A stretch of DNA of 64,000 nt from Bacteroidota bacterium (lineage in GTDB: Bacteria; Bacteroidota; Bacteroidia; NS11-12g; UBA955), in assembly GCA_027488835.1 (NCBI GenBank), contig JAIYAW010000007.1, forward strand, positions 186,001 through 250,000, read 5' to 3'. The notes beneath the pieces are model-generated. The model was not told where the DNA came from and made no database searches. It saw nothing but the letters and a program-made list of their open reading frames with translations. Each line of letters starts with the position of its first letter. Positions within the stretch are counted from its first letter, which is position 1. Positions 1 through 64,000 of this stretch are shown here, piece after piece. Position numbers and translations under genes: made by a program.

Positions 1-1886
1 ACCAAAGCTTGGTAACTTTCTTGGTCATTTCCAAAACGATTCATTAAATTCGGCATTAAACTTTGTGACAATTCAATTCTATCAACACTAAATTTAATAC
101 CGTCGCTACTTAAATCATTGATCATTACCCTTGGGTCAATCGCTTTGCCCGGTGAACGCATGTCATCAGCATCATTTCCAAAGGCCAAAGTTTTATCAAT
201 GCTTCTTTCCGCAATTGCATTCAAACGTAATTCTTCTTCAGATTCATTGCTAACACCTATGCTATATCCATATTCAATTGCCCAATAATCGTATGGACCT
301 GGTTCAACTTGACAATATTGTACTTTTCGTTTTTCGTCTTTTGAGGGAAGGTTAATCGCTGGGTAATCCATAACAGAACCAATTAAACCTGTTTTCATGG
401 TCAATTCTCTATTTTGCAATTCTTCAGGTGTATGAAGTTGAGACGCTTTCATGTTGTGCATCAACCCCATTGTATGTCCCATTTCATGTAAAATCAAATA
501 ATGGATAGACTCTTGTAATAATCTTGAAATTTCAGACTCATCGTTATTCGAAATTTGCAATAAGTTTTTAGCTAGCAACTGCTGGTGATGTAAATACAAG
601 CCTGCATCGCAACCGCTGTGGTCGTTGGCTAATGCACTTCCTTCTGGTTGAAATAAATTCTCCAATTTCACACGGTTGGTTAAAAAGACATATTCCAACA
701 TGATATCCGCACCCAATATTTCACCCGTTCTCGGATTTACAAAGCTCGGTCCATATCCCCCAAAAGGAGGTTGTGGAGAAGATGTCCAACGCAACACATT
801 ATAGCGAACATCTCCCGCGTCCCAAGTTGCAGTATCCGCTTGTTCAAATATTTGAACGGCATTAATGAATCCCAATGGCTCAAAAGCTTTGTTCCATTCC
901 AACGCGGCATGCTTTATTATTGATTTAATAGCCTTAGGAGTGGTTTTTTCAATCCACCATGTAATTGGTTTTACAGGTTCAGATTTCGCTTGGTTTGGAT
1001 CTTTTTTCTCCAAGTTCCAACGATGAATCAAGTCTCTGTAATTGGTAACACCAATGCCTGTCATATCGTTCACTTGCTCAGAAAAATAACCAATTCGGGC
1101 ATCATCTTTACGGGGTTTAAAGTTGTTATTAGGCACTGCAATAAAACTGTGCTGCAATTCAATACTCACAGAACGTGCATCTGTTACTTCGTCAGAACCA
1201 CCATCTGTTGGAGCAGGATTGTCGTATACATAACGAACCAAAATATCGGCATTTTCGGGATAATCTTTTACTGAAACATATTGCGTTTTCCCTTTTGCCA
1301 ATCCGCCAAGTTTGAATCCCTCAGAATTAGGTCGACCTGTACTTTTTACCTGATGTAATTTTTCAGTCAAAAACAGTTCATCGGCATCAATGAGTAAATC
1401 ACCCGTTTTTTTATCTTCTGCAATTATTTTTTCAAATGCCAAAGGAGAATTTGAAATATTTGCATTCGCACTTTTTGAAATTGGATTGGTCGCATCAAAA
1501 TAGAAACCTGTATTCTGTTGTTCGAATTCCAAATTGTTATAAGACTTTTTAATCTTAATAATTCGGCTACCTCTATATGATCCTCGGTTATGACCGGCAT
1601 CCACTACCCCATTTTCGGTGTAAGTGAAGTGAATAAATTCTTGGTTAAGTTGAGATTTATTCACAGCCATAAACAATTGACCTGAATTTGTATCTCTATA
1701 AAAGTTAAAAATCCCCTTTAATTTGATGCAATTTTTTGTTTTAGAGTCAATTGACTCTAATTTGTTTTTATTTGAATTTTCAGCAACTGTTGCAACTTGA
1801 ACGGGTTTCGCTTTTTTAAACCACTGGGCGGTTGCAGTTTGTGAAATAAAAACTGCCGCAATTAAAACATAATTTCTTTGTTTCAT
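1..1886 (-). CDS. Zinc-dependent metalloprotease, DUF5117/DUF4953-type (3' end outside window)
   Basis: The reading frame starts at an ATG at 1886 and runs open to the left edge, so about 628 codons of the N-terminal part are seen. The first ~22 residues form a signal peptide ending in TATAQ, so the protein is exported. Near residue 467 lies HEMGHTMGLMHN, the extended zinc site HExxHxxGxxH of met-zincin proteases; the two first His and the third His would bind zinc and Glu would be the base. Upstream text such as FGGYGPSFVNPRTGEIL is typical of the large Bacteroidota DUF5117/DUF4953 family, which is usually about 800 residues or more, so the missing part should be the C-terminus. Substrate unknown. 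The family assignment is from memory of these motifs; the protease motif itself is directly visible. Confidence 0.88.
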   Translation of the reverse strand, partial: MKQRNYVLIAAVFISQTATAQWFKKAKPVQVATVAENSNKNKLESIDSKTKNCIKLKGIFNFYRDTNSGQLFMAVNKSQLNQEFIHFTYTENGVVDAGHNRGSYRGSRIIKIKKSYNNLEFEQQNTGFYFDATNPISKSANANISNSPLAFEKIIAEDKKTGDLLIDADELFLTEKLHQVKSTGRPNSEGFKLGGLAKGKTQYVSVKDYPENADILVRYVYDNPAPTDGGSDEVTDARSVSIELQHSFIAVPNNNFKPRKDDARIGYFSEQVNDMTGIGVTNYRDLIHRWNLEKKDPNQAKSEPVKPITWWIEKTTPKAIKSIIKHAALEWNKAFEPLGFINAVQIFEQADTATWDAGDVRYNVLRWTSSPQPPFGGYGPSFVNPRTGEILGADIMLEYVFLTNRVKLENLFQPEGSALANDHSGCDAGLYLHHQQLLAKNLLQISNNDESEISRLLQESIHYLILHEMGHTMGLMHNMKASQLHTPEELQNRELTMKTGLIGSVMDYPAINLPSKDEKRKVQYCQVEPGPYDYWAIEYGYSIGVSNESEEELRLNAIAERSIDKTLAFGNDADDMRSPGKAIDPRVMINDLSSDGIKFSVDRIELSQSLMPNLMNRFGNDQESYQAL

Positions 1887-2033
1887 AAAAGGCCGCAAAT
1901 TAAAACTTTTAAATTAGGAATCTTATATTTCTTTCGAAATAAAGATTGATTCAGAAATTGACCCTTCTAATTTGCAAGTGTTCGATTTGAATAATATCAA
2001 TTTGATTTACTCCATTTTAAAAGAGAAAAACAA

Positions 2034-3422
2034 TTAATCTTTGCTACCAAGTGGTTTAAACTTTTTCTTAATTAATCCAGGCTCACCTTGGGGTTTTGGC
2101 TTAGGCTGAAACACAGGCTCAGCATTTCCACCAGAACGCGGTTGTGAATTATTCGGAGTTTTCGATTTGAAGTTGCTATTGGATGTTAGCGTCCCTGATT
2201 TCGCTTTCTTCTTTGCCTTTTGGTTTTGCAAAATTTCAGCTTGTCGGAAAAATGGTTTCGCGTCTTGCTCTTCGGCTACTTTAGTACCAGGCAAAAATGG
2301 ATGCGATTCTTCAATTGGAATCAACTGTTGGATCAACTTTTGAATGTCTTTGATAAAAGGAACTTCCTCCCAATCAACAAACGACCATGCCACACCACTA
2401 TTTCCAGCCCTTCCTGTCCTACCAATTCTATGTACGTAGGTTTCAGAAATATTTGGAATTTCATAGTTAATCACATGCGTAAGTTCATCAATATCAATAC
2501 CACGGGCAGCAATATCTGTTGCTACTAATACACGGGTTGTTCTATTTTTGAAATTCGATAATGCAGTTTGACGCGCGTTTTGACTTTTATTTCCGTGAAT
2601 GGCTTGTGCAGAAATTTTCATTTTAACAAGGTCTTTTACCACCTTATCGGCACCGTGTTTTGTTCTTGTAAACACCAACACCGATGGGATTTCTTCTTCC
2701 TTATTTTCCAACAAATGACGTAGCAGATACTTTTTGTTCTTCTGATCTACATGGAACATTTTTTGGGTTACTTTTTCAGCAGTTGTAGAAACAGGTGCAA
2801 CAGAAACACGAACTGGATTCACCAATATAGAATTGCTCAATTTTACCACTTCAGATGGCATTGTTGCCGAAAAGAAAAGGGTTTGACGTTTTACCGGCAA
2901 CTTGGCAATGACTTTTTTCACATCGTTAATAAATCCCATATCCAACATCCTATCGGCTTCATCTAGCACAAAATGTGTTATGTTTCTGAGATCAATATGT
3001 CCTTGTTGCATTAAATCTAGCAAGCGACCTGGAGTGGCTGTCATAATATCGACACCTTTTTTGATAGCTTCTACTTGCGCACCTTGTTTTACCCCACCAA
3101 AAATAACGGCATGCCAAAGATTTGTGTTGATTGAATAGGCTGCAATTGATTCATCAATTTGGAGTGCCAATTCACGTGTTGGGGTTAATATTAGTGCTTT
3201 TATTCCTTTTGAGGGACTTGGGTTTTCGGACAAGTGTTGAATAATAGGAATAGAAAATGCGGCTGTTTTGCCGGTACCGGTTTGGGCGGTACCTAAAATA
3301 TCACTTTTTGCCAAAGCGGCAGGGATAGCTTGTTCTTGAATGGGCGTAGGTGTAGAATACCCTTGAGCCTCAAGCGCATCGATAATGGGCTGCGCAATTC
3401 CCAATTTTATAAAATCTTTCAA
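2034..3422 (-). CDS. DEAD-box RNA helicase, RhlE-like
   Basis: ATP-dependent RNA helicase of the DEAD family, expected in RNA remodelling, ribosome assembly or cold response. In order: Q motif (GYSTPTPIQEQ), Walker A AQTGTGKT at about 46-53, PTRELALQ, TPGR, DEAD at about 154-157, SAT at about 185-187, and in the second RecA lobe ARGID and HRIGRTGRAG. The ~90-residue tail is basic and low in complexity (KAKKKAK ... KPKPQGEP), as in RhlE-type proteins, and probably binds RNA. An ATG at 3440 is in frame, but a TACCTTTG promoter box sits just inside that reading (3428-3435). The TTG at 3422 gives the usual family start (M-K-D-F-x-x-LGI), so I place the start there; 3440 is the alternative. Confidence 0.93.
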   Translation of the reverse strand: MKDFIKLGIAQPIIDALEAQGYSTPTPIQEQAIPAALAKSDILGTAQTGTGKTAAFSIPIIQHLSENPSPSKGIKALILTPTRELALQIDESIAAYSINTNLWHAVIFGGVKQGAQVEAIKKGVDIMTATPGRLLDLMQQGHIDLRNITHFVLDEADRMLDMGFINDVKKVIAKLPVKRQTLFFSATMPSEVVKLSNSILVNPVRVSVAPVSTTAEKVTQKMFHVDQKNKKYLLRHLLENKEEEIPSVLVFTRTKHGADKVVKDLVKMKISAQAIHGNKSQNARQTALSNFKNRTTRVLVATDIAARGIDIDELTHVINYEIPNISETYVHRIGRTGRAGNSGVAWSFVDWEEVPFIKDIQKLIQQLIPIEESHPFLPGTKVAEEQDAKPFFRQAEILQNQKAKKKAKSGTLTSNSNFKSKTPNNSQPRSGGNAEPVFQPKPKPQGEPGLIKKKFKPLGSKD

Positions 3423-3535
3423 TGCTACAAAGGTAGGCAATGTTTAAGTAAAGCAAACAAGTAAAAATTCGGTCTGAATTTGCGCAAACAATACGATTTT
3501 GTTCAACTTAGTTTGCAATCGAAAATATTTCATTG

Positions 3536-3543
3536 TATATTTG
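3536..3543 (+). promoter_or_regulatory. Promoter -7 box of tRNA-Arg
   Basis: TATATTTG, a perfect match to the Bacteroidota TAnnTTTG -7 element, with TTTG at 3512-3515 twenty bases upstream as the -33 element. It lies 46 bases before the tRNA-Arg 5' end. Confidence 0.75.
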
Positions 3544-3589
3544 CACCCCTTTCGGGGTTGTTTCCAACCCTTGCAGCTCCGGAAGAAAC

Positions 3590-3663
3590 GCATGCGTAGC
3601 TCAATTGGATAGAGCATCTCACTACGGATGAGAAGGTTTGGGGTTCGAATCCCTACGCGTGCA
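3590..3663 (+). tRNA. tRNA-Arg (anticodon ACG)
   Basis: A 74-nt cloverleaf. Acceptor stem GCATGCG pairs with CGCGTGC (one T-G wobble), followed by discriminator A. D arm GCTC/GAGC, anticodon stem TCTCA/TGAGA with loop CTACGGA giving ACG, T arm TGGGG/CCCTA with TTCGAAT loop. CCA is not encoded. ACG is read as ICG after A34 deamination and decodes CGN arginine codons. Confidence 0.96.
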
Positions 3664-3676
3664 CGATCAAAAGCAA

Positions 3677-3706
3677 AGGCCTCAACGAAAGTTGAGGCCT
3701 TTTTTT
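3677..3706 (+). terminator. Intrinsic terminator of tRNA-Arg
   Basis: Inverted repeat AGGCCTCAAC-GAAA-GTTGAGGCCT with a GNRA-type loop, followed by a run of seven T. It begins 14 bases after the tRNA 3' end. Confidence 0.92.
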
Positions 3707-3721
3707 ATGGCATGAACGAGT

Positions 3722-4078
3722 CTGCGCGCGAAGCATGCAAGCGAGTGACTGCCATAAAAAAAGCCATCGCGCCAGCGATGGACTTTGCTTTTGCAGAACT
3801 AAACAGTAGGGAAAGCCGAACAAGGTGAGGCAATCCCTTTCTGCGCGCGAAGCGTGCAAGCGAGTGAAGGCCATAAAAAAAGCCATCGCGCCAGCGATGG
3901 ACTTTGCTTTTGCAGGACTAAACAGTAGGGAAAGCCGAACAAGGTGAGGCAATCCCTTTCTGCGCGCGAAGCGTGCAAGCGAGTGAATGCCATAAAAAAA
4001 GCCATCGCGCCAGCGATGGCTTTTGATTTTGCAGGACTAAACAGTAGGGATCAGCGCAGCTAATCCCTAAACGAGCGT
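3722..4078. repeat. 119-bp tandem repeat, three copies
   Basis: Three head-to-tail units start at 3722, 3841 and 3960, so the period is exactly 119 bp. Units 1 and 2 differ at only a few bases; unit 3 diverges in its last third. Each unit carries a hairpin CCATCGC-GCCA-GCGATGG (3764-3781, 3883-3900, 4002-4020) next to an A-tract, so on the minus strand each reads as an intrinsic terminator. Each also holds a second stem (AGGGA...TCCCT in units 1-2, TAGGGAT...ATCCCTA in unit 3) whose loop differs. Open frames on both strands here are by-products of the periodicity and have no start signals; I do not call them genes. Confidence 0.92.
3994..4020 (-). terminator. Intrinsic terminator of the Lcl_C-like gene (third repeat unit)
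   Basis: Read on the minus strand this is GCCATCGC-TGGC-GCGATGGC followed by TTTTTTT, about 140 bases after the stop of the gene at 4161. Two more copies follow in the tandem repeat, making a triple terminator. This copy also has TTTT on the plus side and could work both ways. Confidence 0.75.
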
Positions 4079-4160
4079 CAAGCTTGAATGAACAAAAGCG
4101 AAGCGCATTAAAATGTGCATACTCAAATGTATTAAATGTTGCAATTGAAATATGAATGAG

Positions 4161-5417
4161 TTAAAATGGACGAACTACCCTAACACTATGTTTTTGGAAA
4201 ATATCTACAAATTTACCATTGGCATGACCAGAATTTTTATAACCTATACCCAATTCGCAAATATATGCATGGTGACTATTAGCCTTGGTAATACTCCAAT
4301 AGTTGTTTTTCAATTGTAGTATATTATTATTGTGTATGTCTCTCAATTCATCGCGACTTGGTAATCTCCAACCCTCACCCAATTTAGAGCCTTCCAACAT
4401 CGCATTATTCCAATTCATCAAAGTAGGCACATCATTCTTTTGAATAATCAAACCCGATTTGCCATCAGCATTTAACAGTACAATTAGACCTCCTAAATAT
4501 TCTTGACCTAATTTTAATTGAGTCGCATTGCCATTTGAATTATTATTGGCTGCGGGGGAATTAGAAGTGTTTGAGCTTGGGAATGATGTACTTGATGTAG
4601 TACTTGATGAAGTATTTGATGAAGTATTTGTTGTTCCAACATCTGGAAATGAACGAACCGCCCTAACACTATGATTTTCGTCAATAACTACAACATTACC
4701 ATTGGCAGCAAGAGGAATCCCCAATTTGCAAATAAATGCACTATGACTATTACCTTTGGTAATACTCCAATAGGTGTTTTTCAATTGTAGAATATTACTC
4801 CAATGGATTGATCTCAATTCATCACGACTTGGTAATCTCCAACCCGCACCCAATTTAGAGCATTCCGACATCGCTTTATTCCAATTCATCAATGTAGGCA
4901 TATCATTCTTTTGAATAATCAAACCCGATAAGAGATCATCATTTAAAAGTACAACAAGACCTCCCAAATATTCTTGACCTAATTTTAATTCAGACCCACT
5001 TGGAAATGAACGAACAGCACGCACATAATTAACTTTAGTTTTGTCCAAAATATCAATAGTTCCTCTTATCGCGTTTAAATAAGCCGCACTGTTTGGTAAC
5101 TTTTCGTCATTGCTCCAATAATAAGCATATTTATCAAGTGTAATAGCACCCGAAACTTTATGCATAGCTATTAATTCCTCTGAAGTTGGTAGCCTCCAAC
5201 CTGGACCTAATTTTTCACAAGATGCTCGGGCATTGGTCCAATTATTCTGAGCTTCGAACTTATAATCATATATATTTACAAGCAAACCAGATTTCCCATC
5301 GGGATTTAAAACTGCTATAACACCACCCTTGTAATTTTGCCCCACTTTTAGCTGTGCTTTTATTACTCCAAAAAAATTGAATGTAAAGAATAAAGCGATG
5401 AATAATTTATTTTTCAT
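4161..5417 (-). CDS. Secreted protein with three Lcl_C (DUF1566)-like domains
   Basis: 418 residues with a signal peptide ending VIKAQ. Three repeats of about 115 residues follow (about 22-140, 142-258, 300-418), each with LKxGQxYxGG, a GKSGL turn, LGxGWRLPTxEEL, a YWS motif and a terminal VRAVRSF. The GWRLPT...YWS...VR pattern is that of Lcl_C/DUF1566 domains, found in bacterial surface proteins of unclear function. A Ser/Thr/Asn-rich linker separates domains 2 and 3 and is encoded by near-perfect 12-bp repeats. Domains 2 and 3 are much closer to each other, even at DNA level, than to domain 1, which suggests a recent internal duplication. No T9SS tail is seen. A one-domain relative lies at 27589-28017. 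Confidence 0.82.
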   Translation of the reverse strand: MKNKLFIALFFTFNFFGVIKAQLKVGQNYKGGVIAVLNPDGKSGLLVNIYDYKFEAQNNWTNARASCEKLGPGWRLPTSEELIAMHKVSGAITLDKYAYYWSNDEKLPNSAAYLNAIRGTIDILDKTKVNYVRAVRSFPSGSELKLGQEYLGGLVVLLNDDLLSGLIIQKNDMPTLMNWNKAMSECSKLGAGWRLPSRDELRSIHWSNILQLKNTYWSITKGNSHSAFICKLGIPLAANGNVVVIDENHSVRAVRSFPDVGTTNTSSNTSSSTTSSTSFPSSNTSNSPAANNNSNGNATQLKLGQEYLGGLIVLLNADGKSGLIIQKNDVPTLMNWNNAMLEGSKLGEGWRLPSRDELRDIHNNNILQLKNNYWSITKANSHHAYICELGIGYKNSGHANGKFVDIFQKHSVRVVRPF

Positions 5418-5426
5418 GTTTTTTCA

Positions 5427-5434
5427 CAAATATA
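5427..5434 (-). promoter_or_regulatory. Promoter -7 box of the Lcl_C-like gene
   Basis: TATATTTG on the minus strand, a perfect TAnnTTTG, only nine bases before the ATG at 5417. Confidence 0.65.
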
Positions 5435-5571
5435 TAATTATTAAATCAATTTTGTTTTATCCATATAAATATCCTTCAATCATCAATTTCATAGAAGGAA
5501 GAATGTCGCGCATGAAGCACCATCGCACCGCGATGAAACCCCGAAACAACCCCCATAACAACACTAAAAAA

Positions 5572-5602
5572 GAAAAACCCACTTTCGTGGGTTTTTCTTT
5601 TT
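5572..5602 (-). terminator. Intrinsic terminator of the FG-GAP T9SS gene
   Basis: AAAAACCCAC-TTTC-GTGGGTTTTT with a T-rich tail in both directions, 15 bases beyond the stop of the minus-strand gene ending at 5617. Confidence 0.88.
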
Positions 5603-5616
5603 ATTCATTTAAAATT

Positions 5617-8600
5617 TTATTTTACAATTTTGCTATTAAATTTCAACCCATTTTCAGAAATTACTTCAAGCAAATAAATACCCGATTGTAAGTTTTTCGT
5701 ATTTATAGTTCCAACTCTATTTTCGGAAAAATCAATGTTTGTATTTATAACTTCTGAACCAGACATGTTGTAAAGTTTTACAACGGCAGTGCGCGTATAA
5801 TTTATTGTTTGAATATTCAAAACATCTTTTGTTGGATTTGGATATATACTCAAACACAACTCATTTTTCAATTTCGTTGATAATTTTTCTAAGGCAATAA
5901 TTGTTCCAATTACCAATCTATTATCCCCCACTGTTTCAGGTGAATTTGCGTTTACAACAATAGAATAATTGTTACCACTTACAATTGGCGTTTTAACTTG
6001 CGTCAAATAATCGTATAAATATAATGTAACTCCGGTGTTGTTTGCATCAAAAGTTAATTGAATGGTATCTATCGCATTCTTCGCAATTCCCAAACCAAGC
6101 GGAATCAATTTTGTAGTATCCAAATTACGGAAATCAATAGCTGCTTTTAATTTATTTGAAGTAATGGAATAAAAATTAAAATAGTCATTAGTTAATTTAA
6201 ATGCGTCAAATTTCTGATCCAAAGAATCTGAGTATTGATTGCCAAAGTAAAAGTCAACCTTGTCAAATTGCTCACTTTTAATTAATGCTGAAATTCTTAA
6301 AAAATTTGGCGTTTGCAATTCCCCCAATCCCAAAAAGGTAGACATAGAAGAAGAAGTTTGTTTTAAACTTTCAGTAAATGTTACACTAGACGCTGCAGCG
6401 CTTGTTTTTAAGAAAAATGCGCTGAAGGCACGAATCGGATAAGCAGTACCACTTGAAATCACATCAGTTTGATATGACCCTGTTCGCGCATTTCTCCAAT
6501 ACACTGTTTTGTTTATATTGTTTGAGGTAGCAGAATTAAATACTAACCCACTAATATCTACAGGACAAGGGTATGGGTTACCCAACAAATTCAAGCCCAA
6601 ACTATTTCCAGAACCTAAGTAATCAAGATTTACTGTAAAGTTCCCAGTATTCACTGGACCAGCCATATCAATAGTAATCGCCGAAGGCGTATAAGTATTT
6701 CCATCTAATCCCTCTGTTTTCGCACCACGAATTAATGCACGTATTCCTTGGCCCGGTGCCCAGTTGTTTCCAGATCCACCATTGGCAGAAGTAAATCCTG
6801 TCCATCCCAAATCGTAGGTACCGCCATCTCCGTTTGTAGTATTATACCAAAATGCACTTGGATTGTTAGATCCTGTTGAAGTAAAACCATTCGAACTTCC
6901 ACCAGAACCAGTTACGTCGAAATCATCGGTAAGCAGAGATAAGCTTTGATTTGTTGAAAAAGGATGTGATAAAAATCTGTATTTTCTATACCCACCCGCT
7001 ATGTACAATTCACAGTTAATATTACCCGAGATATTTCCGCTTACAGGACCCATATAAGTCGTTTTGATGTTCCCACTTTTTAACGTTACATTGTTATTTG
7101 TTTTAAATGTTCCTACTTGGGTTAAATTCAATGCCGTATTAATAGTCATTGTGGCTGAACTACCAATGGTTACATCAGATGCAGTACTTGTGGTGAATGT
7201 TCCTGTATTAATAGTTCCATCAAAGGTAATGTTACCTGTTCCATTCACAAGAATACTACCTGTATTTCCGCCAATTGTTCCAGAATTATCAAGTGTGCAA
7301 CCGGTTAATGTTAATGTTCTTGAAGTTGGAACTGTTAAGGTTGCTCCACTCGGAATAACCAATTTTGTTCCTGAGAAGGTAAGGTTTGACGAACCAAGAG
7401 AAAAATTTGTAGAATTAGAAGAATTAGCCAAAGTGAATATTGCATTCACAGAAAAACTAGCTGGTACTGTACCTGTACCATCATAATTAGAACACCAATT
7501 TGACAATGTTGCAAGTGCGCTAACACCAGTTGATTTAACATAATATGTTGGTATTTTATTCGCCAAATTCAAATAAATATCGATGGTGGTTGCCGTTGAT
7601 GACTTTGCAATAATGTCCCAAAATCCATCAAGATTGAAATCTACCACTTCAATTTGGTGCAAAACACTACTCATTCCATCAATAAGTTTCACCGCAGTAC
7701 CAAAAGAAATTGTTCCTCCAGATGTTGTATTTTTAAAGAAATGCACGGCATTTCCATAAGTACCGCTTGTTCCAGCTATGATGTCTAACAAACCATCATT
7801 GTCTAAATCTGCGAAATGTACAGTATAAAACGACAAACCACCAATATTCAAATTTGAGCCTGTTGCAAATCCATAGCTAGAAGTACTGGTTGAATTGTTT
7901 TGAAAAATGGTTGCAGAGTTATTTCTAAATGTCAGTACATCCATTTTTCCATCATTATTAAAATCTCCTTCCCACAAATTGCTATTTGCTTGTGGAGTAG
8001 CTAGGTAGGAAATTGAAGAAAAACTATAATTTGCAGCCGAAGCGTTTGCAGAAGTATTATTCACAGCCCACTTAAATCCATTGGTAGTTGTTGAACCACC
8101 AATTGCAACGTCAAAAACACCATCAGAGTTGATATCTAACGGGGTGGTATACATAGTAGAACCTAAAGAAGAATTGAACAGATTGTAATATGTAAAACTT
8201 GGTGAGCTTGTTCCCAAGTTTTCCGATACATGAGCCCACCAAGAGGTAGCACTTACGTGATCCATCAATCCATCCCGGTTAAAATCTGCCATCCGTGGAT
8301 GTGAACCATAAGAACCCATTCCAGTAATATCGGTTGCAGTAGTATTTATGCTTACCGATGTCGTTGTTGTATTTTCATATACTTTATGATATTCACTAGT
8401 CGAGCCAGATCGTGCACAATAAAAATCCAAATCGCCATCTGAGTCAACATCCATCAACAATGTTGCTGTAGATGAAGTATTCGCAAAAGCTGATGATTTT
8501 AATGTGGTGCTGCTAAAACTTGAACTCGAAAAAGCACCAGAAGTCCAATTATTTGAAAGATATAGTAAACTTGAACTTGTATTTTCAAACAGTGCAATGT

Positions 8601-9039
8601 CAAAATCTCCATCATCGTCTATGTCTGCAAATCCAAAACCTGCATTTATGTTTCCGGCCGTTGCTCCAGCAGCTAAAGAAATTTTACTTCCATAACTTGT
8701 TGAAGACAAAACCCAATTTGTACTATCTGTTTGAGATAAAAATCTGTGAAAAGACTTTCCAATTTTACTATTTGCAACGTCCGTTACATAAAAATAATCG
8801 GTTGTAATTTGTGAAGGTAATTCAACGGTTAAACTGCTAGAAGATGCACTCGTTATATTGCACTTTATACCTCCAATCCTCACCACATTGTTGCTTGCAG
8901 TTGCATTAAATCCGGAACCTGAAAGCGTAACACTTGTGCCGCCTTTCCCTGATTTAGGACTAAAACTTGTAATTACAGGTTGCGCAAAAGTATAAGAAAC
9001 TAGAAAAGTTAGCAGGATTAACGTGATTTTATTTTTCAT
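5617..9039 (-). CDS. Large secreted T9SS protein with IPT/TIG domain and seven FG-GAP/VCBS repeats
   Basis: 1140 residues. A signal peptide ends near residue 19 (SYTFAQ). Residues ~20-95 form an IPT/TIG fold (PVITSFSPKSGKGGTSVTL). Seven calcium-loop repeats follow up to about residue 480, with cores such as DIDDDGDFD, DVDSDGDLD, DFNRDGLMD, DINSDGVFD, DFNNDGKMD, DLDNDGLLD and DFNLDGFWD, so the region is probably a beta-propeller. A beta-helix-like stretch rich in GTI/NGT turns follows. The C-terminus holds a type A sorting domain (LSIYPNPTKDVLNI ... GIYLLEV), so the protein should cross the outer membrane by T9SS and attach to the surface. The exact ligand is unknown; adhesion is the likely role. 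A TATCTTTG box lies at 9098-9105 on the minus strand. Confidence 0.88.
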   Translation of the reverse strand: MKNKITLILLTFLVSYTFAQPVITSFSPKSGKGGTSVTLSGSGFNATASNNVVRIGGIKCNITSASSSSLTVELPSQITTDYFYVTDVANSKIGKSFHRFLSQTDSTNWVLSSTSYGSKISLAAGATAGNINAGFGFADIDDDGDFDIALFENTSSSLLYLSNNWTSGAFSSSSFSSTTLKSSAFANTSSTATLLMDVDSDGDLDFYCARSGSTSEYHKVYENTTTTSVSINTTATDITGMGSYGSHPRMADFNRDGLMDHVSATSWWAHVSENLGTSSPSFTYYNLFNSSLGSTMYTTPLDINSDGVFDVAIGGSTTTNGFKWAVNNTSANASAANYSFSSISYLATPQANSNLWEGDFNNDGKMDVLTFRNNSATIFQNNSTSTSSYGFATGSNLNIGGLSFYTVHFADLDNDGLLDIIAGTSGTYGNAVHFFKNTTSGGTISFGTAVKLIDGMSSVLHQIEVVDFNLDGFWDIIAKSSTATTIDIYLNLANKIPTYYVKSTGVSALATLSNWCSNYDGTGTVPASFSVNAIFTLANSSNSTNFSLGSSNLTFSGTKLVIPSGATLTVPTSRTLTLTGCTLDNSGTIGGNTGSILVNGTGNITFDGTINTGTFTTSTASDVTIGSSATMTINTALNLTQVGTFKTNNNVTLKSGNIKTTYMGPVSGNISGNINCELYIAGGYRKYRFLSHPFSTNQSLSLLTDDFDVTGSGGSSNGFTSTGSNNPSAFWYNTTNGDGGTYDLGWTGFTSANGGSGNNWAPGQGIRALIRGAKTEGLDGNTYTPSAITIDMAGPVNTGNFTVNLDYLGSGNSLGLNLLGNPYPCPVDISGLVFNSATSNNINKTVYWRNARTGSYQTDVISSGTAYPIRAFSAFFLKTSAAASSVTFTESLKQTSSSMSTFLGLGELQTPNFLRISALIKSEQFDKVDFYFGNQYSDSLDQKFDAFKLTNDYFNFYSITSNKLKAAIDFRNLDTTKLIPLGLGIAKNAIDTIQLTFDANNTGVTLYLYDYLTQVKTPIVSGNNYSIVVNANSPETVGDNRLVIGTIIALEKLSTKLKNELCLSIYPNPTKDVLNIQTINYTRTAVVKLYNMSGSEVINTNIDFSENRVGTINTKNLQSGIYLLEVISENGLKFNSKIVK

Positions 9040-9097
9040 TTATTAATTTTATCAGAATTGTTTTAACAATCATTACTTATGATTTTTATTTGGAGAG

Positions 9098-9105
9098 CAA
9101 AGATA
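9098..9105 (-). promoter_or_regulatory. Promoter -7 box of the FG-GAP T9SS gene
   Basis: TATCTTTG on the minus strand, perfect TAnnTTTG, giving a leader of about 50 bases before the ATG at 9039. The rest of the 416-bp gap 9040-9455 is AT-rich and shows nothing else I can name, apart from the promoter at 9420-9449. Confidence 0.55.
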
Positions 9106-9419
9106 ATTGAAAGAACTTAAAATCTTTAATAATTTATTATCTATCAGCTCAAAGTCCTTTATCTATGGCCAATGAAAAAATCATATTGATTATCAATTAC
9201 AGCGGAATTTATCATAAAATGGACCTAACAGATTGGGCAGTTAGAATGTATATCGAATTAATCTGATTTATCCATTAAAGACTTTTTTTGTTTGAGGGAT
9301 ATAATAATGTGCGTAAGTAAAAAGACGAATCAAATGTAGATACCAATTTTGACCATAAATATTTTATTAGTTGCAAGATTCTCGCTTAACATTGCAACAA
9401 CCCCATGCTAACTAAATAG

Positions 9420-9449
9420 TTGTAAATACCTTAATTTTTTGCATCTTTG
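9420..9449 (+). promoter_or_regulatory. Promoter of the DUF4836/ABC operon
   Basis: TTG at 9420-9422 and CATCTTTG at 9442-9449 are separated by 19 bases, matching the -33/-7 spacing of Bacteroidota. The ATG at 9456 is six bases past the -7 box, so the transcript has almost no leader. Confidence 0.6.
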
Positions 9450-9455
9450 TAATCT

Positions 9456-11252
9456 ATGAATTCAAAGAAAATCACAATCATCATTTCAGTTGCGGTTATT
9501 GCAATTGTGGGTTCAATTTGGTTTATCAAATCTCGCCACTCAAGCTTACCGAAATACATTCCTAAAACAGCCTCAGGCGTTATCAAAATAAACCCATTAT
9601 CAATGGGAAGTAAAATTGATTTTGACGCCATTAAAAAAATGCGTTCATACAAACCACTCACCAAAAGCTTTGAAGGCAAATCAAAATCCATCGCGAAGTT
9701 TCTCGAAAATCCATCAAAAATTGGAATGTCGTTTACAGATAACATTTATATTTTTGGATCAGATTTAATAGAGTCAAACGACAAAGCGGTAGGATTGGTA
9801 TTTGGCGTATCTGACGCAGAAATGCTAAAAACTTTCATAGAAAGTTTTGCAAAAGACGCAAATCTTGAGTTTGAGAAATCTGGCAACTTAAATATTTACA
9901 AAACAAAAAATACAACTTCAAATACAACAGAAGAGGAATCAGAATTCAGTAATGACAACGATAACCAAATTGCAATTGTTTGGAATGATGAAGCCTGCCT
10001 CGTTTATTATGCCGGTACGAAAAGCTTACCGGGGGCAAAGAAAATCATGAACCAAACTGAAGACAGTTCCATTCGCTCCTTGTCAAGTTTCAAAAATACT
10101 GAAAGCGAAGGTGGCGACATGGCAGTATTCATCAATTACAGCAAAAGCTTTAGTTCAATGAATGACTATATTTCCGTCCCTCAAAAATTAAAAAAACAAC
10201 TGGCAAATATAGATGCAGCGGCGTTTGTAGTTGCTTTCAACGAGCAAGATATCACAGCAAAATGTTTTCAATACTATAAAGATCAATCGCTTGCCCAAGA
10301 ATTTCAATTATTGCAAAATGGAGGACTATCTAAAGAAAGCCTAGAATTTATTTCACCAAACGGCAAAATATTGCTTGGCCTTACATCAATGCTCGATATG
10401 CCAAACATAATTAAACTGTTGAATTCACTGCCAGAAGCCAAAAGCACTATGAAAGAATTGGCTTCAACCACCGGTATTTCAATATCTGAATTAGAAACGC
10501 TTTTTGATGGCAGCTTTTCTATGGCCCTGACAAAATTGGGCTCGAAAGAAATTGAAGAAACGGTTTATAATTATGAAAACATGAACCCAGAAACGGGTGA
10601 ATTTGATCAAACCACACAAACGACAACCAAAATAGTTCCGGTTTTCACAGCCCAACTTGGATTCCAAAACGAAAAAACACTCACCAAGCTTTTGAAATTT
10701 ATTGAAACCAAAGGAAATGGCATGATTCAATCAAATAACAATATTATGTCGGCACCGATCGGGAATTTTGGAACGATGCATTGTGTGCATATCGGCAACA
10801 AATTGGTATTTACAAACGACGATGAAAATGCAAACTTATTGGCAAAAAATAAAACTTGGAACAATCAGTTGGACAAAGAAACATCCGCAATTTTTGCAGA
10901 TTATCCTTCCTCGTTTTACCTTGATTTAAATCCAAAAAATTATGGCATCAGCAAAATTTGCAAAGGATTACATATTCCAGAAGAAGCTCCAGAAATGAAA
11001 CTTTTTATGGAGGTAATGTCAAACTTCAACAATTTGCAAGTCAAAGGAAACAATAAAACTGCAACCATGAGTTTGAATTTTACCACAAGTTCAGACAACT
11101 CCATCATGAAGATCATGAAAATTGCCGATCAAATTGCAACTGCCATGCGCAAACGCGAAGTTGAAAGAGAAGCAGCACTGCGCCAAATAGAAATGCAAAT
11201 GGAACAAGAAGCAATTCAAGCAGAAACTTCTGGACTTGAAGAAATGCAATAA
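9456..11252 (+). CDS. Membrane-anchored DUF4836-like protein
   Basis: 598 residues. One N-terminal membrane helix (about 6-24, IIISVAVIAIVGSIWFI) precedes a basic stop, then SLPKYIPKTASGVIKINPLSMGSKIDF, which resembles the opening (YVPKDA...V..INPKSL) of the DUF4836 family found across Bacteroidota. The rest is a mixed alpha/beta periplasmic region with no catalytic motif that I recognise; the last ~40 residues are a Glu/Gln-rich helix that may form a coiled coil. It begins an operon with an ABC ATPase (3 bases downstream) and a permease, so a role with that exporter is likely. The family is functionally uncharacterised as far as I know. Confidence 0.78.
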   Translation: MNSKKITIIISVAVIAIVGSIWFIKSRHSSLPKYIPKTASGVIKINPLSMGSKIDFDAIKKMRSYKPLTKSFEGKSKSIAKFLENPSKIGMSFTDNIYIFGSDLIESNDKAVGLVFGVSDAEMLKTFIESFAKDANLEFEKSGNLNIYKTKNTTSNTTEEESEFSNDNDNQIAIVWNDEACLVYYAGTKSLPGAKKIMNQTEDSSIRSLSSFKNTESEGGDMAVFINYSKSFSSMNDYISVPQKLKKQLANIDAAAFVVAFNEQDITAKCFQYYKDQSLAQEFQLLQNGGLSKESLEFISPNGKILLGLTSMLDMPNIIKLLNSLPEAKSTMKELASTTGISISELETLFDGSFSMALTKLGSKEIEETVYNYENMNPETGEFDQTTQTTTKIVPVFTAQLGFQNEKTLTKLLKFIETKGNGMIQSNNNIMSAPIGNFGTMHCVHIGNKLVFTNDDENANLLAKNKTWNNQLDKETSAIFADYPSSFYLDLNPKNYGISKICKGLHIPEEAPEMKLFMEVMSNFNNLQVKGNNKTATMSLNFTTSSDNSIMKIMKIADQIATAMRKREVEREAALRQIEMQMEQEAIQAETSGLEEMQ

Positions 11253-11255
11253 ACA

Positions 11256-11921
11256 ATGGACATTGAATTCAATGGCATAATTCCCAACCCACTTGCCGAA
11301 TTTGTTACAGAAAACAGCATTTGGAATTCAACTTTTACATTTACCCAAGGCAATAAATATCAAATTGTTGCTCCTTCCGGAAAGGGAAAATCAACCTTGG
11401 TGGGTATCATTGCGGGCACCCGTGGTGATTTTAATGGCAATCTTCTTTTTGAGGGACAAAATACCCGCCAATTCAATCCCATGCGTTGGAGCCATTGGAG
11501 AGCCAACGAATGCAGCGTCGTTTTTCAAGATTTGCAACTTTTCCCTAAACTTACCGTATTGCAGAATTTGTCTTTGATGAACGAAATTCAACAAGCGCAC
11601 GACAACAATACATCCCCAAATAACCAAACAAAAGAAAGGCTTTTTGATTGGGCAAAACAACTGGGCATTGAAAGCAAAATAGATGTACTTGTTGGAAATT
11701 TGTCGTTTGGTCAAATGCAACGCGTTGCCATTTTAAGGGCATTGAATAGGCCTTTCAAATGGATTGTTTTGGATGAGCCCTTTAGTCATTTGGATGCAGA
11801 GAATTCTAAAATTGCTCTTGATTTGATTAAAAGTATTTCCGCAAGTCAGAACGCGGGAATTATTGTTACAGCTCTTGACAGTCGGTTTTCAATTGAAGGA
11901 TTTACACCCGTAAATATTTAA
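11256..11921 (+). CDS. ABC transporter ATPase (LolD/MacB-type) with degenerate motifs
   Basis: 221-residue nucleotide-binding subunit for the permease that follows one base later. Walker A is APSGKGKST (about 39-47) with the first Gly replaced by Ala; Q-loop VFQDLQLFP; signature LSFGQ (near 148) rather than LSGGQ; Walker B WIVLDEP; D-loop SHLD. At the H-loop, where TH is expected, the sequence is VTALDSRF, so the switch histidine is missing. The size and order fit LolD-like partners of FtsX-type permeases, which drive mechanical work in the envelope rather than classic transport. The changed signature and lost His may mean slow or regulatory ATP use. Confidence 0.9.
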   Translation: MDIEFNGIIPNPLAEFVTENSIWNSTFTFTQGNKYQIVAPSGKGKSTLVGIIAGTRGDFNGNLLFEGQNTRQFNPMRWSHWRANECSVVFQDLQLFPKLTVLQNLSLMNEIQQAHDNNTSPNNQTKERLFDWAKQLGIESKIDVLVGNLSFGQMQRVAILRALNRPFKWIVLDEPFSHLDAENSKIALDLIKSISASQNAGIIVTALDSRFSIEGFTPVNI

Positions 11922-11922
11922 G

Positions 11923-13146
11923 ATGAGTCAGAAAATAATCTCACGTATTTTTATTAAAACACAAAAGCCAAGTCAATTGATTGGTGCAATTATAGGCTGC
12001 TTTTTAGGGTTTTTCTTGATATTTATTGCTGCACAATTGTTTGCTGATTTCAAAACAATGGTGAATAGCCAAGAGCAATCTATTGGAAGCCAGTTTTTGG
12101 TTGTCAACAAACAAGTTTCTGTTCTAAACTCATTCAAACTTGGCAAAAGCACATTTAGCAAAAATGAAGTGGATCAACTTAAATCACTTCCCTCAATAAA
12201 AAGAATATCTGAATTTACAGCAAACCAATTTGAAGCAGTTGCTTCGATGTCTATTCCAAATGGAGAATCTTCATCGGCATTTCGAACAGAGTTATTCATG
12301 GAAAGTGTGGGTGATGATTTTTTAGATGTAAAACCCGACGATTGGAATTGGCAAGAGGGAAATGAAATGATTCCGATGATTTTGCCCACAGATTTTATCA
12401 ATCTTTACAATTTCAATTTCGCGCCTGGCCGGGGCTTACCGCAAATGTCGAAATCTACCATTCAATTGGCGGTTTTTGATATTGACATTCGTGGCGCTCA
12501 GGGAGCAGCACATTTCACGGGTAAAATAGTTGGATTTAGCAACCGAATTTCATCGGTATTGGTTCCTAAAAGCTTTATGATTTTTGCCAATTCTCACTAT
12601 GGAAACAATCAAATAAAGCCTGAATCTTACCGAATTATTGTTGAAGCAAAACAGCAAGAATTGCCTAAAATTCAGCAGTATTTTAAAGATGAGGGATATG
12701 AAACCAACGAAGAATTATTGAAAAACGGCAAATTTGGGAGTTTACTTCAAGCAATTTTAGGTATACTCGCCGTGTTGGGAATAATTGTCATGTTTGTTTC
12801 GGTGAGTTCATTTGTATTGTATGTACAATTGGCGATTTCTCGTTCTAAATATGAGATTGAAACTTTGCTAAGGCAAGGCTATCCCCACAAAAAAATTGTA
12901 CACTGGTATTCAAAACAACTGGCCTTGATATTTGCGATCATTGCCATAGTGAATTTAACCTTGGTTTGGGGGATAAAAAGTATTACCAATTCATACCTCG
13001 GAGATTTTGGATTTGAGGCTCCGGCGCAACTAAATATTTTCATCATTGTGGGAAGTTTTTTAATGATTGGAATATTATGGATTATTCAAACATTGAGTGT
13101 GCGCGGTCAAATTTATTCATTGGCATTGCCAAATTCAAAAGGTTAA
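11923..13146 (+). CDS. FtsX/MacB-type ABC permease
   Basis: 407 residues. One membrane helix near the N-terminus (about 20-42, LIGAIIGCFLGFFLIFIAAQLF), a periplasmic domain of about 230 residues, then three C-terminal helices (about 276-302, 325-346, 371-393). The stretch VSSFVLYVQLAISRSKYEIETLLRQGYPHKKI is the FtsX coupling region. This 1+3 topology is that of LolCE/MacB/FtsX half-permeases. It is co-transcribed with the ATPase at 11256 and the DUF4836-like protein, so the three probably form one envelope machine. Substrate unknown. No terminator was found downstream; 13147-13417 shows only AT-rich sequence. Confidence 0.87.
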   Translation: MSQKIISRIFIKTQKPSQLIGAIIGCFLGFFLIFIAAQLFADFKTMVNSQEQSIGSQFLVVNKQVSVLNSFKLGKSTFSKNEVDQLKSLPSIKRISEFTANQFEAVASMSIPNGESSSAFRTELFMESVGDDFLDVKPDDWNWQEGNEMIPMILPTDFINLYNFNFAPGRGLPQMSKSTIQLAVFDIDIRGAQGAAHFTGKIVGFSNRISSVLVPKSFMIFANSHYGNNQIKPESYRIIVEAKQQELPKIQQYFKDEGYETNEELLKNGKFGSLLQAILGILAVLGIIVMFVSVSSFVLYVQLAISRSKYEIETLLRQGYPHKKIVHWYSKQLALIFAIIAIVNLTLVWGIKSITNSYLGDFGFEAPAQLNIFIIVGSFLMIGILWIIQTLSVRGQIYSLALPNSKG

Positions 13147-13417
13147 AGTAGGCTGTAAATTCGGAGTTTATAAACGCAAACCAAAACCAGTTTCACTGGT
13201 CGTTAATAACCAACCAACCACTTAGTTTTCAAAAATTTAATGGCTGGATAAATGGATTTCAGTTTATCGCACATAAAATTTTGAGCATTATTCCTCAACT
13301 TTGAAATAATCAAAGATCAAAATAGAATATAAAATATATTTATACTGATCATAATGATATTAAATGATTGTAGTTCAAAAACAATATAGATTTTATGAGA
13401 TCATTGAAATATGTGAA

Positions 13418-13425
13418 TATATTTG
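13418..13425 (+). promoter_or_regulatory. Promoter -7 box of the Cys-rich protein operon
   Basis: TATATTTG, perfect TAnnTTTG, 18 bases before the ATG at 13444. It overlaps an in-frame TTG at 13423, which therefore cannot be the real start. Confidence 0.7.
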
Positions 13426-13443
13426 CGTCTAAATATAAAACAT

Positions 13444-14526
13444 ATGAAACTAAAAAATTTACTCTTATTAACCGTTTTAGCCATGTGCGCTTCTCTCAAT
13501 GCTCAAAGCGCTGGGGCTGTTTACGGTGCTACCAAATCTACCGGCACAGCAGCTGGTGGTGGCAACAATGTTGATTTAAAAATGTGTTGGATGGAAACTT
13601 ACGGTAGAGGTGCCGGAACAATTCCAACTGGTTGTACTGGTGGCAAATCAAACCAAAATGGATTATGCTATACTGCATGCCAAGCTGGCTATTATGGCGA
13701 AGGTCCGGTATGTTGGCAAGATTGCCCAGCAGGATTTAGAAATGATGGTGCATTTTGTGGTAAGCCTGCAGCTTATGGCCGTGGAGGAGGATATCCTTGG
13801 AAATTTGGCGACGGATTTAATGACAGAGGAATGTACAAAAGATGCCAAAATGCTCACGGTTCAGGTAACTGCGAGAAAAATGGTGCAATTGTATACCCAA
13901 AATGCAGATCAGGTTTTTACAACGTAGGTTGCTGCGTATGTTCTCCAAATTGTCAAAATGGAATGGTTGACATTGGAGTATCTTGTACCAAAAAGTCTTA
14001 TGGACGTGGTGCTGGAACAATACCTAATGGTTGCAATGACGGAAAAATAAATCAAGGTGGATTATGCTACACAGCATGTCGTACCGGATATAAAGGCGTT
14101 GGGCCCGTTTGTTGGGCTGAAAATTGCCCTACTAGATTCCCAACAAAATGTGGAATGGGTTGTGCAGTAAATTCAACTGAATGCGGTTGGGCAATTTTTG
14201 ATCAAGTTTCATCGGTAGGTGAATTTGTATTTAATATTGCTACTTTTGGATCAGGTGGAGCAGCAGCAAAGGGTGCATCAACTGCGGCTAAAACTGCTGG
14301 GAAAGCAGCTTCAAAAACTGTTGCTAAAGAAACAATGAAGCAACAAATGAAACAAAAAGCAAAAGATTTGGGTCAAGAATTGGCTGAAACTACTGCTGAG
14401 AATGCAGCTTTAACTTGCTACGATGCGCAACTTACAGGCGAATTTGATTGGGCTAGTTTAGATCCTACTGGAATAGCGAATATTGTAAATGCGTTTAACA
14501 AGCCGCTTTGCAAAGATTTCCATTAA
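13444..14526 (+). CDS. Secreted cysteine-rich protein with YGRG repeats
   Basis: 360 residues with a signal peptide ending SLNAQ. The mature part holds about 25 Cys, nearly all in its first 230 residues. A unit of about 40 residues occurs twice (about 52-91 and 188-227): YGRGAGTIPxGCxxGKxNQxGLCYTAC, then GYxGxGPVCW. Between them are YGRGGGYPW, a CxxxC-rich block (VGCCVCSPNC) and DIGVSCTKKSYGRG. The tail changes character: GWAIFDQVSSVGEFVFNIATFGSGGAA, then an Ala/Lys/Gln-rich helix and two last Cys. I recall similar YGRG/DIGVSC proteins from algae and other eukaryotic microbes as well as bacteria, but cannot check. Function unknown. It is followed six bases later by a thioredoxin-fold gene, which suggests dedicated disulfide handling. 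Confidence 0.8.
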   Translation: MKLKNLLLLTVLAMCASLNAQSAGAVYGATKSTGTAAGGGNNVDLKMCWMETYGRGAGTIPTGCTGGKSNQNGLCYTACQAGYYGEGPVCWQDCPAGFRNDGAFCGKPAAYGRGGGYPWKFGDGFNDRGMYKRCQNAHGSGNCEKNGAIVYPKCRSGFYNVGCCVCSPNCQNGMVDIGVSCTKKSYGRGAGTIPNGCNDGKINQGGLCYTACRTGYKGVGPVCWAENCPTRFPTKCGMGCAVNSTECGWAIFDQVSSVGEFVFNIATFGSGGAAAKGASTAAKTAGKAASKTVAKETMKQQMKQKAKDLGQELAETTAENAALTCYDAQLTGEFDWASLDPTGIANIVNAFNKPLCKDFH

Positions 14527-14532
14527 TATCGT

Positions 14533-15384
14533 ATGCGTTATCTAAAAACGATTACTTTAGTATTATTTTTATTAACGAATAAATTACTTATTTCTCAAGG
14601 CATAAACTTCAATTCTGAAGTTTATGCAGTTGAGGAGTTTGAAAATATTGTTAAAAAAAGCAAAAAACCAACACTGTTGATTGCTTTTTCATCTCATTGC
14701 GATATTTGCGGTCACATGGATACCGCCGTTTATCGCAAAAAAGAGGTTGGAAAATTCTATAACAAAAATTTTACGATCTGTAAAATAGACTTAGAAAAAG
14801 AGTTTGCCAATGCTTTCATAAGTAAATACCAAATCTATGGTTATCCTACATATCTGTTCTTTAATACCAATGGAGTATTGATGCACAGGCAAAAAGGCGG
14901 ATTTCCTGTAAAAGAATTTTTGGAGTTAGGACATGACGCGTTAGATCCAGATAAACAATTTTTAAGTGCAAGCTTTAAATTCCAATCTGGTGTTAGAGAG
15001 CAAGAATTATGTAAAAATTTAGCTGAATCGGCCAAAGAAATGGACGACATTGAACTTCAAAGAAAATGCGTGATTTGTTATTTAGACCAAAACAAAAATT
15101 GGGGGACTGATGAAGCGGTTAAGTTTATTTTCAAGTTTACCGAAAGCATTCAAGAACCTCAATTTCAGTTTGTAATTAAAAACAGAAGTTTATTTGAGAA
15201 AATAATTGGTGCAGGTAAATTCTCGGAAAAATTCGACAATATCATTTTAAAAGATATTGCTGAAAATGCATACAACCAAGAAATGGGTATTTTAGACACA
15301 ACAAAAGCAAAAGAATTTGCTGCACAATATTTACCCTCCTTTGAAACCGAAAAAGCCTTGTGGTTATTTAATTCAAATGAATGA
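14533..15384 (+). CDS. Secreted thioredoxin-fold protein (N-terminal part of a split gene?)
   Basis: 283 residues. A signal peptide ends near residue 21 (LLISQG). Residues ~33-140 are a thioredoxin fold of the thioredoxin_7 type with the redox pair C56-D-I-C59 in AFSSHCDICGHMD, and a cis-Pro motif GYPTYLFF. The rest is helical. It should act in the periplasm on disulfides; its place just after the 25-Cys protein makes that protein its likely client. The frame ends at 15384 while the next frame (from 15377) continues with TPR-like helices. In related Bacteroidota proteins, as I recall them, the thioredoxin domain and a C-terminal TPR-like tail sit in one chain, so this may be a frameshifted gene or a coupled pair with an ATGAATGA overlap. 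Confidence 0.82.
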   Translation: MRYLKTITLVLFLLTNKLLISQGINFNSEVYAVEEFENIVKKSKKPTLLIAFSSHCDICGHMDTAVYRKKEVGKFYNKNFTICKIDLEKEFANAFISKYQIYGYPTYLFFNTNGVLMHRQKGGFPVKEFLELGHDALDPDKQFLSASFKFQSGVREQELCKNLAESAKEMDDIELQRKCVICYLDQNKNWGTDEAVKFIFKFTESIQEPQFQFVIKNRSLFEKIIGAGKFSEKFDNIILKDIAENAYNQEMGILDTTKAKEFAAQYLPSFETEKALWLFNSNE

Positions 15385-15730
15385 ATTAATTAGAAAAAAC
15401 GACACAACCAATTACATCAATTCTATTTTCAGTTATTTCAGCAAATTCCCCTCTAGCAATGGATATTTAATTACCAATCTTTCGCAATCTGTAGCAGATT
15501 TAACCACCGACACAGTGTACTTAAAAAAATCTTTAGAAATTGCGGAGAGATCGTATTTGTTTATGCAAGATGAAAAATGTTATTTGAATGCTGCAGACAT
15601 TGCAATCAAATTAAACAATTATAAAAAAGCATACGCTATTTTGTTAGAAGGACAAGAATATGGAATGAAAGAAAAAAGGAAATTTTATAAAATAAATGAA
15701 CTAATTATTCAATTAAAACAAAAAATCTAA
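15377..15730 (+). CDS. TPR-like helical protein overlapping the thioredoxin gene
   Basis: 117 residues if started at the ATG at 15377, which overlaps the previous stop by eight bases (ATGAATGA). It has no signal peptide. The text is all-helical, with YLKKSLEIAERSYLFMQDEKCYLNAADIAIKLNNYKKAYAILLEGQEYG resembling one or two TPR units. Lacking a signal of its own, it makes best sense either as the C-terminal half of the thioredoxin protein joined by a frameshift, or as a cytoplasmic product of translational coupling. I favour the frameshift reading but cannot separate this from a sequencing error. Confidence 0.6.
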   Translation: MNELIRKNDTTNYINSIFSYFSKFPSSNGYLITNLSQSVADLTTDTVYLKKSLEIAERSYLFMQDEKCYLNAADIAIKLNNYKKAYAILLEGQEYGMKEKRKFYKINELIIQLKQKI

Positions 15731-15736
15731 AAAAAT

Positions 15737-16111
15737 ATGAAAAAAATTATTATGTTCACAATGATTAGTCTAATGACTGTTCATGTGTCACTTGCCCAAG
15801 AGGTTAAAGAAGACAAAACAACTACTGAGCAAGTTGTTCTACCAACTGATCCAAAAGAATTAAATGATGCAAAAGTTTACTTGGAGAGTGTAATCGCAAC
15901 TTCACAGGCTGATTTAGCAACAGAAGAAAAAGCATTGGCTACATTAACCGCCAATAAAGCCAAATTAGACGCAACAGATCCTGAATTAAAAGTAGCATTA
16001 TCTGAAATGGAAATCATGAAAAAAGATATTGCACACTTTAAAGAACTATTGGTTATGTATAACAAAGAATTAGTATTGGTAAACGAAGCAATTGCTAAAT
16101 TACCTCATTAA
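15737..16111 (+). CDS. Small secreted coiled-coil protein
   Basis: 124 residues; signal peptide ending SLAQ near residue 21. After an acidic/Thr linker the mature part (about 40-120) is a continuous helix with heptad-like Leu/Ile/Val spacing and many Glu/Lys (ATSQADLATEEKALATLTANKAKL ... MEIMKKDIAHFKELL), so it probably forms a coiled coil in the periplasm. No Cys in the mature protein. Last gene of the Cys-rich/thioredoxin operon, six bases after the preceding stop and followed by a terminator. Family not recognised. Confidence 0.75.
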   Translation: MKKIIMFTMISLMTVHVSLAQEVKEDKTTTEQVVLPTDPKELNDAKVYLESVIATSQADLATEEKALATLTANKAKLDATDPELKVALSEMEIMKKDIAHFKELLVMYNKELVLVNEAIAKLPH

Positions 16112-16160
16112 TTGCTTTCTATACACTTTGATTTAGAAATCTAAATTTAATATTCAACCG

Positions 16161-16191
16161 AAAAAAGCAACCAAATTGGTTGCTTTTTTTT
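16161..16191 (+). terminator. Intrinsic terminator of the Cys-rich operon
   Basis: AAAAAAGCAACC-AAATT-GGTTGCTTTTTTTTT, about 50 bases after the stop at 16111. Confidence 0.88.
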
Positions 16192-16326
16192 AAGAATAAG
16201 TCATACATACTTGTCTGTATTTTTTTATATACAATTATAATCCAATGGATTAAATTGCGTTTCTACACATATTTGATTCTTACGAGGATTAATATTCAAT
16301 ACGCATAAATTGCCATTACTGAGCAC

Positions 16327-16358
16327 AAAAAACCCTTGAATGAGAACATTCAAGGGTT
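16327..16358 (-). terminator. Intrinsic terminator of the FKBP gene
   Basis: Arms CCCTTGAATG and CATTCAAGGG around an AGAA loop; on the minus strand it is followed by TTTTTT. It lies about 50 bases past the stop at 16409. Confidence 0.85.
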
Positions 16359-16408
16359 TCAATGCAACCAGTTTTAGATGAAAACTAGGTGGTAACTTAA
16401 AATATATC

Positions 16409-17158
16409 TTAACGCATGCCTCCCATCTGCGGCATTGCGCCAGCTGGAGATGGTTTAGGAGGTAAACCTGGAGTCACTTTCAAAATTTGAATTTCAAAAA
16501 TAGATACCCCGTAAGTATCTTCAAAAGTTGCAGCAGAACGAGCCAATGCAGGATGTAATTCATTAGAAATGGTTACTTCACAAGTTCCACCCTCTTGGGT
16601 TTTTTGGAAAGCTTCTTCTAACGGAGCTAATCCCATCATAGCTACTGTGCCTCTGATTGGTTTTGGACTCTTAGTATTGTCTTCGATTACTTTACCTTTA
16701 CCGGTTTTGAATACCCATTTGAATTCAACAGTATCGTAAGCTTGTGGCGCTGCACCATTACCTGCTTTGATTACTTTATAATAAGCTTTGCTTGGAAGTT
16801 GTATAACACCAGACTCTTTTGCTTTGTCGTTCATGAATTTTTTAGTGTCGTCTTGCACTTTTTTCATTTTTTTACCTTGAACGCTTTTTACGAAATTACG
16901 TTGAACGCCATCCATTTGAGCTTCAGAAATTGCAAAACCACTGTCTTTTGACATGGCATCTTGTACACCATGAATGAATGCACCATAAGCCAATCCTTCA
17001 AGACCTTCTTTTTTCAAAGATTTACCTACACTTAATCCAACCACATAACTGAAAGAATCTTCAGATGTTTTTGGGGCAGCTTTCGTATCATACGATTCAC
17101 CGCAACTTGCCAAGGCCATTATCAACAACCCAGACAAACCTATACTTAATTTTTTCAT
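16409..17158 (-). CDS. FKBP-type peptidyl-prolyl isomerase lipoprotein
   Basis: 249 residues from the ATG at 17158; a TTG 15 bases upstream is in frame but gives no better signal. The lipobox LASC (Cys near 20) makes it a lipoprotein. Residues ~30-110 match the FKBP_N dimerisation domain (SYVVGLSVGKSLKKEGL ... FMNDKAKE), and ~115-225 the FKBP fold (YYKVIKAGNGAAPQAYDTVEFKW). The catalytic domain is divergent: the usual GxxxDGxxFDSS and GWxEGLxxM text is replaced by GKGKVIEDNTKSPKP and MGLAPLEEAFQKTQEGG, so proline isomerase activity is uncertain and a chaperone role is possible. The tail is Pro/Met/Gly-rich. Own terminator downstream; ABC-F gene 28 bases upstream on the same strand. Confidence 0.85.
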   Translation of the reverse strand: MKKLSIGLSGLLIMALASCGESYDTKAAPKTSEDSFSYVVGLSVGKSLKKEGLEGLAYGAFIHGVQDAMSKDSGFAISEAQMDGVQRNFVKSVQGKKMKKVQDDTKKFMNDKAKESGVIQLPSKAYYKVIKAGNGAAPQAYDTVEFKWVFKTGKGKVIEDNTKSPKPIRGTVAMMGLAPLEEAFQKTQEGGTCEVTISNELHPALARSAATFEDTYGVSIFEIQILKVTPGLPPKPSPAGAMPQMGGMR

Positions 17159-17186
17159 TTTGATTTTCAACAAATTTTAGTTATAT

Positions 17187-18806
<1,620 letters not shown>

Positions 18807-18825
18807 TCAATTAAAAAATGAGGTG

Positions 18826-18833
18826 CAAATTTA
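18826..18833 (-). promoter_or_regulatory. Promoter -7 box of the ABC-F gene
   Basis: TAAATTTG on the minus strand, perfect TAnnTTTG, about 20 bases before the ATG at 18806. Confidence 0.6.
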
Positions 18834-18873
18834 GTTGTTTTTTGAGTATGTTCCTCAAAAAATGTTTACATTG

Positions 18874-19644
18874 TTAGTTAAACAAGGTAAAACTTCCGTC
18901 CATGCGCAAATTAAAGATACTGCTGGGATTGGATTGGGCAAATTCACGGTTATAAACATAATAGCGCGCGGGTTTATTACTCACCCCAATTTGTTTCTCT
19001 GTGAGTGGTGAAATTACCCCACTATTAATCATTTTACGGCGAAAATTACGTTTGTCTAAATCACGCTCTAAAATTGTTTCATACAAAGATTGAAGTTCAC
19101 CCATTGTGAATTTTTCTGGCAATAGTTCAAAACCAATAGGTTGCATTTGAACTCTCTCTTTCAATGCAGCCAATGCCTGCTCGTAAATTTCATTATGGTC
19201 AAAAGCCAATTCGGGAACTTCATGAATTGGAACCCAAACCGCTTCCTCAGAAAAAGAACCGGGCTGCAAATTCACTTTTTGGCTATCAATTAAAGCCATG
19301 TAAGCAACAGTAATTACCCTTGCATCCGGATTTTGTCGTACACTTTCTAACCAAGCGCGATCTTTCGTCTTTGCAATACGCAAAGGATCTCCAAAAGTTT
19401 GAAATTGTGTTAAATAAATTCCTTTTAAACCCGTCAATTCTGCCAATACCCTGTTTGCCGATTTATCTAAGTTTTCATCGTCCTTCACCAAATCTCCTGG
19501 CAATGCATATAAAATGTCATTTAACTCGGTTAATCGGTTGGGAATATTCCTACGGATCAACAACAAACGCAAGGTTTCTTGACTAAAACCAAAAATTACA
19601 CAATCGGTTGATACATGGGGATTTAATGATGGTGTTACGGACAT
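18874..19644 (-). CDS. NUDIX-domain transcriptional regulator (NrtR/AraR type)
   Basis: 256 residues. Residues ~10-150 are a NUDIX fold with a decayed box: LPGDLVKDDENLDKSANRVLAELTGL has Val and Leu where the REUXEE motif needs Glu, so hydrolysis is unlikely and effector binding is likely. Residues ~165-256 form a winged helix (FTMGELQSLYETILERDLDKRNFRRKM), the DNA-binding part of NrtR-type regulators, which control NAD or, in Bacteroidota, sugar genes. It is divergent from the maltose phosphorylase operon, with a palindrome between. The ATG at 19644 is chosen because the in-frame TTG at 19656 lies inside the -7 box TACTTTTG (19654-19661). Confidence 0.88.
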   Translation of the reverse strand: MSVTPSLNPHVSTDCVIFGFSQETLRLLLIRRNIPNRLTELNDILYALPGDLVKDDENLDKSANRVLAELTGLKGIYLTQFQTFGDPLRIAKTKDRAWLESVRQNPDARVITVAYMALIDSQKVNLQPGSFSEEAVWVPIHEVPELAFDHNEIYEQALAALKERVQMQPIGFELLPEKFTMGELQSLYETILERDLDKRNFRRKMINSGVISPLTEKQIGVSNKPARYYVYNREFAQSNPSSIFNLRMDGSFTLFN

Positions 19645-19653
19645 TATCGTTTG

Positions 19654-19661
19654 CAAAAGTA
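19654..19661 (-). promoter_or_regulatory. Promoter -7 box of the NUDIX regulator
   Basis: TACTTTTG on the minus strand (TAnnTTTG), ten bases before the ATG at 19644. Confidence 0.6.
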
Positions 19662-19714
19662 CAAAAGCAATTTTAATTTTTATTACACCTTCACAATGTT
19701 TTCCTAGTTATTTA

Positions 19715-19737
19715 TTAAGTGTGTATTTGACACTTAT
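19715..19737. promoter_or_regulatory. Candidate operator of the NUDIX regulator
   Basis: Imperfect palindrome TTAAGTGT-(7 nt)-ACACTTAT, 7 of 8 arm positions paired, between the divergent regulator and sugar operon. The TTG at 19727-19729 inside it stands 19 bases before TATCTTG (19749-19755), so the palindrome covers the probable -33 element of the sugar operon. That is where a repressor would bind. The link to the regulator is inferred from position. Confidence 0.6.
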
Positions 19738-19748
19738 TGTTTTTTTAT

Positions 19749-19755
19749 TATCTTG
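19749..19755 (+). promoter_or_regulatory. Probable -7 box of the maltose phosphorolysis operon
   Basis: TATCTTG, one T shorter than the TAnnTTTG consensus, with TTG at 19727-19729 as the -33 element; ATG at 19772. Confidence 0.45.
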
Positions 19756-19771
19756 CAACAAATTTTAAAAA

Positions 19772-20629
19772 ATGATATTAGTAGCAGATAGCGGAAGCAC
19801 GAAATGCGATTGGATTTTCACAGATGGTGCAAACACACGATTAACATTCCACACCATGGGTTTCAATCCGTTTTTTCATAATTCTGAACTTATTGAATCA
19901 GAAATTCGCAAAAATGAAGCATTGGCAGAATTGGCTTTAAAAGTTGATCACGTCTTCTTTTACGGCGCAGGCGCCAGTCATGCCTCAAGAAATGAAATCG
20001 TGGCAATTGCATTGCGTAAAGTTTTTACAAAAGCAGAAGTAATGGTTGACCATGATTTATTAGGTGCTGTTCGTGCCACCTGCGGAGATGAAGCTGGTAT
20101 TTCTTGTATTCTTGGTACAGGTTCAAATAGCTGCTATTTTGATGGTGCCGACATTCACGAAGTAGTACCTGCCTTAGGCTATGTTCTTGGCGATGAAGCA
20201 GGTGGAACTTTTTATGGCAAAGAACTTCTCAGAATGTTCCTTTACCACGAACTTCCCGATAAAATTCACCAAGGTTTAATTGATACTTTTGGATTAACAA
20301 AAGAAGGAATATTTGAGGCTGTTTATAACAAACCTAATCCAAACGTTTATCTAGCATCTTTTATGCGCTTTTTAAGCGACAACCGCGATGACAAATGGGT
20401 AAGAGACTTTATTTATAATGGTTTCAGTAAATTTATCAATATCCATATTTGGAAATATCCCAACCACAAAGATGTACCAGTACATTTTGTTGGCTCTGTA
20501 GCTTTTCATTTTAGCGATTTGTTAAAAGAAGCTTGCAAAATTCACAGATTGAATGTGGGTGTTATTACACGTGAACCTGTCATTAACTTGGTTGAATACC
20601 ATTTGAATAAGGTACAGTCAGCTGTATGA
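19772..20629 (+). CDS. BadF/BadG-type sugar kinase (GlcNAc kinase-like; probable glucose kinase)
   Basis: 285 residues of the ASKHA fold. Phosphate-1 loop DSGSTKCDW (about 6-14), phosphate-2 loop ILGTGSNSCYFDG (about 112-124) and GYVLGDEAGGTFYGKELL are those of the BadF/BadG/BcrA ATPase family that includes N-acetylglucosamine kinase. It overlaps the next gene by four bases (ATGA). In this operon phosphorolysis of maltose releases free glucose, so glucose is the likely substrate; glucosamine or GlcNAc (compare the GH20 gene at 45202) is the alternative. Cytoplasmic. Confidence 0.87.
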   Translation: MILVADSGSTKCDWIFTDGANTRLTFHTMGFNPFFHNSELIESEIRKNEALAELALKVDHVFFYGAGASHASRNEIVAIALRKVFTKAEVMVDHDLLGAVRATCGDEAGISCILGTGSNSCYFDGADIHEVVPALGYVLGDEAGGTFYGKELLRMFLYHELPDKIHQGLIDTFGLTKEGIFEAVYNKPNPNVYLASFMRFLSDNRDDKWVRDFIYNGFSKFINIHIWKYPNHKDVPVHFVGSVAFHFSDLLKEACKIHRLNVGVITREPVINLVEYHLNKVQSAV

Positions 20630-21261
20630 TTCAAGGCATCATCTTAGACCTAGATGGTGTAATTTGCGATACCGCAAAGTTCCACTTTGAAGCTTGGAAA
20701 CGCTTGGCCGAAGATTATGGATATTCATTAACCGAAGCCGACAATGAAGCTTTAAAAGGCGTTTCTCGAGTTGATTCACTGAAGTTTATTTTACAAAAAG
20801 CAAATACTACCCTTTCTTCAGAGCAATTTGAAGTTGATTTAATAAGAAAAAATCAATGGTATTTAGATCTGGTTCAGGAAATGGACAGTTCATTCCTCTT
20901 GGATGGAGTTGCTGATTTCTTCGAAAAAGCCATTTCCCTCAATATTCCCTTGGCACTTGGATCTGCCAGTAAAAATGCAAATCTTGTACTCGAAAAAGTC
21001 GGTTTGCTAAATAAATTCAACGCCATTGTTGATGCCAATCTTGTTGTCAATGGAAAACCACATCCAGAAACATTTTTAAAAGCCGCTGAACTGATTCAGA
21101 TTGCTTCTGAAAATTGCGTGGTTTTTGAAGACAGTGCTTCGGGTGTGCAAGCTGCTATTTCAGGGAAAATGTTTGTTGTGGGAATTGGCACTCAAAACGA
21201 CCTACCTTTGGCTAATTATTGCATCCCAAATTTGGGTGCTTTCGATTTTAATACACTTTAA
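20626..21261 (+). CDS. pgmB: Beta-phosphoglucomutase
   Basis: 211-residue HAD phosphatase-fold enzyme. Motif I is ILDLDGVICDTAKFHFEAW with the nucleophile D8 and acid/base D10; the cap domain follows (about 15-90, with the substrate-specificity stretch GVSRVDSL); motif II is LGSASKN, motif III Lys in KPHPETF, and motif IV EDSASGVQAA. It converts beta-glucose 1-phosphate to glucose 6-phosphate. Placed between the kinase and the GH65 phosphorylase, with stop-to-start gaps of -4 and 3 bases, it completes the maltose phosphorolysis route. Confidence 0.95.
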   Translation: MIQGIILDLDGVICDTAKFHFEAWKRLAEDYGYSLTEADNEALKGVSRVDSLKFILQKANTTLSSEQFEVDLIRKNQWYLDLVQEMDSSFLLDGVADFFEKAISLNIPLALGSASKNANLVLEKVGLLNKFNAIVDANLVVNGKPHPETFLKAAELIQIASENCVVFEDSASGVQAAISGKMFVVGIGTQNDLPLANYCIPNLGAFDFNTL

Positions 21262-21264
21262 TTT

Positions 21265-23565
21265 ATGATAAAATATTTCAAGGCCGATCCATGGAAAGTG
21301 ATTGAAGAAGGCTTCAATCCCGAAATGAATGAAATTGCTGAAAGCGTTTTTAGCATTGGAAATGGCATGATGGGCCAACGGGCCAATTTGGAAGAATCTT
21401 ATTCTGGAAAGTCCCTCCAAGGAACCTATGTGGGTGGCGTTTATTACCCCGATAAAACACGTGTGGGTTGGTGGAAAAATGGTTACCCTGAATATTTTGC
21501 AAAAGTCATAAACAGCACCTATTGGTCTGGATTACATATTTGGATAAACAATGAATTGGTAGATTTATACTCAGCGTCTATCAACAGTTTTCACAGAGAA
21601 CTCGACATGTACAATGGCTTGCTCTTTAGAAAATGTAACATCACACTAAAAAATGGCATTTCCGTTGAAATTGAATCTACCCGATTCTACAGCTTAATCA
21701 ACAAAGAATACAGCGCTTTGCGCTACAAAATCACTCCCAATACCGCTTGTGAAATTAAAATCGAAAACTATGTAGATGCCGATGTTTCAAATAAAGACAG
21801 TAACTACGACGAAAAGTTTTGGGAAGAAATCAAACAGGAAAGCACTGAAAACAAACTATTTGTAACCGTAAAAACCAAAAAATTAAATTGGCACCTTTGC
21901 ACGGGAGTTAAATTTTCTCTTTTTTCGGGGGACGATGAACTGTCGGCAATTCCAGCACATAACCAACATCCAAAATTCGCAAGTAGCATTTATACCGTAA
22001 ATGCAAATGGCGGTCAAACCATAACAGCGGTGAAACATGCCATTTCGGCAAGCAGTTTCCACCACCCTATTGAAAGCTTAGAACTGCATACAAAGAAAAC
22101 CTTAGAAAAAATGGCCGCTTCATCTTTTGAAAGTCATTTAGATATGAGTGCAAAAGCTTGGCAAGAAAAATGGAAATCGAGCGATGTTGAAATTGAAGGC
22201 GATGTTGAAGCACAACAAGCTGTAAGATTCAACATTTATCAATTAAATCAAACCTATTGCGGTGATGATCCCCGCCTAAATATTGGACCAAAAGGTTATA
22301 CCGGAGAAAAATACGGCGGAAGTACGTATTGGGATACCGAAGCATATTGCCTACCTTTCTATTTGGCAACCAGCGATCCAGCAATCTCGAAACAACTCTT
22401 GGTTTATCGTTACAAACAACTAGATAAAGCCATTGAAAATGCGGGTAAACTAGGATTTAAAAATGGCGCGGCATTATACCCTATGGTTACCATGAACGGT
22501 GAAGAATGTCACAACGAATGGGAAATTACCTTCGAGGAAATTCATAGAAATGGCGCAATTGCTTATGCCATTCACAATTATATTGAACACACCGGCGACA
22601 AAGCTTATTTGGCAGAAGGCGGATTTGAAGTATTGTTAGGCATTGCGCGTTTTTGGTCACAGCGTGTACATTGGAGCCAAAACTTTGGCCGTTATGAAAT
22701 GCACGGAGTTACCGGTCCTAACGAATACGAAAACAATGTAAACAACAATTGGTATACAAGTTATATTGCTTGTTGGTGCATGATGTATGCGGCAGAATGT
22801 GCCGGGTATTTGCAAAACCAACATCCCTCAGAATTTACAAATATTGTTAAGAAAACCAACTTCAATGTTTCTCTCGAAATAGAAAAATGGAACCATATCA
22901 ACGAAAATATGTACTTGCCTTATGATGAAAATCAAGGTGTTTTTGTACAAAACGATGGTTTCATGAACAAAGAATTGATTCCATGCGATGAATTGGCGCC
23001 AAGTGAACGTCCTATCAATCAAAAATGGAGTTGGGATCGAATTCTAAGAAGTGTTTACATCAAACAAGCAGATGTTTTGCAGGGACTTTATTTCTTTGAG
23101 AATCAGTTTGATATGGATACCCACAAACGCAACTTTGAATTTTACGAACAGTTTACAGTTCATGAAAGTTCTTTGAGCCCTTGTGTTCATAGCATTCTTG
23201 CTGCCAAAATTGGGCTAACAGAAAAGGCATACGAAATGTATTTGCGCACCGCCAGATTGGATCTAGACAATTACAACAACGACACTGAAGATGGCTTACA
23301 CATTACCAGTATGGCCGGTAGTTATTTGAGCATTGTGCAAGGTTTTGGTGGATTAAGAATCAAAAACCAATCTCTGTATTTAGACCCACATTGTCCTGAA
23401 CAATGGCATGGCTACAAATTCAGAATTTTATACAAAAATAGTCCTGTGAGTATTTCTGTAAATCATTCTGGAACCAGCGTTCAAAACCATGGAGAATCTG
23501 AAATAGAGGTCCATTTTAAACAGCAAAGAATTGTAATCAAAGCCGGTGGTGTTGTGAATTTATAA
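21265..23565 (+). CDS. GH65 maltose phosphorylase
   Basis: 766 residues, the usual length of bacterial maltose phosphorylases. The N-terminal beta-sandwich domain (about 1-260) holds NPEMNEIAESVFSIGNGMMGQRAN; the (alpha/alpha)6 barrel carries MNGEECHNEWEITFEEIHRNG (about 410-430) and GVTGPNEYENNVNNNW, whose Glu487 sits where the catalytic acid of characterised maltose phosphorylases lies. Reaction: maltose + phosphate to beta-glucose 1-phosphate + glucose. A related disaccharide (trehalose, kojibiose, nigerose) is possible, but the GEECHNEWE text favours maltose. No signal peptide, so maltose must be imported; no transporter is in this cluster. Confidence 0.92.
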   Translation: MIKYFKADPWKVIEEGFNPEMNEIAESVFSIGNGMMGQRANLEESYSGKSLQGTYVGGVYYPDKTRVGWWKNGYPEYFAKVINSTYWSGLHIWINNELVDLYSASINSFHRELDMYNGLLFRKCNITLKNGISVEIESTRFYSLINKEYSALRYKITPNTACEIKIENYVDADVSNKDSNYDEKFWEEIKQESTENKLFVTVKTKKLNWHLCTGVKFSLFSGDDELSAIPAHNQHPKFASSIYTVNANGGQTITAVKHAISASSFHHPIESLELHTKKTLEKMAASSFESHLDMSAKAWQEKWKSSDVEIEGDVEAQQAVRFNIYQLNQTYCGDDPRLNIGPKGYTGEKYGGSTYWDTEAYCLPFYLATSDPAISKQLLVYRYKQLDKAIENAGKLGFKNGAALYPMVTMNGEECHNEWEITFEEIHRNGAIAYAIHNYIEHTGDKAYLAEGGFEVLLGIARFWSQRVHWSQNFGRYEMHGVTGPNEYENNVNNNWYTSYIACWCMMYAAECAGYLQNQHPSEFTNIVKKTNFNVSLEIEKWNHINENMYLPYDENQGVFVQNDGFMNKELIPCDELAPSERPINQKWSWDRILRSVYIKQADVLQGLYFFENQFDMDTHKRNFEFYEQFTVHESSLSPCVHSILAAKIGLTEKAYEMYLRTARLDLDNYNNDTEDGLHITSMAGSYLSIVQGFGGLRIKNQSLYLDPHCPEQWHGYKFRILYKNSPVSISVNHSGTSVQNHGESEIEVHFKQQRIVIKAGGVVNL

Positions 23566-23652
23566 ATTCACTTTTTCATGTTTATAAATCAGGGCATTTT
23601 TTTATTTGCCAAACTTTTCCTTATTTTTGATATTCAACAACCAAAATAACCA

Positions 23653-24573
23653 ATGAAATTCTATAGAATAGTTCTCGTCTTTGTGTTGTGTTTATCTACA
23701 AAATTTTCTTCTGCACAAACAGATGTTGATGGACTCATGATGGGCAAAAAGAACCTCTGCGGTGGATTGGTTTATGGTTATGGCTCATGGACAAATTATT
23801 GGGAAGGACAAAATTTGCGAATCAATGAAAACCTCGGAACTGTGAGTTCTCAATCGGCTTGGGCAATGGCAAACTATGGCATTACCGATAAAATCAACTT
23901 TATCGCCATGGCGCCATATATGTCGAATAAAGCTTCTGCTGGAACCCTTATGGGGCATCAAGGCGTTCAAGATTTATCGATGCTCCTCAAATGGGAATTC
24001 TTTGGAAGGGCATTTGGCAAAAACTATGTGAGCTTACTTGCTTTTGCAGGATATTCAACCCCATTAACCGATTACGTTGCCGATTATTTACCCTTGTCAA
24101 TTGGCATGCACAGCTCAAATACCATGGGTAGAATTATGCTCGATGTTCAACGTGGAAAATGGTACGCAACCGCATCTACAAATTATATTTCAAGAAGCAA
24201 CGTAACCATCGACAGAGATGCCTATTACACAACCAAAATGATTTATAGCAATCAAGTTGAAATGCCCTCTCTTATGGGTTACAATGTGAGATTTGGATAT
24301 AGAAAAGATGCCGATTTGGTGCTAGAAGCGGTTTTGGATGGTTTGAATACAATGGGCGGCTACGACATGCGCAAAAATGAAATGCCATTTTTAAGCAACA
24401 AAATGGACGTTGCAAGAATTGGAATCAATGTAAAAATCCCAATTCCAATAATAAACGGACTCAGTTTTACGGGAAATTCAATGTATACAATTGCCGGAAG
24501 AAACATGGGTAAATCAACCATGTTCATGGCTGGAATTTTATTTCAAACCGATTTCACCCAAACAACCAATTGA
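23653..24573 (+). CDS. Outer-membrane beta-barrel protein
   Basis: 306 residues, signal peptide ending SSAQ near residue 22. The mature chain alternates polar and hydrophobic residues in many short strands with aromatic girdles (GGLVYGYGSWTNYWEGQNL, NYVSLLAFAGYSTPL, ARIGINVKIPIPI) and ends in a strand with terminal hydrophobics (FMAGILFQTDF), so it should be a barrel of roughly 12 strands. It resembles the transporter-like barrel proteins often listed as phenol-degradation or MetA-pathway outer-membrane proteins. The next gene starts five bases after its stop, so the two form an operon. TATTTTTG at 23622-23629 may be its promoter. Ligand unknown. Confidence 0.75.
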   Translation: MKFYRIVLVFVLCLSTKFSSAQTDVDGLMMGKKNLCGGLVYGYGSWTNYWEGQNLRINENLGTVSSQSAWAMANYGITDKINFIAMAPYMSNKASAGTLMGHQGVQDLSMLLKWEFFGRAFGKNYVSLLAFAGYSTPLTDYVADYLPLSIGMHSSNTMGRIMLDVQRGKWYATASTNYISRSNVTIDRDAYYTTKMIYSNQVEMPSLMGYNVRFGYRKDADLVLEAVLDGLNTMGGYDMRKNEMPFLSNKMDVARIGINVKIPIPIINGLSFTGNSMYTIAGRNMGKSTMFMAGILFQTDFTQTTN

Positions 24574-24578
24574 GCATC

Positions 24579-26123
24579 ATGAAGTTTTTAAAAACCATTT
24601 TCGCAACATTTACAATTATTTACATCTTATTTTCTTGCGAAAAAACAGAGCTAGCAAACAACATGAATTATCAGGCATTGAATCCCCTCAACGCCGATAC
24701 CGCTGCTGGAAATTGGAAACCCATTTTACTTTCTAAAGCAAATGAAATTGCATTAACTGCACCAATTGCCGTTACTTCAGCCGATTATAAATTAGAACTT
24801 TTAGAAATCAAAAGTTGGCAAAATAACATCACTTCGTCTGAAGAAGAGTTGTTAAATTATTGGAGTGCGGGTGTAGTACTCCGTTGGAATGAAATCATGA
24901 GAGAACTTGTTGCCAAGTACAACATCCCTCCATACCAAAACGAAGATGGAACCTACCCCATACCTAATGCTGCAAATCCGTTGGCTTATCCATTTTTCCC
25001 GTTTTCAAATCCGCCATACGCTGCAAGAGCTTATGCTTATTTGTCTGCTGCACAATACGATGCAATGGTTTCGGCATATTATTACAAAAGCTTATACAAA
25101 AGGCCTCGCCCTTCGGTGGTTGATGCCACTGTAAAAGAATTGGTTCCAGTAACCAAAGATTATGCTTATCCAAGCGAAGAAGCTGTGGCTGCAGGTGCTT
25201 CAGCGGCAATCCTAACTTTGATGTTCCCTGGGGAACAAGAGTTCATCCAACAGAAACTTACAGAATGCAAGAACTATAGGATTTTGGCCGGTGCCAACAC
25301 CCGAAGTGACGTTGAAGCCGGTGCGACTTTAGGCAAAGCTGTTGCCGCAAAATTCATTGGTCGTGCGAGAACAGATAGGGCTGGCAAAGCTGTTGGAACG
25401 CCAACCGATTGGGCCAATTTGGTTACGAACACTGAAAAGAAAGGTGAAGTGGCTTGGCTAAGCCAAGAAAGTCCCAAACGACCACCCATGTTGCCCCTAT
25501 TTGGAAGAACAATTGGGTTTTTGGTAGATACCATTGAAGTGGTGAATGGACGACCGTTCCCACCCCCTTCTACCAATTCAGACCAATTCAAAAAAGAACT
25601 CGCCGAGGTTTTATACTACAGTCAAAATGCAACCAGAGAACGCATAAAAATTGTTCATTTTTGGGGGGACGGAGCAGGCACCTACACGCCTCCTGGCCAT
25701 TGGAATGCCATTGCTTGTAGGGATTTCATTTCCCTCAGAATGAGCGAAGCGCGTTGGGCCAGAAACTTAGCGCTGCTCAATATGAGTATGTTTGATGCTG
25801 CAATCTGCTGTTGGGATGCGAAGTACTTTTACTTTAATCCACGACCAACTCAAATGGATCCAAATTGCAAAACGCTTACAGGGATTCCTAACTTTCCGGC
25901 TTATGTTAGCGGTCATAGCACCTTCAGTGGAGCTGCTGCCACAATTTTGGGACATATCAATGCCACAAAATTAAACGATTACAATGCAATGGCTGATGAA
26001 GCCAGCAAAAGTCGTTTGTACGGCGCCATCCACTACCGCAGCGATATCGAAGTAGGCATGCAAATGGGAAAAGCAATTGGCCAAAAAGCAATTTCGCGCG
26101 CAAAAACGGATGGTGCTGAGTAG
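24579..26123 (+). CDS. PAP2/vanadium haloperoxidase-like lipoprotein with a decayed duplicated half
   Basis: 514 residues from the ATG at 24579; a TTG at 24570 is also in frame. Lipobox LFSC gives an acylated Cys20. The C-terminal half has the full acid phosphatase/vanadium peroxidase signature: K-x6-RP in KYFYFNPRP (about 415-423), SGH at 444-446, and SR-x5-H-x3-D with H485 and D489. The N-terminal half shows the same landmarks in ruins: YKRPRPS near 172, YPSEEA near 196, TRSDVEAGATLGKA near 241, at nearly the same spacing. The active half could act as a phosphatase or haloperoxidase in the periplasm; sequence alone does not say which. Paired with the upstream barrel protein. Confidence 0.83.
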   Translation: MKFLKTIFATFTIIYILFSCEKTELANNMNYQALNPLNADTAAGNWKPILLSKANEIALTAPIAVTSADYKLELLEIKSWQNNITSSEEELLNYWSAGVVLRWNEIMRELVAKYNIPPYQNEDGTYPIPNAANPLAYPFFPFSNPPYAARAYAYLSAAQYDAMVSAYYYKSLYKRPRPSVVDATVKELVPVTKDYAYPSEEAVAAGASAAILTLMFPGEQEFIQQKLTECKNYRILAGANTRSDVEAGATLGKAVAAKFIGRARTDRAGKAVGTPTDWANLVTNTEKKGEVAWLSQESPKRPPMLPLFGRTIGFLVDTIEVVNGRPFPPPSTNSDQFKKELAEVLYYSQNATRERIKIVHFWGDGAGTYTPPGHWNAIACRDFISLRMSEARWARNLALLNMSMFDAAICCWDAKYFYFNPRPTQMDPNCKTLTGIPNFPAYVSGHSTFSGAAATILGHINATKLNDYNAMADEASKSRLYGAIHYRSDIEVGMQMGKAIGQKAISRAKTDGAE

Positions 26124-26171
26124 TGCTTTGTATCTATTACGATTTCTCTTTTAGAGAATCAATTTATTTCG

Positions 26172-26179
26172 TATATTTG
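26172..26179 (+). promoter_or_regulatory. Promoter -7 box of tRNA(CAU)
   Basis: TATATTTG, identical to the box ahead of tRNA-Arg and followed by a similar GCACCC start. It is 12 bases before the tRNA 5' end. Confidence 0.7.
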
Positions 26180-26191
26180 CACCCTCAAAAG

Positions 26192-26265
26192 GGGCCTATA
26201 GCTCATTCGGTTAGAGCAACTGACTCATAATCAGTAGGTGCTTGGTTCGATTCCAAGTGGGCCCA
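26192..26265 (+). tRNA. tRNA with CAU anticodon, probably tRNA-Ile2 (lysidine type)
   Basis: 74-nt cloverleaf: acceptor GGGCCTA/TGGGCCC (one T-G wobble), D arm GCTC/GAGC, anticodon arm ACTGA-CTCATAA-TCAGT, T arm CTTGG/CCAAG, discriminator A. CAU can be elongator Met, initiator Met or Ile2. Pairs C4-G69 and C5-G68 are those used by TilS to recognise tRNA-Ile2 in E. coli, and position 1 is paired, which excludes an initiator. I favour Ile2; elongator Met is the alternative. Confidence 0.9.
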
Positions 26266-26267
26266 CT

Positions 26268-26299
26268 TAAAAGTCTCCAAGTAATTGGGGGCTTTTTTT
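26268..26299 (+). terminator. Intrinsic terminator of tRNA(CAU)
   Basis: AAAAGTCTCCAA-gtaa-TTGGGGGCTTTT (with G-U pairs) followed by further T, starting three bases after the tRNA. Confidence 0.83.
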
Positions 26300-26304
26300 G
26301 TGCA

Positions 26305-27105
26305 TTATTTTTGTACGATAAACTTAGTATCTGACATTTTAATTCCGTTTGAATATATCTGACATAAATAAGTTCCGTTACTAAATTCTTGAGTATCAAT
26401 TAGTAGTTCTTTATAGTTTTTGTCAATAGTATATGACTTTACTATGTTACCTTTTATGTCATAAACTGAAACTGTAGCCACCTTGATGTTCGTTGGTAAA
26501 GTATATGCAAGTTTGATATAGTTTACCGCTGGATTAGGATATATTTCAAGAAAATTATTATTGTAATCTATAGTTTTAATGGCTGCTGCAAATAAAGTTC
26601 CAGGCAAACTGTACACTTTTAAAGCATTATCACTATGATTATCAAGTATCATTTTTGTTTCACCGGTTGTATTAAAAATAGCCTCAATCTTGTCACCGTA
26701 GCTATTCATTGCCGGTGTTTCACTTGCTTTATCTAAAATTATATCACCTGTTTCGTTGATAATCTTTGTAACACTATTTATCCAATTTCCATCGTCTTGA
26801 TAATAAACCATAAATTCTACCTCTGCATCTAAATCAAATGTTGTTTCAGAAACGTACACCACCCAAACTCCAGTTTTTCCTGACAACACTGGGAATGTCA
26901 TACTCTTAAATAATGAATGATCTAAATTATAAAGTTTTACTTGACCAGTTGTTACATCTACCCACTGATATTTTATTCCCGAATTTGATAATTTGACCAT
27001 TGATGTTTGCCATTTTCCATTTGGATATGAATGTTCAAGTTTAATTTGTCCAAATAAATTACTTGTCAAGAATACAAGTACTACTATATTTATAATTTTT
27101 TTCAT
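26305..27105 (-). CDS. Secreted protein with T9SS sorting domain, function unknown
   Basis: 266 residues with a signal peptide (residues 1-19, ending NLFGQ). Residues ~20-185 are beta-rich and not recognised. The last ~80 residues are a type A T9SS sorting domain: LEIYPNPAVNYIKLAY, then VSVYDIKGNIVKSY, and GTYLCQIYSNG near the end. It should reach the cell surface or medium. The stop lies next to the tRNA terminator; the gene stands alone. Confidence 0.75.
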   Translation of the reverse strand: MKKIINIVVLVFLTSNLFGQIKLEHSYPNGKWQTSMVKLSNSGIKYQWVDVTTGQVKLYNLDHSLFKSMTFPVLSGKTGVWVVYVSETTFDLDAEVEFMVYYQDDGNWINSVTKIINETGDIILDKASETPAMNSYGDKIEAIFNTTGETKMILDNHSDNALKVYSLPGTLFAAAIKTIDYNNNFLEIYPNPAVNYIKLAYTLPTNIKVATVSVYDIKGNIVKSYTIDKNYKELLIDTQEFSNGTYLCQIYSNGIKMSDTKFIVQK

Positions 27106-27298
27106 TTCTTTTTATTAATTTTTGTGAGCTTTCATCACATTTCTGCCAACAAGTTAGATTATACACGAAACTATGATAATCACCTATCAATTCCAAATTT
27201 CCAAGGGTTTCACTTGGCGGGATAAGCCCCATCATTATTAAATTCTATCAAGAATAATTAAAATAAGATTTCAGTATATACCTCAATCGAAATGCCCA

Positions 27299-27322
27299 TA
27301 TAGTATTGAAATTCAATACTAT
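27299..27322. repeat. Perfect 12-bp-arm palindrome
   Basis: TATAGTATTGAA, a single A, then its exact reverse complement. No T-run follows on either strand, so it is not a terminator. It lies in the 483-bp gap between two minus-strand secreted-protein genes. Possible protein-binding site; function unknown. Limits are good to about one base. Confidence 0.7.
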
Positions 27323-27333
27323 AATTCAAAGCA

Positions 27334-27411
27334 AACGAAACGACTGTCGCAAAAAAAAAACCATCTTTCAATGGGTCTTAAAGTCTCTCACCTAGTTACG
27401 TTATCACAAGT
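27334..27411. repeat. Direct repeat, copy 1 (decayed terminator plus flank)
   Basis: About 78 bp closely matching 27488-27564. Shared text includes ACTGTCGC or ACTGTCAC, an A-tract, CCATCTTTC-ATGGGTCTTAA, then AGTCTCTCACCTAGTTACG. In this copy the hairpin arms have lost pairs. It looks like the tail of a duplicated gene whose coding part has gone. Confidence 0.8.
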
Positions 27412-27487
27412 GACAAGAGGCTTGACTAGGTATCACATTACAAATTTAGATAAATTATTTAATTCCATCAACTGTAACTTCTAAAAA

Positions 27488-27564
27488 AACGAAAAAACTG
27501 TCACAAAAAAGACCCATCTTTCGATGGGTCTTAAAGTCTCTCACCTAGTTACGTTGTCGCAAGT
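27488..27564. repeat. Direct repeat, copy 2 (intact terminator plus flank)
   Basis: Second copy of the 27334-27411 repeat. This one carries the intact GACCCATC-TTTC-GATGGGTC hairpin and directly follows the stop of the Lcl_C-like gene at 27589. Confidence 0.8.
27505..27530 (-). terminator. Intrinsic terminator of the single-domain Lcl_C-like gene
   Basis: GACCCATC-GAAA-GATGGGTC followed by TTTTTT on the minus strand, about 60 bases after the stop at 27589. Confidence 0.85.
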
Positions 27565-27588
27565 AAGTAAAAGTAGAATTAATTCAAG

Positions 27589-28017
27589 TTAAAAGGGTTT
27601 AACTGCGCGAACTGAATGAGTATTATTGCCTTTCCCTAAGTAAACTGTACTATTCGTAGTACTTTGTCCATTTTGGAAACTGAAAGTAAAAACATAACCT
27701 ATCGTACCATATTTGGATGATGTCCAATAAGAAGTTGCTGGTATTTTCAAAATCGAGTTATTCTTGTACATTGATGTACATTCTTGTACAGTAGGATATC
27801 TCCAACCAGTGCCTAAATTTGCAACAGCGTTCTTTGCATCCAAAGAATTAAGAGCTTTTGGCATATTGGACTTTTGCATAATCAGTCCAGATTTTCCATC
27901 GGCATTTAAAACGGCTACTATACCATCTAAATGCGCATCACCAACTTTTAATTGGGCCTTAATTGATCCAACCCATAGCATACTGCATAGGATGGTAAAT
28001 AACACTTTAGTTTTCAT
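27589..28017 (-). CDS. Small secreted protein with one Lcl_C (DUF1566)-like domain
   Basis: 142 residues; signal peptide ending SIKAQ. The mature part matches one unit of the three-domain protein at 4161-5417: LKVGDAHLDGIVAVLNADGKSGLIMQKSNMP, LGTGWRYPTVQECTSMY, YWTSSKYG and the final HSVRAVKPF. It is clearly a paralogue, and probably close to the single-domain ancestor. Function unknown; secreted and small, so a binding role is possible. Own terminator downstream. Confidence 0.8.
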   Translation of the reverse strand: MKTKVLFTILCSMLWVGSIKAQLKVGDAHLDGIVAVLNADGKSGLIMQKSNMPKALNSLDAKNAVANLGTGWRYPTVQECTSMYKNNSILKIPATSYWTSSKYGTIGYVFTFSFQNGQSTTNSTVYLGKGNNTHSVRAVKPF

Positions 28018-28138
28018 ATCTTATTTTGCCGCAAGTTAAATCAAAACATTCGTTTCTTTGGTTAAACTGATCTTGAACTCCCAAAATATTTAATTGTTTG
28101 TTTATAGCATTTTAACCTATTCTGGTAAAAACACTTCC

Positions 28139-28146
28139 TAAATTTG
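28139..28146 (+). promoter_or_regulatory. Promoter -7 box of the 58-aa membrane protein
   Basis: TAAATTTG, perfect TAnnTTTG, four bases before the ATG at 28151. The 15-base block TAAATTTGATTTATG recurs unchanged at the GNAT antitoxin (44419-44433). Confidence 0.65.
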
Positions 28147-28150
28147 ATTT

Positions 28151-28327
28151 ATGAAAAAACGCTTCTTGGAATTTTTAGAACGCCAAGGAATAGACAATAT
28201 CAATTCACGCCATTTGAATGTAGCGTTCATTATTTGGTTGCTCCCAATGGGAACAGTATTGATGGGAATTTACTTAGTTTGCTTAGTCTTTATCAAAAAG
28301 AAATTGAAAGTATCACAATCTAAATGA
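28151..28327 (+). CDS. 58-residue single-span membrane microprotein
   Basis: The frame reads MKKRFLEFLERQGIDNINS, then a hydrophobic span of about 22 residues (about 25-48, AFIIWLLPMGTVLMGIYLVCLVFI), then KKKLKVSQSK. The positive C-terminal flank and the N-terminal amphipathic helix suggest an inner-membrane protein. A perfect -7 box four bases upstream supports expression as an almost leaderless mRNA. It stands alone between minus-strand genes in a 562-bp gap; the rest of the gap (28328-28579) shows nothing I can name. Family not recognised. Confidence 0.65.
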   Translation: MKKRFLEFLERQGIDNINSRHLNVAFIIWLLPMGTVLMGIYLVCLVFIKKKLKVSQSK

Positions 28328-28579
28328 CAGAAACAAGAATTACATTTTAATCCAACTTCCATTTACCAAGATATATCCCATTACTTCAATATATTCTTTG
28401 TTGTCGATTATTGCTATGTTCATCATAATTATTTCTTTTAACAAATAATCATTTTAAATGTAAATTTATAATTATCTCAATATTAATATTGAATTATTTG
28501 CCCAATAATCTGCAAATAATTGGTGTGAACATTTAGTTATCTAAAAGAGATAAATATTTAACGATGTTACATTGTAAAT

Positions 28580-29011
28580 TTAAAGCAATTTATCTGATTC
28601 AATTAGGCTCAATAATTCAAGGGGTGTCATAACCGACAGTGTACTCTTTTTAAATCCATCGGAATCACGGGTAACAATACAATCCAAATTCATTATTCTT
28701 TTTGCACAATTGTATTGAATTGCATCCTCAAAATCAACAAAACCACTTGACAAAGAACTTAGAATAACTTCACCGTTTAATTCAATTACATCAACTAATT
28801 TATTTAAATCAAACAGAATTTGTATAGTTGCTACATGCGATAGCGATTTCCTCATGATATAATAAATGTTATTATATGAAACGGCAGAAACATGAATTAA
28901 AATTGTTTTTTTTGCGGCGTACTCAAATAATTTAGCAGCATAGATAGAAAATGGTTTCCTATCTGCTAGAAAATCAATGATAACATTTGTATCAAAAAAT
29001 ACGCTCCTCAT
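28580..29011 (-). CDS. VapC-type PIN-domain toxin
   Basis: 143 residues from the ATG at 29011. PIN nuclease fold with the first acid in VFFDTNVIIDFL (Asp near 7), a second group in FVDFEDAIQYNCA (near 90) and CIVTRDSDGF (near 112), the metal-binding set of VapC-like RNases. The start overlaps the antitoxin stop by one base (TGATG), so translation is coupled. Expected to cleave RNA when free of its antitoxin. The -33/-7 region upstream belongs to the antitoxin. Confidence 0.88.
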   Translation of the reverse strand: MRSVFFDTNVIIDFLADRKPFSIYAAKLFEYAAKKTILIHVSAVSYNNIYYIMRKSLSHVATIQILFDLNKLVDVIELNGEVILSSLSSGFVDFEDAIQYNCAKRIMNLDCIVTRDSDGFKKSTLSVMTPLELLSLIESDKLL

Positions 29012-29259
29012 CAAACCTTATATTTTTCCGACAACTGATTCGTCAGAGAATTTTTATAATCAAAATCTTCAGGTAATTCAATTACACCCATTAATTTTGA
29101 AATATTTGGATCGATGTTTTCAGAACTCAATTCAGTTGATGACAAGGCTATTAAATAATTCTCAATAAGATGAGATAGACTTTTTCCATTCATCTTAGCA
29201 TATTTTTTTGCAACTAAAATAACAGATTCATCAATTGATAGCGTAAGTTTGGTAGTCAT
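29011..29259 (-). CDS. DUF6364-like antitoxin of the PIN toxin
   Basis: 82 residues. The N-terminal part MTTKLTLSIDESVILVAKKYAKMNGKSLSHLIENYL is a ribbon-helix-helix of the DUF6364 type: a short DNA-contacting strand and two helices. The C-terminal 40 residues should wrap the PIN toxin. Expected to bind its own promoter; two ATACGT copies 27 bases apart upstream (29261-29293) may be the operator. First gene of the pair. Confidence 0.85.
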   Translation of the reverse strand: MTTKLTLSIDESVILVAKKYAKMNGKSLSHLIENYLIALSSTELSSENIDPNISKLMGVIELPEDFDYKNSLTNQLSEKYKV

Positions 29260-29318
29260 AATACGTGTAATTACTAATTCGAATATACGTACAATTTAAT
29301 TAAATACAAAACCCCACA

Positions 29319-30848
29319 TCAATACGCCAACTTGTTTATAAAATAAACCAGTCTGCGCTTTGCAAAAAGGCCACCATCCTGTTCTTTAAGTTTTTGAATG
29401 CCGTATTGAATAAAGTAATTATCATACCAATACTCAATTACACCCCTGGTTCTTTTCACTTCCTCATTTTCGTTTGCCTCTGTAAACATTTGTTTAATTT
29501 CTTCACTCTTAGTGCGTCCCTCATAATCCAAAACATTTAAATGGATACTATTTTTTTCAGAATATAACAAAGAAATATTTTTATCATCTAGTTTTACCGT
29601 AACAAATTTATTTTCAGTCATTGGCCAATAACCAGGATTCAAACGAATTAAATTATCCCAAAGAACATTTGCATTATCATCAAACTTTACGCAAACTGCT
29701 TCAGTGTATGCATTGCCATCGAAAACCCTGCGCGTAGTTCTATTGTTACCAGTTCCGGTTGTTTCAGTGTGATACTGTGGGGTATAAAATTCTCCCAAAA
29801 ACAAAAACTCATTGTCGCTTAAAACCATTAACGGATGAATGGTGATATAATTATTATATACCATTTCCTTACCCTTGCTTTCCAATTTCTCTTTGCGCTT
29901 TTCAATTTTGGCAGCAGCTTTCTCCGAAACGAACTTGAAGAAATTCTGTAATTTGGTATATCCAACAAAATTCGATTTCAATACCTCAGATCCATTTGTT
30001 GTCACAATATAAATTCCCTCAGGAACATAGCTTGTGGTATAAGCTCCAGTAAAAACATATTTACTATCTGAAATTTTAGCACCTGTCATCGATTTCAAGA
30101 ACAAATTTGATTTATCTTTCATCTCAACTGTATGAATTAATTCAGACTTTGCATTGAAGATATAGACATAATCTGCCATAACACGTCGTGGCATTTGCGC
30201 AGTAACCATGCAAGCAAATTCATTCGTTTCAGGCAAATTAACGAATGTCACGAAATTCGTTTTTTTCGGTTTCACTCCATTGATAGTTAAAACGAAGTCA
30301 GTATAATTTCCGTTTTCCATATCAATAGAAAAAATCATTGGATTTTTTTTGATTCTACCCTTTACCAAAAAATTATTGCCCATAACAGTTGCATTTAAAA
30401 ACGAACCATTGTTTCCAGTGTATAAATAATCAAAATGAAACTTCTTAGGCATTGTCCCTTCGGCAGTTTTTACTTCGTTGGTTATTATATTGTATGTACA
30501 AATAATAAAATCTTGCTTGTATATATCTCGAATAAACATAACATGAAACAACCCACCATTTTCAACCTTCGCATATATAATAAACTTCTTCGAAATCTTA
30601 ATTTCCACTGCACTTTGTTCCTCTAACTTACTATTGTATTTACTAAAAACATAAGTCTTTTCTCCGCCTTCCGAACGTTCAGTACACCTTAATATCGCGA
30701 AATTTCCTGAATTGTGTTTGAAAACATGTTCTTCACGCAATCCATCATTCAAATCGGTTTCAAACCTAGCAATAGTTTTTATTTCCTGCCCCCAAACATT
30801 GCCTATATTTAATATGGCAATAACCAAAATGTAGATAAATTTTTTCAT
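29319..30848 (-). CDS. Secreted protein of unknown function
   Basis: 509 residues with a signal peptide ending NVWGQ near residue 20. The rest is beta-rich with repeating blades of about 45-60 residues (FAILRCTERSEGGEKTYVFSKYN, FLNATVMGNNFLVKGRI, YVFTGAYTTSYVPEGIYIV, LFLGEFYTPQYHTE), suggestive of a beta-propeller. A charged helix (KAAAKIEKRKEKLESKGKE, about 320-340) interrupts the pattern. No lipobox and no T9SS tail, so probably periplasmic. Family not recognised. Confidence 0.7.
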   Translation of the reverse strand: MKKFIYILVIAILNIGNVWGQEIKTIARFETDLNDGLREEHVFKHNSGNFAILRCTERSEGGEKTYVFSKYNSKLEEQSAVEIKISKKFIIYAKVENGGLFHVMFIRDIYKQDFIICTYNIITNEVKTAEGTMPKKFHFDYLYTGNNGSFLNATVMGNNFLVKGRIKKNPMIFSIDMENGNYTDFVLTINGVKPKKTNFVTFVNLPETNEFACMVTAQMPRRVMADYVYIFNAKSELIHTVEMKDKSNLFLKSMTGAKISDSKYVFTGAYTTSYVPEGIYIVTTNGSEVLKSNFVGYTKLQNFFKFVSEKAAAKIEKRKEKLESKGKEMVYNNYITIHPLMVLSDNEFLFLGEFYTPQYHTETTGTGNNRTTRRVFDGNAYTEAVCVKFDDNANVLWDNLIRLNPGYWPMTENKFVTVKLDDKNISLLYSEKNSIHLNVLDYEGRTKSEEIKQMFTEANENEEVKRTRGVIEYWYDNYFIQYGIQKLKEQDGGLFAKRRLVYFINKLAY

Positions 30849-30918
30849 CCTAATTGTCTATTTGATTGCAATTTAGACATAATTTTTAAATTTCATGTTG
30901 CCATTGATCAAATCTTCT

Positions 30919-30926
30919 TAAATTTG
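30919..30926 (+). promoter_or_regulatory. Promoter -7 box of the lipoprotein at 30937
   Basis: TAAATTTG, perfect TAnnTTTG, ten bases before the ATG at 30937. A TTG at 30931 is in frame but too close to the box to be favoured. Confidence 0.6.
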
Positions 30927-30936
30927 ACTATTGCCT

Positions 30937-31641
30937 ATGCTACAATTCAAGTGCCGATTTTTGTGTTTTTTCATTCTTGTATTCACTTTCTCAAACTGTG
31001 GTTACAAAATTTCTGAGTCTTCTTTTGGCGGGGGACAATTTGCCGTCCCTCAAAATAAAAAAAACCAATCAAAAGTCAATTTGGTCAATGAATTAGCAGT
31101 ATTAGAAAACAGTCCGAAAATCCCAATAACTTCCCATTCCAATACCACCTATTCCATAGAATCAACTCCAAATACTCAAAAATATTTTAATTGCAAGAAA
31201 AAATCAAAATCTTTGAAAACTTTTGTAAATAATTGCAACACACAAAAATCTTACAAGAGTAAAAGTCCCTCAAAATCTTCAGATACAAAACCGGAAGGAC
31301 CCATGAACCTTTGGCAAACCGTTGAAACCTTATTGGGATTTATAATAGGCATGGCTGCTTTGGTTTTGGGTACCAATTTCTTCATGAGTATGCTCACCGT
31401 TTGGTCGGGCATTGTTGCCTACAAAATGAATACTTCGATTAAAAATTTGCGGTATTACAAAAAAGAAAGTGGACTTAAAACATTGTCTATCATTACCATC
31501 ATCATTGGAGTAATTACAATCGCATTGAACCTACCTCAATTGTCATTGCTGCGCATTCTTGGTATCGCAGGAATCACATTGCTAACGGCATTGGCATTAT
31601 TAGGCATTACAAAATACCTTGTTTTCAGGTTCGTAAAATAA
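30937..31641 (+). CDS. Lipoprotein with FGGG motif and C-terminal membrane helices
   Basis: 234 residues from the ATG at 30937. Lipoprotein signal with Cys near 21 (TFSNCGY), then SESSFGGGQF, a Ser/Lys/Asn-rich linker of about 90 residues, and a C-terminal half with three or four hydrophobic segments (LLGFIIGMAALVLGTNFFMSML, LSIITIIIGVITIAL, ILGIAGITLLTALALLGI). A lipid anchor joined to several transmembrane helices is unusual. The protein at 42004-42597 has the same design (lipobox, GFGGG, charged linker, C-terminal helices) though little identity. Function unknown. Confidence 0.68.
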   Translation: MLQFKCRFLCFFILVFTFSNCGYKISESSFGGGQFAVPQNKKNQSKVNLVNELAVLENSPKIPITSHSNTTYSIESTPNTQKYFNCKKKSKSLKTFVNNCNTQKSYKSKSPSKSSDTKPEGPMNLWQTVETLLGFIIGMAALVLGTNFFMSMLTVWSGIVAYKMNTSIKNLRYYKKESGLKTLSIITIIIGVITIALNLPQLSLLRILGIAGITLLTALALLGITKYLVFRFVK

Positions 31642-31692
31642 AAAAGCATCCCCGTTCGAGAATGCCCTTTCATTTATACATGAAACTTTTGC

Positions 31693-32511
31693 TTATCTTT
31701 TTATAAAGGTTTTTGTAACCCCTTTAACAGTGTAAGTACCAAGATTGTCGCAAGTTCCATTGCCAAAATCAACTTCAATTTTACGGGCGGCATTGTTTGC
31801 ATCTACAATTTCCAATTTCCCTTGGGTAATGTGGTGACGGCAACCCATTTCCACCAACAATGGCGACAAAATAGACACGTTAAAAGTAACCCCTTTTCTG
31901 TTCGTTCCTGTATAAGATCCTGTTATTTGATATTTATCGTCAAGGCGAATTAATTTGGTTGCTTCGCCAGCAATCCAAGTTCTGTATCTCACAGAATTCC
32001 AAGTAAATGTAGCGCCAGAAACATTGGTTATTTTACCAGAAACTTCAATTCTCCAAGTCAAATTCATGTTGTCTTTTCTACCCAAATTGGTCACGATTTT
32101 GGTTCCCTCAATGTGATTGTCGTTTTGATAAAATTTCACTGGCGTAATGGTAATTACAGTTCCAATATCTTTGTAACGGCCTGTCCATGTAACTACAATT
32201 TTACCTCTGCGGTAAACATAATCGTCGCACAACACGTTTGAATCACCGTAATCTAGGGTCATCACCCTTGGTGAAACGGAAGTATCAATGGTAACTGTAT
32301 ATTTTCTAGCACGAGAACCAATTCCTGAGCTAACAGAAGCATCGTCAACTTCACTGTAGATTAAATCGAAATGCTTTTCGGCCAATGAATTGTCTTCAAC
32401 GCTGGTTGCATCTTCTGCTGAACCATCGTTATTTCTTTTACAAGAAGAAAAATTCAACACCGAGAAAGTTGCAAAAGTTAAAACCGAAAGAAATAAAAGT
32501 GTTTTTTTCAT
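31693..32511 (-). CDS. Lipoprotein of unknown function
   Basis: 272 residues; lipobox FSSC with Cys near 24 (NFSSCKRNN). After an acidic linker the chain is beta-rich with regular strands (KYTVTIDTSVSPRVMTLDYGD, GKIVVTWTGRYKDIGTVITIT, ITGSYTGTNRKGVTFNVSI) and four Cys-containing positions (VLCDDY, MGCRHHI, GTCDN). Such proteins are frequent in Bacteroidota but I know no function. Alone on its strand; promoter not obvious. Confidence 0.7.
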   Translation of the reverse strand: MKKTLLFLSVLTFATFSVLNFSSCKRNNDGSAEDATSVEDNSLAEKHFDLIYSEVDDASVSSGIGSRARKYTVTIDTSVSPRVMTLDYGDSNVLCDDYVYRRGKIVVTWTGRYKDIGTVITITPVKFYQNDNHIEGTKIVTNLGRKDNMNLTWRIEVSGKITNVSGATFTWNSVRYRTWIAGEATKLIRLDDKYQITGSYTGTNRKGVTFNVSILSPLLVEMGCRHHITQGKLEIVDANNAARKIEVDFGNGTCDNLGTYTVKGVTKTFIKR

Positions 32512-32662
32512 AGTAAATTGTTTTTTCTATAGACGTAAGTTGGCTACTAAATGTTGCAAAAAGTGCAATTATTTTTTACGTTTTATTTTTACAGTGCTTT
32601 AAATTGAACGACAAATAGCAATCGCTCAGCAGTAACGCAAACCTTGTGGCAGTTCGTTTGTT

Positions 32663-32670
32663 TATCTTTG
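32663..32670 (+). promoter_or_regulatory. Promoter -7 box of the nitroreductase gene
   Basis: TATCTTTG, perfect TAnnTTTG, four bases before the ATG at 32675, so the mRNA is nearly leaderless. Confidence 0.7.
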
Positions 32671-32674
32671 TAAC

Positions 32675-33307
32675 ATGGAAGCTATCCAACATCTAAACTG
32701 GCGTTATGCCACCAAAAAATACAACGGAAGTCAAATTGACACAGACAATTTAAATACAATTTTAGAATCTATCAGATTAACACCTACATCCTTAGGAATG
32801 CAACCTTTCAAAGTTTTGGTGATTGACAATCCAGAATTGCGTGAAAAAATGTTGCCTATTGCATACAACCAACCACAAATTAAAGACGCTTCTCATCTAA
32901 TTTTATTTGCTGCAAACACACAAATTTCTGAAGAAAGCATCAATTCTTATATGAACAATGTAGCCGCAACCCGCCAAATGCCAGTTGAAAACCTCGCAGG
33001 ATTCAAAGGCATGATTACTGGTTTTGTTGGTTCTAAAAATGAAGTAGAAATTACCGAATGGGCTTGTAGACAATGTTATATTGCCTTGGGTGTTGCCATG
33101 GCAACGGCTGCTGCATTGAAAGTTGATACCACTCCGATGGAAGGCTACAAAGCAGACGAAATGGATATCTTGTTTAATCTAAAAGAACAAGGTTTTACTT
33201 CAGCGGTTTTATTGGCGGTAGGACATCGCGATGCAGAAAACGATCAATTGGCGAAATTGGCGAAGGTTCGTAAATCTGCAGAATCGTTATTTGAATTTTA
33301 TTCCTAA
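32675..33307 (+). CDS. NAD(P)H-dependent nitroreductase family protein
   Basis: 210 residues, the length of the NfsB-like FMN nitroreductase family. The N-terminus LNWRYATKKYNGSQI carries the Arg/Lys pair that binds FMN phosphate; RLTPTSLGMQPFKVLVI follows the family's SxxNxQPW/F pattern; TTPMEGYKADEMDILFNL and AVLLAVGHRD are the conserved C-terminal blocks. Expected to reduce nitroaromatics or quinones as a cytoplasmic dimer. Physiological substrate unknown. Confidence 0.9.
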   Translation: MEAIQHLNWRYATKKYNGSQIDTDNLNTILESIRLTPTSLGMQPFKVLVIDNPELREKMLPIAYNQPQIKDASHLILFAANTQISEESINSYMNNVAATRQMPVENLAGFKGMITGFVGSKNEVEITEWACRQCYIALGVAMATAAALKVDTTPMEGYKADEMDILFNLKEQGFTSAVLLAVGHRDAENDQLAKLAKVRKSAESLFEFYS

Positions 33308-33318
33308 AAACACCTTTT

Positions 33319-33346
33319 CTTTTGCATTTTCTGCAAAAGTTTCTCT
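33319..33346 (+). terminator. Probable terminator of the nitroreductase gene
   Basis: Hairpin CTTTTGCA-(5 nt)-TGCAAAAG followed by a broken T-run (TTTCTCTC), 11 bases after the stop. Confidence 0.5.
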
Positions 33347-33424
33347 CATTTCATACTGTCGTTGTTTCGTTAATTTCAAACAAAACAACGACATTTGTAT
33401 TTTAGAACTGTTGTAAATCTGATT

Positions 33425-33997
33425 TTGAATAAGCTAATTATTTTTTCGGCGCCCTCTGGCTCAGGCAAAACTACCGTGGTAAATCATTTGCTTGAGACCA
33501 TGTCTAACAAATTGGCTTTTTCAATAAGTGCTACAACCCGGTTACCAAGACCTGGTGAAACATCTGGAAAAGAATACCACTTTTTAAAACTAGAAGATTT
33601 CCAATCTAAAATTAACAACAACGAATTTTTAGAATTCGAAGAAGTTTACGCTGGAATTTTATACGGCACCCTTTATAGCGAAGTTGAAAAAATATGGGCT
33701 GAAGGAAAAGCGGTAGTATTCGATGTAGACGTGAAAGGTGGATTGGCCTTAAAACGCCGTTTCGAAAAACAAGCCCTCGCCGTATTTTTAAGACCGCCAA
33801 GTGTTGAAATTTTGCTTGAACGCCTTACAAAAAGAAGTACCGAAGTTGAACACCAACTCAAAGAAAGAATTGATAAAGCCAATTATGAATTGAGTTTTGA
33901 AAGCCAATATGATGTAATTGTGGTGAATGATGTTTTGGAAGATACCTTCAAAACATGTGAAGATTTGGTTTTGAATTTCTTAGAAAATAATGGCTAA
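33425..33997 (+). CDS. gmk: Guanylate kinase
   Basis: 190 residues from the TTG at 33425, 200 if from the TTG at 33395. GMP + ATP to GDP + ADP. P-loop FSAPSGSGKTT near 7-17, then SISATTRLPRPGETSGKEYHFL (GMP-binding), VYAGILYGT, and VVFDVDVKGGLALK. The start at 33425 gives the normal Gmk opening (x-N-K-L-I-I-F-S-A-P-S-G). TAAATCTG at 33414-33421 is one base from the -7 consensus and three bases before that TTG. Overlaps nadD by eight bases. Confidence 0.92.
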   Translation: MNKLIIFSAPSGSGKTTVVNHLLETMSNKLAFSISATTRLPRPGETSGKEYHFLKLEDFQSKINNNEFLEFEEVYAGILYGTLYSEVEKIWAEGKAVVFDVDVKGGLALKRRFEKQALAVFLRPPSVEILLERLTKRSTEVEHQLKERIDKANYELSFESQYDVIVVNDVLEDTFKTCEDLVLNFLENNG

Positions 33998-34607
33998 AAT
34001 TGGATTATACTTTGGATCGTTTAATCCGATTCATGTAGGACATATTCAAGTTGCCTTGCTCATTTGTGAAAAGGCCAATTTTGATGAAGTCTGGTTTGTG
34101 CCATCACCGTTGAATCCGCACAAAAGCGAAGAAACCTTAATTCCCGCTGAGTTCAGATTAAAATGGGTAACAATGGCATTGAAAAACCAAGTGAACATGT
34201 CGTGCTGCGACATAGAATTTGGATTGCCCAAACCATCCTATACCCACAAAACAGTAGTTGAACTCTATCAAATTTACAAAGACCATCAATTTGAATTGAT
34301 TATGGGCGCTGACAATTTGCATGGTTTTCACAATTGGCAACACGCTGAAGAATTGGCTAAAATGTGTCCACTCAATGTTTATCCAAGACCAGGCTTTCCA
34401 AAACCAACTGGAGAAATGCCCTTTCAAGCAACTTGGTATGAAGCACCACTTTTAGAAATAAGTGCTACCCAAATAAGAGACATTTTGTGGGATTCATCCA
34501 CATCAGACGAATCGAAAAACACCCTATTAAGCACGTTGGTGCCCATAGAAATATTGGACGATTTAACTGCGTTTTTTCAAACGGTATATCCTGAGTCGCA
34601 TCAATAA
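33990..34607 (+). CDS. nadD: Nicotinate-nucleotide adenylyltransferase
   Basis: 205 residues. NaMN + ATP to NaAD + PPi in NAD synthesis. Nucleotidyltransferase motifs: GLYFGSFNPIHVGHI (GxFxPxHxGH, about 5-19), VPSPLNPHK, MGADNLHGFHNW, and ISATQIRDIL (the ISxTxxR block). It overlaps gmk by eight bases, so the two nucleotide enzymes are translated together. Its last 45 bases overlap the tail of the convergent BASS transporter gene. Confidence 0.95.
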   Translation: MAKIGLYFGSFNPIHVGHIQVALLICEKANFDEVWFVPSPLNPHKSEETLIPAEFRLKWVTMALKNQVNMSCCDIEFGLPKPSYTHKTVVELYQIYKDHQFELIMGADNLHGFHNWQHAEELAKMCPLNVYPRPGFPKPTGEMPFQATWYEAPLLEISATQIRDILWDSSTSDESKNTLLSTLVPIEILDDLTAFFQTVYPESHQ

Positions 34608-35474
34608 ATAGGCAATTGCAAACGTCACAAAAAACGAATACAAAGCATACACCAACGCAGGTTTTTCCATTACACTATTTCCTAACTTTTCGCCGGCAAT
34701 TAACAAGGCCAATGCGGTGTTGTGAAGCCCTACTTCTACCGAAATGGTGATGCGGTTTTTAAAAGACAATCCAAAAGGTGTACCCACCAAAAAACCGACA
34801 AACATGCTTACTATATTCAATCCAATAACCAACGGGGTTAGCAATTGAATATCGGCCTGTTTCATTTCCGTGCCTCCATGTTGATTCCCTGCTAAAAACT
34901 TAAAGGCAAAAACCAACAGTAACAAAATAGGCAATATGGTATTGATTATTTTTTGAAACTCTAAAATGCTTTTACCAAGTTTATATCGAAGTGCCATCCC
35001 CAAAGATGCGGGCACAATGGTGATGGCGAAAATTTCAAGCATGGTTCCCAAAAATGGCAAATGAAAATTCGAATTCCCAGGCCCCTGTCCCCCAAGAAAA
35101 TAATGAATAAAAAGATTCACCATCAATGGAATGGAAAACAATGATAAAAATGCATTTGAAACCGTTAACGACACTGCCAAAGCCACGTTTCCTTTTACAA
35201 AGTAACTGATCAAATTGGAAGTTATACCGCCGGGACAAACCGACAAAATCATGATGCCTACTTTGAGTTCAGGTGCCAAATTCGCACGGTCCACCAAAAG
35301 AAAAGCAATCAATGGGAGCAATAACATTTGTGCAATAAGACCAATTGCCAATGGCTTAGGTTGGTCAAAAAGCTGCTTAAAATCTTCTTTTCTTAGGCTA
35401 ATTCCCAATCCCAACATAATCATACCAAGTACGATATTCAGCACCAAATTGATATGTTGTCCTAGAAAATCCAC
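34563..35474 (-). CDS. Bile acid:sodium symporter (BASS) family transporter
   Basis: 303 residues starting with GTG, eight to ten membrane helices. The conserved block CPGGITSNLISYFVKGNVALAVSLT (about 80-104) and VEVGLHNTALALLIA (about 260-274) are the two crossover regions of the BASS fold, where sodium and substrate bind. Substrates in the family include bile acids, pyruvate, pantoate and other organic acids; the one here is unknown. Its stop lies inside nadD. Next gene upstream (LysE-type) ends five bases before it, so the two exporter/importer genes form an operon. Confidence 0.87.
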   Translation of the reverse strand: MDFLGQHINLVLNIVLGMIMLGLGISLRKEDFKQLFDQPKPLAIGLIAQMLLLPLIAFLLVDRANLAPELKVGIMILSVCPGGITSNLISYFVKGNVALAVSLTVSNAFLSLFSIPLMVNLFIHYFLGGQGPGNSNFHLPFLGTMLEIFAITIVPASLGMALRYKLGKSILEFQKIINTILPILLLLVFAFKFLAGNQHGGTEMKQADIQLLTPLVIGLNIVSMFVGFLVGTPFGLSFKNRITISVEVGLHNTALALLIAGEKLGNSVMEKPALVYALYSFFVTFAIAYLLMRLRIYRLKKRS

Positions 35475-35479
35475 CTGAA

Positions 35480-36145
35480 TTATTTCAAATGTAAGGGGAT
35501 ATTCATCAATACAATGAGTTTGATGAAATGATATAAAAAGTAGGCTCCGATGCCAGTAAGAATAATTCCAAAATACCGATTTACAAAGAAGTACATTCTT
35601 TGATTGAGTCTTTTACCCAAATAATCTGATAGATAAACCTTACCCAAATCTAGTGCAAAAATTGTCATTAAGGTTGATAATATTTGAACCAAAATGGTAT
35701 ACCTTCCTTCGAATGAATCATCATGTCCCACACTCATTGAAGCCGTTAAAGAAACCCAAAGAACAATCACAAATGGGTTCATTAAATTCACCACAAAGCC
35801 TTTTAAAAGATTGGTACTTTTACTAATTGGAGATTGTATGTTTTTTATGAATTTTTTGTATCCAATGCTAATTCCTTTTACCCCAATGAAGATAATTCCA
35901 AAAGCAGCAAATCCGGCAAATCCAATTTGAAACATTGGCATGGTAAAAAATCCTGCAAGGCCAAAAAAGCAAGCCAATGCAATTACCAAGTCACTTAAGA
36001 ATATGCCCAATGCCATTCTCAATCCTGCCATTTTACCTCCTTGAATACCTACTTTGATTAAGGCAAAAAAACTTGGACCCATACTGAGCAAACCCAGTAG
36101 CAGTCCTCCCCCAATTCCTTTCAAAGCCGCAAATACCCAAGTCAT
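35480..36145 (-). CDS. LysE family translocator
   Basis: 221 residues from the ATG at 36145 (a TTG 12 bases upstream is in frame). Six hydrophobic segments. GPSFFALIKVGIQGGKMAGLRMALGIFLSDLVIAL (about 23-57) and NLMNPFVIVLWVS (about 122-134) are the hallmark blocks of LysE/RhtB amino acid exporters. Substrate unknown. TAATTTG, a short form of the -7 box, lies just ahead of the start. Co-oriented with the BASS gene. Confidence 0.85.
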   Translation of the reverse strand: MTWVFAALKGIGGGLLLGLLSMGPSFFALIKVGIQGGKMAGLRMALGIFLSDLVIALACFFGLAGFFTMPMFQIGFAGFAAFGIIFIGVKGISIGYKKFIKNIQSPISKSTNLLKGFVVNLMNPFVIVLWVSLTASMSVGHDDSFEGRYTILVQILSTLMTIFALDLGKVYLSDYLGKRLNQRMYFFVNRYFGIILTGIGAYFLYHFIKLIVLMNIPLHLK

Positions 36146-36242
36146 AGTATTGTGCAAATTAATGCATAACCCTTAAAAGTACAAGGTTATTGCCGTTTTA
36201 CTGAAATAAAATCTATGGATTTGTTTAATTCGTTACAAGTCT

Positions 36243-37040
36243 TTAAACAAGATTTTTCAACTCGTTCAAAAATGTAGGATAAATGGGTTTGCTGGCAGCC
36301 ACAATTTGATTTTTAAAAATAACATCGGGTTGTCCACTGAAATCAGTGACAATTCCTCCTGCTTCTTCAACCAATAAAATGCCCGCGGCAATGTCCCAAG
36401 GACTTAAATTCATCTCAAAAAATGCGTCGAATCTACCACAAGCGGTGTAAGCCAAATCTATGGCGGCAGAACCCATTCTGCGGAGACCATGCGAGGTTTT
36501 CATGAGGTTACTCAGAACACCAAGGTATGCATCAATTTTTTCAAATTGGTAGTATGGGAATCCTGTAGCAATAAGGGTTTGATTCAAGGTTGCGTTTTGG
36601 GCAACATGAATTTGGGTTCCATTCAAAAAAGCGCCATTGTTTTTGAGGGACGTGAATGATTCGTTCAATGCGGGGCAATACACAACTGCCACAATTGGAG
36701 CTCCGTGGTGCAAAAGCGCCAAGCTAATGCTAAAAACGGGCAACCCGTGAAGGAAGTTTGTGGTGCCATCCAAAGGATCAATGACCCAGGTGTATTCCGT
36801 AATTTCACGGTTATCGGGTGCTTTTTCTTCACCAATGAAAGTTGCAGAGGGCAACAAAACACTGAGTGAGTCGATGAGTTGTTGTTCACTTTGTTGATCA
36901 ACAAAACTCACAAGTTGATTGAGACCTTTGTCTTCAACCGATTCTTGTTTTACTTTATTCCAATGTAAAAGTTGAAACCGTCCCACTTCAATGGCAACGG
37001 CTTCAACTTTTGATAAAAACTCTAAATTTATTTCAGGCAT
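36243..37040 (-). CDS. Inositol monophosphatase family protein
   Basis: 265 residues, the usual SuhB/IMPase length. Metal-binding motifs in order: GEE at 70-72, WVIDPLDGTTNFLHGLP with D88, D91 and GTT, and SPWDIAAGILLVEEAGG near 210-226. These coordinate three Mg ions in the phosphatase. The substrate may be myo-inositol 1-phosphate or PAP (CysQ-like). 13 bases downstream of the bacilliredoxin gene on the same strand, so probably one transcript. Confidence 0.92.
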   Translation of the reverse strand: MPEINLEFLSKVEAVAIEVGRFQLLHWNKVKQESVEDKGLNQLVSFVDQQSEQQLIDSLSVLLPSATFIGEEKAPDNREITEYTWVIDPLDGTTNFLHGLPVFSISLALLHHGAPIVAVVYCPALNESFTSLKNNGAFLNGTQIHVAQNATLNQTLIATGFPYYQFEKIDAYLGVLSNLMKTSHGLRRMGSAAIDLAYTACGRFDAFFEMNLSPWDIAAGILLVEEAGGIVTDFSGQPDVIFKNQIVAASKPIYPTFLNELKNLV

Positions 37041-37052
37041 TGTAGCCTTGAA

Positions 37053-37469
37053 TTAGCAATATTGTTGGTAAGCAGCTGCCAAATTATCGGCAACCATGTC
37101 GGCTGTACGTCCTTCAATCATGTGACGTTCAACCATGTGTACCACTTCACCATTTTTAAACAAGGCAACAGCTGGAGATGATGGAGGAAATGGCAACATA
37201 AACTCACGCGCTTTAGAAACGGCATCCAAATCTTGTCCTGCAAACACGGTCAACAATTTGGCTGGTTGCTTGTCGCCTGTTAAGCTTTTGATAATTCCTG
37301 GGCGTGCACTTCCTGCAGCACAACCACATACTGAATTAATGACAACCAAGGTAGTATCGTTATTGCCTACCATTGCATTTTCAACTTCTTCAGCAGTTTT
37401 CATTTCGGTAAAACCGTTATTTGTCAACTCTGCGCGCATAGGCGCTACTAACATTTCTGGATATGGCAT
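37053..37469 (-). CDS. BrxA/BrxB-type bacilliredoxin (DUF1094/YphP family)
   Basis: 138 residues, thioredoxin-like. The CGC motif (C48-G-C50 in NSVCGCAAG) and the opening PYPEMLVAPMRAEL are diagnostic. In Firmicutes these proteins remove bacillithiol from oxidised proteins; many Bacteroidota encode them, and some make bacillithiol. No bacillithiol synthesis gene is in this window, so that role is inferred from family. A further Cys ends the protein. Confidence 0.92.
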   Translation of the reverse strand: MPYPEMLVAPMRAELTNNGFTEMKTAEEVENAMVGNNDTTLVVINSVCGCAAGSARPGIIKSLTGDKQPAKLLTVFAGQDLDAVSKAREFMLPFPPSSPAVALFKNGEVVHMVERHMIEGRTADMVADNLAAAYQQYC

Positions 37470-37514
37470 AGGGATTTATTTATAATTATTCAAAATTACA
37501 AAAAAAAATATGGA

Positions 37515-37916
37515 TTACCACGAACCTTTCGGTGAAAAGAGCAAATCAACGGGTGTATCTAGATCGTACAACCACTGGTAGCTTTTCAAATCGCGCTTGG
37601 TAAAGGGCTCTATGAGTGATAACATTCTCTCATATCCCTCAAAAGTAAGTCCACAAACAAACCCTACCTTTTCAACGTATTCAATTCCAATATCTTCGGT
37701 AGCCAAAACGAAGATTAAGTTGCAATTCAAGGCTTCAACAAATGTCAAACGGGTTACATCCAATTTTTCTTTTTGTTCCAATACAAAATACCGAATGGCT
37801 TTAGAAAGCAAATCAGCTTCATTCATAGAAAATTCAAAAAACCTTACAATCTCTTCTGAGTCAACCCCTTCCAATTCCGATTCCTCATACAAATCCGATA
37901 TCCACTCTAATTTCAT
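37515..37916 (-). CDS. Conserved-looking hypothetical protein, function unknown
   Basis: 133 residues, soluble and acidic (pI clearly low by residue count), no signal peptide. Mixed alpha/beta: MKLEWISDLYEESELEGVDSEEIVRFF, then IRYFVLEQKEKLDVTRLTFVEALNCNLIFVLATEDIGIEYVEKVGF and a Trp-containing tail. I do not recognise the family. A perfect TACCTTTG box lies at 37924-37931 on the minus strand, eight bases upstream, which supports expression. Confidence 0.7.
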   Translation of the reverse strand: MKLEWISDLYEESELEGVDSEEIVRFFEFSMNEADLLSKAIRYFVLEQKEKLDVTRLTFVEALNCNLIFVLATEDIGIEYVEKVGFVCGLTFEGYERMLSLIEPFTKRDLKSYQWLYDLDTPVDLLFSPKGSW

Positions 37917-37923
37917 AGAAATA

Positions 37924-37931
37924 CAAAGGTA
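37924..37931 (-). promoter_or_regulatory. Promoter -7 box of the gene at 37515
   Basis: TACCTTTG on the minus strand, perfect TAnnTTTG, seven bases before the ATG at 37916. The remaining gap to 38138 is AT-rich with only a short AAGATATATCTT palindrome at 38053-38064. Confidence 0.6.
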
Positions 37932-38137
37932 AATGAGTTTGTGGAATTCATTCGAAGTTTATCCATAATCAAACCAAATATGAAAATGATTTACAAACAA
38001 ACATAACTACCTAACCAAAAAAACAATAATATTGGTCATTGTCATGCCATAAAAGATATATCTTCAACAAATAACGAAAGCAAATGCAACGATTCTTACA
38101 CAAAAAATGTCTAACTTCGTGTTAAAGGACACAACTC

Positions 38138-40285
38138 ATGAAAAAAACAATACAATTTTTAATCTTTGCTTTGGTATTTCTTCTTGGAAATTCAGCCCAA
38201 GCCCAAACCAAGACGCCTTTGAAAGTGAGCGCAAGCACGAGTTGCTTGAAAGCTGTATTCACCGCCGAAGGAACTTTGCTTGCAGATTCTTGTGCAACAA
38301 TAACTTGGACAGTTAACAACGGCAAAACTGCTTTTGCATCGGGAAACAAAGTTTATTATACTTTTTCAGCTGCAGGAACCTATAACGTTTGTGCCACTCT
38401 GGTTAACATTTGTAATAAAATTGATACTACCGTTTGCATGTCTGTTACTGTAGCACCTTGTGATTGCAAGTTAACAACAGAATTCTCATTCAAAAACGAT
38501 TGTAAAAAAGGAATGTTCGTTGCTTCATCAAACCAAAAAGGAACAACCTATACTTGGAATTTTGGTGATAAAACCGACGGAAAAGGAACAGATCCAACGC
38601 ATACTTATATGTCAGAAGGTGTTTACAAAGTATGTGTTACCGCTTCTTGGAAAGACTCAGTTACAGGAAAAGTATGTACCGTCACTTTCTGCAAAGAAGT
38701 AAAAATTAGCTGTGGAAAGCCTTGCAATTTAAAAGGAGAAATCGGTTTCACAAATACGGGTGGGAAGGTTCGTTTCAAAGCGAGCAGCAACAATGGATAT
38801 ACTTATAATTGGAGCTTTGGAGATGGAAAGACCGGCAAAGGCATAGACCCCTACCATGAATATGCCAAGCCCGGAACATACACTGTTTGTGTTACAATTA
38901 CAGATAAAACCGGCAAGTGCAAAATCAAAATCTGCAAAGCAATTGTGATTGAAAGCCCATGTAATTTAATTGGTTCATACAGTTCGAAAAAACTAAACGA
39001 CAGCACCTATAAATTTATTGCCACTTCAAACGGCGGAACAGCAACTACCTACTTTTGGACATGGGGGGATGGAACAAGCTCAACAGGTGTTGATGCCACT
39101 CACGTGTATAAGAAGTCTGGCATTTATGAAGTTTGTTTGAAAATTTATAACACCAAGAAAAAGTGCTACACAAGAATTTGCAAAAAAGTTGAAGTAACTT
39201 TACCTATTGCCAAAAAGACTTGCGAATGGGAAAAAGCAGCCATCAAAGTTAGCTATAGCAACAAATGCAATGTTTACTATTTCGAAATGACATTGTTAAC
39301 CGATTCGTGTATCACATACCAATTGGGTGTTTACGATATGAAAACGGGCAAATTGGTTTCATTGCCTGCCGGTCGCACCGGAACATATACCTTCTCAGAC
39401 ACTGGCAAATTCGCAATCATCGCGAAATACTCAAATATTTGTACAGGTTGTGATACCCAAACCTATGCAATGTTTAATGTTACTTGCAAACCTACCACCA
39501 CAAAATGCAATTGGTCTGCTGCGGGTGCAAATTTAACATATAGCAACAAATGCAATGTTTATACTTTTGAGGGAAAGAACATCAATCCCAACAGCAATTG
39601 TTTCAAATACACAATAAGCATCGCCAACAGCGGCGCAACAACAACTTATAAAAGCAGAGTTGCTTCACATACTTTTAAAACAACAGGAAACTATTACGTT
39701 TGCATCAAATACACCGATTCTTGCAAGTCTTGTGATACCATAATTTGCAAGAGCATCAAAGTAGATTGTAATCCTTGCACTACAAAAGCAAACTTTACAG
39801 TAGACAGCGTTGGATCAAATGGAAAATTATACGTTAAAAATACAACCACAGGTGCAAAATATTATGTTTGGAACTTCGGCGATAGCTCGGCAAACAGCAA
39901 GGACAAAACTCCTATTCACCAGTTTGCTGCTTCAGGAGCTTATACAGTCTGCTTAACGGCGTATGATTCTACAGGCTCTTGCTCAACTACATACTGCTAC
40001 ACGGTAAAAGTTATTAAATCGCGCTCAAACAGCGCAAATACAGGAAGTGTTGGCAGCGGCAATAACAGCAGCTACCCCAACCCAGCTGATGCAGGATTCT
40101 ATATCAACTTGGGAAGTGATAAATCGAACTATGTTGTTTACAACAGTGCAGGACAAATTATTGTGCAAGGCAACAATTCAGGAAGCACCTATTTAGATTC
40201 TAAGAATTGGGCTGAAGGCATTTATCAGATATCTATCAAAAACGGAGCTGGTAATAGAACTGAAAGTGTAATAATCACACATTAA
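38138..40285 (+). CDS. PKD-repeat T9SS surface protein, cysteine-rich
   Basis: 715 residues; signal peptide ending SAQAQ. Four clear PKD domains are marked by WNFGDKTDGKGTDPTHTY, WSFGDGKTGKGIDPYHEY, WTWGDGTSSTGVDATHVY and WNFGDSSANSKDKTPIHQF, each ending YxVCxxA/I. Two further beta units (YSNKCNVYYFEMT, YSNKCNVYTFEGK) and an Ig-like N-terminal unit lie between. Cys residues are frequent and regularly placed, unusual for PKD proteins. The last ~80 residues are a T9SS sorting domain (SYPNPADAGFYINLGSD ... GIYQISIKNG). Probably an adhesive or matrix protein on the cell surface. Confidence 0.85.
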   Translation: MKKTIQFLIFALVFLLGNSAQAQTKTPLKVSASTSCLKAVFTAEGTLLADSCATITWTVNNGKTAFASGNKVYYTFSAAGTYNVCATLVNICNKIDTTVCMSVTVAPCDCKLTTEFSFKNDCKKGMFVASSNQKGTTYTWNFGDKTDGKGTDPTHTYMSEGVYKVCVTASWKDSVTGKVCTVTFCKEVKISCGKPCNLKGEIGFTNTGGKVRFKASSNNGYTYNWSFGDGKTGKGIDPYHEYAKPGTYTVCVTITDKTGKCKIKICKAIVIESPCNLIGSYSSKKLNDSTYKFIATSNGGTATTYFWTWGDGTSSTGVDATHVYKKSGIYEVCLKIYNTKKKCYTRICKKVEVTLPIAKKTCEWEKAAIKVSYSNKCNVYYFEMTLLTDSCITYQLGVYDMKTGKLVSLPAGRTGTYTFSDTGKFAIIAKYSNICTGCDTQTYAMFNVTCKPTTTKCNWSAAGANLTYSNKCNVYTFEGKNINPNSNCFKYTISIANSGATTTYKSRVASHTFKTTGNYYVCIKYTDSCKSCDTIICKSIKVDCNPCTTKANFTVDSVGSNGKLYVKNTTTGAKYYVWNFGDSSANSKDKTPIHQFAASGAYTVCLTAYDSTGSCSTTYCYTVKVIKSRSNSANTGSVGSGNNSSYPNPADAGFYINLGSDKSNYVVYNSAGQIIVQGNNSGSTYLDSKNWAEGIYQISIKNGAGNRTESVIITH

Positions 40286-40310
40286 CAAAAAATAAAACTC
40301 TTTAAAAATG

Positions 40311-40338
40311 GGCGGTGAATCTTTCATCGCCTTTAATT
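40311..40338 (+). terminator. Probable terminator of the PKD gene, abutting the next promoter
   Basis: Hairpin GGCGGTGAA-tc-TTTCATCGCC followed by TTTAATTTT. The T-rich tail is also part of the next gene's -7 box, so the terminator and promoter share bases. Confidence 0.6.
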
Positions 40339-40341
40339 TTG
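40334..40341 (+). promoter_or_regulatory. Promoter -7 box of the T9SS gene at 40352
   Basis: TAATTTTG, perfect TAnnTTTG, ten bases before the ATG at 40352. Confidence 0.6.
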
Positions 40342-40351
40342 CCTAAATACC

Positions 40352-41797
40352 ATGAATAAAATTTTAACCGTATTCTTGCTCACTCTATGTTTTGCCTTTG
40401 CACGTTTAAATGCACAATCAACTATAGTGAATGGAAACTTCAACAATTGGACTCAAAACCAGTTCAAAGTACCCAATAAGTGGATGGTAATTGGTTCAGT
40501 AGGTATGGATTCATCAAAAACTGCTGGCAATTCTCGCGGAATTAAATTATCCAATAATTTATCATCTAAAACCATTAGCTATGCCTTGGAAGTTGGTGCC
40601 GCTTACCCTAATATTTTAAACGGAGGATATCCAATCAGTGGAACACCGAATAGCATTAAAATAAACTATAATAGCAGCGCTTTGGGCGCTGATTCTGCTT
40701 TGGTTATTGTTGGTTTTACAAAAGGCGTAGATCCTATGCCCATGGTTTTGCAGCAGTTTTATATATTGCCTGATACTATAGGTTCAAGCGACAATTCCAT
40801 TACAGTACCATTGACATATATTCATACAATACCAAACTTGGTTGCCGATTCTGCATTTATTTACATTGCAAGTAGCAATGGCTCAGGAACCCCTAATTCA
40901 ACAGGTAGCATTTCCATTTATGACATCTCATTTCCCGATGGTAAAACAGCTGAAACGGCTAACTTAGATTTTGAATCTTGGGGGGGACTTAGTGTATTGA
41001 AACCATCTTCATGGTATTCATCATTGGATGCGTATGAGGAAAAAGTAGCCAAAATAGCGGGAATAAGTCAATTTAGTTTGCAAACGGTATCTGCCCGCTC
41101 TGGATTTGCCTTACTTCTTAAACAATGTCCTGTTGTAATGCAATCAGGCACAGAAATATTGCCTTCGTGGGTTGTCTCTCAAAATCCTTCTCTTTCTTTA
41201 GGAGCAATGGACATTCCTAGTTTTTCCGTAAATCAACGCTATGCAAGTTTACGCGGTTACTGGAAAGGGAACTTGTCAACCGGAGATCGGGTTTCTGTAA
41301 TGGTAAACTTTTTTGATGCCGACACCTTGGTTGGTTCAGCTATGTTTTCACAGAATAGCACTTCAACAGTTCCAGGCAATTATACCTTATTTAATGAAAA
41401 CATTGTTTGGGTTTCAGGATATACCGCAACGCCTCAAAAAGCAACGATAGGTGCATTTCTTACAGATTCCACATTTCAAGTCGCCAGCGCCCCTTCAAGT
41501 GTAATCTATTTGGAAGATTTGAGTTTGGATATGAATACCGCCAGCGTCAATCGCGTGCCAACCAATTTGGAAATTACGCTTTTTCCAAATCCAACCGATG
41601 GAGATTTCACCATTCGTGCAGCAGAGCCAATCAAAAGAATTTCAATGATCAATACTGTGGGACAAGTGGTTTATCAGTCGACTGTTGCTGATTTAAACGA
41701 AGTTCGTTGCGCAATTCCTCCTGGTGAAAGCAAATTATTTTGGGTGGTTATTGAGGGAAATAATTTCAGCAGTACAAAAGTTTTGTCGGTAAAGTAA
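40352..41797 (+). CDS. Secreted T9SS protein of the choice-of-anchor/PCMD-like type
   Basis: 481 residues; signal peptide ending RLNAQ. Two similar beta-sandwich units start with VNGNFNNWTQNQFKVPNKWM and ANLDFESWGGLSVLKPSSWY (about 24-200 and 205-390), each resembling the carbohydrate-binding-like NGxFExW...PxxW motif seen in many Bacteroidota surface proteins. The end is a T9SS type A domain: LEITLFPNPTDGDFTIRAAE ... FWVVIEG. Ligand unknown. Directly downstream of the PKD protein but with its own promoter. Confidence 0.78.
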   Translation: MNKILTVFLLTLCFAFARLNAQSTIVNGNFNNWTQNQFKVPNKWMVIGSVGMDSSKTAGNSRGIKLSNNLSSKTISYALEVGAAYPNILNGGYPISGTPNSIKINYNSSALGADSALVIVGFTKGVDPMPMVLQQFYILPDTIGSSDNSITVPLTYIHTIPNLVADSAFIYIASSNGSGTPNSTGSISIYDISFPDGKTAETANLDFESWGGLSVLKPSSWYSSLDAYEEKVAKIAGISQFSLQTVSARSGFALLLKQCPVVMQSGTEILPSWVVSQNPSLSLGAMDIPSFSVNQRYASLRGYWKGNLSTGDRVSVMVNFFDADTLVGSAMFSQNSTSTVPGNYTLFNENIVWVSGYTATPQKATIGAFLTDSTFQVASAPSSVIYLEDLSLDMNTASVNRVPTNLEITLFPNPTDGDFTIRAAEPIKRISMINTVGQVVYQSTVADLNEVRCAIPPGESKLFWVVIEGNNFSSTKVLSVK

Positions 41798-41852
41798 ATT
41801 GAGGTTACAATCCACTTTTGATTTCCCTTCTGAAGGAGACTGAAAATAACAC

Positions 41853-41928
41853 TTAACTTCCGAAAAATGCAAAAACTTACACTTTTAGGCGCCTAAAAAT
41901 GTAAAACTTCACACTTTTCAGAAGTTAA
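41853..41928. repeat. 76-bp imperfect inverted repeat with perfect 16-bp core
   Basis: Centre between 41890 and 41891. The core TTTTAGGCGCCTAAAA is perfect; the outer arms TTAACTTC...GAAGTTAA also pair, with mismatches between. The two halves are direct repeats as well (ATGCAAAAACTTACACTTTT and ATGTAAAACTTCACACTTTT). It lies in the 206-bp gap between convergent genes. The stem lacks an adjacent T-run on the plus strand, so a simple terminator is doubtful. Confidence 0.8.
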
Positions 41929-42003
41929 CTCAAAAAAAAGCAATAATTGAGTTGTCTCGAATTACTGATAATTATATTCGTATTTCAAATAGAATGTGAT
42001 TCC

Positions 42004-42597
42004 TTAAGAATATGCAACTAACATCGAAATGAAAAAAATTAACCCACCCAATACAAAAGAGAAAAATCCAAAAAGAACTAACAATACCGGCAAACAACTC
42101 TTATATAAATCGCGACTTGTATCAAAAAATAATAACAAAATTACCCCTCCAAACAATACTGCAAATAATCCATACATCAACATATTAAATCCAATGGTCA
42201 TTCCATTATTATCGCCTTGGTAACCGAAAATGTTTGATTTGGATTTTATGGTTTTTTCGAACTTCTGCTTTACAGATTTAGGCATCAACGGATAAAAAAT
42301 CTTATTGAGCTTAGCAACGGTTTTATTCGGTTTGAGGACTTGCTTTTTGATGTTTGATTGAACATTTGTCAATTCCGTTGAATCCAATTTACCTAGGTGC
42401 ATTAGTTCAGAATTAAGCAAAATTTTATCCCTCTTTGATTCCAATGAATGATTCAATTCAGACTGGTTATTATTGGCACTCTTGATTTGATTTACTTTCA
42501 TGCCGCCACCAAAACCTTGGTCATTGATCTCAGTAAATTGTGGAAGACATGAAACCAAGATTATGGCGATTGAGAGAATACATAGAAGTTTTTTCAT
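42004..42597 (-). CDS. Lipoprotein with GFGGG motif and C-terminal membrane helices
   Basis: 197 residues. Lipobox LVSC (Cys near 17), then FTEINDQGFGGGMKV, a basic helical linker of about 90 residues (SKRDKILLNSELMHLGKLDS ... KQKFEKTIKSK), and three hydrophobic segments (MLMYGLFAVLFGGVILLLFF, LPVLLVLFGFFSFVLGGLIFFISMLVAYS). Same design as the protein at 30937-31641. Role unknown; the FGGG motif right after the lipid anchor in both is the notable shared point. Confidence 0.66.
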   Translation of the reverse strand: MKKLLCILSIAIILVSCLPQFTEINDQGFGGGMKVNQIKSANNNQSELNHSLESKRDKILLNSELMHLGKLDSTELTNVQSNIKKQVLKPNKTVAKLNKIFYPLMPKSVKQKFEKTIKSKSNIFGYQGDNNGMTIGFNMLMYGLFAVLFGGVILLLFFDTSRDLYKSCLPVLLVLFGFFSFVLGGLIFFISMLVAYS

Positions 42598-42812
42598 TTT
42601 ATTTCATTTGTATATTATTTCAATTGAATTCAAATCTAATGTTTCACTGCAGATTAAAACAAACAATTGATTTGCAAAAATCAATAATTGAACATTTGTT
42701 TTTAAGGAAAAATAATAATTCACGCAAATCGTGTAATTCCTTCTGAAAGCTGTGTAAGAACAACATCAACCTGCAAGCCTATTTTTGTTAAAATATTAAA
42801 AAGCAATAAATT

Positions 42813-42989
42813 ATGAAAGGACAAGAAAAAAATATTGAAGTCTTAAATTCGCTATTGTCAGATGAATTGACTGCGATTAACGAATGCATTGTGCATTCGA
42901 AAATGTGCGAAAATTGGGGTTATGCAAAACTTCACAAGGCAATTATGATGCAGGCCATGGATGAAATGCATCATGCCAAATGGTTATGA
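42813..42989 (+). pseudogene. bfr: Truncated bacterioferritin (N-terminal third)
   Basis: The 58-residue frame MKGQEKNIEVLNSLLSDELTAINECIVHSKMCENWGYAKL ... MDEMHHAKWL matches the first third of bacterioferritin (usual opening MKGN..VI..LN..L..ELTAINQYF.HA.M..NWG...L). The ferroxidase residues Glu18, Glu51 and His54 are kept, but the frame stops where helix B should continue; full Bfr is about 155 residues. The next bases in another frame read YEELPS, perhaps the former LEGLP turn, so the gene seems to have suffered a deletion/frameshift. The rest of the 42598-43065 gap shows no further recognisable bfr text. Confidence 0.78.
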
Positions 42990-43065
42990 AGAATTACCTA
43001 GTAAATCAAACCACAGAAATTTAACGAATCAATCTGATTCGGAAGAACCAACAAAAATTCAAGCA

Positions 43066-43095
43066 TAAAAAAAGCCTCACAAGTGAGGCTTTTTT
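43066..43095 (-). terminator. Intrinsic terminator of tRNA-Phe
   Basis: GCCTCAC-AA-GTGAGGC with T-runs on both strands. On the minus strand it lies four bases after the tRNA-Phe 3' end; it would also stop plus-strand transcripts from the bfr remnant. Confidence 0.88.
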
Positions 43096-43099
43096 GTTG

Positions 43100-43172
43100 T
43101 GGTATCGGGCGGAATCGAACCGTCGACACAAGGATTTTCAGTCCTTTGCTCTACCAACTGAGCTACGATACC
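43100..43172 (-). tRNA. tRNA-Phe (anticodon GAA)
   Basis: 73-nt cloverleaf on the minus strand: acceptor GGTATCG/CGATACC, D arm GCTC/GAGC, anticodon arm AAGGA-CTGAAAA-TCCTT (GAA), T loop TTCGATT, discriminator A. The T stem GACGG/CCGCC has one A-C mismatch at its second pair, which is unusual. CCA not encoded. Confidence 0.95.
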
Positions 43173-43276
43173 ATCTCCAATTTCGTTTAGATTTGGCCAA
43201 TTTATTGGCCTTTTCTTTCCGTAATGGGCTGCAAAAATACAACTTTTCGGCTATCTTGCAAATTAATTTTCAAAAT

Positions 43277-43618
43277 ATGTCAAATTCAGTTCAAGAATTC
43301 AACGATTATCGCCAAAAAATGAATGAAAAAATACTTGGTGCCGATAACCTCGTGCTCAAACGTTTATTCAACCTCGATACACAAACCTACTCAGACGGGG
43401 CGCTTCCCTCAAAAACAAAAGAAATGCTAGGACTGGTTGCCTCATTGGTATTGCGTTGCGACGATTGCGTGAAATACCACCTAGAAAAATGCCATCAAAT
43501 GGAAGTTTCTACCGCTGAGATGTTTGAGATATTAGCCGTAGCAAATATTGTAGGGGGAACGATTGTAATTCCACACACCAGAAGGGCAGTTGAATTCTGG
43601 GAAGAACTCAGGAAATAA
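43277..43618 (+). CDS. Carboxymuconolactone decarboxylase/AhpD-like protein
   Basis: 113 residues from the ATG at 43277. The frame is open further upstream across the tRNA-Phe, which cannot be coding. The AhpD-type core is LVASLVLRCDDCVKYHLEKCHQMEVSTAEMFEILAVANIVGGT, with the redox pair C-D-D-C and the distal His of the family. Such proteins are alkylhydroperoxidase-like or serve as small reductases. TATCTTGC ahead of the start resembles a weak -7 box. Its stop abuts the stop of the convergent membrane gene at 43619. Confidence 0.9.
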   Translation: MSNSVQEFNDYRQKMNEKILGADNLVLKRLFNLDTQTYSDGALPSKTKEMLGLVASLVLRCDDCVKYHLEKCHQMEVSTAEMFEILAVANIVGGTIVIPHTRRAVEFWEELRK

Positions 43619-44314
43619 TTAATTGGTTCGCACCAAAGTTCTATGGATCCAATAAAACACATAGAAGTGGATCAATACCACAACTTCTAATCCAATGATA
43701 TACCATGGCCAAGCGCCAAATATGAGTGGATTGTTTGCACTTGGACGCTGGCAAAGGAACATATAATTCGATTCTAGCAACCAATTTATAAACCCAATAA
43801 CAGGCAATATAAGCTGCGAATAACCGAAAATTTTCAACCAACTAAATTTGGTTGGCACCATTTTCAATCTAAACGTTGCATAAAACCCAGCGATAATGAC
43901 CATTCCGTGGGCAATTCCATATTCCCAAAAGTTATATAAACCACCACCTTCGGTAATTTCAGGGGTTAAAAATGAATGAATTGCACCCGCACTCCAATAG
44001 ATTAAAAACTCGTACGACCATTGTTTTCTGTACACCAGCAAAATCATAGCCAAAATCTCCGAAAACGAGCACAAATGAAATGGCAAATGCACAGCCTTAT
44101 CCCACGTATGCGTAACCACTGCAAACACTTGATTCACAATAAAATTAGCGGCAATAATTGCAGCCATAATGTATCCAATTACAATGCGGCCACGTTCGTC
44201 CAATTTCCAACTACTTAGAAAAAAAACAACAAAGCCAATAATTAATCCAGCATTTAAATAAATCCAAGGCGTTGACCCAATGTCAAGCATTTTATGAAGC
44301 GCATTTCTATCCAT
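43619..44314 (-). CDS. TIGR02206 (YwaF-like) integral membrane protein
   Basis: 231 residues with seven hydrophobic segments. VHLPFHLCSFSEILAMILLVY (about 75-95) and NWLLESNYMFLCQRPSANNPLIFGAWPWYII (about 178-208) match the conserved blocks of the YwaF/TIGR02206 family. Function not established for the family as far as I know. Ends back to back with the AhpD-like gene without a visible terminator. Confidence 0.85.
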   Translation of the reverse strand: MDRNALHKMLDIGSTPWIYLNAGLIIGFVVFFLSSWKLDERGRIVIGYIMAAIIAANFIVNQVFAVVTHTWDKAVHLPFHLCSFSEILAMILLVYRKQWSYEFLIYWSAGAIHSFLTPEITEGGGLYNFWEYGIAHGMVIIAGFYATFRLKMVPTKFSWLKIFGYSQLILPVIGFINWLLESNYMFLCQRPSANNPLIFGAWPWYIIGLEVVVLIHFYVFYWIHRTLVRTN

Positions 44315-44387
44315 TTCTTTATAATTTTGATTTAGCCTAAACTAAAACTCTTGCAAGATATGCAAAAAAATTTCTCATTATTCAATC

Positions 44388-44400
44388 TTGACAATGTCAA
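44388..44400. promoter_or_regulatory. Candidate operator of the GNAT toxin module
   Basis: Perfect palindrome TTGACA-A-TGTCAA, ending 18 bases before the TAAATTTG box of the antitoxin gene; position suits autoregulation. Inferred. Confidence 0.5.
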
Positions 44401-44418
44401 AATGTTTTAAAACAATTT

Positions 44419-44426
44419 TAAATTTG
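44419..44426 (+). promoter_or_regulatory. Promoter -7 box of the GNAT toxin module
   Basis: TAAATTTG, perfect TAnnTTTG, four bases before the ATG at 44431. Confidence 0.65.
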
Positions 44427-44430
44427 ATTT

Positions 44431-44601
44431 ATGAATTCAAATTTCTATGATGAAGACTTCCTAAAACCTAGTCCTGTAATTACAGGGAAGGATGCAAAAC
44501 GGTTTTTTGAAAATCTAAATACGAAACTAGATAAAAAAACAAAGCTCCTTAAAATTCAAGATTTAAGGGCTGCAGCGAAGTTTTTTAATAAAAAATTCTA
44601 A
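44431..44601 (+). CDS. Short putative antitoxin of a GNAT toxin
   Basis: 56 residues: MNSNFYDEDFLKPSPVITGKDAKRFF, then a Lys-rich helical tail. No ribbon-helix-helix is evident, unlike the DUF1778 antitoxins usual for GNAT toxins. The VITGKDAKRFFENL stretch looks like a toxin-binding segment. It is directly upstream and in the same reading frame as the GNAT gene, from which it is separated by one TAA. A -7 box and a palindrome precede it. Antitoxin role inferred from position. Confidence 0.65.
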   Translation: MNSNFYDEDFLKPSPVITGKDAKRFFENLNTKLDKKTKLLKIQDLRAAAKFFNKKF

Positions 44602-44640
44602 AAGAATATTACGCTTCATTGTAAAATTGACTCTATAACT

Positions 44641-45147
44641 TTGGGGAAAATAAATCAATTCGACTGTGAAGACGAAAAATTGAATTCTTTTTTATTTAAG
44701 AAAGCAATTCCTTACCAAGCTAAACTATTAAGTACCACAACAATTATTTTAGAAAAAAATCGCGCAATTGGTTATTACAGTTTATTAATAGATAATTTAA
44801 AAATTTCAAAAACGCAATTCGAAAGCAATACAAGTTATAAAAAGAAAATTAAAGAATTAATTTCATTTGAAAAACGATTTGTGACCACCTTCCCAGCAAT
44901 AAAAATTGGACGTTTAGGAATTGATAAACAATATAAAGGGAAGGGTCTTGGGAAATTAATTGTAAACTCAATCATAATTGACGCAATTAAAATCAATAAC
45001 CAAATAGGATGTAAATTTATTACTGTCGATGCTTATCAAACTTCAACACAATTTTATGAAAAATTAGGATTTAAATATCTAACTACTTCTGAAGAAAAAA
45101 TAAACACAAGAATTATGTATTTTGAATTGACATCAGTAATTCAGTGA
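44641..45147 (+). CDS. GNAT acetyltransferase, TacT/AtaT-like putative toxin
   Basis: 168 residues from a TTG at 44641. FDCEDEKLNSFLFKKAIPYQ is the opening of GNAT toxins that acetylate aminoacyl-tRNA; AIKIGRLGIDKQYKGKGLGKLI is acetyl-CoA motif A (QYKGKGLG); TVDAYQTSTQFYEKLGFKYL is motif B with the catalytic-position Tyr. The first strand of the fold (DSITLGKI) begins before the TTG, and the frame is open back to 44602 without ATG, GTG or TTG. The true start is therefore unclear: a rare codon such as ATT at 44608, readthrough of the TAA, or a slightly shortened protein from the TTG. Confidence 0.82.
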   Translation: MGKINQFDCEDEKLNSFLFKKAIPYQAKLLSTTTIILEKNRAIGYYSLLIDNLKISKTQFESNTSYKKKIKELISFEKRFVTTFPAIKIGRLGIDKQYKGKGLGKLIVNSIIIDAIKINNQIGCKFITVDAYQTSTQFYEKLGFKYLTTSEEKINTRIMYFELTSVIQ

Positions 45148-45201
45148 GAAAAGTTTATTGATTCATTAAAAAAAGCAGATATTGCAACTTCAATCTAGAC
45201 T

Positions 45202-46998
45202 ATGAAATTTTGTTTTTTACTCGTATTCACAGCTGTTTTTAATATACAATCACAAGCCCAAATCATTCCGAAACCCGTTTCTGAAATTACTTCTGAAGAA
45301 ACCTTTGTTCTTCCGAAAAAAAGCAATGTTTTATTAAGTCAGGAGCTTTTAAACATTCAACCACTCATTGAATTGCTTAGCGAAGTGTTTCCAAGTAAAC
45401 TTTCATTTCAGGCCATAGAAACAATTTCGAACAAAAACAATAACGAAGCTTACATTGAACTTTTAAAAACTACATTCCATAAAAACTCAACAAATATTGA
45501 TGATGAAGCAATTCAAAAAGAAGCATACTCCATCAAAATCCTTCAAAATAAAATAAGCATTGAATATGCCGATTACCCCGGATTGATTCATGCCCTAATG
45601 TCGTTCTCGCAAATCAATTCTTCCAAAACCCTATTCGGAAAACACAAATACAAATGCACCGCCATCAATGATTACCCGCGTTTCCAATACCGTGGCATGC
45701 ACCTCGATGTTTGCCGCCATTTCTTCCCTGCGTCCTTCATAAAAAAATACATCAAAATGTTGGCGTTTTATAAATACAATACCTTTCATTGGCACCTCAC
45801 CGAAGACCAAGGGTGGCGCATTGAAATTAAAAAATACCCAAAACTTACCCAAGTAGGTGCTTTTAGAAATGGTTCACAAACAGGACCTTGGGAAGCAAAA
45901 ACCTTTGATACTGGAAACTACGGTGGATTTTATACCCAAAACGAAGTAAAAGAAATTGTGGCTTACGCAAAAAATTTGGGCATTAAGGTGATTCCAGAAA
46001 TAGAAATGCCTGGACACTCCTTGGCCGCTCTTTCTGCCTACCCTCAGTTTAGTTGCAATGGAGGGACATTATTAAGCACACTCAGAGCGAACGCTTTAAA
46101 GGAAGGCAAACCTCTTACAATTGATGCCTCTAAGGTATTTGTCAACCGCAAAGGAGACTCTGTTATCAATTACAACGTTGCAACAGGTTGGGGCGTTTTT
46201 GACGACGTTTATTGCGCTGGAAACGACAATACCTTCCAATTTATCCAAGACGTTCTCGATGAGGTAATTGCACTTTTTCCAGACGCCCCTTATATCCATA
46301 TTGGTGGAGACGAGTGTCCAAAAACACGTTGGAAAACCTGCGATTTATGTCAAGATAGATTGAAAGCTTTGGGATTAAAAGACGAACACGAATTGCAAAG
46401 CTATTTCATTCAACGTATCGAAAAATATATCAATAGCAAAGGGAAATATATAGTTGGTTGGGACGAAATTCTTGAGGGTGGATTGGCACCCAATGCCATT
46501 GTCATGAGTTGGAGAGGAAATGCCGGCGGAATTGCTGCTGCCAACCAAAATCACAACGCCATTATGACTCCCGGAAGACCTTGTTATTTTGACCATTATC
46601 AAGGAAACTACAAAACTGAACCCATTGCCATTGGCGGATTCAACCCACTCGATACAACTTACTACTACAACCCCATTCCTGCGGATTTAGATGCTTCAAA
46701 ACACAATTATATTTTGGGATCACAGGCCAATGTTTGGACCGAATACATGCCAAATGAAAAACAGGTGGAATACATGACATTGCCAAGGGCAACGGCATTG
46801 GCCGAAGTATTGTGGTCGCCACAGTTCAATTTTCCTGCACCTCCCATTTCAGAAAAAGAAAATGGAGAACAAAAGTTCAAAATATATCAGGGAATTCGAT
46901 ATGGACAGTTTTTAGACTATTTGAATCGTGTAAAATCACACGAACGCCTTTGGAAGAAATGGAAATGGAATTACCGACCTGTCGATTACAAAAAATAA
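45202..46998 (+). CDS. GH20 beta-N-acetylhexosaminidase
   Basis: 598 residues; signal peptide ending SQAQ. An N-terminal GH20b-like domain (about 25-140) precedes the catalytic barrel: YRGMHLDVCRHFFPASFIKKYIKMLAFYKYNTFHWHLTEDQGWRIEIKKYP, and the catalytic pair D370-E371 in IHIGGDECPKTRW. Trp and Tyr in GWDEILEGG and VWTEYMP line the pocket. It removes terminal GlcNAc or GalNAc by substrate-assisted catalysis, probably in the periplasm. Faces the GH2 and GH92 genes tail to tail, with four bases between stops. Confidence 0.95.
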   Translation: MKFCFLLVFTAVFNIQSQAQIIPKPVSEITSEETFVLPKKSNVLLSQELLNIQPLIELLSEVFPSKLSFQAIETISNKNNNEAYIELLKTTFHKNSTNIDDEAIQKEAYSIKILQNKISIEYADYPGLIHALMSFSQINSSKTLFGKHKYKCTAINDYPRFQYRGMHLDVCRHFFPASFIKKYIKMLAFYKYNTFHWHLTEDQGWRIEIKKYPKLTQVGAFRNGSQTGPWEAKTFDTGNYGGFYTQNEVKEIVAYAKNLGIKVIPEIEMPGHSLAALSAYPQFSCNGGTLLSTLRANALKEGKPLTIDASKVFVNRKGDSVINYNVATGWGVFDDVYCAGNDNTFQFIQDVLDEVIALFPDAPYIHIGGDECPKTRWKTCDLCQDRLKALGLKDEHELQSYFIQRIEKYINSKGKYIVGWDEILEGGLAPNAIVMSWRGNAGGIAAANQNHNAIMTPGRPCYFDHYQGNYKTEPIAIGGFNPLDTTYYYNPIPADLDASKHNYILGSQANVWTEYMPNEKQVEYMTLPRATALAEVLWSPQFNFPAPPISEKENGEQKFKIYQGIRYGQFLDYLNRVKSHERLWKKWKWNYRPVDYKK

Positions 46999-47002
46999 CG
47001 GA

Positions 47003-49741
47003 TTAAATTTCATCAACCACTTGGCCGCTTGCGTTGATTAATTGAACGTGAACAGTATTTCCTGGAAGCAATACAGCGGAATTAACATTTACTGTAAACT
47101 CAGAAAAACCATCGATAACAATAGGTTTTTGCATCTGATATACCGTTGTTTTTTTGGGGGACATAACGTAAACCTTGGCCCTATATTTTTGCGGTTTCAA
47201 AGAAATTGATTGCGCCGAAACCCGAATGGAAGTATCGGTACAGCGAGCAAAAACCACTGTTGGTTTCAACGAATATTTCAACTGCTCAAAAGCAGGTTTG
47301 TTATTCATATCTTTATTCACCACACTCCACGACACCACCCTATCAACATCGTTCCATTGCCATAACAAACATCCTCCAAAATCAGCCGACGAAGTTCGAT
47401 ATGCCCGAATTGCCCTATCCAAAAACAAAGCTTGCGTTCTGCCTGAAATAGAACTCTTTGTGCTATTCAATACCGTCATTTTTAATGGAGGAAATACGCG
47501 GTATTTGTTTCGGTTATTTATCTCTGTTTTCACATAGCGATTCAACAACGACAATCCTTTGTAACTTCTAAATTCAAGATTGTTATATTTCATAGAATCT
47601 ACGGATTCTTTATAACCTCGCGGCAATGAAGGGAATCCAAATTCACTCACAAAAGGTGCGTTTACAGAATCCACATGGTTGAAGTTTCTTTCACCATGCC
47701 AAATTCCCCAATCGTGGTTGTCGCCTATTTTCATTTGCTTTAAATTGCCCCAGTTTCCAATGGGCGAACTCGGAAGGTAGAAAATATTAGTATCAATGTT
47801 TTGCAGTTTTCGCGGAATAAAGGTATCAAATAAATGTTTGTAGCCATTCCATTGTTCAACGGAATCTAAACCGTGAATGTTGTATTTCTGTTGCCACCCC
47901 CAATTTTTCAAGGCCACTTCAATTTCATTATTGCCACAAATCAGGGCCAAACTCGGATGGGCTTTCATCCATGTAACGGTATGATTGATTTCGTTTCCAA
48001 CGGACTCAACCCATTCTTTGTTGTTGGGATTAGTAGTTCCAGAAAACATCAAATCTTGCCAAACCAAGATTCCTAACTTATCGCATTCTTGGTATACTTC
48101 TTCGGGCGGATAATTCCCTCCACCCCAAAAACGAACCATATTCATGCCCAGTTTGAACATTGCCCGAAATTGATTATCTTTAGGTTTCACGTATTTCACC
48201 TTCGGATTGCTAAGCACATAGAAATTGCCATAAAATGAATATTCAAATGGTTTGTTGCTACTGAGATAATAAGGGGTAATACCATGGTATTTATAAGCCA
48301 AAGAAGGATGATCTCCTTCTACCCATTGATTTAATTTTTCACGATTCCAAACCACATTGCTACCCAAAGCCAATATTTTCTTCTTATTTACTACAAACTG
48401 AAATTTGCCTTTTTGTGTATCCACTTCAATTGTCCTTATTCCCGAATATGTATAAAATGGCGCGTTTAAAAACATTGAATTTCCAATTGAATAATTTCCA
48501 TAATATCCGCCCTGATAAGAAGTACGTTTGGTGTATTGAACACCAAATCGATATCTACTTGGGAGTTCATCTTTGGGATAAAATTGCTTAAAATATCCGT
48601 TGGGATACCATAATTTAGGTTTGATAATTCTGAACTTAGTTGTAATTACAACATGGCTGGCGGAATCATACCTTAGTCCCTCAATATCATTCTCAATTAA
48701 GTCAAAAGTTGAATCATCCATTCGCTCCCAATCATCTGGATTTTGAATAACGGTTAATGCTTTTTTTCCTTTCTTTTGAGGGACAGAAATATATTTTTGA
48801 GAATAATTTCGTTCTACCACATAATCAAAAGAAGGGTTCCAATAATAGTGATCATTTGCTTTACAATTTGTAAAATCAGCATCATATTCAGATTGAAAGG
48901 TTACATATGCCTCAACAGGATTTCCCTTAGTATCATAAATAATAGAATCAGTAGTTACTTGAGAATTGGTTGGAATTAAATCGTTCCATCCAATTACTTC
49001 AATGCCACCTCCTAATCCAAAACGGATATTGGGTTTGGCAAAGTCCCATCCAAAATCCATAATCGGACGTCGGAAGTAGGGTGATATTTTCACACGGCCA
49101 TCGTATTCAACGTTTTCAAATCCCCCATAATACAATTGCTCAATTGAATCTGCCGTATTTTCATTATCAGCCGTAAACTTGGCATGTTCTAACTTTTGTA
49201 AGGTTAACCCTTGGGTCATTTGAGAAATAAATCCCATAAACAAGGTGTCTGTCCCATCTCGTTTCAAATAGGGTGTAATATCAATGAGTTGATCTATAAA
49301 TGTTTGCCCAAAGGTAGGATTTACAATATTCAACTTATGTTCGTTGACATACACTTCCAATTCGGCACATTCCAATCTATTTAATCTCAGCTTGTAATGG
49401 GTATTGAGTCCATTTGAAACAGTAATTGAATCAAACAATGGTGCTTTTAACATCCAAGTACTCCAAGGAATTGTCCATGGTTTGAATTGAAGTTTTGCTT
49501 CTATTTTGGCCCAATCGGCAAAATTCGAAAGCAATGAGGTTTCTTTTACAGCTGTCCATTTTCCCTCCAACCCTTTGGGCATGAATTTTCGAATGGCAGT
49601 ATGGTTGCTCAACTTATCGGTTGAGCGCATAATTTGCCAATGATTTACTTGCTGCGGATAAATTTGTGCATCAACTTCATTTGCAAAAAGTAAACAACAC
49701 AGGGTTAAAAACCATTCAAATTTCACCCCGTATCTATTCAT
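47003..49741 (-). CDS. GH2 beta-mannosidase-like glycosidase
   Basis: 912 residues from the ATG at 49741 (a TTG nine bases upstream is in frame). Signal peptide ending EVDAQ. N-terminal sugar-binding beta-sandwich, Ig-like domain, then the barrel: MVRFWGGGNYPPEEVYQECDKLGILVWQDLMF, the acid/base E606 in CGNNEIEVALKNWGW, and the nucleophile E700 in FVSEFGFPSLP. The order and motifs are those of GH2 beta-mannosidases, which cut the Man-beta-GlcNAc bond of the N-glycan core. Next to the GH92 gene upstream (20 bases apart), so one operon. No lipobox. Confidence 0.92.
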   Translation of the reverse strand: MNRYGVKFEWFLTLCCLLFANEVDAQIYPQQVNHWQIMRSTDKLSNHTAIRKFMPKGLEGKWTAVKETSLLSNFADWAKIEAKLQFKPWTIPWSTWMLKAPLFDSITVSNGLNTHYKLRLNRLECAELEVYVNEHKLNIVNPTFGQTFIDQLIDITPYLKRDGTDTLFMGFISQMTQGLTLQKLEHAKFTADNENTADSIEQLYYGGFENVEYDGRVKISPYFRRPIMDFGWDFAKPNIRFGLGGGIEVIGWNDLIPTNSQVTTDSIIYDTKGNPVEAYVTFQSEYDADFTNCKANDHYYWNPSFDYVVERNYSQKYISVPQKKGKKALTVIQNPDDWERMDDSTFDLIENDIEGLRYDSASHVVITTKFRIIKPKLWYPNGYFKQFYPKDELPSRYRFGVQYTKRTSYQGGYYGNYSIGNSMFLNAPFYTYSGIRTIEVDTQKGKFQFVVNKKKILALGSNVVWNREKLNQWVEGDHPSLAYKYHGITPYYLSSNKPFEYSFYGNFYVLSNPKVKYVKPKDNQFRAMFKLGMNMVRFWGGGNYPPEEVYQECDKLGILVWQDLMFSGTTNPNNKEWVESVGNEINHTVTWMKAHPSLALICGNNEIEVALKNWGWQQKYNIHGLDSVEQWNGYKHLFDTFIPRKLQNIDTNIFYLPSSPIGNWGNLKQMKIGDNHDWGIWHGERNFNHVDSVNAPFVSEFGFPSLPRGYKESVDSMKYNNLEFRSYKGLSLLNRYVKTEINNRNKYRVFPPLKMTVLNSTKSSISGRTQALFLDRAIRAYRTSSADFGGCLLWQWNDVDRVVSWSVVNKDMNNKPAFEQLKYSLKPTVVFARCTDTSIRVSAQSISLKPQKYRAKVYVMSPKKTTVYQMQKPIVIDGFSEFTVNVNSAVLLPGNTVHVQLINASGQVVDEI

Positions 49742-49760
49742 ATATTTCAATTCAAATCAA

Positions 49761-52700
49761 TTAATCTTTCAAGGGAATTTCAATCGGAGGATTGATCAAA
49801 ATTTCATCAATAAAAATAAAGGCAGTTCCCCCATACGGATAACCCAAATGCCAAGTGGGCAATTTGCCATAATTGGTAGCTTTCACCTTTACATATCTTG
49901 CCGTTATCTTTGGAATCAGCGTTGCAAACGGAAGCGCTACCGTTTGTTCCATGGTATCTGCAATTGGCGAAATTATTTTGGCAACAGATTCGAATTTATG
50001 TCCATCATTGGAAACAAAAAACGCTACATCCTTTGGAAATAAGATCCAAGCTCTAGAATCTTGCAAAAATCTAGCACCAATTGACGTGAGTTCGGTTGAT
50101 TTCCCCAAATCAATGACCGCTTCAAAATCTTGATCCTGGTAACCTTGCCAATCTCCTGCTCTCCATTCTGTAGCGCCTAAAATGCCATTGACCAATGCCT
50201 CGACTCCACCACCAGAATATTGTTTGTTGTAATTGCCAGCAATTGAAACAACTTTGTAACTATTGGGTTTACGCACAAAATATGCCGCGGTAAATTCCTG
50301 AGGTTTGTCGCCAACCCTATCATAAGATCCAGCCCAGATAATTGAATTATCGTTAATTTCTAATTTGAAAGTATCTAAGGTAGTTGCAAATGATTCTACT
50401 TTGTTGCTAACTAAGTTCTTAACATTAATTTCAGTAAATACTCGAGAGGAAATAATTTTATGATAATCCGGATTTGCAACAACAAGAATTTGTTGTTTTT
50501 CATTTTCAAACATGCGGTTACCAATGATTGTTGGCAGCGGCAACACCCTTTGGGTCCTTAACGCTTGGGTATGCTTTTGGGCATCGGTAAAATCCAATTG
50601 GAAATAATTATTGGTAATTTTGACCTTAACCCGATTTGGCAAATAAGTAAAACGTATAAAAGGATAATCCAATAGTTCACTGTGCTTTAAACGGTTTTTA
50701 TACTCGCCTTTTTCAGCACCGTTGTTGATATCAGAAACCAAAAATCTACCTTCGGTAGATCCGTTATAATCCGCAATTTTACCCCCCATATAATCTGGTA
50801 AATTGTCGCGCGTAATTTTCAACACATGGTTGTCTTCAAAATGGATTTCAACAGTTGGAAAGAAAGGCATACCCAAAGAATATTCGTTAGACCCTGGTGC
50901 AACTTGATAAATCCCCATTGCCGACATTACAGCCCAAGCGCTCATTTGACCACAATCTTCATTTCCAATTAAACCATCGGGTTTGGTGGTATAAAATTCA
51001 TTCCAAATTTTCTCTAAAATGGCCTGTGTTTTTTCTGGCTTATTGCAATAATTATACAAATACGCCATGTGGTGGCTGGGTTCATTTCCGTGGGCATATT
51101 GACCAATCAAACCTGAAATATCAGATTGTTCACGGCCCGTAGTTTTGCTCGATGTATGAAACAAACTATCTAAATGCTGTTCCAATTTCGATTCTCCCCC
51201 AAGGATATTGATGAAAGATTTTATATCATGAGGGACATAAAAACTATACTGCCAAGAATTTGCTTCAGTAAAGTGATTGTTTACTTCGCGGGGATCAAAA
51301 TGCGTTATCCACTCTCCATTTGTTCTTGGACGCATGAAATGGGTTTCAGGATCCAACATATTTTTCCAACGCTCACTTCTTCTCAAATATATTTGAGCCA
51401 ATGAATCTTTCTTTTCTTTGAACAACACCCTAGAAATGCACCAATCATCGTAGGCATTTTCAAGTGTTTTAGAAACAGATTCAGCATCGTTTTTTACATC
51501 AATATATCCCAATTTTATTTTTGGGAGTGTTAAAGGATTTGATATTGAGGGATTTGCGTAGGTGTATTTCTCTTCCTTGCGGTCTGAACTATGTCGCATG
51601 GCTTCAATTGCCAACGGAATATCAATACCCGGAATCCCCTTCATGATTGCATCGGCAATAACCGACACACTATGAAAACCTATCATGCAATCGGTTTCGC
51701 AAGAACCCAATTCCCAAACTGGCAATCGTCCCCCCTGCTTATATTGCATCAAAAATGAGTTGATAAAATCTGCAGTGCGTTTTTTATCAATGATGGACAT
51801 CAAAGGATGCAAGGCACGGTATGTGTCCCACAATGAAAAAACAGAATATACATTGGCATTGGAATAGTGAATTTTTTGATCTCTGCCTCGGTATTGATAA
51901 TCCACATCCGATGATAAACTTGGATGAATCATGCAATGATACAAGGCAGAATAAAACTTCACCAAATCGTCATTTTTTACTTCATTGTTTTTACGAGGGA
52001 TGTTGATTTTATTCAATTCTGCATTCCAAGCAGCATTTGCATCGGCAACAACTTCTTGAAACCAGTGATTATAAAAATTACTACGCGCCATCGCTTCTAG
52101 ATTGGCACTTGTAGCGTTCACTTTCTTTTCATACGCTGAAAGTGAATGTCCCTCAGCATCCATTTTTCGCAAATAATAATCGATTTCTGTTTGGCTATTT
52201 CTTTGGGCCCCATCTTGCGAAGTAAATGAAATACCTACATTGCAAAATATTTCATTGGTTTTAACTTTGTCTTGCTTGTTGTAACCAAGCGTTTGACCGA
52301 AGTATAAAATGGCAATTGACTTTTTTTGATTGTACCGAACCGACAAAACTGGCAATGAAAAGTTCGCGGTGAAGTACACCCATTGATTGTTTGCCCAAGC
52401 CTTGCTTTGTCTGAATCCTTTTACTTTTGGTGACCCAATATTCACAACCAAGTTATGAGACAAAAGTTGATCGCGGTGCTCCAAATCAATCACCACAAAC
52501 ATGCTATCGTTGTTGTTTTGAAAAGTATATTTATGATATCCTACTCTGTTGGTGGCAGTTAACTCAACTGCAATTTGAGGTTGGGTAAGCATCACCCTGT
52601 AATAACCAGGTTTTGATTCTTCAGAAACATGATTAAAAAGTGACCTATATTTTTTAGGATCTGTACTCGAATAACCCGACATAGGCTGAAAAAGCACATC

Positions 52701-53108
52701 GCCAAAATCAGAAACACCAGTACCGCTTAAATGGGTATGAGAAAACCCGTAGATATGGGTATCGTTGTAGTAATATCCTCCGCAACCATCCCAAGAAGCA
52801 TCTGTTCGGGTGTCGGGACTTAGTTGCACCATACCAAATGGCATTACAGCTCCTGGAAAAGTATGTCCATGTCCTCCCGTTCCAATAAATGGATTTACAT
52901 ATTGTGTAAGATTTTCAATTTTGTAATTGCGGTCGTTATTGGGTGGCAAATCATCAATACCCTTGATAACTCGATCAACTTCGGTTTTTCCATAGGTTGA
53001 TTTTTGCTGAGCGGGTTTCTTTTTATTTTGAGCTATTAAATTGCTATTTACTCCAAACAGAATATACGAAAAAAGCAGGACAAATCCAAATTTACAATGG
53101 TAACGCAT
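49761..53108 (-). CDS. GH92 alpha-1,2-mannosidase with C-terminal F5/8 type C domain
   Basis: 1115 residues; signal peptide ending NLIAQ. GH92 blocks: VNPFIGTGGHGHTFPGAVMPFGMVQLSPD (about 70-100), WDTYRALHPL, and GNEDCGQMSAWAVMSAMGIYQVAPGSNEY (about 715-745), which holds the Glu that acts as acid and calcium-binding residues. The final ~150 residues are a discoidin-like carbohydrate-binding domain (WQGYQDQDFEAVIDLGKSTELTSIGARFLQD). It trims alpha-mannose from N-glycans in a calcium-dependent inverting reaction. Longer than the usual ~750 residues because of the extra domain. Followed by the GH2 gene. Confidence 0.94.
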   Translation of the reverse strand: MRYHCKFGFVLLFSYILFGVNSNLIAQNKKKPAQQKSTYGKTEVDRVIKGIDDLPPNNDRNYKIENLTQYVNPFIGTGGHGHTFPGAVMPFGMVQLSPDTRTDASWDGCGGYYYNDTHIYGFSHTHLSGTGVSDFGDVLFQPMSGYSSTDPKKYRSLFNHVSEESKPGYYRVMLTQPQIAVELTATNRVGYHKYTFQNNNDSMFVVIDLEHRDQLLSHNLVVNIGSPKVKGFRQSKAWANNQWVYFTANFSLPVLSVRYNQKKSIAILYFGQTLGYNKQDKVKTNEIFCNVGISFTSQDGAQRNSQTEIDYYLRKMDAEGHSLSAYEKKVNATSANLEAMARSNFYNHWFQEVVADANAAWNAELNKINIPRKNNEVKNDDLVKFYSALYHCMIHPSLSSDVDYQYRGRDQKIHYSNANVYSVFSLWDTYRALHPLMSIIDKKRTADFINSFLMQYKQGGRLPVWELGSCETDCMIGFHSVSVIADAIMKGIPGIDIPLAIEAMRHSSDRKEEKYTYANPSISNPLTLPKIKLGYIDVKNDAESVSKTLENAYDDWCISRVLFKEKKDSLAQIYLRRSERWKNMLDPETHFMRPRTNGEWITHFDPREVNNHFTEANSWQYSFYVPHDIKSFINILGGESKLEQHLDSLFHTSSKTTGREQSDISGLIGQYAHGNEPSHHMAYLYNYCNKPEKTQAILEKIWNEFYTTKPDGLIGNEDCGQMSAWAVMSAMGIYQVAPGSNEYSLGMPFFPTVEIHFEDNHVLKITRDNLPDYMGGKIADYNGSTEGRFLVSDINNGAEKGEYKNRLKHSELLDYPFIRFTYLPNRVKVKITNNYFQLDFTDAQKHTQALRTQRVLPLPTIIGNRMFENEKQQILVVANPDYHKIISSRVFTEINVKNLVSNKVESFATTLDTFKLEINDNSIIWAGSYDRVGDKPQEFTAAYFVRKPNSYKVVSIAGNYNKQYSGGGVEALVNGILGATEWRAGDWQGYQDQDFEAVIDLGKSTELTSIGARFLQDSRAWILFPKDVAFFVSNDGHKFESVAKIISPIADTMEQTVALPFATLIPKITARYVKVKATNYGKLPTWHLGYPYGGTAFIFIDEILINPPIEIPLKD

Positions 53109-53130
53109 GTTATAATATCACGAAGATAAC

Positions 53131-53162
53131 AAAAAAAGAGGCAAGTAAACTTGCCTCTTTTG
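53131..53162 (-). terminator. Intrinsic terminator of the OmpA-like gene
   Basis: GAGGCAAG-TTTA-CTTGCCTC followed by TTTTTTT on the minus strand, about 22 bases past the stop at 53184. It separates this gene from the GH92/GH2 operon, whose start is 23 bases further on. Confidence 0.88.
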
Positions 53163-53183
53163 GTATAAAATTTCTATGAAAAA

Positions 53184-53831
53184 TTAATTACAATTGATAC
53201 TCACCATTACGCGGCGGTCAATGTCATTCACTTTTGAAAAAGCAGGTTGTTCAGTAACAATGGCAATCGCACCTTTATATCCCAATACATTCACAATGAA
53301 GTTCTTCACCGCATTGGCTCTATCGGCGCGTAATTTAGCATTTCCTTGCTTGCTACCAGATTTGTCGGCAGATGCAAATACAGAAACATTAAAATTAAAG
53401 TGGGTTGCTCCTTGGTCTAATGAAGATTTCCAACGATACAATTCTTGCATTCCCGTAGCGCTCAATTTCGCTGATCCAATTTCAAAGAAGACAACTGAAT
53501 TATTTGATCTTTCGAATTCCATTTTAGACTCTTTTTCAAGGGCTTCCACTTCATCGAGCTGCTTTTCTAATTTGGCAACCATTTCTTTGGCTTTAGAATT
53601 ATCTGCATCAATGGCTCTGATTTTTTCAGAATGCTCAGCAACCAATTTGTCTAAGTTTGCGTTATCGTCAATAGGAGCAGCATTTTTCTTGATTAATTCA
53701 GTAGTTTGATTCGCAACAAAACCCGACAATGGCGCTTTGTAATACGCTTCTTGTGTTTTAATACCGCAACTTGTTAATAATAAAGCACCTGCTAAAATTG
53801 GTGCAACGATTAAGGAAAACTTACTTTTCAT
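53184..53831 (-). CDS. OmpA-like lipoprotein
   Basis: 215 residues. Lipobox LTSC with Cys near 22. Residues ~45-105 are a coiled coil (EHSEKIRAIDADNSKAKEMVAKLEKQLDEVEALEKE). The C-terminal ~105 residues follow the OmpA/MotB peptidoglycan-binding pattern: VVFFEIGSAKLSATGMQELYRW, then KLRADRANAVKNFIVN and NDIDRRVMVSI. The key Asp/Arg pair that binds diaminopimelate is present in ADKSG and ADRA. It probably ties the outer membrane to the wall. A TAAATTTG box lies at 53854-53861 on the minus strand. Confidence 0.85.
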   Translation of the reverse strand: MKSKFSLIVAPILAGALLLTSCGIKTQEAYYKAPLSGFVANQTTELIKKNAAPIDDNANLDKLVAEHSEKIRAIDADNSKAKEMVAKLEKQLDEVEALEKESKMEFERSNNSVVFFEIGSAKLSATGMQELYRWKSSLDQGATHFNFNVSVFASADKSGSKQGNAKLRADRANAVKNFIVNVLGYKGAIAIVTEQPAFSKVNDIDRRVMVSINCN

Positions 53832-53928
53832 GTTTTGTTCTATATATTGTGTGCAAATTTAACGCCGATTTATGATGCTTTATTGAAAGCATTCGACGAA
53901 ATACCAACAATGTCCAATGAATTACACA

Positions 53929-54948
53929 TTAAGTGTGCTTCACTCCATTTTTCATATCCAATGCCACGTCTATAATCATGTCTTCTTGACCCCCAACCAT
54001 CTTTCGATTTCCAAGTTCTTCAAGAATACTTCTCGTATCAATGCCATATTTATTTCCTGCTTTTTCGGCATGTAATAAGAAACTCGAATAAACACCAGCG
54101 TACCCTAACGACAATGTTTCACGATCAACCCTAACCGGTCTAACTTGTAATGGTCTAATTAAAGCATCTGCTGCGTCCATCAATGCATATAAGTCGCAAT
54201 TATGTCCTGTTTCGCCCATTCTGTTTAACACCGCTATTAAAACTTCTAAAGGCGCATTACCAGCACCCGCGCCCATTCCTGCCAAAGATGCATCTAACCT
54301 GGTTGCTCCATGTTGCATGGCAACTATGGTATTTGCAATACCCAAACTTAAATTGTGATGGCAATGAATGCCAATTTCGGTTTCAGGCATTAATATTTCT
54401 TTGAAAGCTTGTATTCTTTCAACCACTCCGTCCATCAACAAAGCACCAGCAGAATCAGTTACATACACACAATCGGCGCCATAGCTTTCCATCAATTTTG
54501 CTTGTTCAGCCAATTTTTTAGGTTCGTTCATGTGCGACATCATTAAAAAGCCACCCACATCCATTCCCAATTTCTTAGCGGCTTCTATATGCTGCGCTGC
54601 AATATCTGCCTCTGTGCAATGCGTTGCAATGCGAACTGATTGCACTCCAATTTCACGGGCCCTTTTCAAATCGTCAATGGTTCCAATTCCGGGCAACAAC
54701 AATGTAGTTAATTTGGCGTGCTTCAAAGAAGAAGCCACAGTTTCGAGCCACTCCCAATCGGTATGTGCGCCAAAACCATAGTTAAAGCTACCACCAGCCA
54801 ATCCATCTCCATGGGCAACTTCAATGGCATCAACCTTTGCCTCATCCAAAGCCAAGGCAATGCGCAACATATCATCCTTGCTATATTGATGCTTAATTGC
54901 ATGTTGACCATCTCTTAAGGTCACATCTTGAATATATAACTTTCTCAT
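53929..54948 (-). CDS. mhpE: 4-hydroxy-2-oxovalerate aldolase
   Basis: 339 residues. 4-hydroxy-2-oxovalerate to pyruvate + acetaldehyde. The barrel opens with [15 protein letters not shown] (catalytic Arg and metal Asp), and [20 protein letters not shown] provides the two metal-binding His; the C-terminal communication domain binds the dehydrogenase partner that takes acetaldehyde through a tunnel. The gene overlaps the dehydrogenase gene by four bases (ATGA). Last gene of the three-gene operon. Confidence 0.96.
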
Positions 54949-55889
54949 ATCGATGAACTTTGAATCATAGTTTCAGCCATTCTTTCTGCAGTGGCCAATG
55001 CTGCACTTGTCATAATATCTAAATTCCCAGCGTATTCTGGCAAATAATGCCCTGCACCTCGCACTTGAAGCAATACCATGGTTTTTAGGCCATGAACTTG
55101 ACCCAGTCCCTCAATAAAAACAGGATTTTCAGGCGAAATTTCCTCAAATTGAACTTCTTGGTGCAATTGATAACCAGGTACATATTTTTGAACTTCAGCA
55201 ACCATGAGGTTGATACTTTCAACAATGGCTTGTTTGTCGGCCATTTCACTCAATGTAAAAACGGTATCACGCATTACCAATGGCGGTTCCGCAGGATTCA
55301 ATACAATAATGGCCTTCCCTTTTGTAGCTCCACCCACTTTTTCAATGGCGTGAGAAGTTGTTTCTGTAAACTCATCAATGTTAGCGCGGGTTCCAGGACC
55401 GGCAGACTTTGAAGCAATTGAGGCTACTATTTCGCCATAATGCACTTTTGCCACCCTAGAAACCGCAGCAATCATCGGAATGGTTGCTTGGCCACCGCAA
55501 GTCACCATATTTACGTTTGGAACATCTTGCAGTTCATTGAAATTTACCGGCGGAACCAAAAAAGGACCAATTGCCGCAGGCGTTAAGTCAATTACTTTTT
55601 TACCCGGAAACTTGCTAATTTTTTCATAGTTTGAAATATGTGCCTTTGCCGATGTGGCATCGAAAATAAAATCGATTTCATCCCAATTTGGCATGGCCAA
55701 AAGTCCATCAATACCTTCAGAAGTAATGGCAACGCCCATTCTTTCAGCTCTTGCCAAACCATCCGAAGCAGGATCAATACCCACAAAAGCACCCATTTCT
55801 AAATGCTTTGAAGTGCGTAAAATTTTTATCATTAAATCGGTTCCAATGTTACCAGAACCAATAATTGCAGCTTTGAATTTTTTCGTCAT
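54945..55889 (-). CDS. mhpF: Acetaldehyde dehydrogenase (acylating)
   Basis: 314 residues from the ATG at 55889; a TTG at 55898 is in frame but inside the previous gene. Acetaldehyde + CoA + NAD to acetyl-CoA. Rossmann loop [16 protein letters not shown] near the start; catalytic Cys in [13 protein letters not shown] (near 130); [19 protein letters not shown] typical of the MhpF/DmpF family. It pairs with the aldolase (MhpE) in a channelling complex. Start two bases after the hydratase stop. Confidence 0.96.
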
Positions 55890-55890
55890 T

Positions 55891-56679
55891 TTAATCAATC
55901 ATCGAAAATGAAACCTTGCCAAATCCATCAATCGTGGCTTCGAAACAATTGTTTGCCTCAGCAGCACACATTGGTCCCAATGCCCCGGATAAAATGATAT
56001 CTCCTTTTTGCAAAGGTGTTCCCATTGTGCTCATTGTGTTTGCCAACCAAACCACTGCAGCAACCGGAGAACCCATGCAAGCAGCCCCTGATCCCTCAGA
56101 AACAATTTCTCCATTTTTATTGAGGGACATTTTGCAGTTAACCATATCTACTTCGGTGGGTGCATATTTTTCATCGCCCAACACAAAATGACTCGCCGAT
56201 GCATTATCAGCAACGGTATCGGTAATACGAATGTTCCAATTTTCAACTCTTGAACCTACAATTTCAATGGCAGCGCATACATATTCTGTTGCTGCTAAAA
56301 TATCTGATTCTATGTAATTATTTTCGTTTAGATCGGCATTCAAAACAAAGGCAATTTCGGCTTCTGCTTTTGGTTGTAAAATTTCTTTTGCAGAAATCTC
56401 TCCCCTATTGGCAATCTGAGTGCCAGAAAGCAATACACCAAAATCAGGTTGATCAACACCCAATTGTTTTTGAACTGCCAATGATGTCAATCCTATTTTG
56501 GCACCAATTCGGTGAGCACCCAATGTAATTCTTTTTTCAATATTTAAACGCTGAATGGCATAGGCCGTTTCAATGTCGGTTTCACCAATAATTTCACGAA
56601 TTGGGGCGCAGGTTTGATGTTGTTCTTGTGCATCAAATAATTGTTGCGCGGCCAAATTCAATTTTTCTTGTGGATTCAT
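55891..56679 (-). CDS. mhpD: 2-keto-4-pentenoate hydratase
   Basis: 262 residues from the ATG at 56679. Adds water to 2-hydroxypenta-2,4-dienoate to make 4-hydroxy-2-oxovalerate. [28 protein letters not shown] (about 65-92) is close to Mhp[11 protein letters not shown] carries the metal Glu pair and [30 protein letters not shown] is the family core. Longer frames upstream are open but lie past the -7 box TACCTTTG at 56689-56696, so I reject them. First gene of the operon. Confidence 0.93.
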
Positions 56680-56688
56680 AAAACACTT

Positions 56689-56696
56689 CAAAGGTA
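56689..56696 (-). promoter_or_regulatory. Promoter -7 box of the mhpDFE operon
   Basis: TACCTTTG on the minus strand, perfect TAnnTTTG, ten bases before the ATG at 56679. The divergent dmpH start is at 56748, with TTTCTTTG at 56735-56742 as its possible -7 box, so both promoters lie in 68 bp. Confidence 0.65.
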
Positions 56697-56747
56697 CAAG
56701 AGAAGATGAAATTTGAGGATATAAATAAATGCACTTTCTTTGCAGTG

Positions 56748-57512
56748 ATGAAAAATCTTGAAGAAATTGCCAAAGAAATACACCTTGCTGCCGCAAATGC
56801 CTATGAAATTGAACAAATTAGCCTACATCAGGAAATTAGTATCAACAACGCATACGATATTCAAGCGCATTCAATTGCACACCGCATTGCCGAAGGTGAG
56901 ACATTAATTGGATTAAAAATGGGATTTACTTCTGAGGCGAAAATGCAACAGATGGGTGTTCACGATATGATTTGGGGACGTTTAACCAGTTCAATGTTAA
57001 TTCAAAATCAAGGCAATGCTGATTTTTCAAAATACATTCATCCACGTGTTGAACCAGAAATTTGTTTCCAAATTTCGAAAGACATTGACGATGTTCTCGA
57101 CGAGAACCAAGTAAAAGAATATGTAAGTGGTTTGGCCGGTGCCATTGAAATCATTGATTCCAGGTATAAAAATTTTAAGTTTTCTATTGAAGATGTGGTG
57201 GCCGACAATTGTTCGTCTATTGGCTTTGTTGTGGGAGAATGGTTTCCCACCAACACATCTATTGACAATTTAAAAATTGAGTTATTGTTAGATGGTATGG
57301 TTTGTGAAAATGGAAACTCGAACGATATTTTAGGTGATCCTTGGAAGGCTTTGGCCGCTTGTACCCGTTTGGCAAAACAATACAACCAACCAATTAAAGA
57401 GGGCATGTATATCATGGCAGGAGCTGCAACTTCTGCTGCTTTCGTCAAGGAAGGACAACATGTTTCGGCAAATATTGAAACATTGGGCAGTGTTGCATTT
57501 AATATGCAATAA
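56748..57512 (+). CDS. dmpH: 2-oxo-3-hexenedioate (4-oxalocrotonate) decarboxylase
   Basis: 254 residues from the ATG at 56748; an in-frame ATG at 56706 lies upstream of the probable -7 box. GLKMGFTSEAKMQQMGV and EIIDSRYKNFKFSIEDVVADNCSSIGFVVG match the DmpH/XylI/NahK decarboxylase more closely than the hydratase at 55891, although the two are homologues of nearly the same length. It makes 2-hydroxypenta-2,4-dienoate, the substrate of that hydratase. Divergent from mhpDFE, so one regulator could control both. The ring-cleavage or 2-aminomuconate steps are not in this window. The gap 57513-57742 shows nothing else I can name. Confidence 0.9.
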   Translation: MKNLEEIAKEIHLAAANAYEIEQISLHQEISINNAYDIQAHSIAHRIAEGETLIGLKMGFTSEAKMQQMGVHDMIWGRLTSSMLIQNQGNADFSKYIHPRVEPEICFQISKDIDDVLDENQVKEYVSGLAGAIEIIDSRYKNFKFSIEDVVADNCSSIGFVVGEWFPTNTSIDNLKIELLLDGMVCENGNSNDILGDPWKALAACTRLAKQYNQPIKEGMYIMAGAATSAAFVKEGQHVSANIETLGSVAFNMQ

Positions 57513-57742
57513 GCTGAAATTATCCCTCAAAATTATGATTTCCCAATTTCGTCTAAATAGTGGGGGACTTGTGCTCCAAAAACAATATGTCTTAAATTCT
57601 AAAATGAACATTTAATTTACATAGAGCCAACATGAATGTCAAAAGAATTAATATTCACTATCTAATTCTTTACAATTGGTAATATTATCTTAAGCACCTC
57701 ATTAAAATTCCGAAACAATTGGATAGTTCTTTTGTGTTCTGA

Positions 57743-58699
57743 ATGACAAACTTTAACAGAAAGAATTTTCTGAAAACGCTTGGATTGGGATTGACAGCTG
57801 GAATGATTCATTCTGGTTTTGGTTCTTCTGAAATTATTACATCTCCAACACCGGTTTTACGCAAAAAGAGAGTAGCAAGAGTTGCACATTTAACTGATAT
57901 TCACGTTGAAAATGAAAAAACATCACTTTTAGGATTTGAGGCTGCATTAAATGCGGTTAATAATTTAAAAGACAAGGTTGATGTGATTGTAAACGGCGGA
58001 GATTCTATTATGAATGCGGTAGCAATTTCTAAAAGCAGGGTAAAAGACCAATGGAATAGTTTCCATTCTGTATTAAAGGCAAATAACAAAATTGAAGTAA
58101 AACATTGTATTGGAAACCATGATTTATTTGGTTGGGCAATACCTGGAAAAAATAAGCAAGATGGTAAAAAATGGGCAATGGAAGAATATTCATTGTCAAA
58201 AAATTACTATTCGTTCAAAATAAACAACTGGAAATTTATTGTTCTTGATAGCATACACGCAAGAAATACCATTCCAGGGTATTATGGTAAAATTGATGAA
58301 GAGCAATTAGATTGGTTGAAGCAAGAACTGGCTGCGACTGAAAAAGGTGAATTCGTTGGAATCGTTTCACATATTCCAATTATTTCAATTTGTAGCATGT
58401 TTGATAAAATCAATCACTCAGAAAACAATTGGATTATTCCAGACAACACATTGCATGCAGATTCTCACATTCTACGAGATATTTTCAACAAGCAGGGCAA
58501 TGTAAAAGCTTGTTTGAGTGGACATATTCATTTGATTGACCACGTAAACTATTTAGGAACGGACTATTATTGCAATGGCGCTGTTTCTGGAGGATGGTGG
58601 AAAGGTACATATCAGGAGTTTCCGCCCGCATTTGTGGTGGTAAACTTTTACGACGACGGTAGTACTGAAAGAGAAATTTTTTATTATAATTGGAAATAA
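57743..58699 (+). CDS. Exported calcineurin-like metallophosphoesterase
   Basis: 318 residues. The N-terminus NRKNFLKTLGLGLTAGMIHSGF is a Tat-like or Sec signal (Arg-Lys then Phe-Leu, a single Arg). Metal motifs in order: TDIH (D52, H54), NGGD (D87), GNHD (124-127), SHIP and GHIH near 250, the full set of a binuclear metallophosphoesterase. Closest in feel to the phosphodiesterase/Ser-Thr phosphatase branch with Tat-type signals. Substrate unknown. Its stop is 18 bases before fhs, but fhs has its own TAATTTG box. Confidence 0.87.
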   Translation: MTNFNRKNFLKTLGLGLTAGMIHSGFGSSEIITSPTPVLRKKRVARVAHLTDIHVENEKTSLLGFEAALNAVNNLKDKVDVIVNGGDSIMNAVAISKSRVKDQWNSFHSVLKANNKIEVKHCIGNHDLFGWAIPGKNKQDGKKWAMEEYSLSKNYYSFKINNWKFIVLDSIHARNTIPGYYGKIDEEQLDWLKQELAATEKGEFVGIVSHIPIISICSMFDKINHSENNWIIPDNTLHADSHILRDIFNKQGNVKACLSGHIHLIDHVNYLGTDYYCNGAVSGGWWKGTYQEFPPAFVVVNFYDDGSTEREIFYYNWK

Positions 58700-58717
58700 T
58701 TTCCGTAATTTGGCGGC

Positions 58718-60382
58718 ATGCTAAGTGATATTGAAATTGCACAACAGGCTAATTTAAAGCCCATCACCCAAATTGCTACAGAAATCGGAGTAGATCATAA
58801 TGCCCTTGAACCTTATGGGAAATACAAAGCCAAAATAGATTTCAAAGCAGACAAAAATAGAATTCAACAAAGTAATTTAATTTTGGTTACCGCGACAACA
58901 CCAAACAAAAGTGGTAGCGGCAAAACAACAACTTCAGTTGCCTTAACCCAAGGACTTCAAAAAATTGGGAAAAATGCAATCGTTGCATTGCGAGAACCAT
59001 CTTTAGGTCCATGTTTCGGAATGAAAGGTGGAGCTGCAGGTGGAGGATATTCACAGGTTTTGCCAATGGAAGATATCAACTTGCATTTTACAGGGGATTT
59101 CCATGCAATTACATCTGCGAACAATACCTTGGCTGCATTGGTAGACAATTACCAATATTTGAACCAAGGCAAACCAACTGGGCTTAAAAAAGTTCTTTGG
59201 CGCAGGGTGCTTGACGTAAATGATCGTTCATTGCGTTATATCACTTCTGGTTTGGGGGGAAGCACAAACGGTATTCCTCAAGAAACTGGTTTCGACATTA
59301 CCCCAGCGTCAGAAATTATGGCTATTCTTTGTCTTTCAACATCTTTAGATGATTTGAGAAGAAGAATTGGTCAAATCCTTTTGGGATACACCCACGAAGG
59401 AAATGCATTCAGGGTTGACGATTTAAAAGTTACCGGTGCAATTATCACATTATTAAAAGATGCCATTCATCCAAATTTGGTTCAAACCTTAGAAGGTGGA
59501 GCTGCATTCATTCACGGTGGACCATTTGCAAACATTGCACATGGTTGCAACAGCATCATGGCAACTTATGCCGCATTGCAGCATAGCGAATATACCGTTA
59601 CTGAGTCTGGATTTGGAAGCGACTTAGGTGCTGAAAAATTCTTAAATATCAAATGTCGTGCGGCAGGATTAACTCCTAAAGCTACCGTTTTGGTTACCAC
59701 AACCCAAAGTTTGAAATTGCATGGCATGGTTCCTGAAAAGGAAATCAAATTGCAAAACAAAGAAGGATTGCAAAAAGGTTTGGCTAATTTAGAAAGACAT
59801 ATTCAAAATTTACAAAACTTTGGACAAACTGTTGTGGTTGCTTTGAACCAATTCCATTTCGACAGTGAAGAAGAATTACAAATGGTTGAAGATTTTTGTA
59901 AAGGATTGGGAGCAGCATTTGCCAGAAACCAAGGCTTTGCAAAAGGTGGAGACGGTGCAGTTGAATTGGCTAGAAAAGTAGTTGAAGTGGTTGAAAATAA
60001 TCCTTCAAAAGAAATCCAACACACTTACGAATTGAACGATTCAGTTGAGGTTAAAATTGAAAAAATAGTACAAAAAGTATATGGTGGTAAAAACATCATT
60101 TTGGGTGATAATGCTAGAAAAGCATTGAAAAATATCATTGAATTGGGTGCTGACAGGTGGCCTGTATGCATTGCAAAAACGCAGTTCTCATTTACCGACA
60201 ACGCCAAGAAAGTTGGGGTTGAAAAAGACTTCACCATTCGCATTGATCAATTGATAGTAAATGCTGGGGCTGAATTTATTGTTGCTGTAGCCGGCGACAT
60301 CATGAGAATGCCTGGTTTACCAAAAGAACCTTCTGCCTTAGGTATGGACGTTGTGAATGGCAAAATCACTGGTTTGAGTTAA
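58718..60382 (+). CDS. fhs: Formate--tetrahydrofolate ligase
   Basis: 554 residues, the normal family length. Formate + THF + ATP to 10-formyl-THF. P-loop TPNKSGSGKTTTSVALTQGL (about 65-84), EPSLGPCFGMKGGAAGGGYSQV (about 91-112), NLHFTGDFHAI and KLHGMVP are the family blocks. Feeds C1 units to purine synthesis, or works backward to recover ATP. The start ATG lies five bases past a TAATTTGG element. Followed by a strong terminator. Confidence 0.97.
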   Translation: MLSDIEIAQQANLKPITQIATEIGVDHNALEPYGKYKAKIDFKADKNRIQQSNLILVTATTPNKSGSGKTTTSVALTQGLQKIGKNAIVALREPSLGPCFGMKGGAAGGGYSQVLPMEDINLHFTGDFHAITSANNTLAALVDNYQYLNQGKPTGLKKVLWRRVLDVNDRSLRYITSGLGGSTNGIPQETGFDITPASEIMAILCLSTSLDDLRRRIGQILLGYTHEGNAFRVDDLKVTGAIITLLKDAIHPNLVQTLEGGAAFIHGGPFANIAHGCNSIMATYAALQHSEYTVTESGFGSDLGAEKFLNIKCRAAGLTPKATVLVTTTQSLKLHGMVPEKEIKLQNKEGLQKGLANLERHIQNLQNFGQTVVVALNQFHFDSEEELQMVEDFCKGLGAAFARNQGFAKGGDGAVELARKVVEVVENNPSKEIQHTYELNDSVEVKIEKIVQKVYGGKNIILGDNARKALKNIIELGADRWPVCIAKTQFSFTDNAKKVGVEKDFTIRIDQLIVNAGAEFIVAVAGDIMRMPGLPKEPSALGMDVVNGKITGLS

Positions 60383-60405
60383 GAACAATTTCTTATTATA
60401 AACGG

Positions 60406-60436
60406 AAAAAGTCCCTCCAAAAGAGGGACTTTTTTA
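60406..60436. terminator. Bidirectional terminator between fhs and the GH144 gene
   Basis: AAAAAGTCCCTC-CAAA-AGAGGGACTTTTTT. It ends fhs on the plus strand and lies three bases from the stop of the GH144 gene on the minus strand. The arms contain the GTCCCTC/GAGGGAC word discussed in the findings. Confidence 0.9.
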
Positions 60437-60438
60437 TT

Positions 60439-61932
60439 TTACTTCTTTGGTGATTTTTTAAACGCCTTAACCTTGGCAACTGGAATACTCGGCGATGAAA
60501 ATCCCAATTTCAACAACCCGTTTTGAACGTCGTTGTTCGACATAAACAAACTCCAAAATAATCCACTGCGGTAATTTTCCATCATCACAACTTGAGGGCC
60601 TTGGTCAATGGCCAAGTAATGTGGCAACATCCAATTGTCTTGTTCAGAAAACGCATCGTAAAATCCATACTGCCCCAATAATTCTGGCTTGTTTTTTACC
60701 CAATTCACCATGGCTTTTGTGGATGGAATGGGAGTATATGGATAACTCGACATTGCTGCTGTTGGAGAAATCACACCCACATCATTCACGCTATCAGGCG
60801 CATGCGCCGCATAAAACTTTACCGAGTAACTCGCTGTAAGTCCCCACGAACTATCGCCGTACCCTTTAAAATTTAAGGGATTATCTATGCACCACTGATA
60901 ATTTAATTCGGAAAGAATAAGATTCTCTATCCCATAATTTTTGCAATACTTATCGGTCAATCCCACGGGATTTAGTCCCAAATAAGAATAATGCGACCAA
61001 AACAATGGTCCCCCATTCGGAGGATTACCTTGGTAACGCATTTGCAATTGAAAATGGCCATATTTAATTGGATTCTTTGCTTTGATTTTACCAGATTCAG
61101 CCCAACCTTTATGGTAAACTTTTGCTGAAATTGGATGTGTGGGTGAGCTTGCTGCCAATACATACATGATTAAGCATTCGTTGTACCCACGAACCTTGAA
61201 ATTCATTTGCCATCCGTATGAGGGACTCCAATGCCAATACAAAACATCTTCGCCACGGGTGTACCAATCGAATTCCATATCCCTCCAAAATTGATTTATT
61301 TTATCGCTGATATATTTTTGTTTTTGACGTAATTGAAATGCCTGTCCGTTTGGAATCAACTTTAACTTTTCGGGTTTGGTTTTTTGATCAATGAATTCCT
61401 TCACGCAAAGAAGTCCTTGCATCAGAAAACTCGACTCCACCAAGTCGCCACCATTGTCTTTTTGCCCAAAGGGCTTGACTTTTCCGGTTTCGCCATCTAT
61501 CCAATGCGGCCAAGCGCCGTGAAATCGGTCGGCTTTTTCTAAGAAATCAACAATTTTAATGAGTCTGTCGGCGCCTTCCATTTCGGTAATCCAGCCTCTG
61601 TAAATCCCCACCATAATTGCCATGACACCAAATCCAGATCCCCCGGTTGTAACAATGTGTTGATCATGTTCTGGGTAATTGTTGTCCATGTGCACGCGCT
61701 CGCATGCCATTCCAGAGTTTGGCTCGGCACCATTCCAGAAATACTGAAAGGTTCTATACTGAACGGTATCAAAAATGCGTCTTTCTTCCGCATTTAATTT
61801 GTAAGAAGTAATATCCTCAAATTCTTTCTTATTAGTTGCTTTTTGTCCAAAAGAATAAGAAGGAATCAATCCCAATAATATAAATAAAACAGCAGTGTTC
61901 ACTGCAAACTTGCGTTTCAAAAAATTCCACAT
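60439..61932 (-). CDS. GH144-like endo-beta-1,2-glucanase
   Basis: 497 residues; signal peptide ending YSFGQ near residue 29. (alpha/alpha)6-barrel text: FDTVQYRTFQYFWNGAEPNSGMACERVHMDN (about 55-85), TTGGSGFGVMAIMVGIYRGW, GGDLVESSFLMQGLL, WHWSPSYGWQMNFKVRGYNECLIMYVLAASSPTHPI and GGPLFWSHYSYLGLNP. This is the family called glucoamylase-like or DUF3131/GH144, which cuts beta-1,2-glucans (sophorans) in characterised Chitinophaga enzymes. No lipobox; probably periplasmic. Confidence 0.87.
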   Translation of the reverse strand: MWNFLKRKFAVNTAVLFILLGLIPSYSFGQKATNKKEFEDITSYKLNAEERRIFDTVQYRTFQYFWNGAEPNSGMACERVHMDNNYPEHDQHIVTTGGSGFGVMAIMVGIYRGWITEMEGADRLIKIVDFLEKADRFHGAWPHWIDGETGKVKPFGQKDNGGDLVESSFLMQGLLCVKEFIDQKTKPEKLKLIPNGQAFQLRQKQKYISDKINQFWRDMEFDWYTRGEDVLYWHWSPSYGWQMNFKVRGYNECLIMYVLAASSPTHPISAKVYHKGWAESGKIKAKNPIKYGHFQLQMRYQGNPPNGGPLFWSHYSYLGLNPVGLTDKYCKNYGIENLILSELNYQWCIDNPLNFKGYGDSSWGLTASYSVKFYAAHAPDSVNDVGVISPTAAMSSYPYTPIPSTKAMVNWVKNKPELLGQYGFYDAFSEQDNWMLPHYLAIDQGPQVVMMENYRSGLFWSLFMSNNDVQNGLLKLGFSSPSIPVAKVKAFKKSPKK

Positions 61933-62068
61933 AAATCCAAAAGCAAATTAACACTTCTTTTTGTGAAAAAAGGAAAAGCAAGGAATTAAAATCAAAAAGC
62001 AAAACATTTGAAACAATCAAAAACTTAATTTACCATAAAATAGTTTTAAACTCAAGAATCCAAAAAAT

Positions 62069-62105
62069 ATCCGTATTTATCCGTAAATATCCGAATCGAT
62101 ATCCG
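62069..62105. promoter_or_regulatory. Four ATCCG repeats at helical spacing
   Basis: ATCCG starts at 62069, 62079, 62089 and 62101, with spacings of 10, 10 and 12 bases, each preceded by T or AT. The group lies in the 244-bp gap between divergent genes, 72-108 bases before the esterase start. Spacing of one helical turn suggests a cooperative protein-binding site. No other feature is visible in the gap. Confidence 0.6.
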
Positions 62106-62162
62106 AAAATACGATTGGAATTTAAAGGCACCATGATTTAAGGAATCTATTCATTTTTTTAA

Positions 62163-62170
62163 GGATATTT
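62163..62170 (+). promoter_or_regulatory. Probable -7 box of the esterase gene
   Basis: GATATTTG, one base from TAnnTTTG, six bases before the ATG at 62177. Confidence 0.5.
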
Positions 62171-62176
62171 GCATCA

Positions 62177-62986
62177 ATGCAGCTATTCAATTTAAAAACA
62201 GCTTTCTGCTATTTTGTTTTTGCCATCCTTTGCCTAAGCAATCAGTCTTTTGCGCAGAATAAGGCAGTGAACGTCGATTCAAACTACAGTAAAGCGCTTT
62301 TTATTCTAGGACAAGATACCCTTCCATATAGGATTTATATAACTACTACCAACTGGGAAGAACCACTTCCCTTGGTGATCTTTTTACATGGCTCCGGTGA
62401 ACGCGGCAACAATAATAACGACCAATTGTCGCACGGGGCCGACTGGCTTTATAATGCCGCAATTACAAAATACCCCATGATTGCCGTTTTTCCGCAATGC
62501 CCTGCAAATAGCTATTGGAGCAATGTAGAACGCATTGTAGATAGTACCGGGAAACCCCATTTTACGTTCACTGGCGACTCTGTGCCTACCAAAGCAATGA
62601 AATTGCTTATGGCGTTTACAAAATACATGTACGACAGACAATACGTAGATGTGAGGCAAATGTATGTGGGTGGACTTTCTATGGGGGGAATGGGAACCAT
62701 TGAATTGGTAAGTAGAATGCCAAAAATGTTTGCCGCTGCCTTCCCTATTTGCGGAGGTGGCGTTATTCAAAAGCCCAGAAAAACGAAACGTACCGCATGG
62801 TGGTTTTTCCATGGAGCCAAAGACGATATTGTCCCTCCACAAAACAGCATAGAATTGGCGGACCATTTAAAAAAACATTCCAATAAGGTTCGGATTTCCA
62901 TTTACCCTGAAGCAAACCACAACAGTTGGGATTCTGCCTTCGCCGAACCAGAATTACTTCCTTGGTTGTTTAGCCACAAACGTTAA
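62177..62986 (+). CDS. Secreted alpha/beta-hydrolase (prolyl oligopeptidase-like esterase)
   Basis: 269 residues; signal peptide ending SFAQ. Oxyanion region FLHGSGERGNNN (about 74-85), nucleophile elbow GLSMGG with S168, acid D216/D217 in GAKDDIVPP, and H248 in EANHNSW complete the triad. Similar proteins are annotated as phospholipase/carboxylesterase or feruloyl-esterase-like enzymes; substrate unknown. With the divergent GH144 glucanase it may belong to a polysaccharide response. Eight bases separate its stop from that of hutI. Confidence 0.87.
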   Translation: MQLFNLKTAFCYFVFAILCLSNQSFAQNKAVNVDSNYSKALFILGQDTLPYRIYITTTNWEEPLPLVIFLHGSGERGNNNNDQLSHGADWLYNAAITKYPMIAVFPQCPANSYWSNVERIVDSTGKPHFTFTGDSVPTKAMKLLMAFTKYMYDRQYVDVRQMYVGGLSMGGMGTIELVSRMPKMFAAAFPICGGGVIQKPRKTKRTAWWFFHGAKDDIVPPQNSIELADHLKKHSNKVRISIYPEANHNSWDSAFAEPELLPWLFSHKR

Positions 62987-62994
62987 TCGCCAGA

Positions 62995-64000
62995 CTAAAT
63001 TCTTTCGCCCAGCACAAAAGTAGCCTCGATGTGATTTTGTCCCACAAAATATGGGATGCCTTTTATCGCTTCTTTGGTTTTGGTAACCACAAAATCGGCG
63101 CGCATACCCACAGCCAAACTTCCTACTTCGTTTTCTAAACGCAGCGCCCTTGCGGCATTGCAGGTAATTGCATGAAAGGCTTCTACAGGCATCATTTTCA
63201 TCTGGGTGCATGCCAATGCCCAAATGGTTTGCAAGGAACACAACGGGCTAGAACCTGGGTTAAAATCTGTTGCCAAGGCAACAGGCAATCCGTTTTCCAT
63301 GAACCGTTTTGTTGGCGTATACGGAATTCCTAAAAAGTAAGACGTTCCTGGCAAGCCAACGGGCATTGTTCCCCCATAATCTTGGGTAAATCCTTTTTTT
63401 AAGGCTGCAATTTCGTTTTCCTCACAGTGCTCGAGGTGGTCGGCACTCCAAGCTTCATGTTCCACGGCTATTTGAACACCGCCAGTTAATCCAAGTTCAT
63501 TGGCGTGAATCTTAGCAGGGATGCCGTATTTCGATGCGGCTGTCAATATTTCTGCGGTCTGTTCCACGGTGAAAAATCCTTTGTCGCAAAACACATCAAT
63601 ATGGTCTGCCAATTGTTCATGAACAATTACAGGAAGCATTTCGTTCAGAATAAGATCAATGTATCCTTGTTGGTTGTTTTTATATTCAAGTGGGAATGCA
63701 TGCGCTCCCAAAAAAGTTGATTTAATTAAACAGGTAAAATTCTGTTTAAGGCGCTTTATCACTCGCAAAATTTTCAATTCCGCGTCTACGGTTAATCCGT
63801 AGCCACTTTTTATTTCAACGGTGGTTGTGCCATGGGCAAGCATGAGTTTCAATCGTTCTGCTGCCTGATCGTACAATTCATCTTCAGACATATCTTGCAG
63901 TTTGCGGGCTGAATTGAGAATTCCGCCTCCATTGGCTGCGATTTCTTCATAAGAAGCACCTGCCAAACGCATGGCAAACTCTTCATGTCTTGGAGCCGCA
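62995..64000 (-). CDS. hutI: Imidazolonepropionase (5' end outside window)
   Basis: 335 codons are visible and the frame runs open into the right edge, continuing upstream of the internal Met at 63972 with HEEFAMRLAGASYEEIAANGGGI, a family block. The full enzyme is about 410 residues, so some 75 are missing. It opens the imidazolone ring in histidine breakdown. Visible motifs: HGTTTVEIKSGYGL (about 45-60 of the visible part), DVFCDKGFF, HANELG (Zn ligand), DHLEHC, and ATDFNPGSSP. Related hut genes would lie to the right. Confidence 0.95.
   Translation of the reverse strand, partial: AAPRHEEFAMRLAGASYEEIAANGGGILNSARKLQDMSEDELYDQAAERLKLMLAHGTTTVEIKSGYGLTVDAELKILRVIKRLKQNFTCLIKSTFLGAHAFPLEYKNNQQGYIDLILNEMLPVIVHEQLADHIDVFCDKGFFTVEQTAEILTAASKYGIPAKIHANELGLTGGVQIAVEHEAWSADHLEHCEENEIAALKKGFTQDYGGTMPVGLPGTSYFLGIPYTPTKRFMENGLPVALATDFNPGSSPLCSLQTIWALACTQMKMMPVEAFHAITCNAARALRLENEVGSLAVGMRADFVVTKTKEAIKGIPYFVGQNHIEATFVLGERI

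What the first reader, a model, noticed from the sequence alone, without database searches (positions are those of the whole stretch)
13444..16111. Operon pairing a 25-cysteine YGRG-repeat secreted protein with its own thioredoxin-fold protein
Seen: four frames in a row with gaps of about six bases and one promoter/terminator pair. The first codes for a secreted protein with about 25 Cys, two copies of a YGRGAGTIP/GPVCW unit and a helical tail; the second has a signal peptide and a CDIC redox site; the fourth is a secreted coiled coil. Inference: the thioredoxin-like protein folds or reduces the Cys-rich protein, and the set acts outside the cell. I recall similar YGRG/DIGVSC proteins in algae and other eukaryotic microbes, which would make this a family shared across domains of life.
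Basis: partly seen in the sequence, partly recalled or inferred. Interest (0 to 1): 0.82.

Follow-up and report, generated by a model that had tools for sequence, protein, structure and literature searches.

The report
Cysteine-rich secreted protein with private foldase
A freshwater bacterium carries a small inserted gene cassette for a secreted protein built from an undescribed cysteine-rich module, next to a gene for a thioredoxin-type enzyme that probably folds it; unrelated bacteria pair the same module with other thioredoxin-type enzymes, which suggests a recurring two-part system.

Summary
The Cys-rich protein (13444-14526) and its thioredoxin-fold neighbour are real and under strong purifying selection. 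Two details change. ORFs 2 and 3 are one ~397-aa thioredoxin-TPR gene in all three close relatives, split here by a 4-bp ATGA duplication, so there are three genes, not four. The terminator belongs to the insertion site: the cassette (13149-16151) is a clean insert, absent from the same site in a sister genome.

The protein belongs to a bacterial family with no Pfam or NCBIfam model and no match among solved structures. AlphaFold folds the Cys-rich domain with pLDDT 94. It is scattered over several bacterial phyla, alone, with a helical tail, or fused to lipases, phosphoesterases or lectins.

The redox pairing passed a test that could have refuted it. Distant homologues sit beside different thioredoxin-fold genes (ScsC/DsbA in Acidobacteriota, DsbA-type in a cyanobacterium and a Nitrospirales, TlpA-like in Runella), always on the same strand. 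Three newly sampled Acidobacteriota homologues all had the ScsC/DsbA neighbour.

Most likely the neighbour is a dedicated periplasmic oxidase or isomerase for this multi-disulfide secreted protein. What the mature protein does is unknown. The cross-domain claim has only indirect support, from giant-virus structural matches.

The parts
13149..16151 (+). Inserted cassette, absent from the same site (between FtsX-like permease and FKBP genes) in sister genome G069
   Evidence: blastn of window 11801-17300 against the empty site L108: matches end at 13148 and resume at 16152, with only about 10 bp between them in L108
13444..14526 (+). Cys-rich secreted protein P0001: signal peptide, YGRG/GPVCW Cys-rich domain, helical tail
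   Evidence: dN/dS 0.08
13576..14187 (+). Cys-rich domain (residues 45-248; 23 Cys), predicted as a row of about ten beta-hairpins
   Evidence: AlphaFold2 pLDDT 93.9, pTM 0.67 with 33 homologues; no PDB match
13585..13758 (+). First YGRG...GLCY..C..GY.G.GPVCW..C..G....GA.C unit (residues 48-105)
   Evidence: alignments A3, A5
13759..13986 (+). Middle block AYGRGGGYPWKFGD...NCEKNGAIVYPKC...VGCCVC...DIGVSC (residues 106-181)
   Evidence: alignment A3
13987..14184 (+). Second YGRG...GPVCW unit and CGMGCA...C end (residues 182-247)
   Evidence: alignment A3
14188..14526 (+). Helical tail with conserved DPTGI..VV.AF..P.C motif (14461-14511)
   Evidence: conserved in 23 members; low-confidence helices
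14533..15384 (+). Thioredoxin-fold partner, N-terminal part, signal peptide, CDIC at 14698-14709
   Evidence: Pfam Thioredoxin/Thioredoxin_2; CxxC kept in 4 of 4
15377..15384 (+). ATGAATGA: 4-bp tandem duplication that splits the thioredoxin-TPR gene; leaves a stop/start overlap
   Evidence: DNA alignment with L010
15377..15730 (+). C-terminal, TPR-like part of the same thioredoxin gene, now a separate frame
   Evidence: aligns to residues ~286-401 of the intact relatives; dN/dS 0.09
15737..16111 (+). Small secreted helix-rich (coiled-coil-like) protein; present in 3 of the 4 cassettes, not in L012
16160..16192 (+). Intrinsic terminator, resident at the site before insertion
   Evidence: fold -18.6 kcal/mol, z -7.1; also present in empty site L108

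Best explanation
The cassette encodes a Sec-exported protein with up to eleven or twelve disulfides and, beside it, a periplasmic thioredoxin-fold enzyme that makes or reshuffles those disulfides (a dedicated oxidase/isomerase). The mature protein then acts in the envelope or outside as a binding or effector module. Shown: conserved Cys spacing, gene linkage and co-occurrence, intact CxxC in the partners, recurrence with different thioredoxin subfamilies, confident fold prediction of the Cys-rich domain. Inferred: periplasmic location, direction of the redox reaction, direct interaction, and the mature protein's role.
For: The thioredoxin-TPR partner is found in exactly the same 4 of ~70 family genomes as the Cys-rich gene (Fisher p=1e-6), and the pair lies at different chromosomal places in L010, L011 and L012. 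Distant homologues have thioredoxin-fold genes immediately next to them on the same strand: ScsC/DsbA in L028, L033, L037, L039, L041; DsbA in cyanobacterial L051; Thioredoxin_4/DsbA in Nitrospirales L061; TlpA/AhpC-like in Runella L031. From the genomes' own DSBA counts, 0.05 such DSBA neighbours were expected in 26 loci against 7 seen. Held-out test: three further Acidobacteriota homologues found afterwards all have ScsC_N+DSBA neighbours, two downstream and one upstream. CxxC and the Pro of the GTP motif are invariant in the ten DsbA-type neighbours. ScsC with its N-terminal stalk is a trimeric disulfide isomerase (PMC5524982). The Cys-rich domain folds with pLDDT 94 into hairpins. All cassette genes are under purifying selection.
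Against: Many homologues have no recognised thioredoxin-fold neighbour (L022, L023, L025-L027, L035, L043, L045, and the lipase, phosphoesterase and protease fusions), so pairing is not universal. The window's own partner gene is frameshifted, unless that is an assembly error. Most of the Acidobacteriota cases may be one inheritance event; the tree needs 5 label changes, with 3 forced by well-supported branches. No interaction or redox measurement exists. The domain has an odd number of Cys (23).
Confidence: 0.68

Rival explanations
1. The Cys-rich protein is a metal (for example copper) binder and the thioredoxin-fold partner keeps its thiols reduced or protects it from copper, as ScsC proteins are linked to copper tolerance.
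For: The Acidobacteriota partners carry the ScsC N-terminal domain; ScsC is tied to copper resistance (PMC5524982, PMC8900818). GCCVC in the middle block could bind metal.
Against: Confident hairpin prediction with regularly spaced Cys fits disulfides. The GCC positions are not kept in L023, L037 and L051. The Flavobacteriales and Runella partners lack ScsC_N.
Confidence: 0.12
2. The YGRG protein with its helical tail is a secreted toxin or membrane-active effector (the Cys-rich part binds a target surface, the tail inserts); the thioredoxin partner matures it. This is compatible with the best explanation and differs in what the mature protein does.
For: Hydrophobic stretches in the tails of several members; one member weakly matches SseC; fusions to lipases, phosphoesterases, ricin-type lectins, tectonin, F5/8C and PAN domains; patchy, inserted cassette.
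Against: Tail hydrophobicity is modest in the window's own clade (about 1.0-1.1); AlphaFold gives no confident tail fold; no immunity-like gene was recognised.
Confidence: 0.22
3. Adjacency to redox genes is hitch-hiking: mobile cassettes that happened to carry both.
For: The cassette behaves as an insert; the tree is at odds with organism relationships, with the Flavobacteriales copies nearest to Thiothrix and an acidobacterium.
Against: Different thioredoxin subfamilies in different lineages, both gene orders, always the same strand, and a successful held-out test.
Confidence: 0.07

Closest known systems
Dedicated periplasmic oxidoreductase-substrate pairs (DsbL/DsbI with arylsulfate sulfotransferase in uropathogenic E. 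coli; Grimshaw et al. 2008, cited in PMC6067686)
   Same: A thioredoxin-fold enzyme dedicated to one exported disulfide protein
   Different: Here the substrate is an undescribed Cys-rich module, and lineages use different thioredoxin subfamilies; no DsbB/DsbI-like partner was seen in the cassette
ScsC trimeric disulfide isomerases (PMC5524982, PMC8900818)
   Same: Acidobacteriota partners have ScsC_N plus DSBA domains with intact CxxC
   Different: The window's partner is a thioredoxin-TPR protein without ScsC_N, and a copper link is not shown
Thioredoxin_2/Thioredoxin_7-type exported thioredoxins of Bacteroidota
   Same: Domain type of the window's partner (the Thioredoxin_7 match itself is just under its cut-off)
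   Different: Joined to a TPR-like C-terminal half and, in the family, confined to genomes that carry the Cys-rich gene
Extracellular Cys-rich hairpin modules (furin-like Fu1-Fu2 of R-spondin, EGF-like Pvs25, insulin-receptor Cys-rich region)
   Same: Rows of small disulfide-bonded hairpins; weak, non-significant Foldseek resemblance
   Different: No significant structure or sequence match; the YGRG/GPVCW signature and bacterial distribution are its own

Membership tests
Dedicated thiol oxidoreductase-substrate pair | Thioredoxin fold with CxxC | tested here: met
   Pfam Thioredoxin, DSBA and Thioredoxin_8 matches; CxxC intact
Dedicated thiol oxidoreductase-substrate pair | Gene beside, and co-occurring with, the Cys-rich substrate gene | tested here: met
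   4 of 4 cassettes and the same 4 of ~70 genomes; 8 distant loci plus 3 held-out
Dedicated thiol oxidoreductase-substrate pair | Catalyses disulfide formation or isomerisation in that substrate | not testable with these tools
   needs biochemistry
ScsC disulfide isomerase (window partner) | ScsC_N trimerisation segment before a DSBA domain | tested here: not met
   P0002 matches Thioredoxin, Thioredoxin_2 and, weakly, Thioredoxin_7, not DSBA or ScsC_N
ScsC disulfide isomerase (Acidobacteriota partners) | ScsC_N plus DSBA domain | tested here: met
   L028, L033, L037, L039, L041, L114, L115, L116
Known Cys-rich extracellular families (EGF, furin-like, TNFR) | Match to the family's profile | tested here: not met
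   No such Pfam match in 23 members; no NCBIfam match in 33
Known Cys-rich extracellular families (EGF, furin-like, TNFR) | Same fold | tested here: inconclusive
   Best Foldseek PDB match of the domain has E 1.7; no VIA-align match with Z of 2 or more
Pore-forming or injected toxin | Recognisable toxin domain or confident membrane-insertion element | tested here: inconclusive
   Modest tail hydrophobicity, low-confidence tail model, single weak SseC match
Family shared with eukaryotes and their viruses | Homologues with conserved Cys spacing in eukaryotes or giant viruses | tested here: inconclusive
   BFVD structural matches E 7e-11 to 9e-7 at 17-25% identity, but low TM-scores and sequences not available; no relatives in IMG/VR scans

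The most novel reading that the evidence does not exclude
A modular, widely exchanged secreted Cys-rich domain (YGRG/GPVCW), shared by bacteria and by giant viruses of eukaryotes, whose bacterial owners repeatedly and independently recruit a private disulfide foldase from different thioredoxin subfamilies; with its helical tail it acts as a surface-targeting effector.
Probability: 0.25. Interest if true: 0.78.

Novelty: new variant of a known kind. Interest (0 to 1): 0.6.

Why it matters
The Cys-rich domain is a coherent family, spread over many bacterial phyla, that current family libraries do not name, and it comes with a testable handle: a partner enzyme. Pairing one substrate module with at least three thioredoxin subfamilies would be a natural experiment in how disulfide foldases acquire specificity. 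If the giant-virus matches are true homologues, the module also links bacterial secreted proteins to viruses of protists.

Tried and rejected
Enterovirus VP2 similarity of residues 115-189 (phmmer E=0.0024): gone with the family profile, treated as chance. Viral contigs: four scans of IMG/VR gave only unrelated GVGPVCW strings. Plasmids and phages: no match. PHROGs: one weak hit to the helical tail only. PDB fold searches of the whole model and of the domain alone: nothing significant. Literature search for the motif strings: only unrelated papers. Four-gene reading of the operon: rejected. Terminator as part of the cassette: rejected. Cyanobacterial survey: only the known singleton in 386 genomes, so no second held-out test there.

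Full report
Identity of the window. The window is G000:C2:186001-250000 of a 2.49 Mb genome; its closest relatives with the cassette are Flavobacteriales MAGs. The upstream genes code for a DUF4836 protein, an ABC ATPase and an FtsX-like permease; downstream on the other strand are an FKBP and an ATPase with two ABC-type nucleotide-binding halves (read from the sequence).

Checking the observation. P0001 (13444-14526) has a signal-peptide-like start, 25 Cys after it, and 23 of these in residues 45-248. P0002 (14533-15384) is a thioredoxin-domain protein. P0003 (15377-15730) overlaps it. In the three relatives with the gene (L010, L011, L012) P0002 and P0003 are one 397-401 aa protein. The DNA alignment shows a 4-bp tandem duplication in the window. 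Both halves show low dN/dS (0.06 and 0.09), so the split is recent, an assembly error, or tolerated through the stop/start overlap. The cassette is therefore Cys-rich gene, thioredoxin-TPR gene, and in three of four cases a small helix-rich secreted protein.

The cassette is an insert. In G069 the permease and FKBP genes are neighbours without it; blastn places the insert at 13149-16151. The terminator at 16160-16192 is also in the empty site. G069 has its own cassette copy elsewhere (L012), and in G067 the same site holds a phosphopantetheinyl transferase, a 1323-aa AMP-binding/PP-binding/hexapeptide protein and a 268-aa exported protein. The Cys-rich gene is in 4 of 70 family genomes, none of the further genomes sampled in the order, and few in the class and phylum samples.

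The family. One scan of genome contigs with the four-member alignment gave 49 loci in Bacteroidota, Acidobacteriota, Myxococcota, other deltaproteobacteria, gamma-, beta- and alphaproteobacteria, Chloroflexota, Nitrospirota and a cyanobacterium. Cys and Gly spacing is conserved, with invariant C79, C90, C197, C208, C212, C223, C236, C247 and a C-terminal DPTGI..VV.AF..P.C. No Pfam or NCBIfam model matches the Cys-rich domain. The domain occurs with the helical tail (window type) or fused to Lipase_3, alpha/beta hydrolase, Metallophos, ricin-B lectin, tectonin, F5/8C, PAN, or Ig/cadherin-like domains, and to proteins with an HEFGH motif that no Pfam model covers. These are exported-protein contexts. 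The Flavobacteriales copies group with copies from Thiothrix and an acidobacterium rather than with Runella, which indicates horizontal exchange.

Structure. With 33 homologues the domain alone is predicted at pLDDT 93.9 as a row of about ten two-stranded hairpins; the tail is helical with low confidence. No solved structure matches. In predicted viral structures, five proteins match the whole model with E between 7e-11 and 9e-7, among them a Megaviridae environmental protein and a clandestinovirus protein named hemagglutinin. TM-scores are low (0.14-0.26) and the sequences could not be fetched, so this is a lead, not a test.

The redox partner. A profile of the window-type thioredoxin found no such gene beside the distant homologues, but Pfam on their immediate neighbours did find other thioredoxin-fold genes. 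ScsC_N+DSBA lie beside L028, L033, L037, L039 and L041; DSBA beside cyanobacterial L051; Thioredoxin_4/DSBA beside Nitrospirales L061; a TlpA/AhpC-like protein beside Runella L031. Gaps are 42-224 bp, and all eight are on the family gene's strand. In the flanks of all loci held, strong DsbA-type hits occur only at these adjacent positions. Given the number of DSBA genes in the 26 genomes, 0.05 adjacent cases are expected by chance and 7 are seen; counting only three independent lineages, P is about 2e-5. A later, separate sample of 396 genomes of that phylum gave three new homologues, and all three have an adjacent ScsC_N+DSBA gene. Gene order is DsbA first in some and second in others, so adjacency has outlasted rearrangement.

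Mechanism. The most economical reading is a dedicated foldase. The multi-Cys protein is exported unfolded and must reach one of very many possible pairings, so an isomerase or oxidase beside it in the genome is useful. The N-terminal stalk of ScsC is what makes that family a disulfide isomerase (PMC5524982), and the Acidobacteriota partners carry it. Known pairs such as DsbL/DsbI with arylsulfate sulfotransferase set the precedent (cited in PMC6067686). Whether the Flavobacteriales thioredoxin-TPR protein acts the same way is inference. The role of the mature protein (adhesion, enzyme targeting, effector) is open; the fusions suggest surface binding or delivery.

Limits. Pairing is not universal: Syntrophaceae, Thiothrix and the enzyme-fusion members have no such neighbour in the flanks examined, although not every neighbour was scanned with Pfam. 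Acidobacteriota cases may share one origin. Cellular eukaryotes could not be searched.

Noticed in passing
window 13149-16151; L108; L107:1285-6736: The intergenic site between the FtsX-like permease and the FKBP gene looks like an insertion hotspot: empty in G069, YGRG cassette in the window and G068, and a phosphopantetheinyl transferase plus 1323-aa AMP-binding/hexapeptide protein and a 268-aa exported protein in G067. No transposase was noticed.
   Followed up: partly
window 15377-15384: 4-bp ATGA duplication splits the thioredoxin-TPR gene but leaves an ATGA-type stop/start overlap, so both halves could still be translated.
   Followed up: partly
L029:4660-6885, L032:6231-8654, L053:3678-5816: Proteins with an HEFGH motif (metalloprotease-like) and a C-terminal YGRG domain that match no Pfam family over their whole length.
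   Followed up: no
BFVD A0A5J6VJY1, A0A8F8KL79, E5EQ87, A0A6M6DDH0, A0A142BZK2: Predicted viral proteins, including a Megaviridae sample and clandestinovirus, match the AlphaFold model of P0001 with E 7e-11 to 9e-7.
   Followed up: partly
window 13444-14526: The Cys-rich domain has an odd number of Cys (23), and the conserved tail Cys (C356) is present in nearly all tail-bearing members, so a domain-tail or intermolecular disulfide is possible.
   Followed up: no
L033, L039, L041, L115: In several Acidobacteriota the YGRG/ScsC pair lies beside an ECF-type sigma factor-like gene on the other strand; in L037 and L116 beside response regulator-like genes (by reading, not by family search).
   Followed up: no
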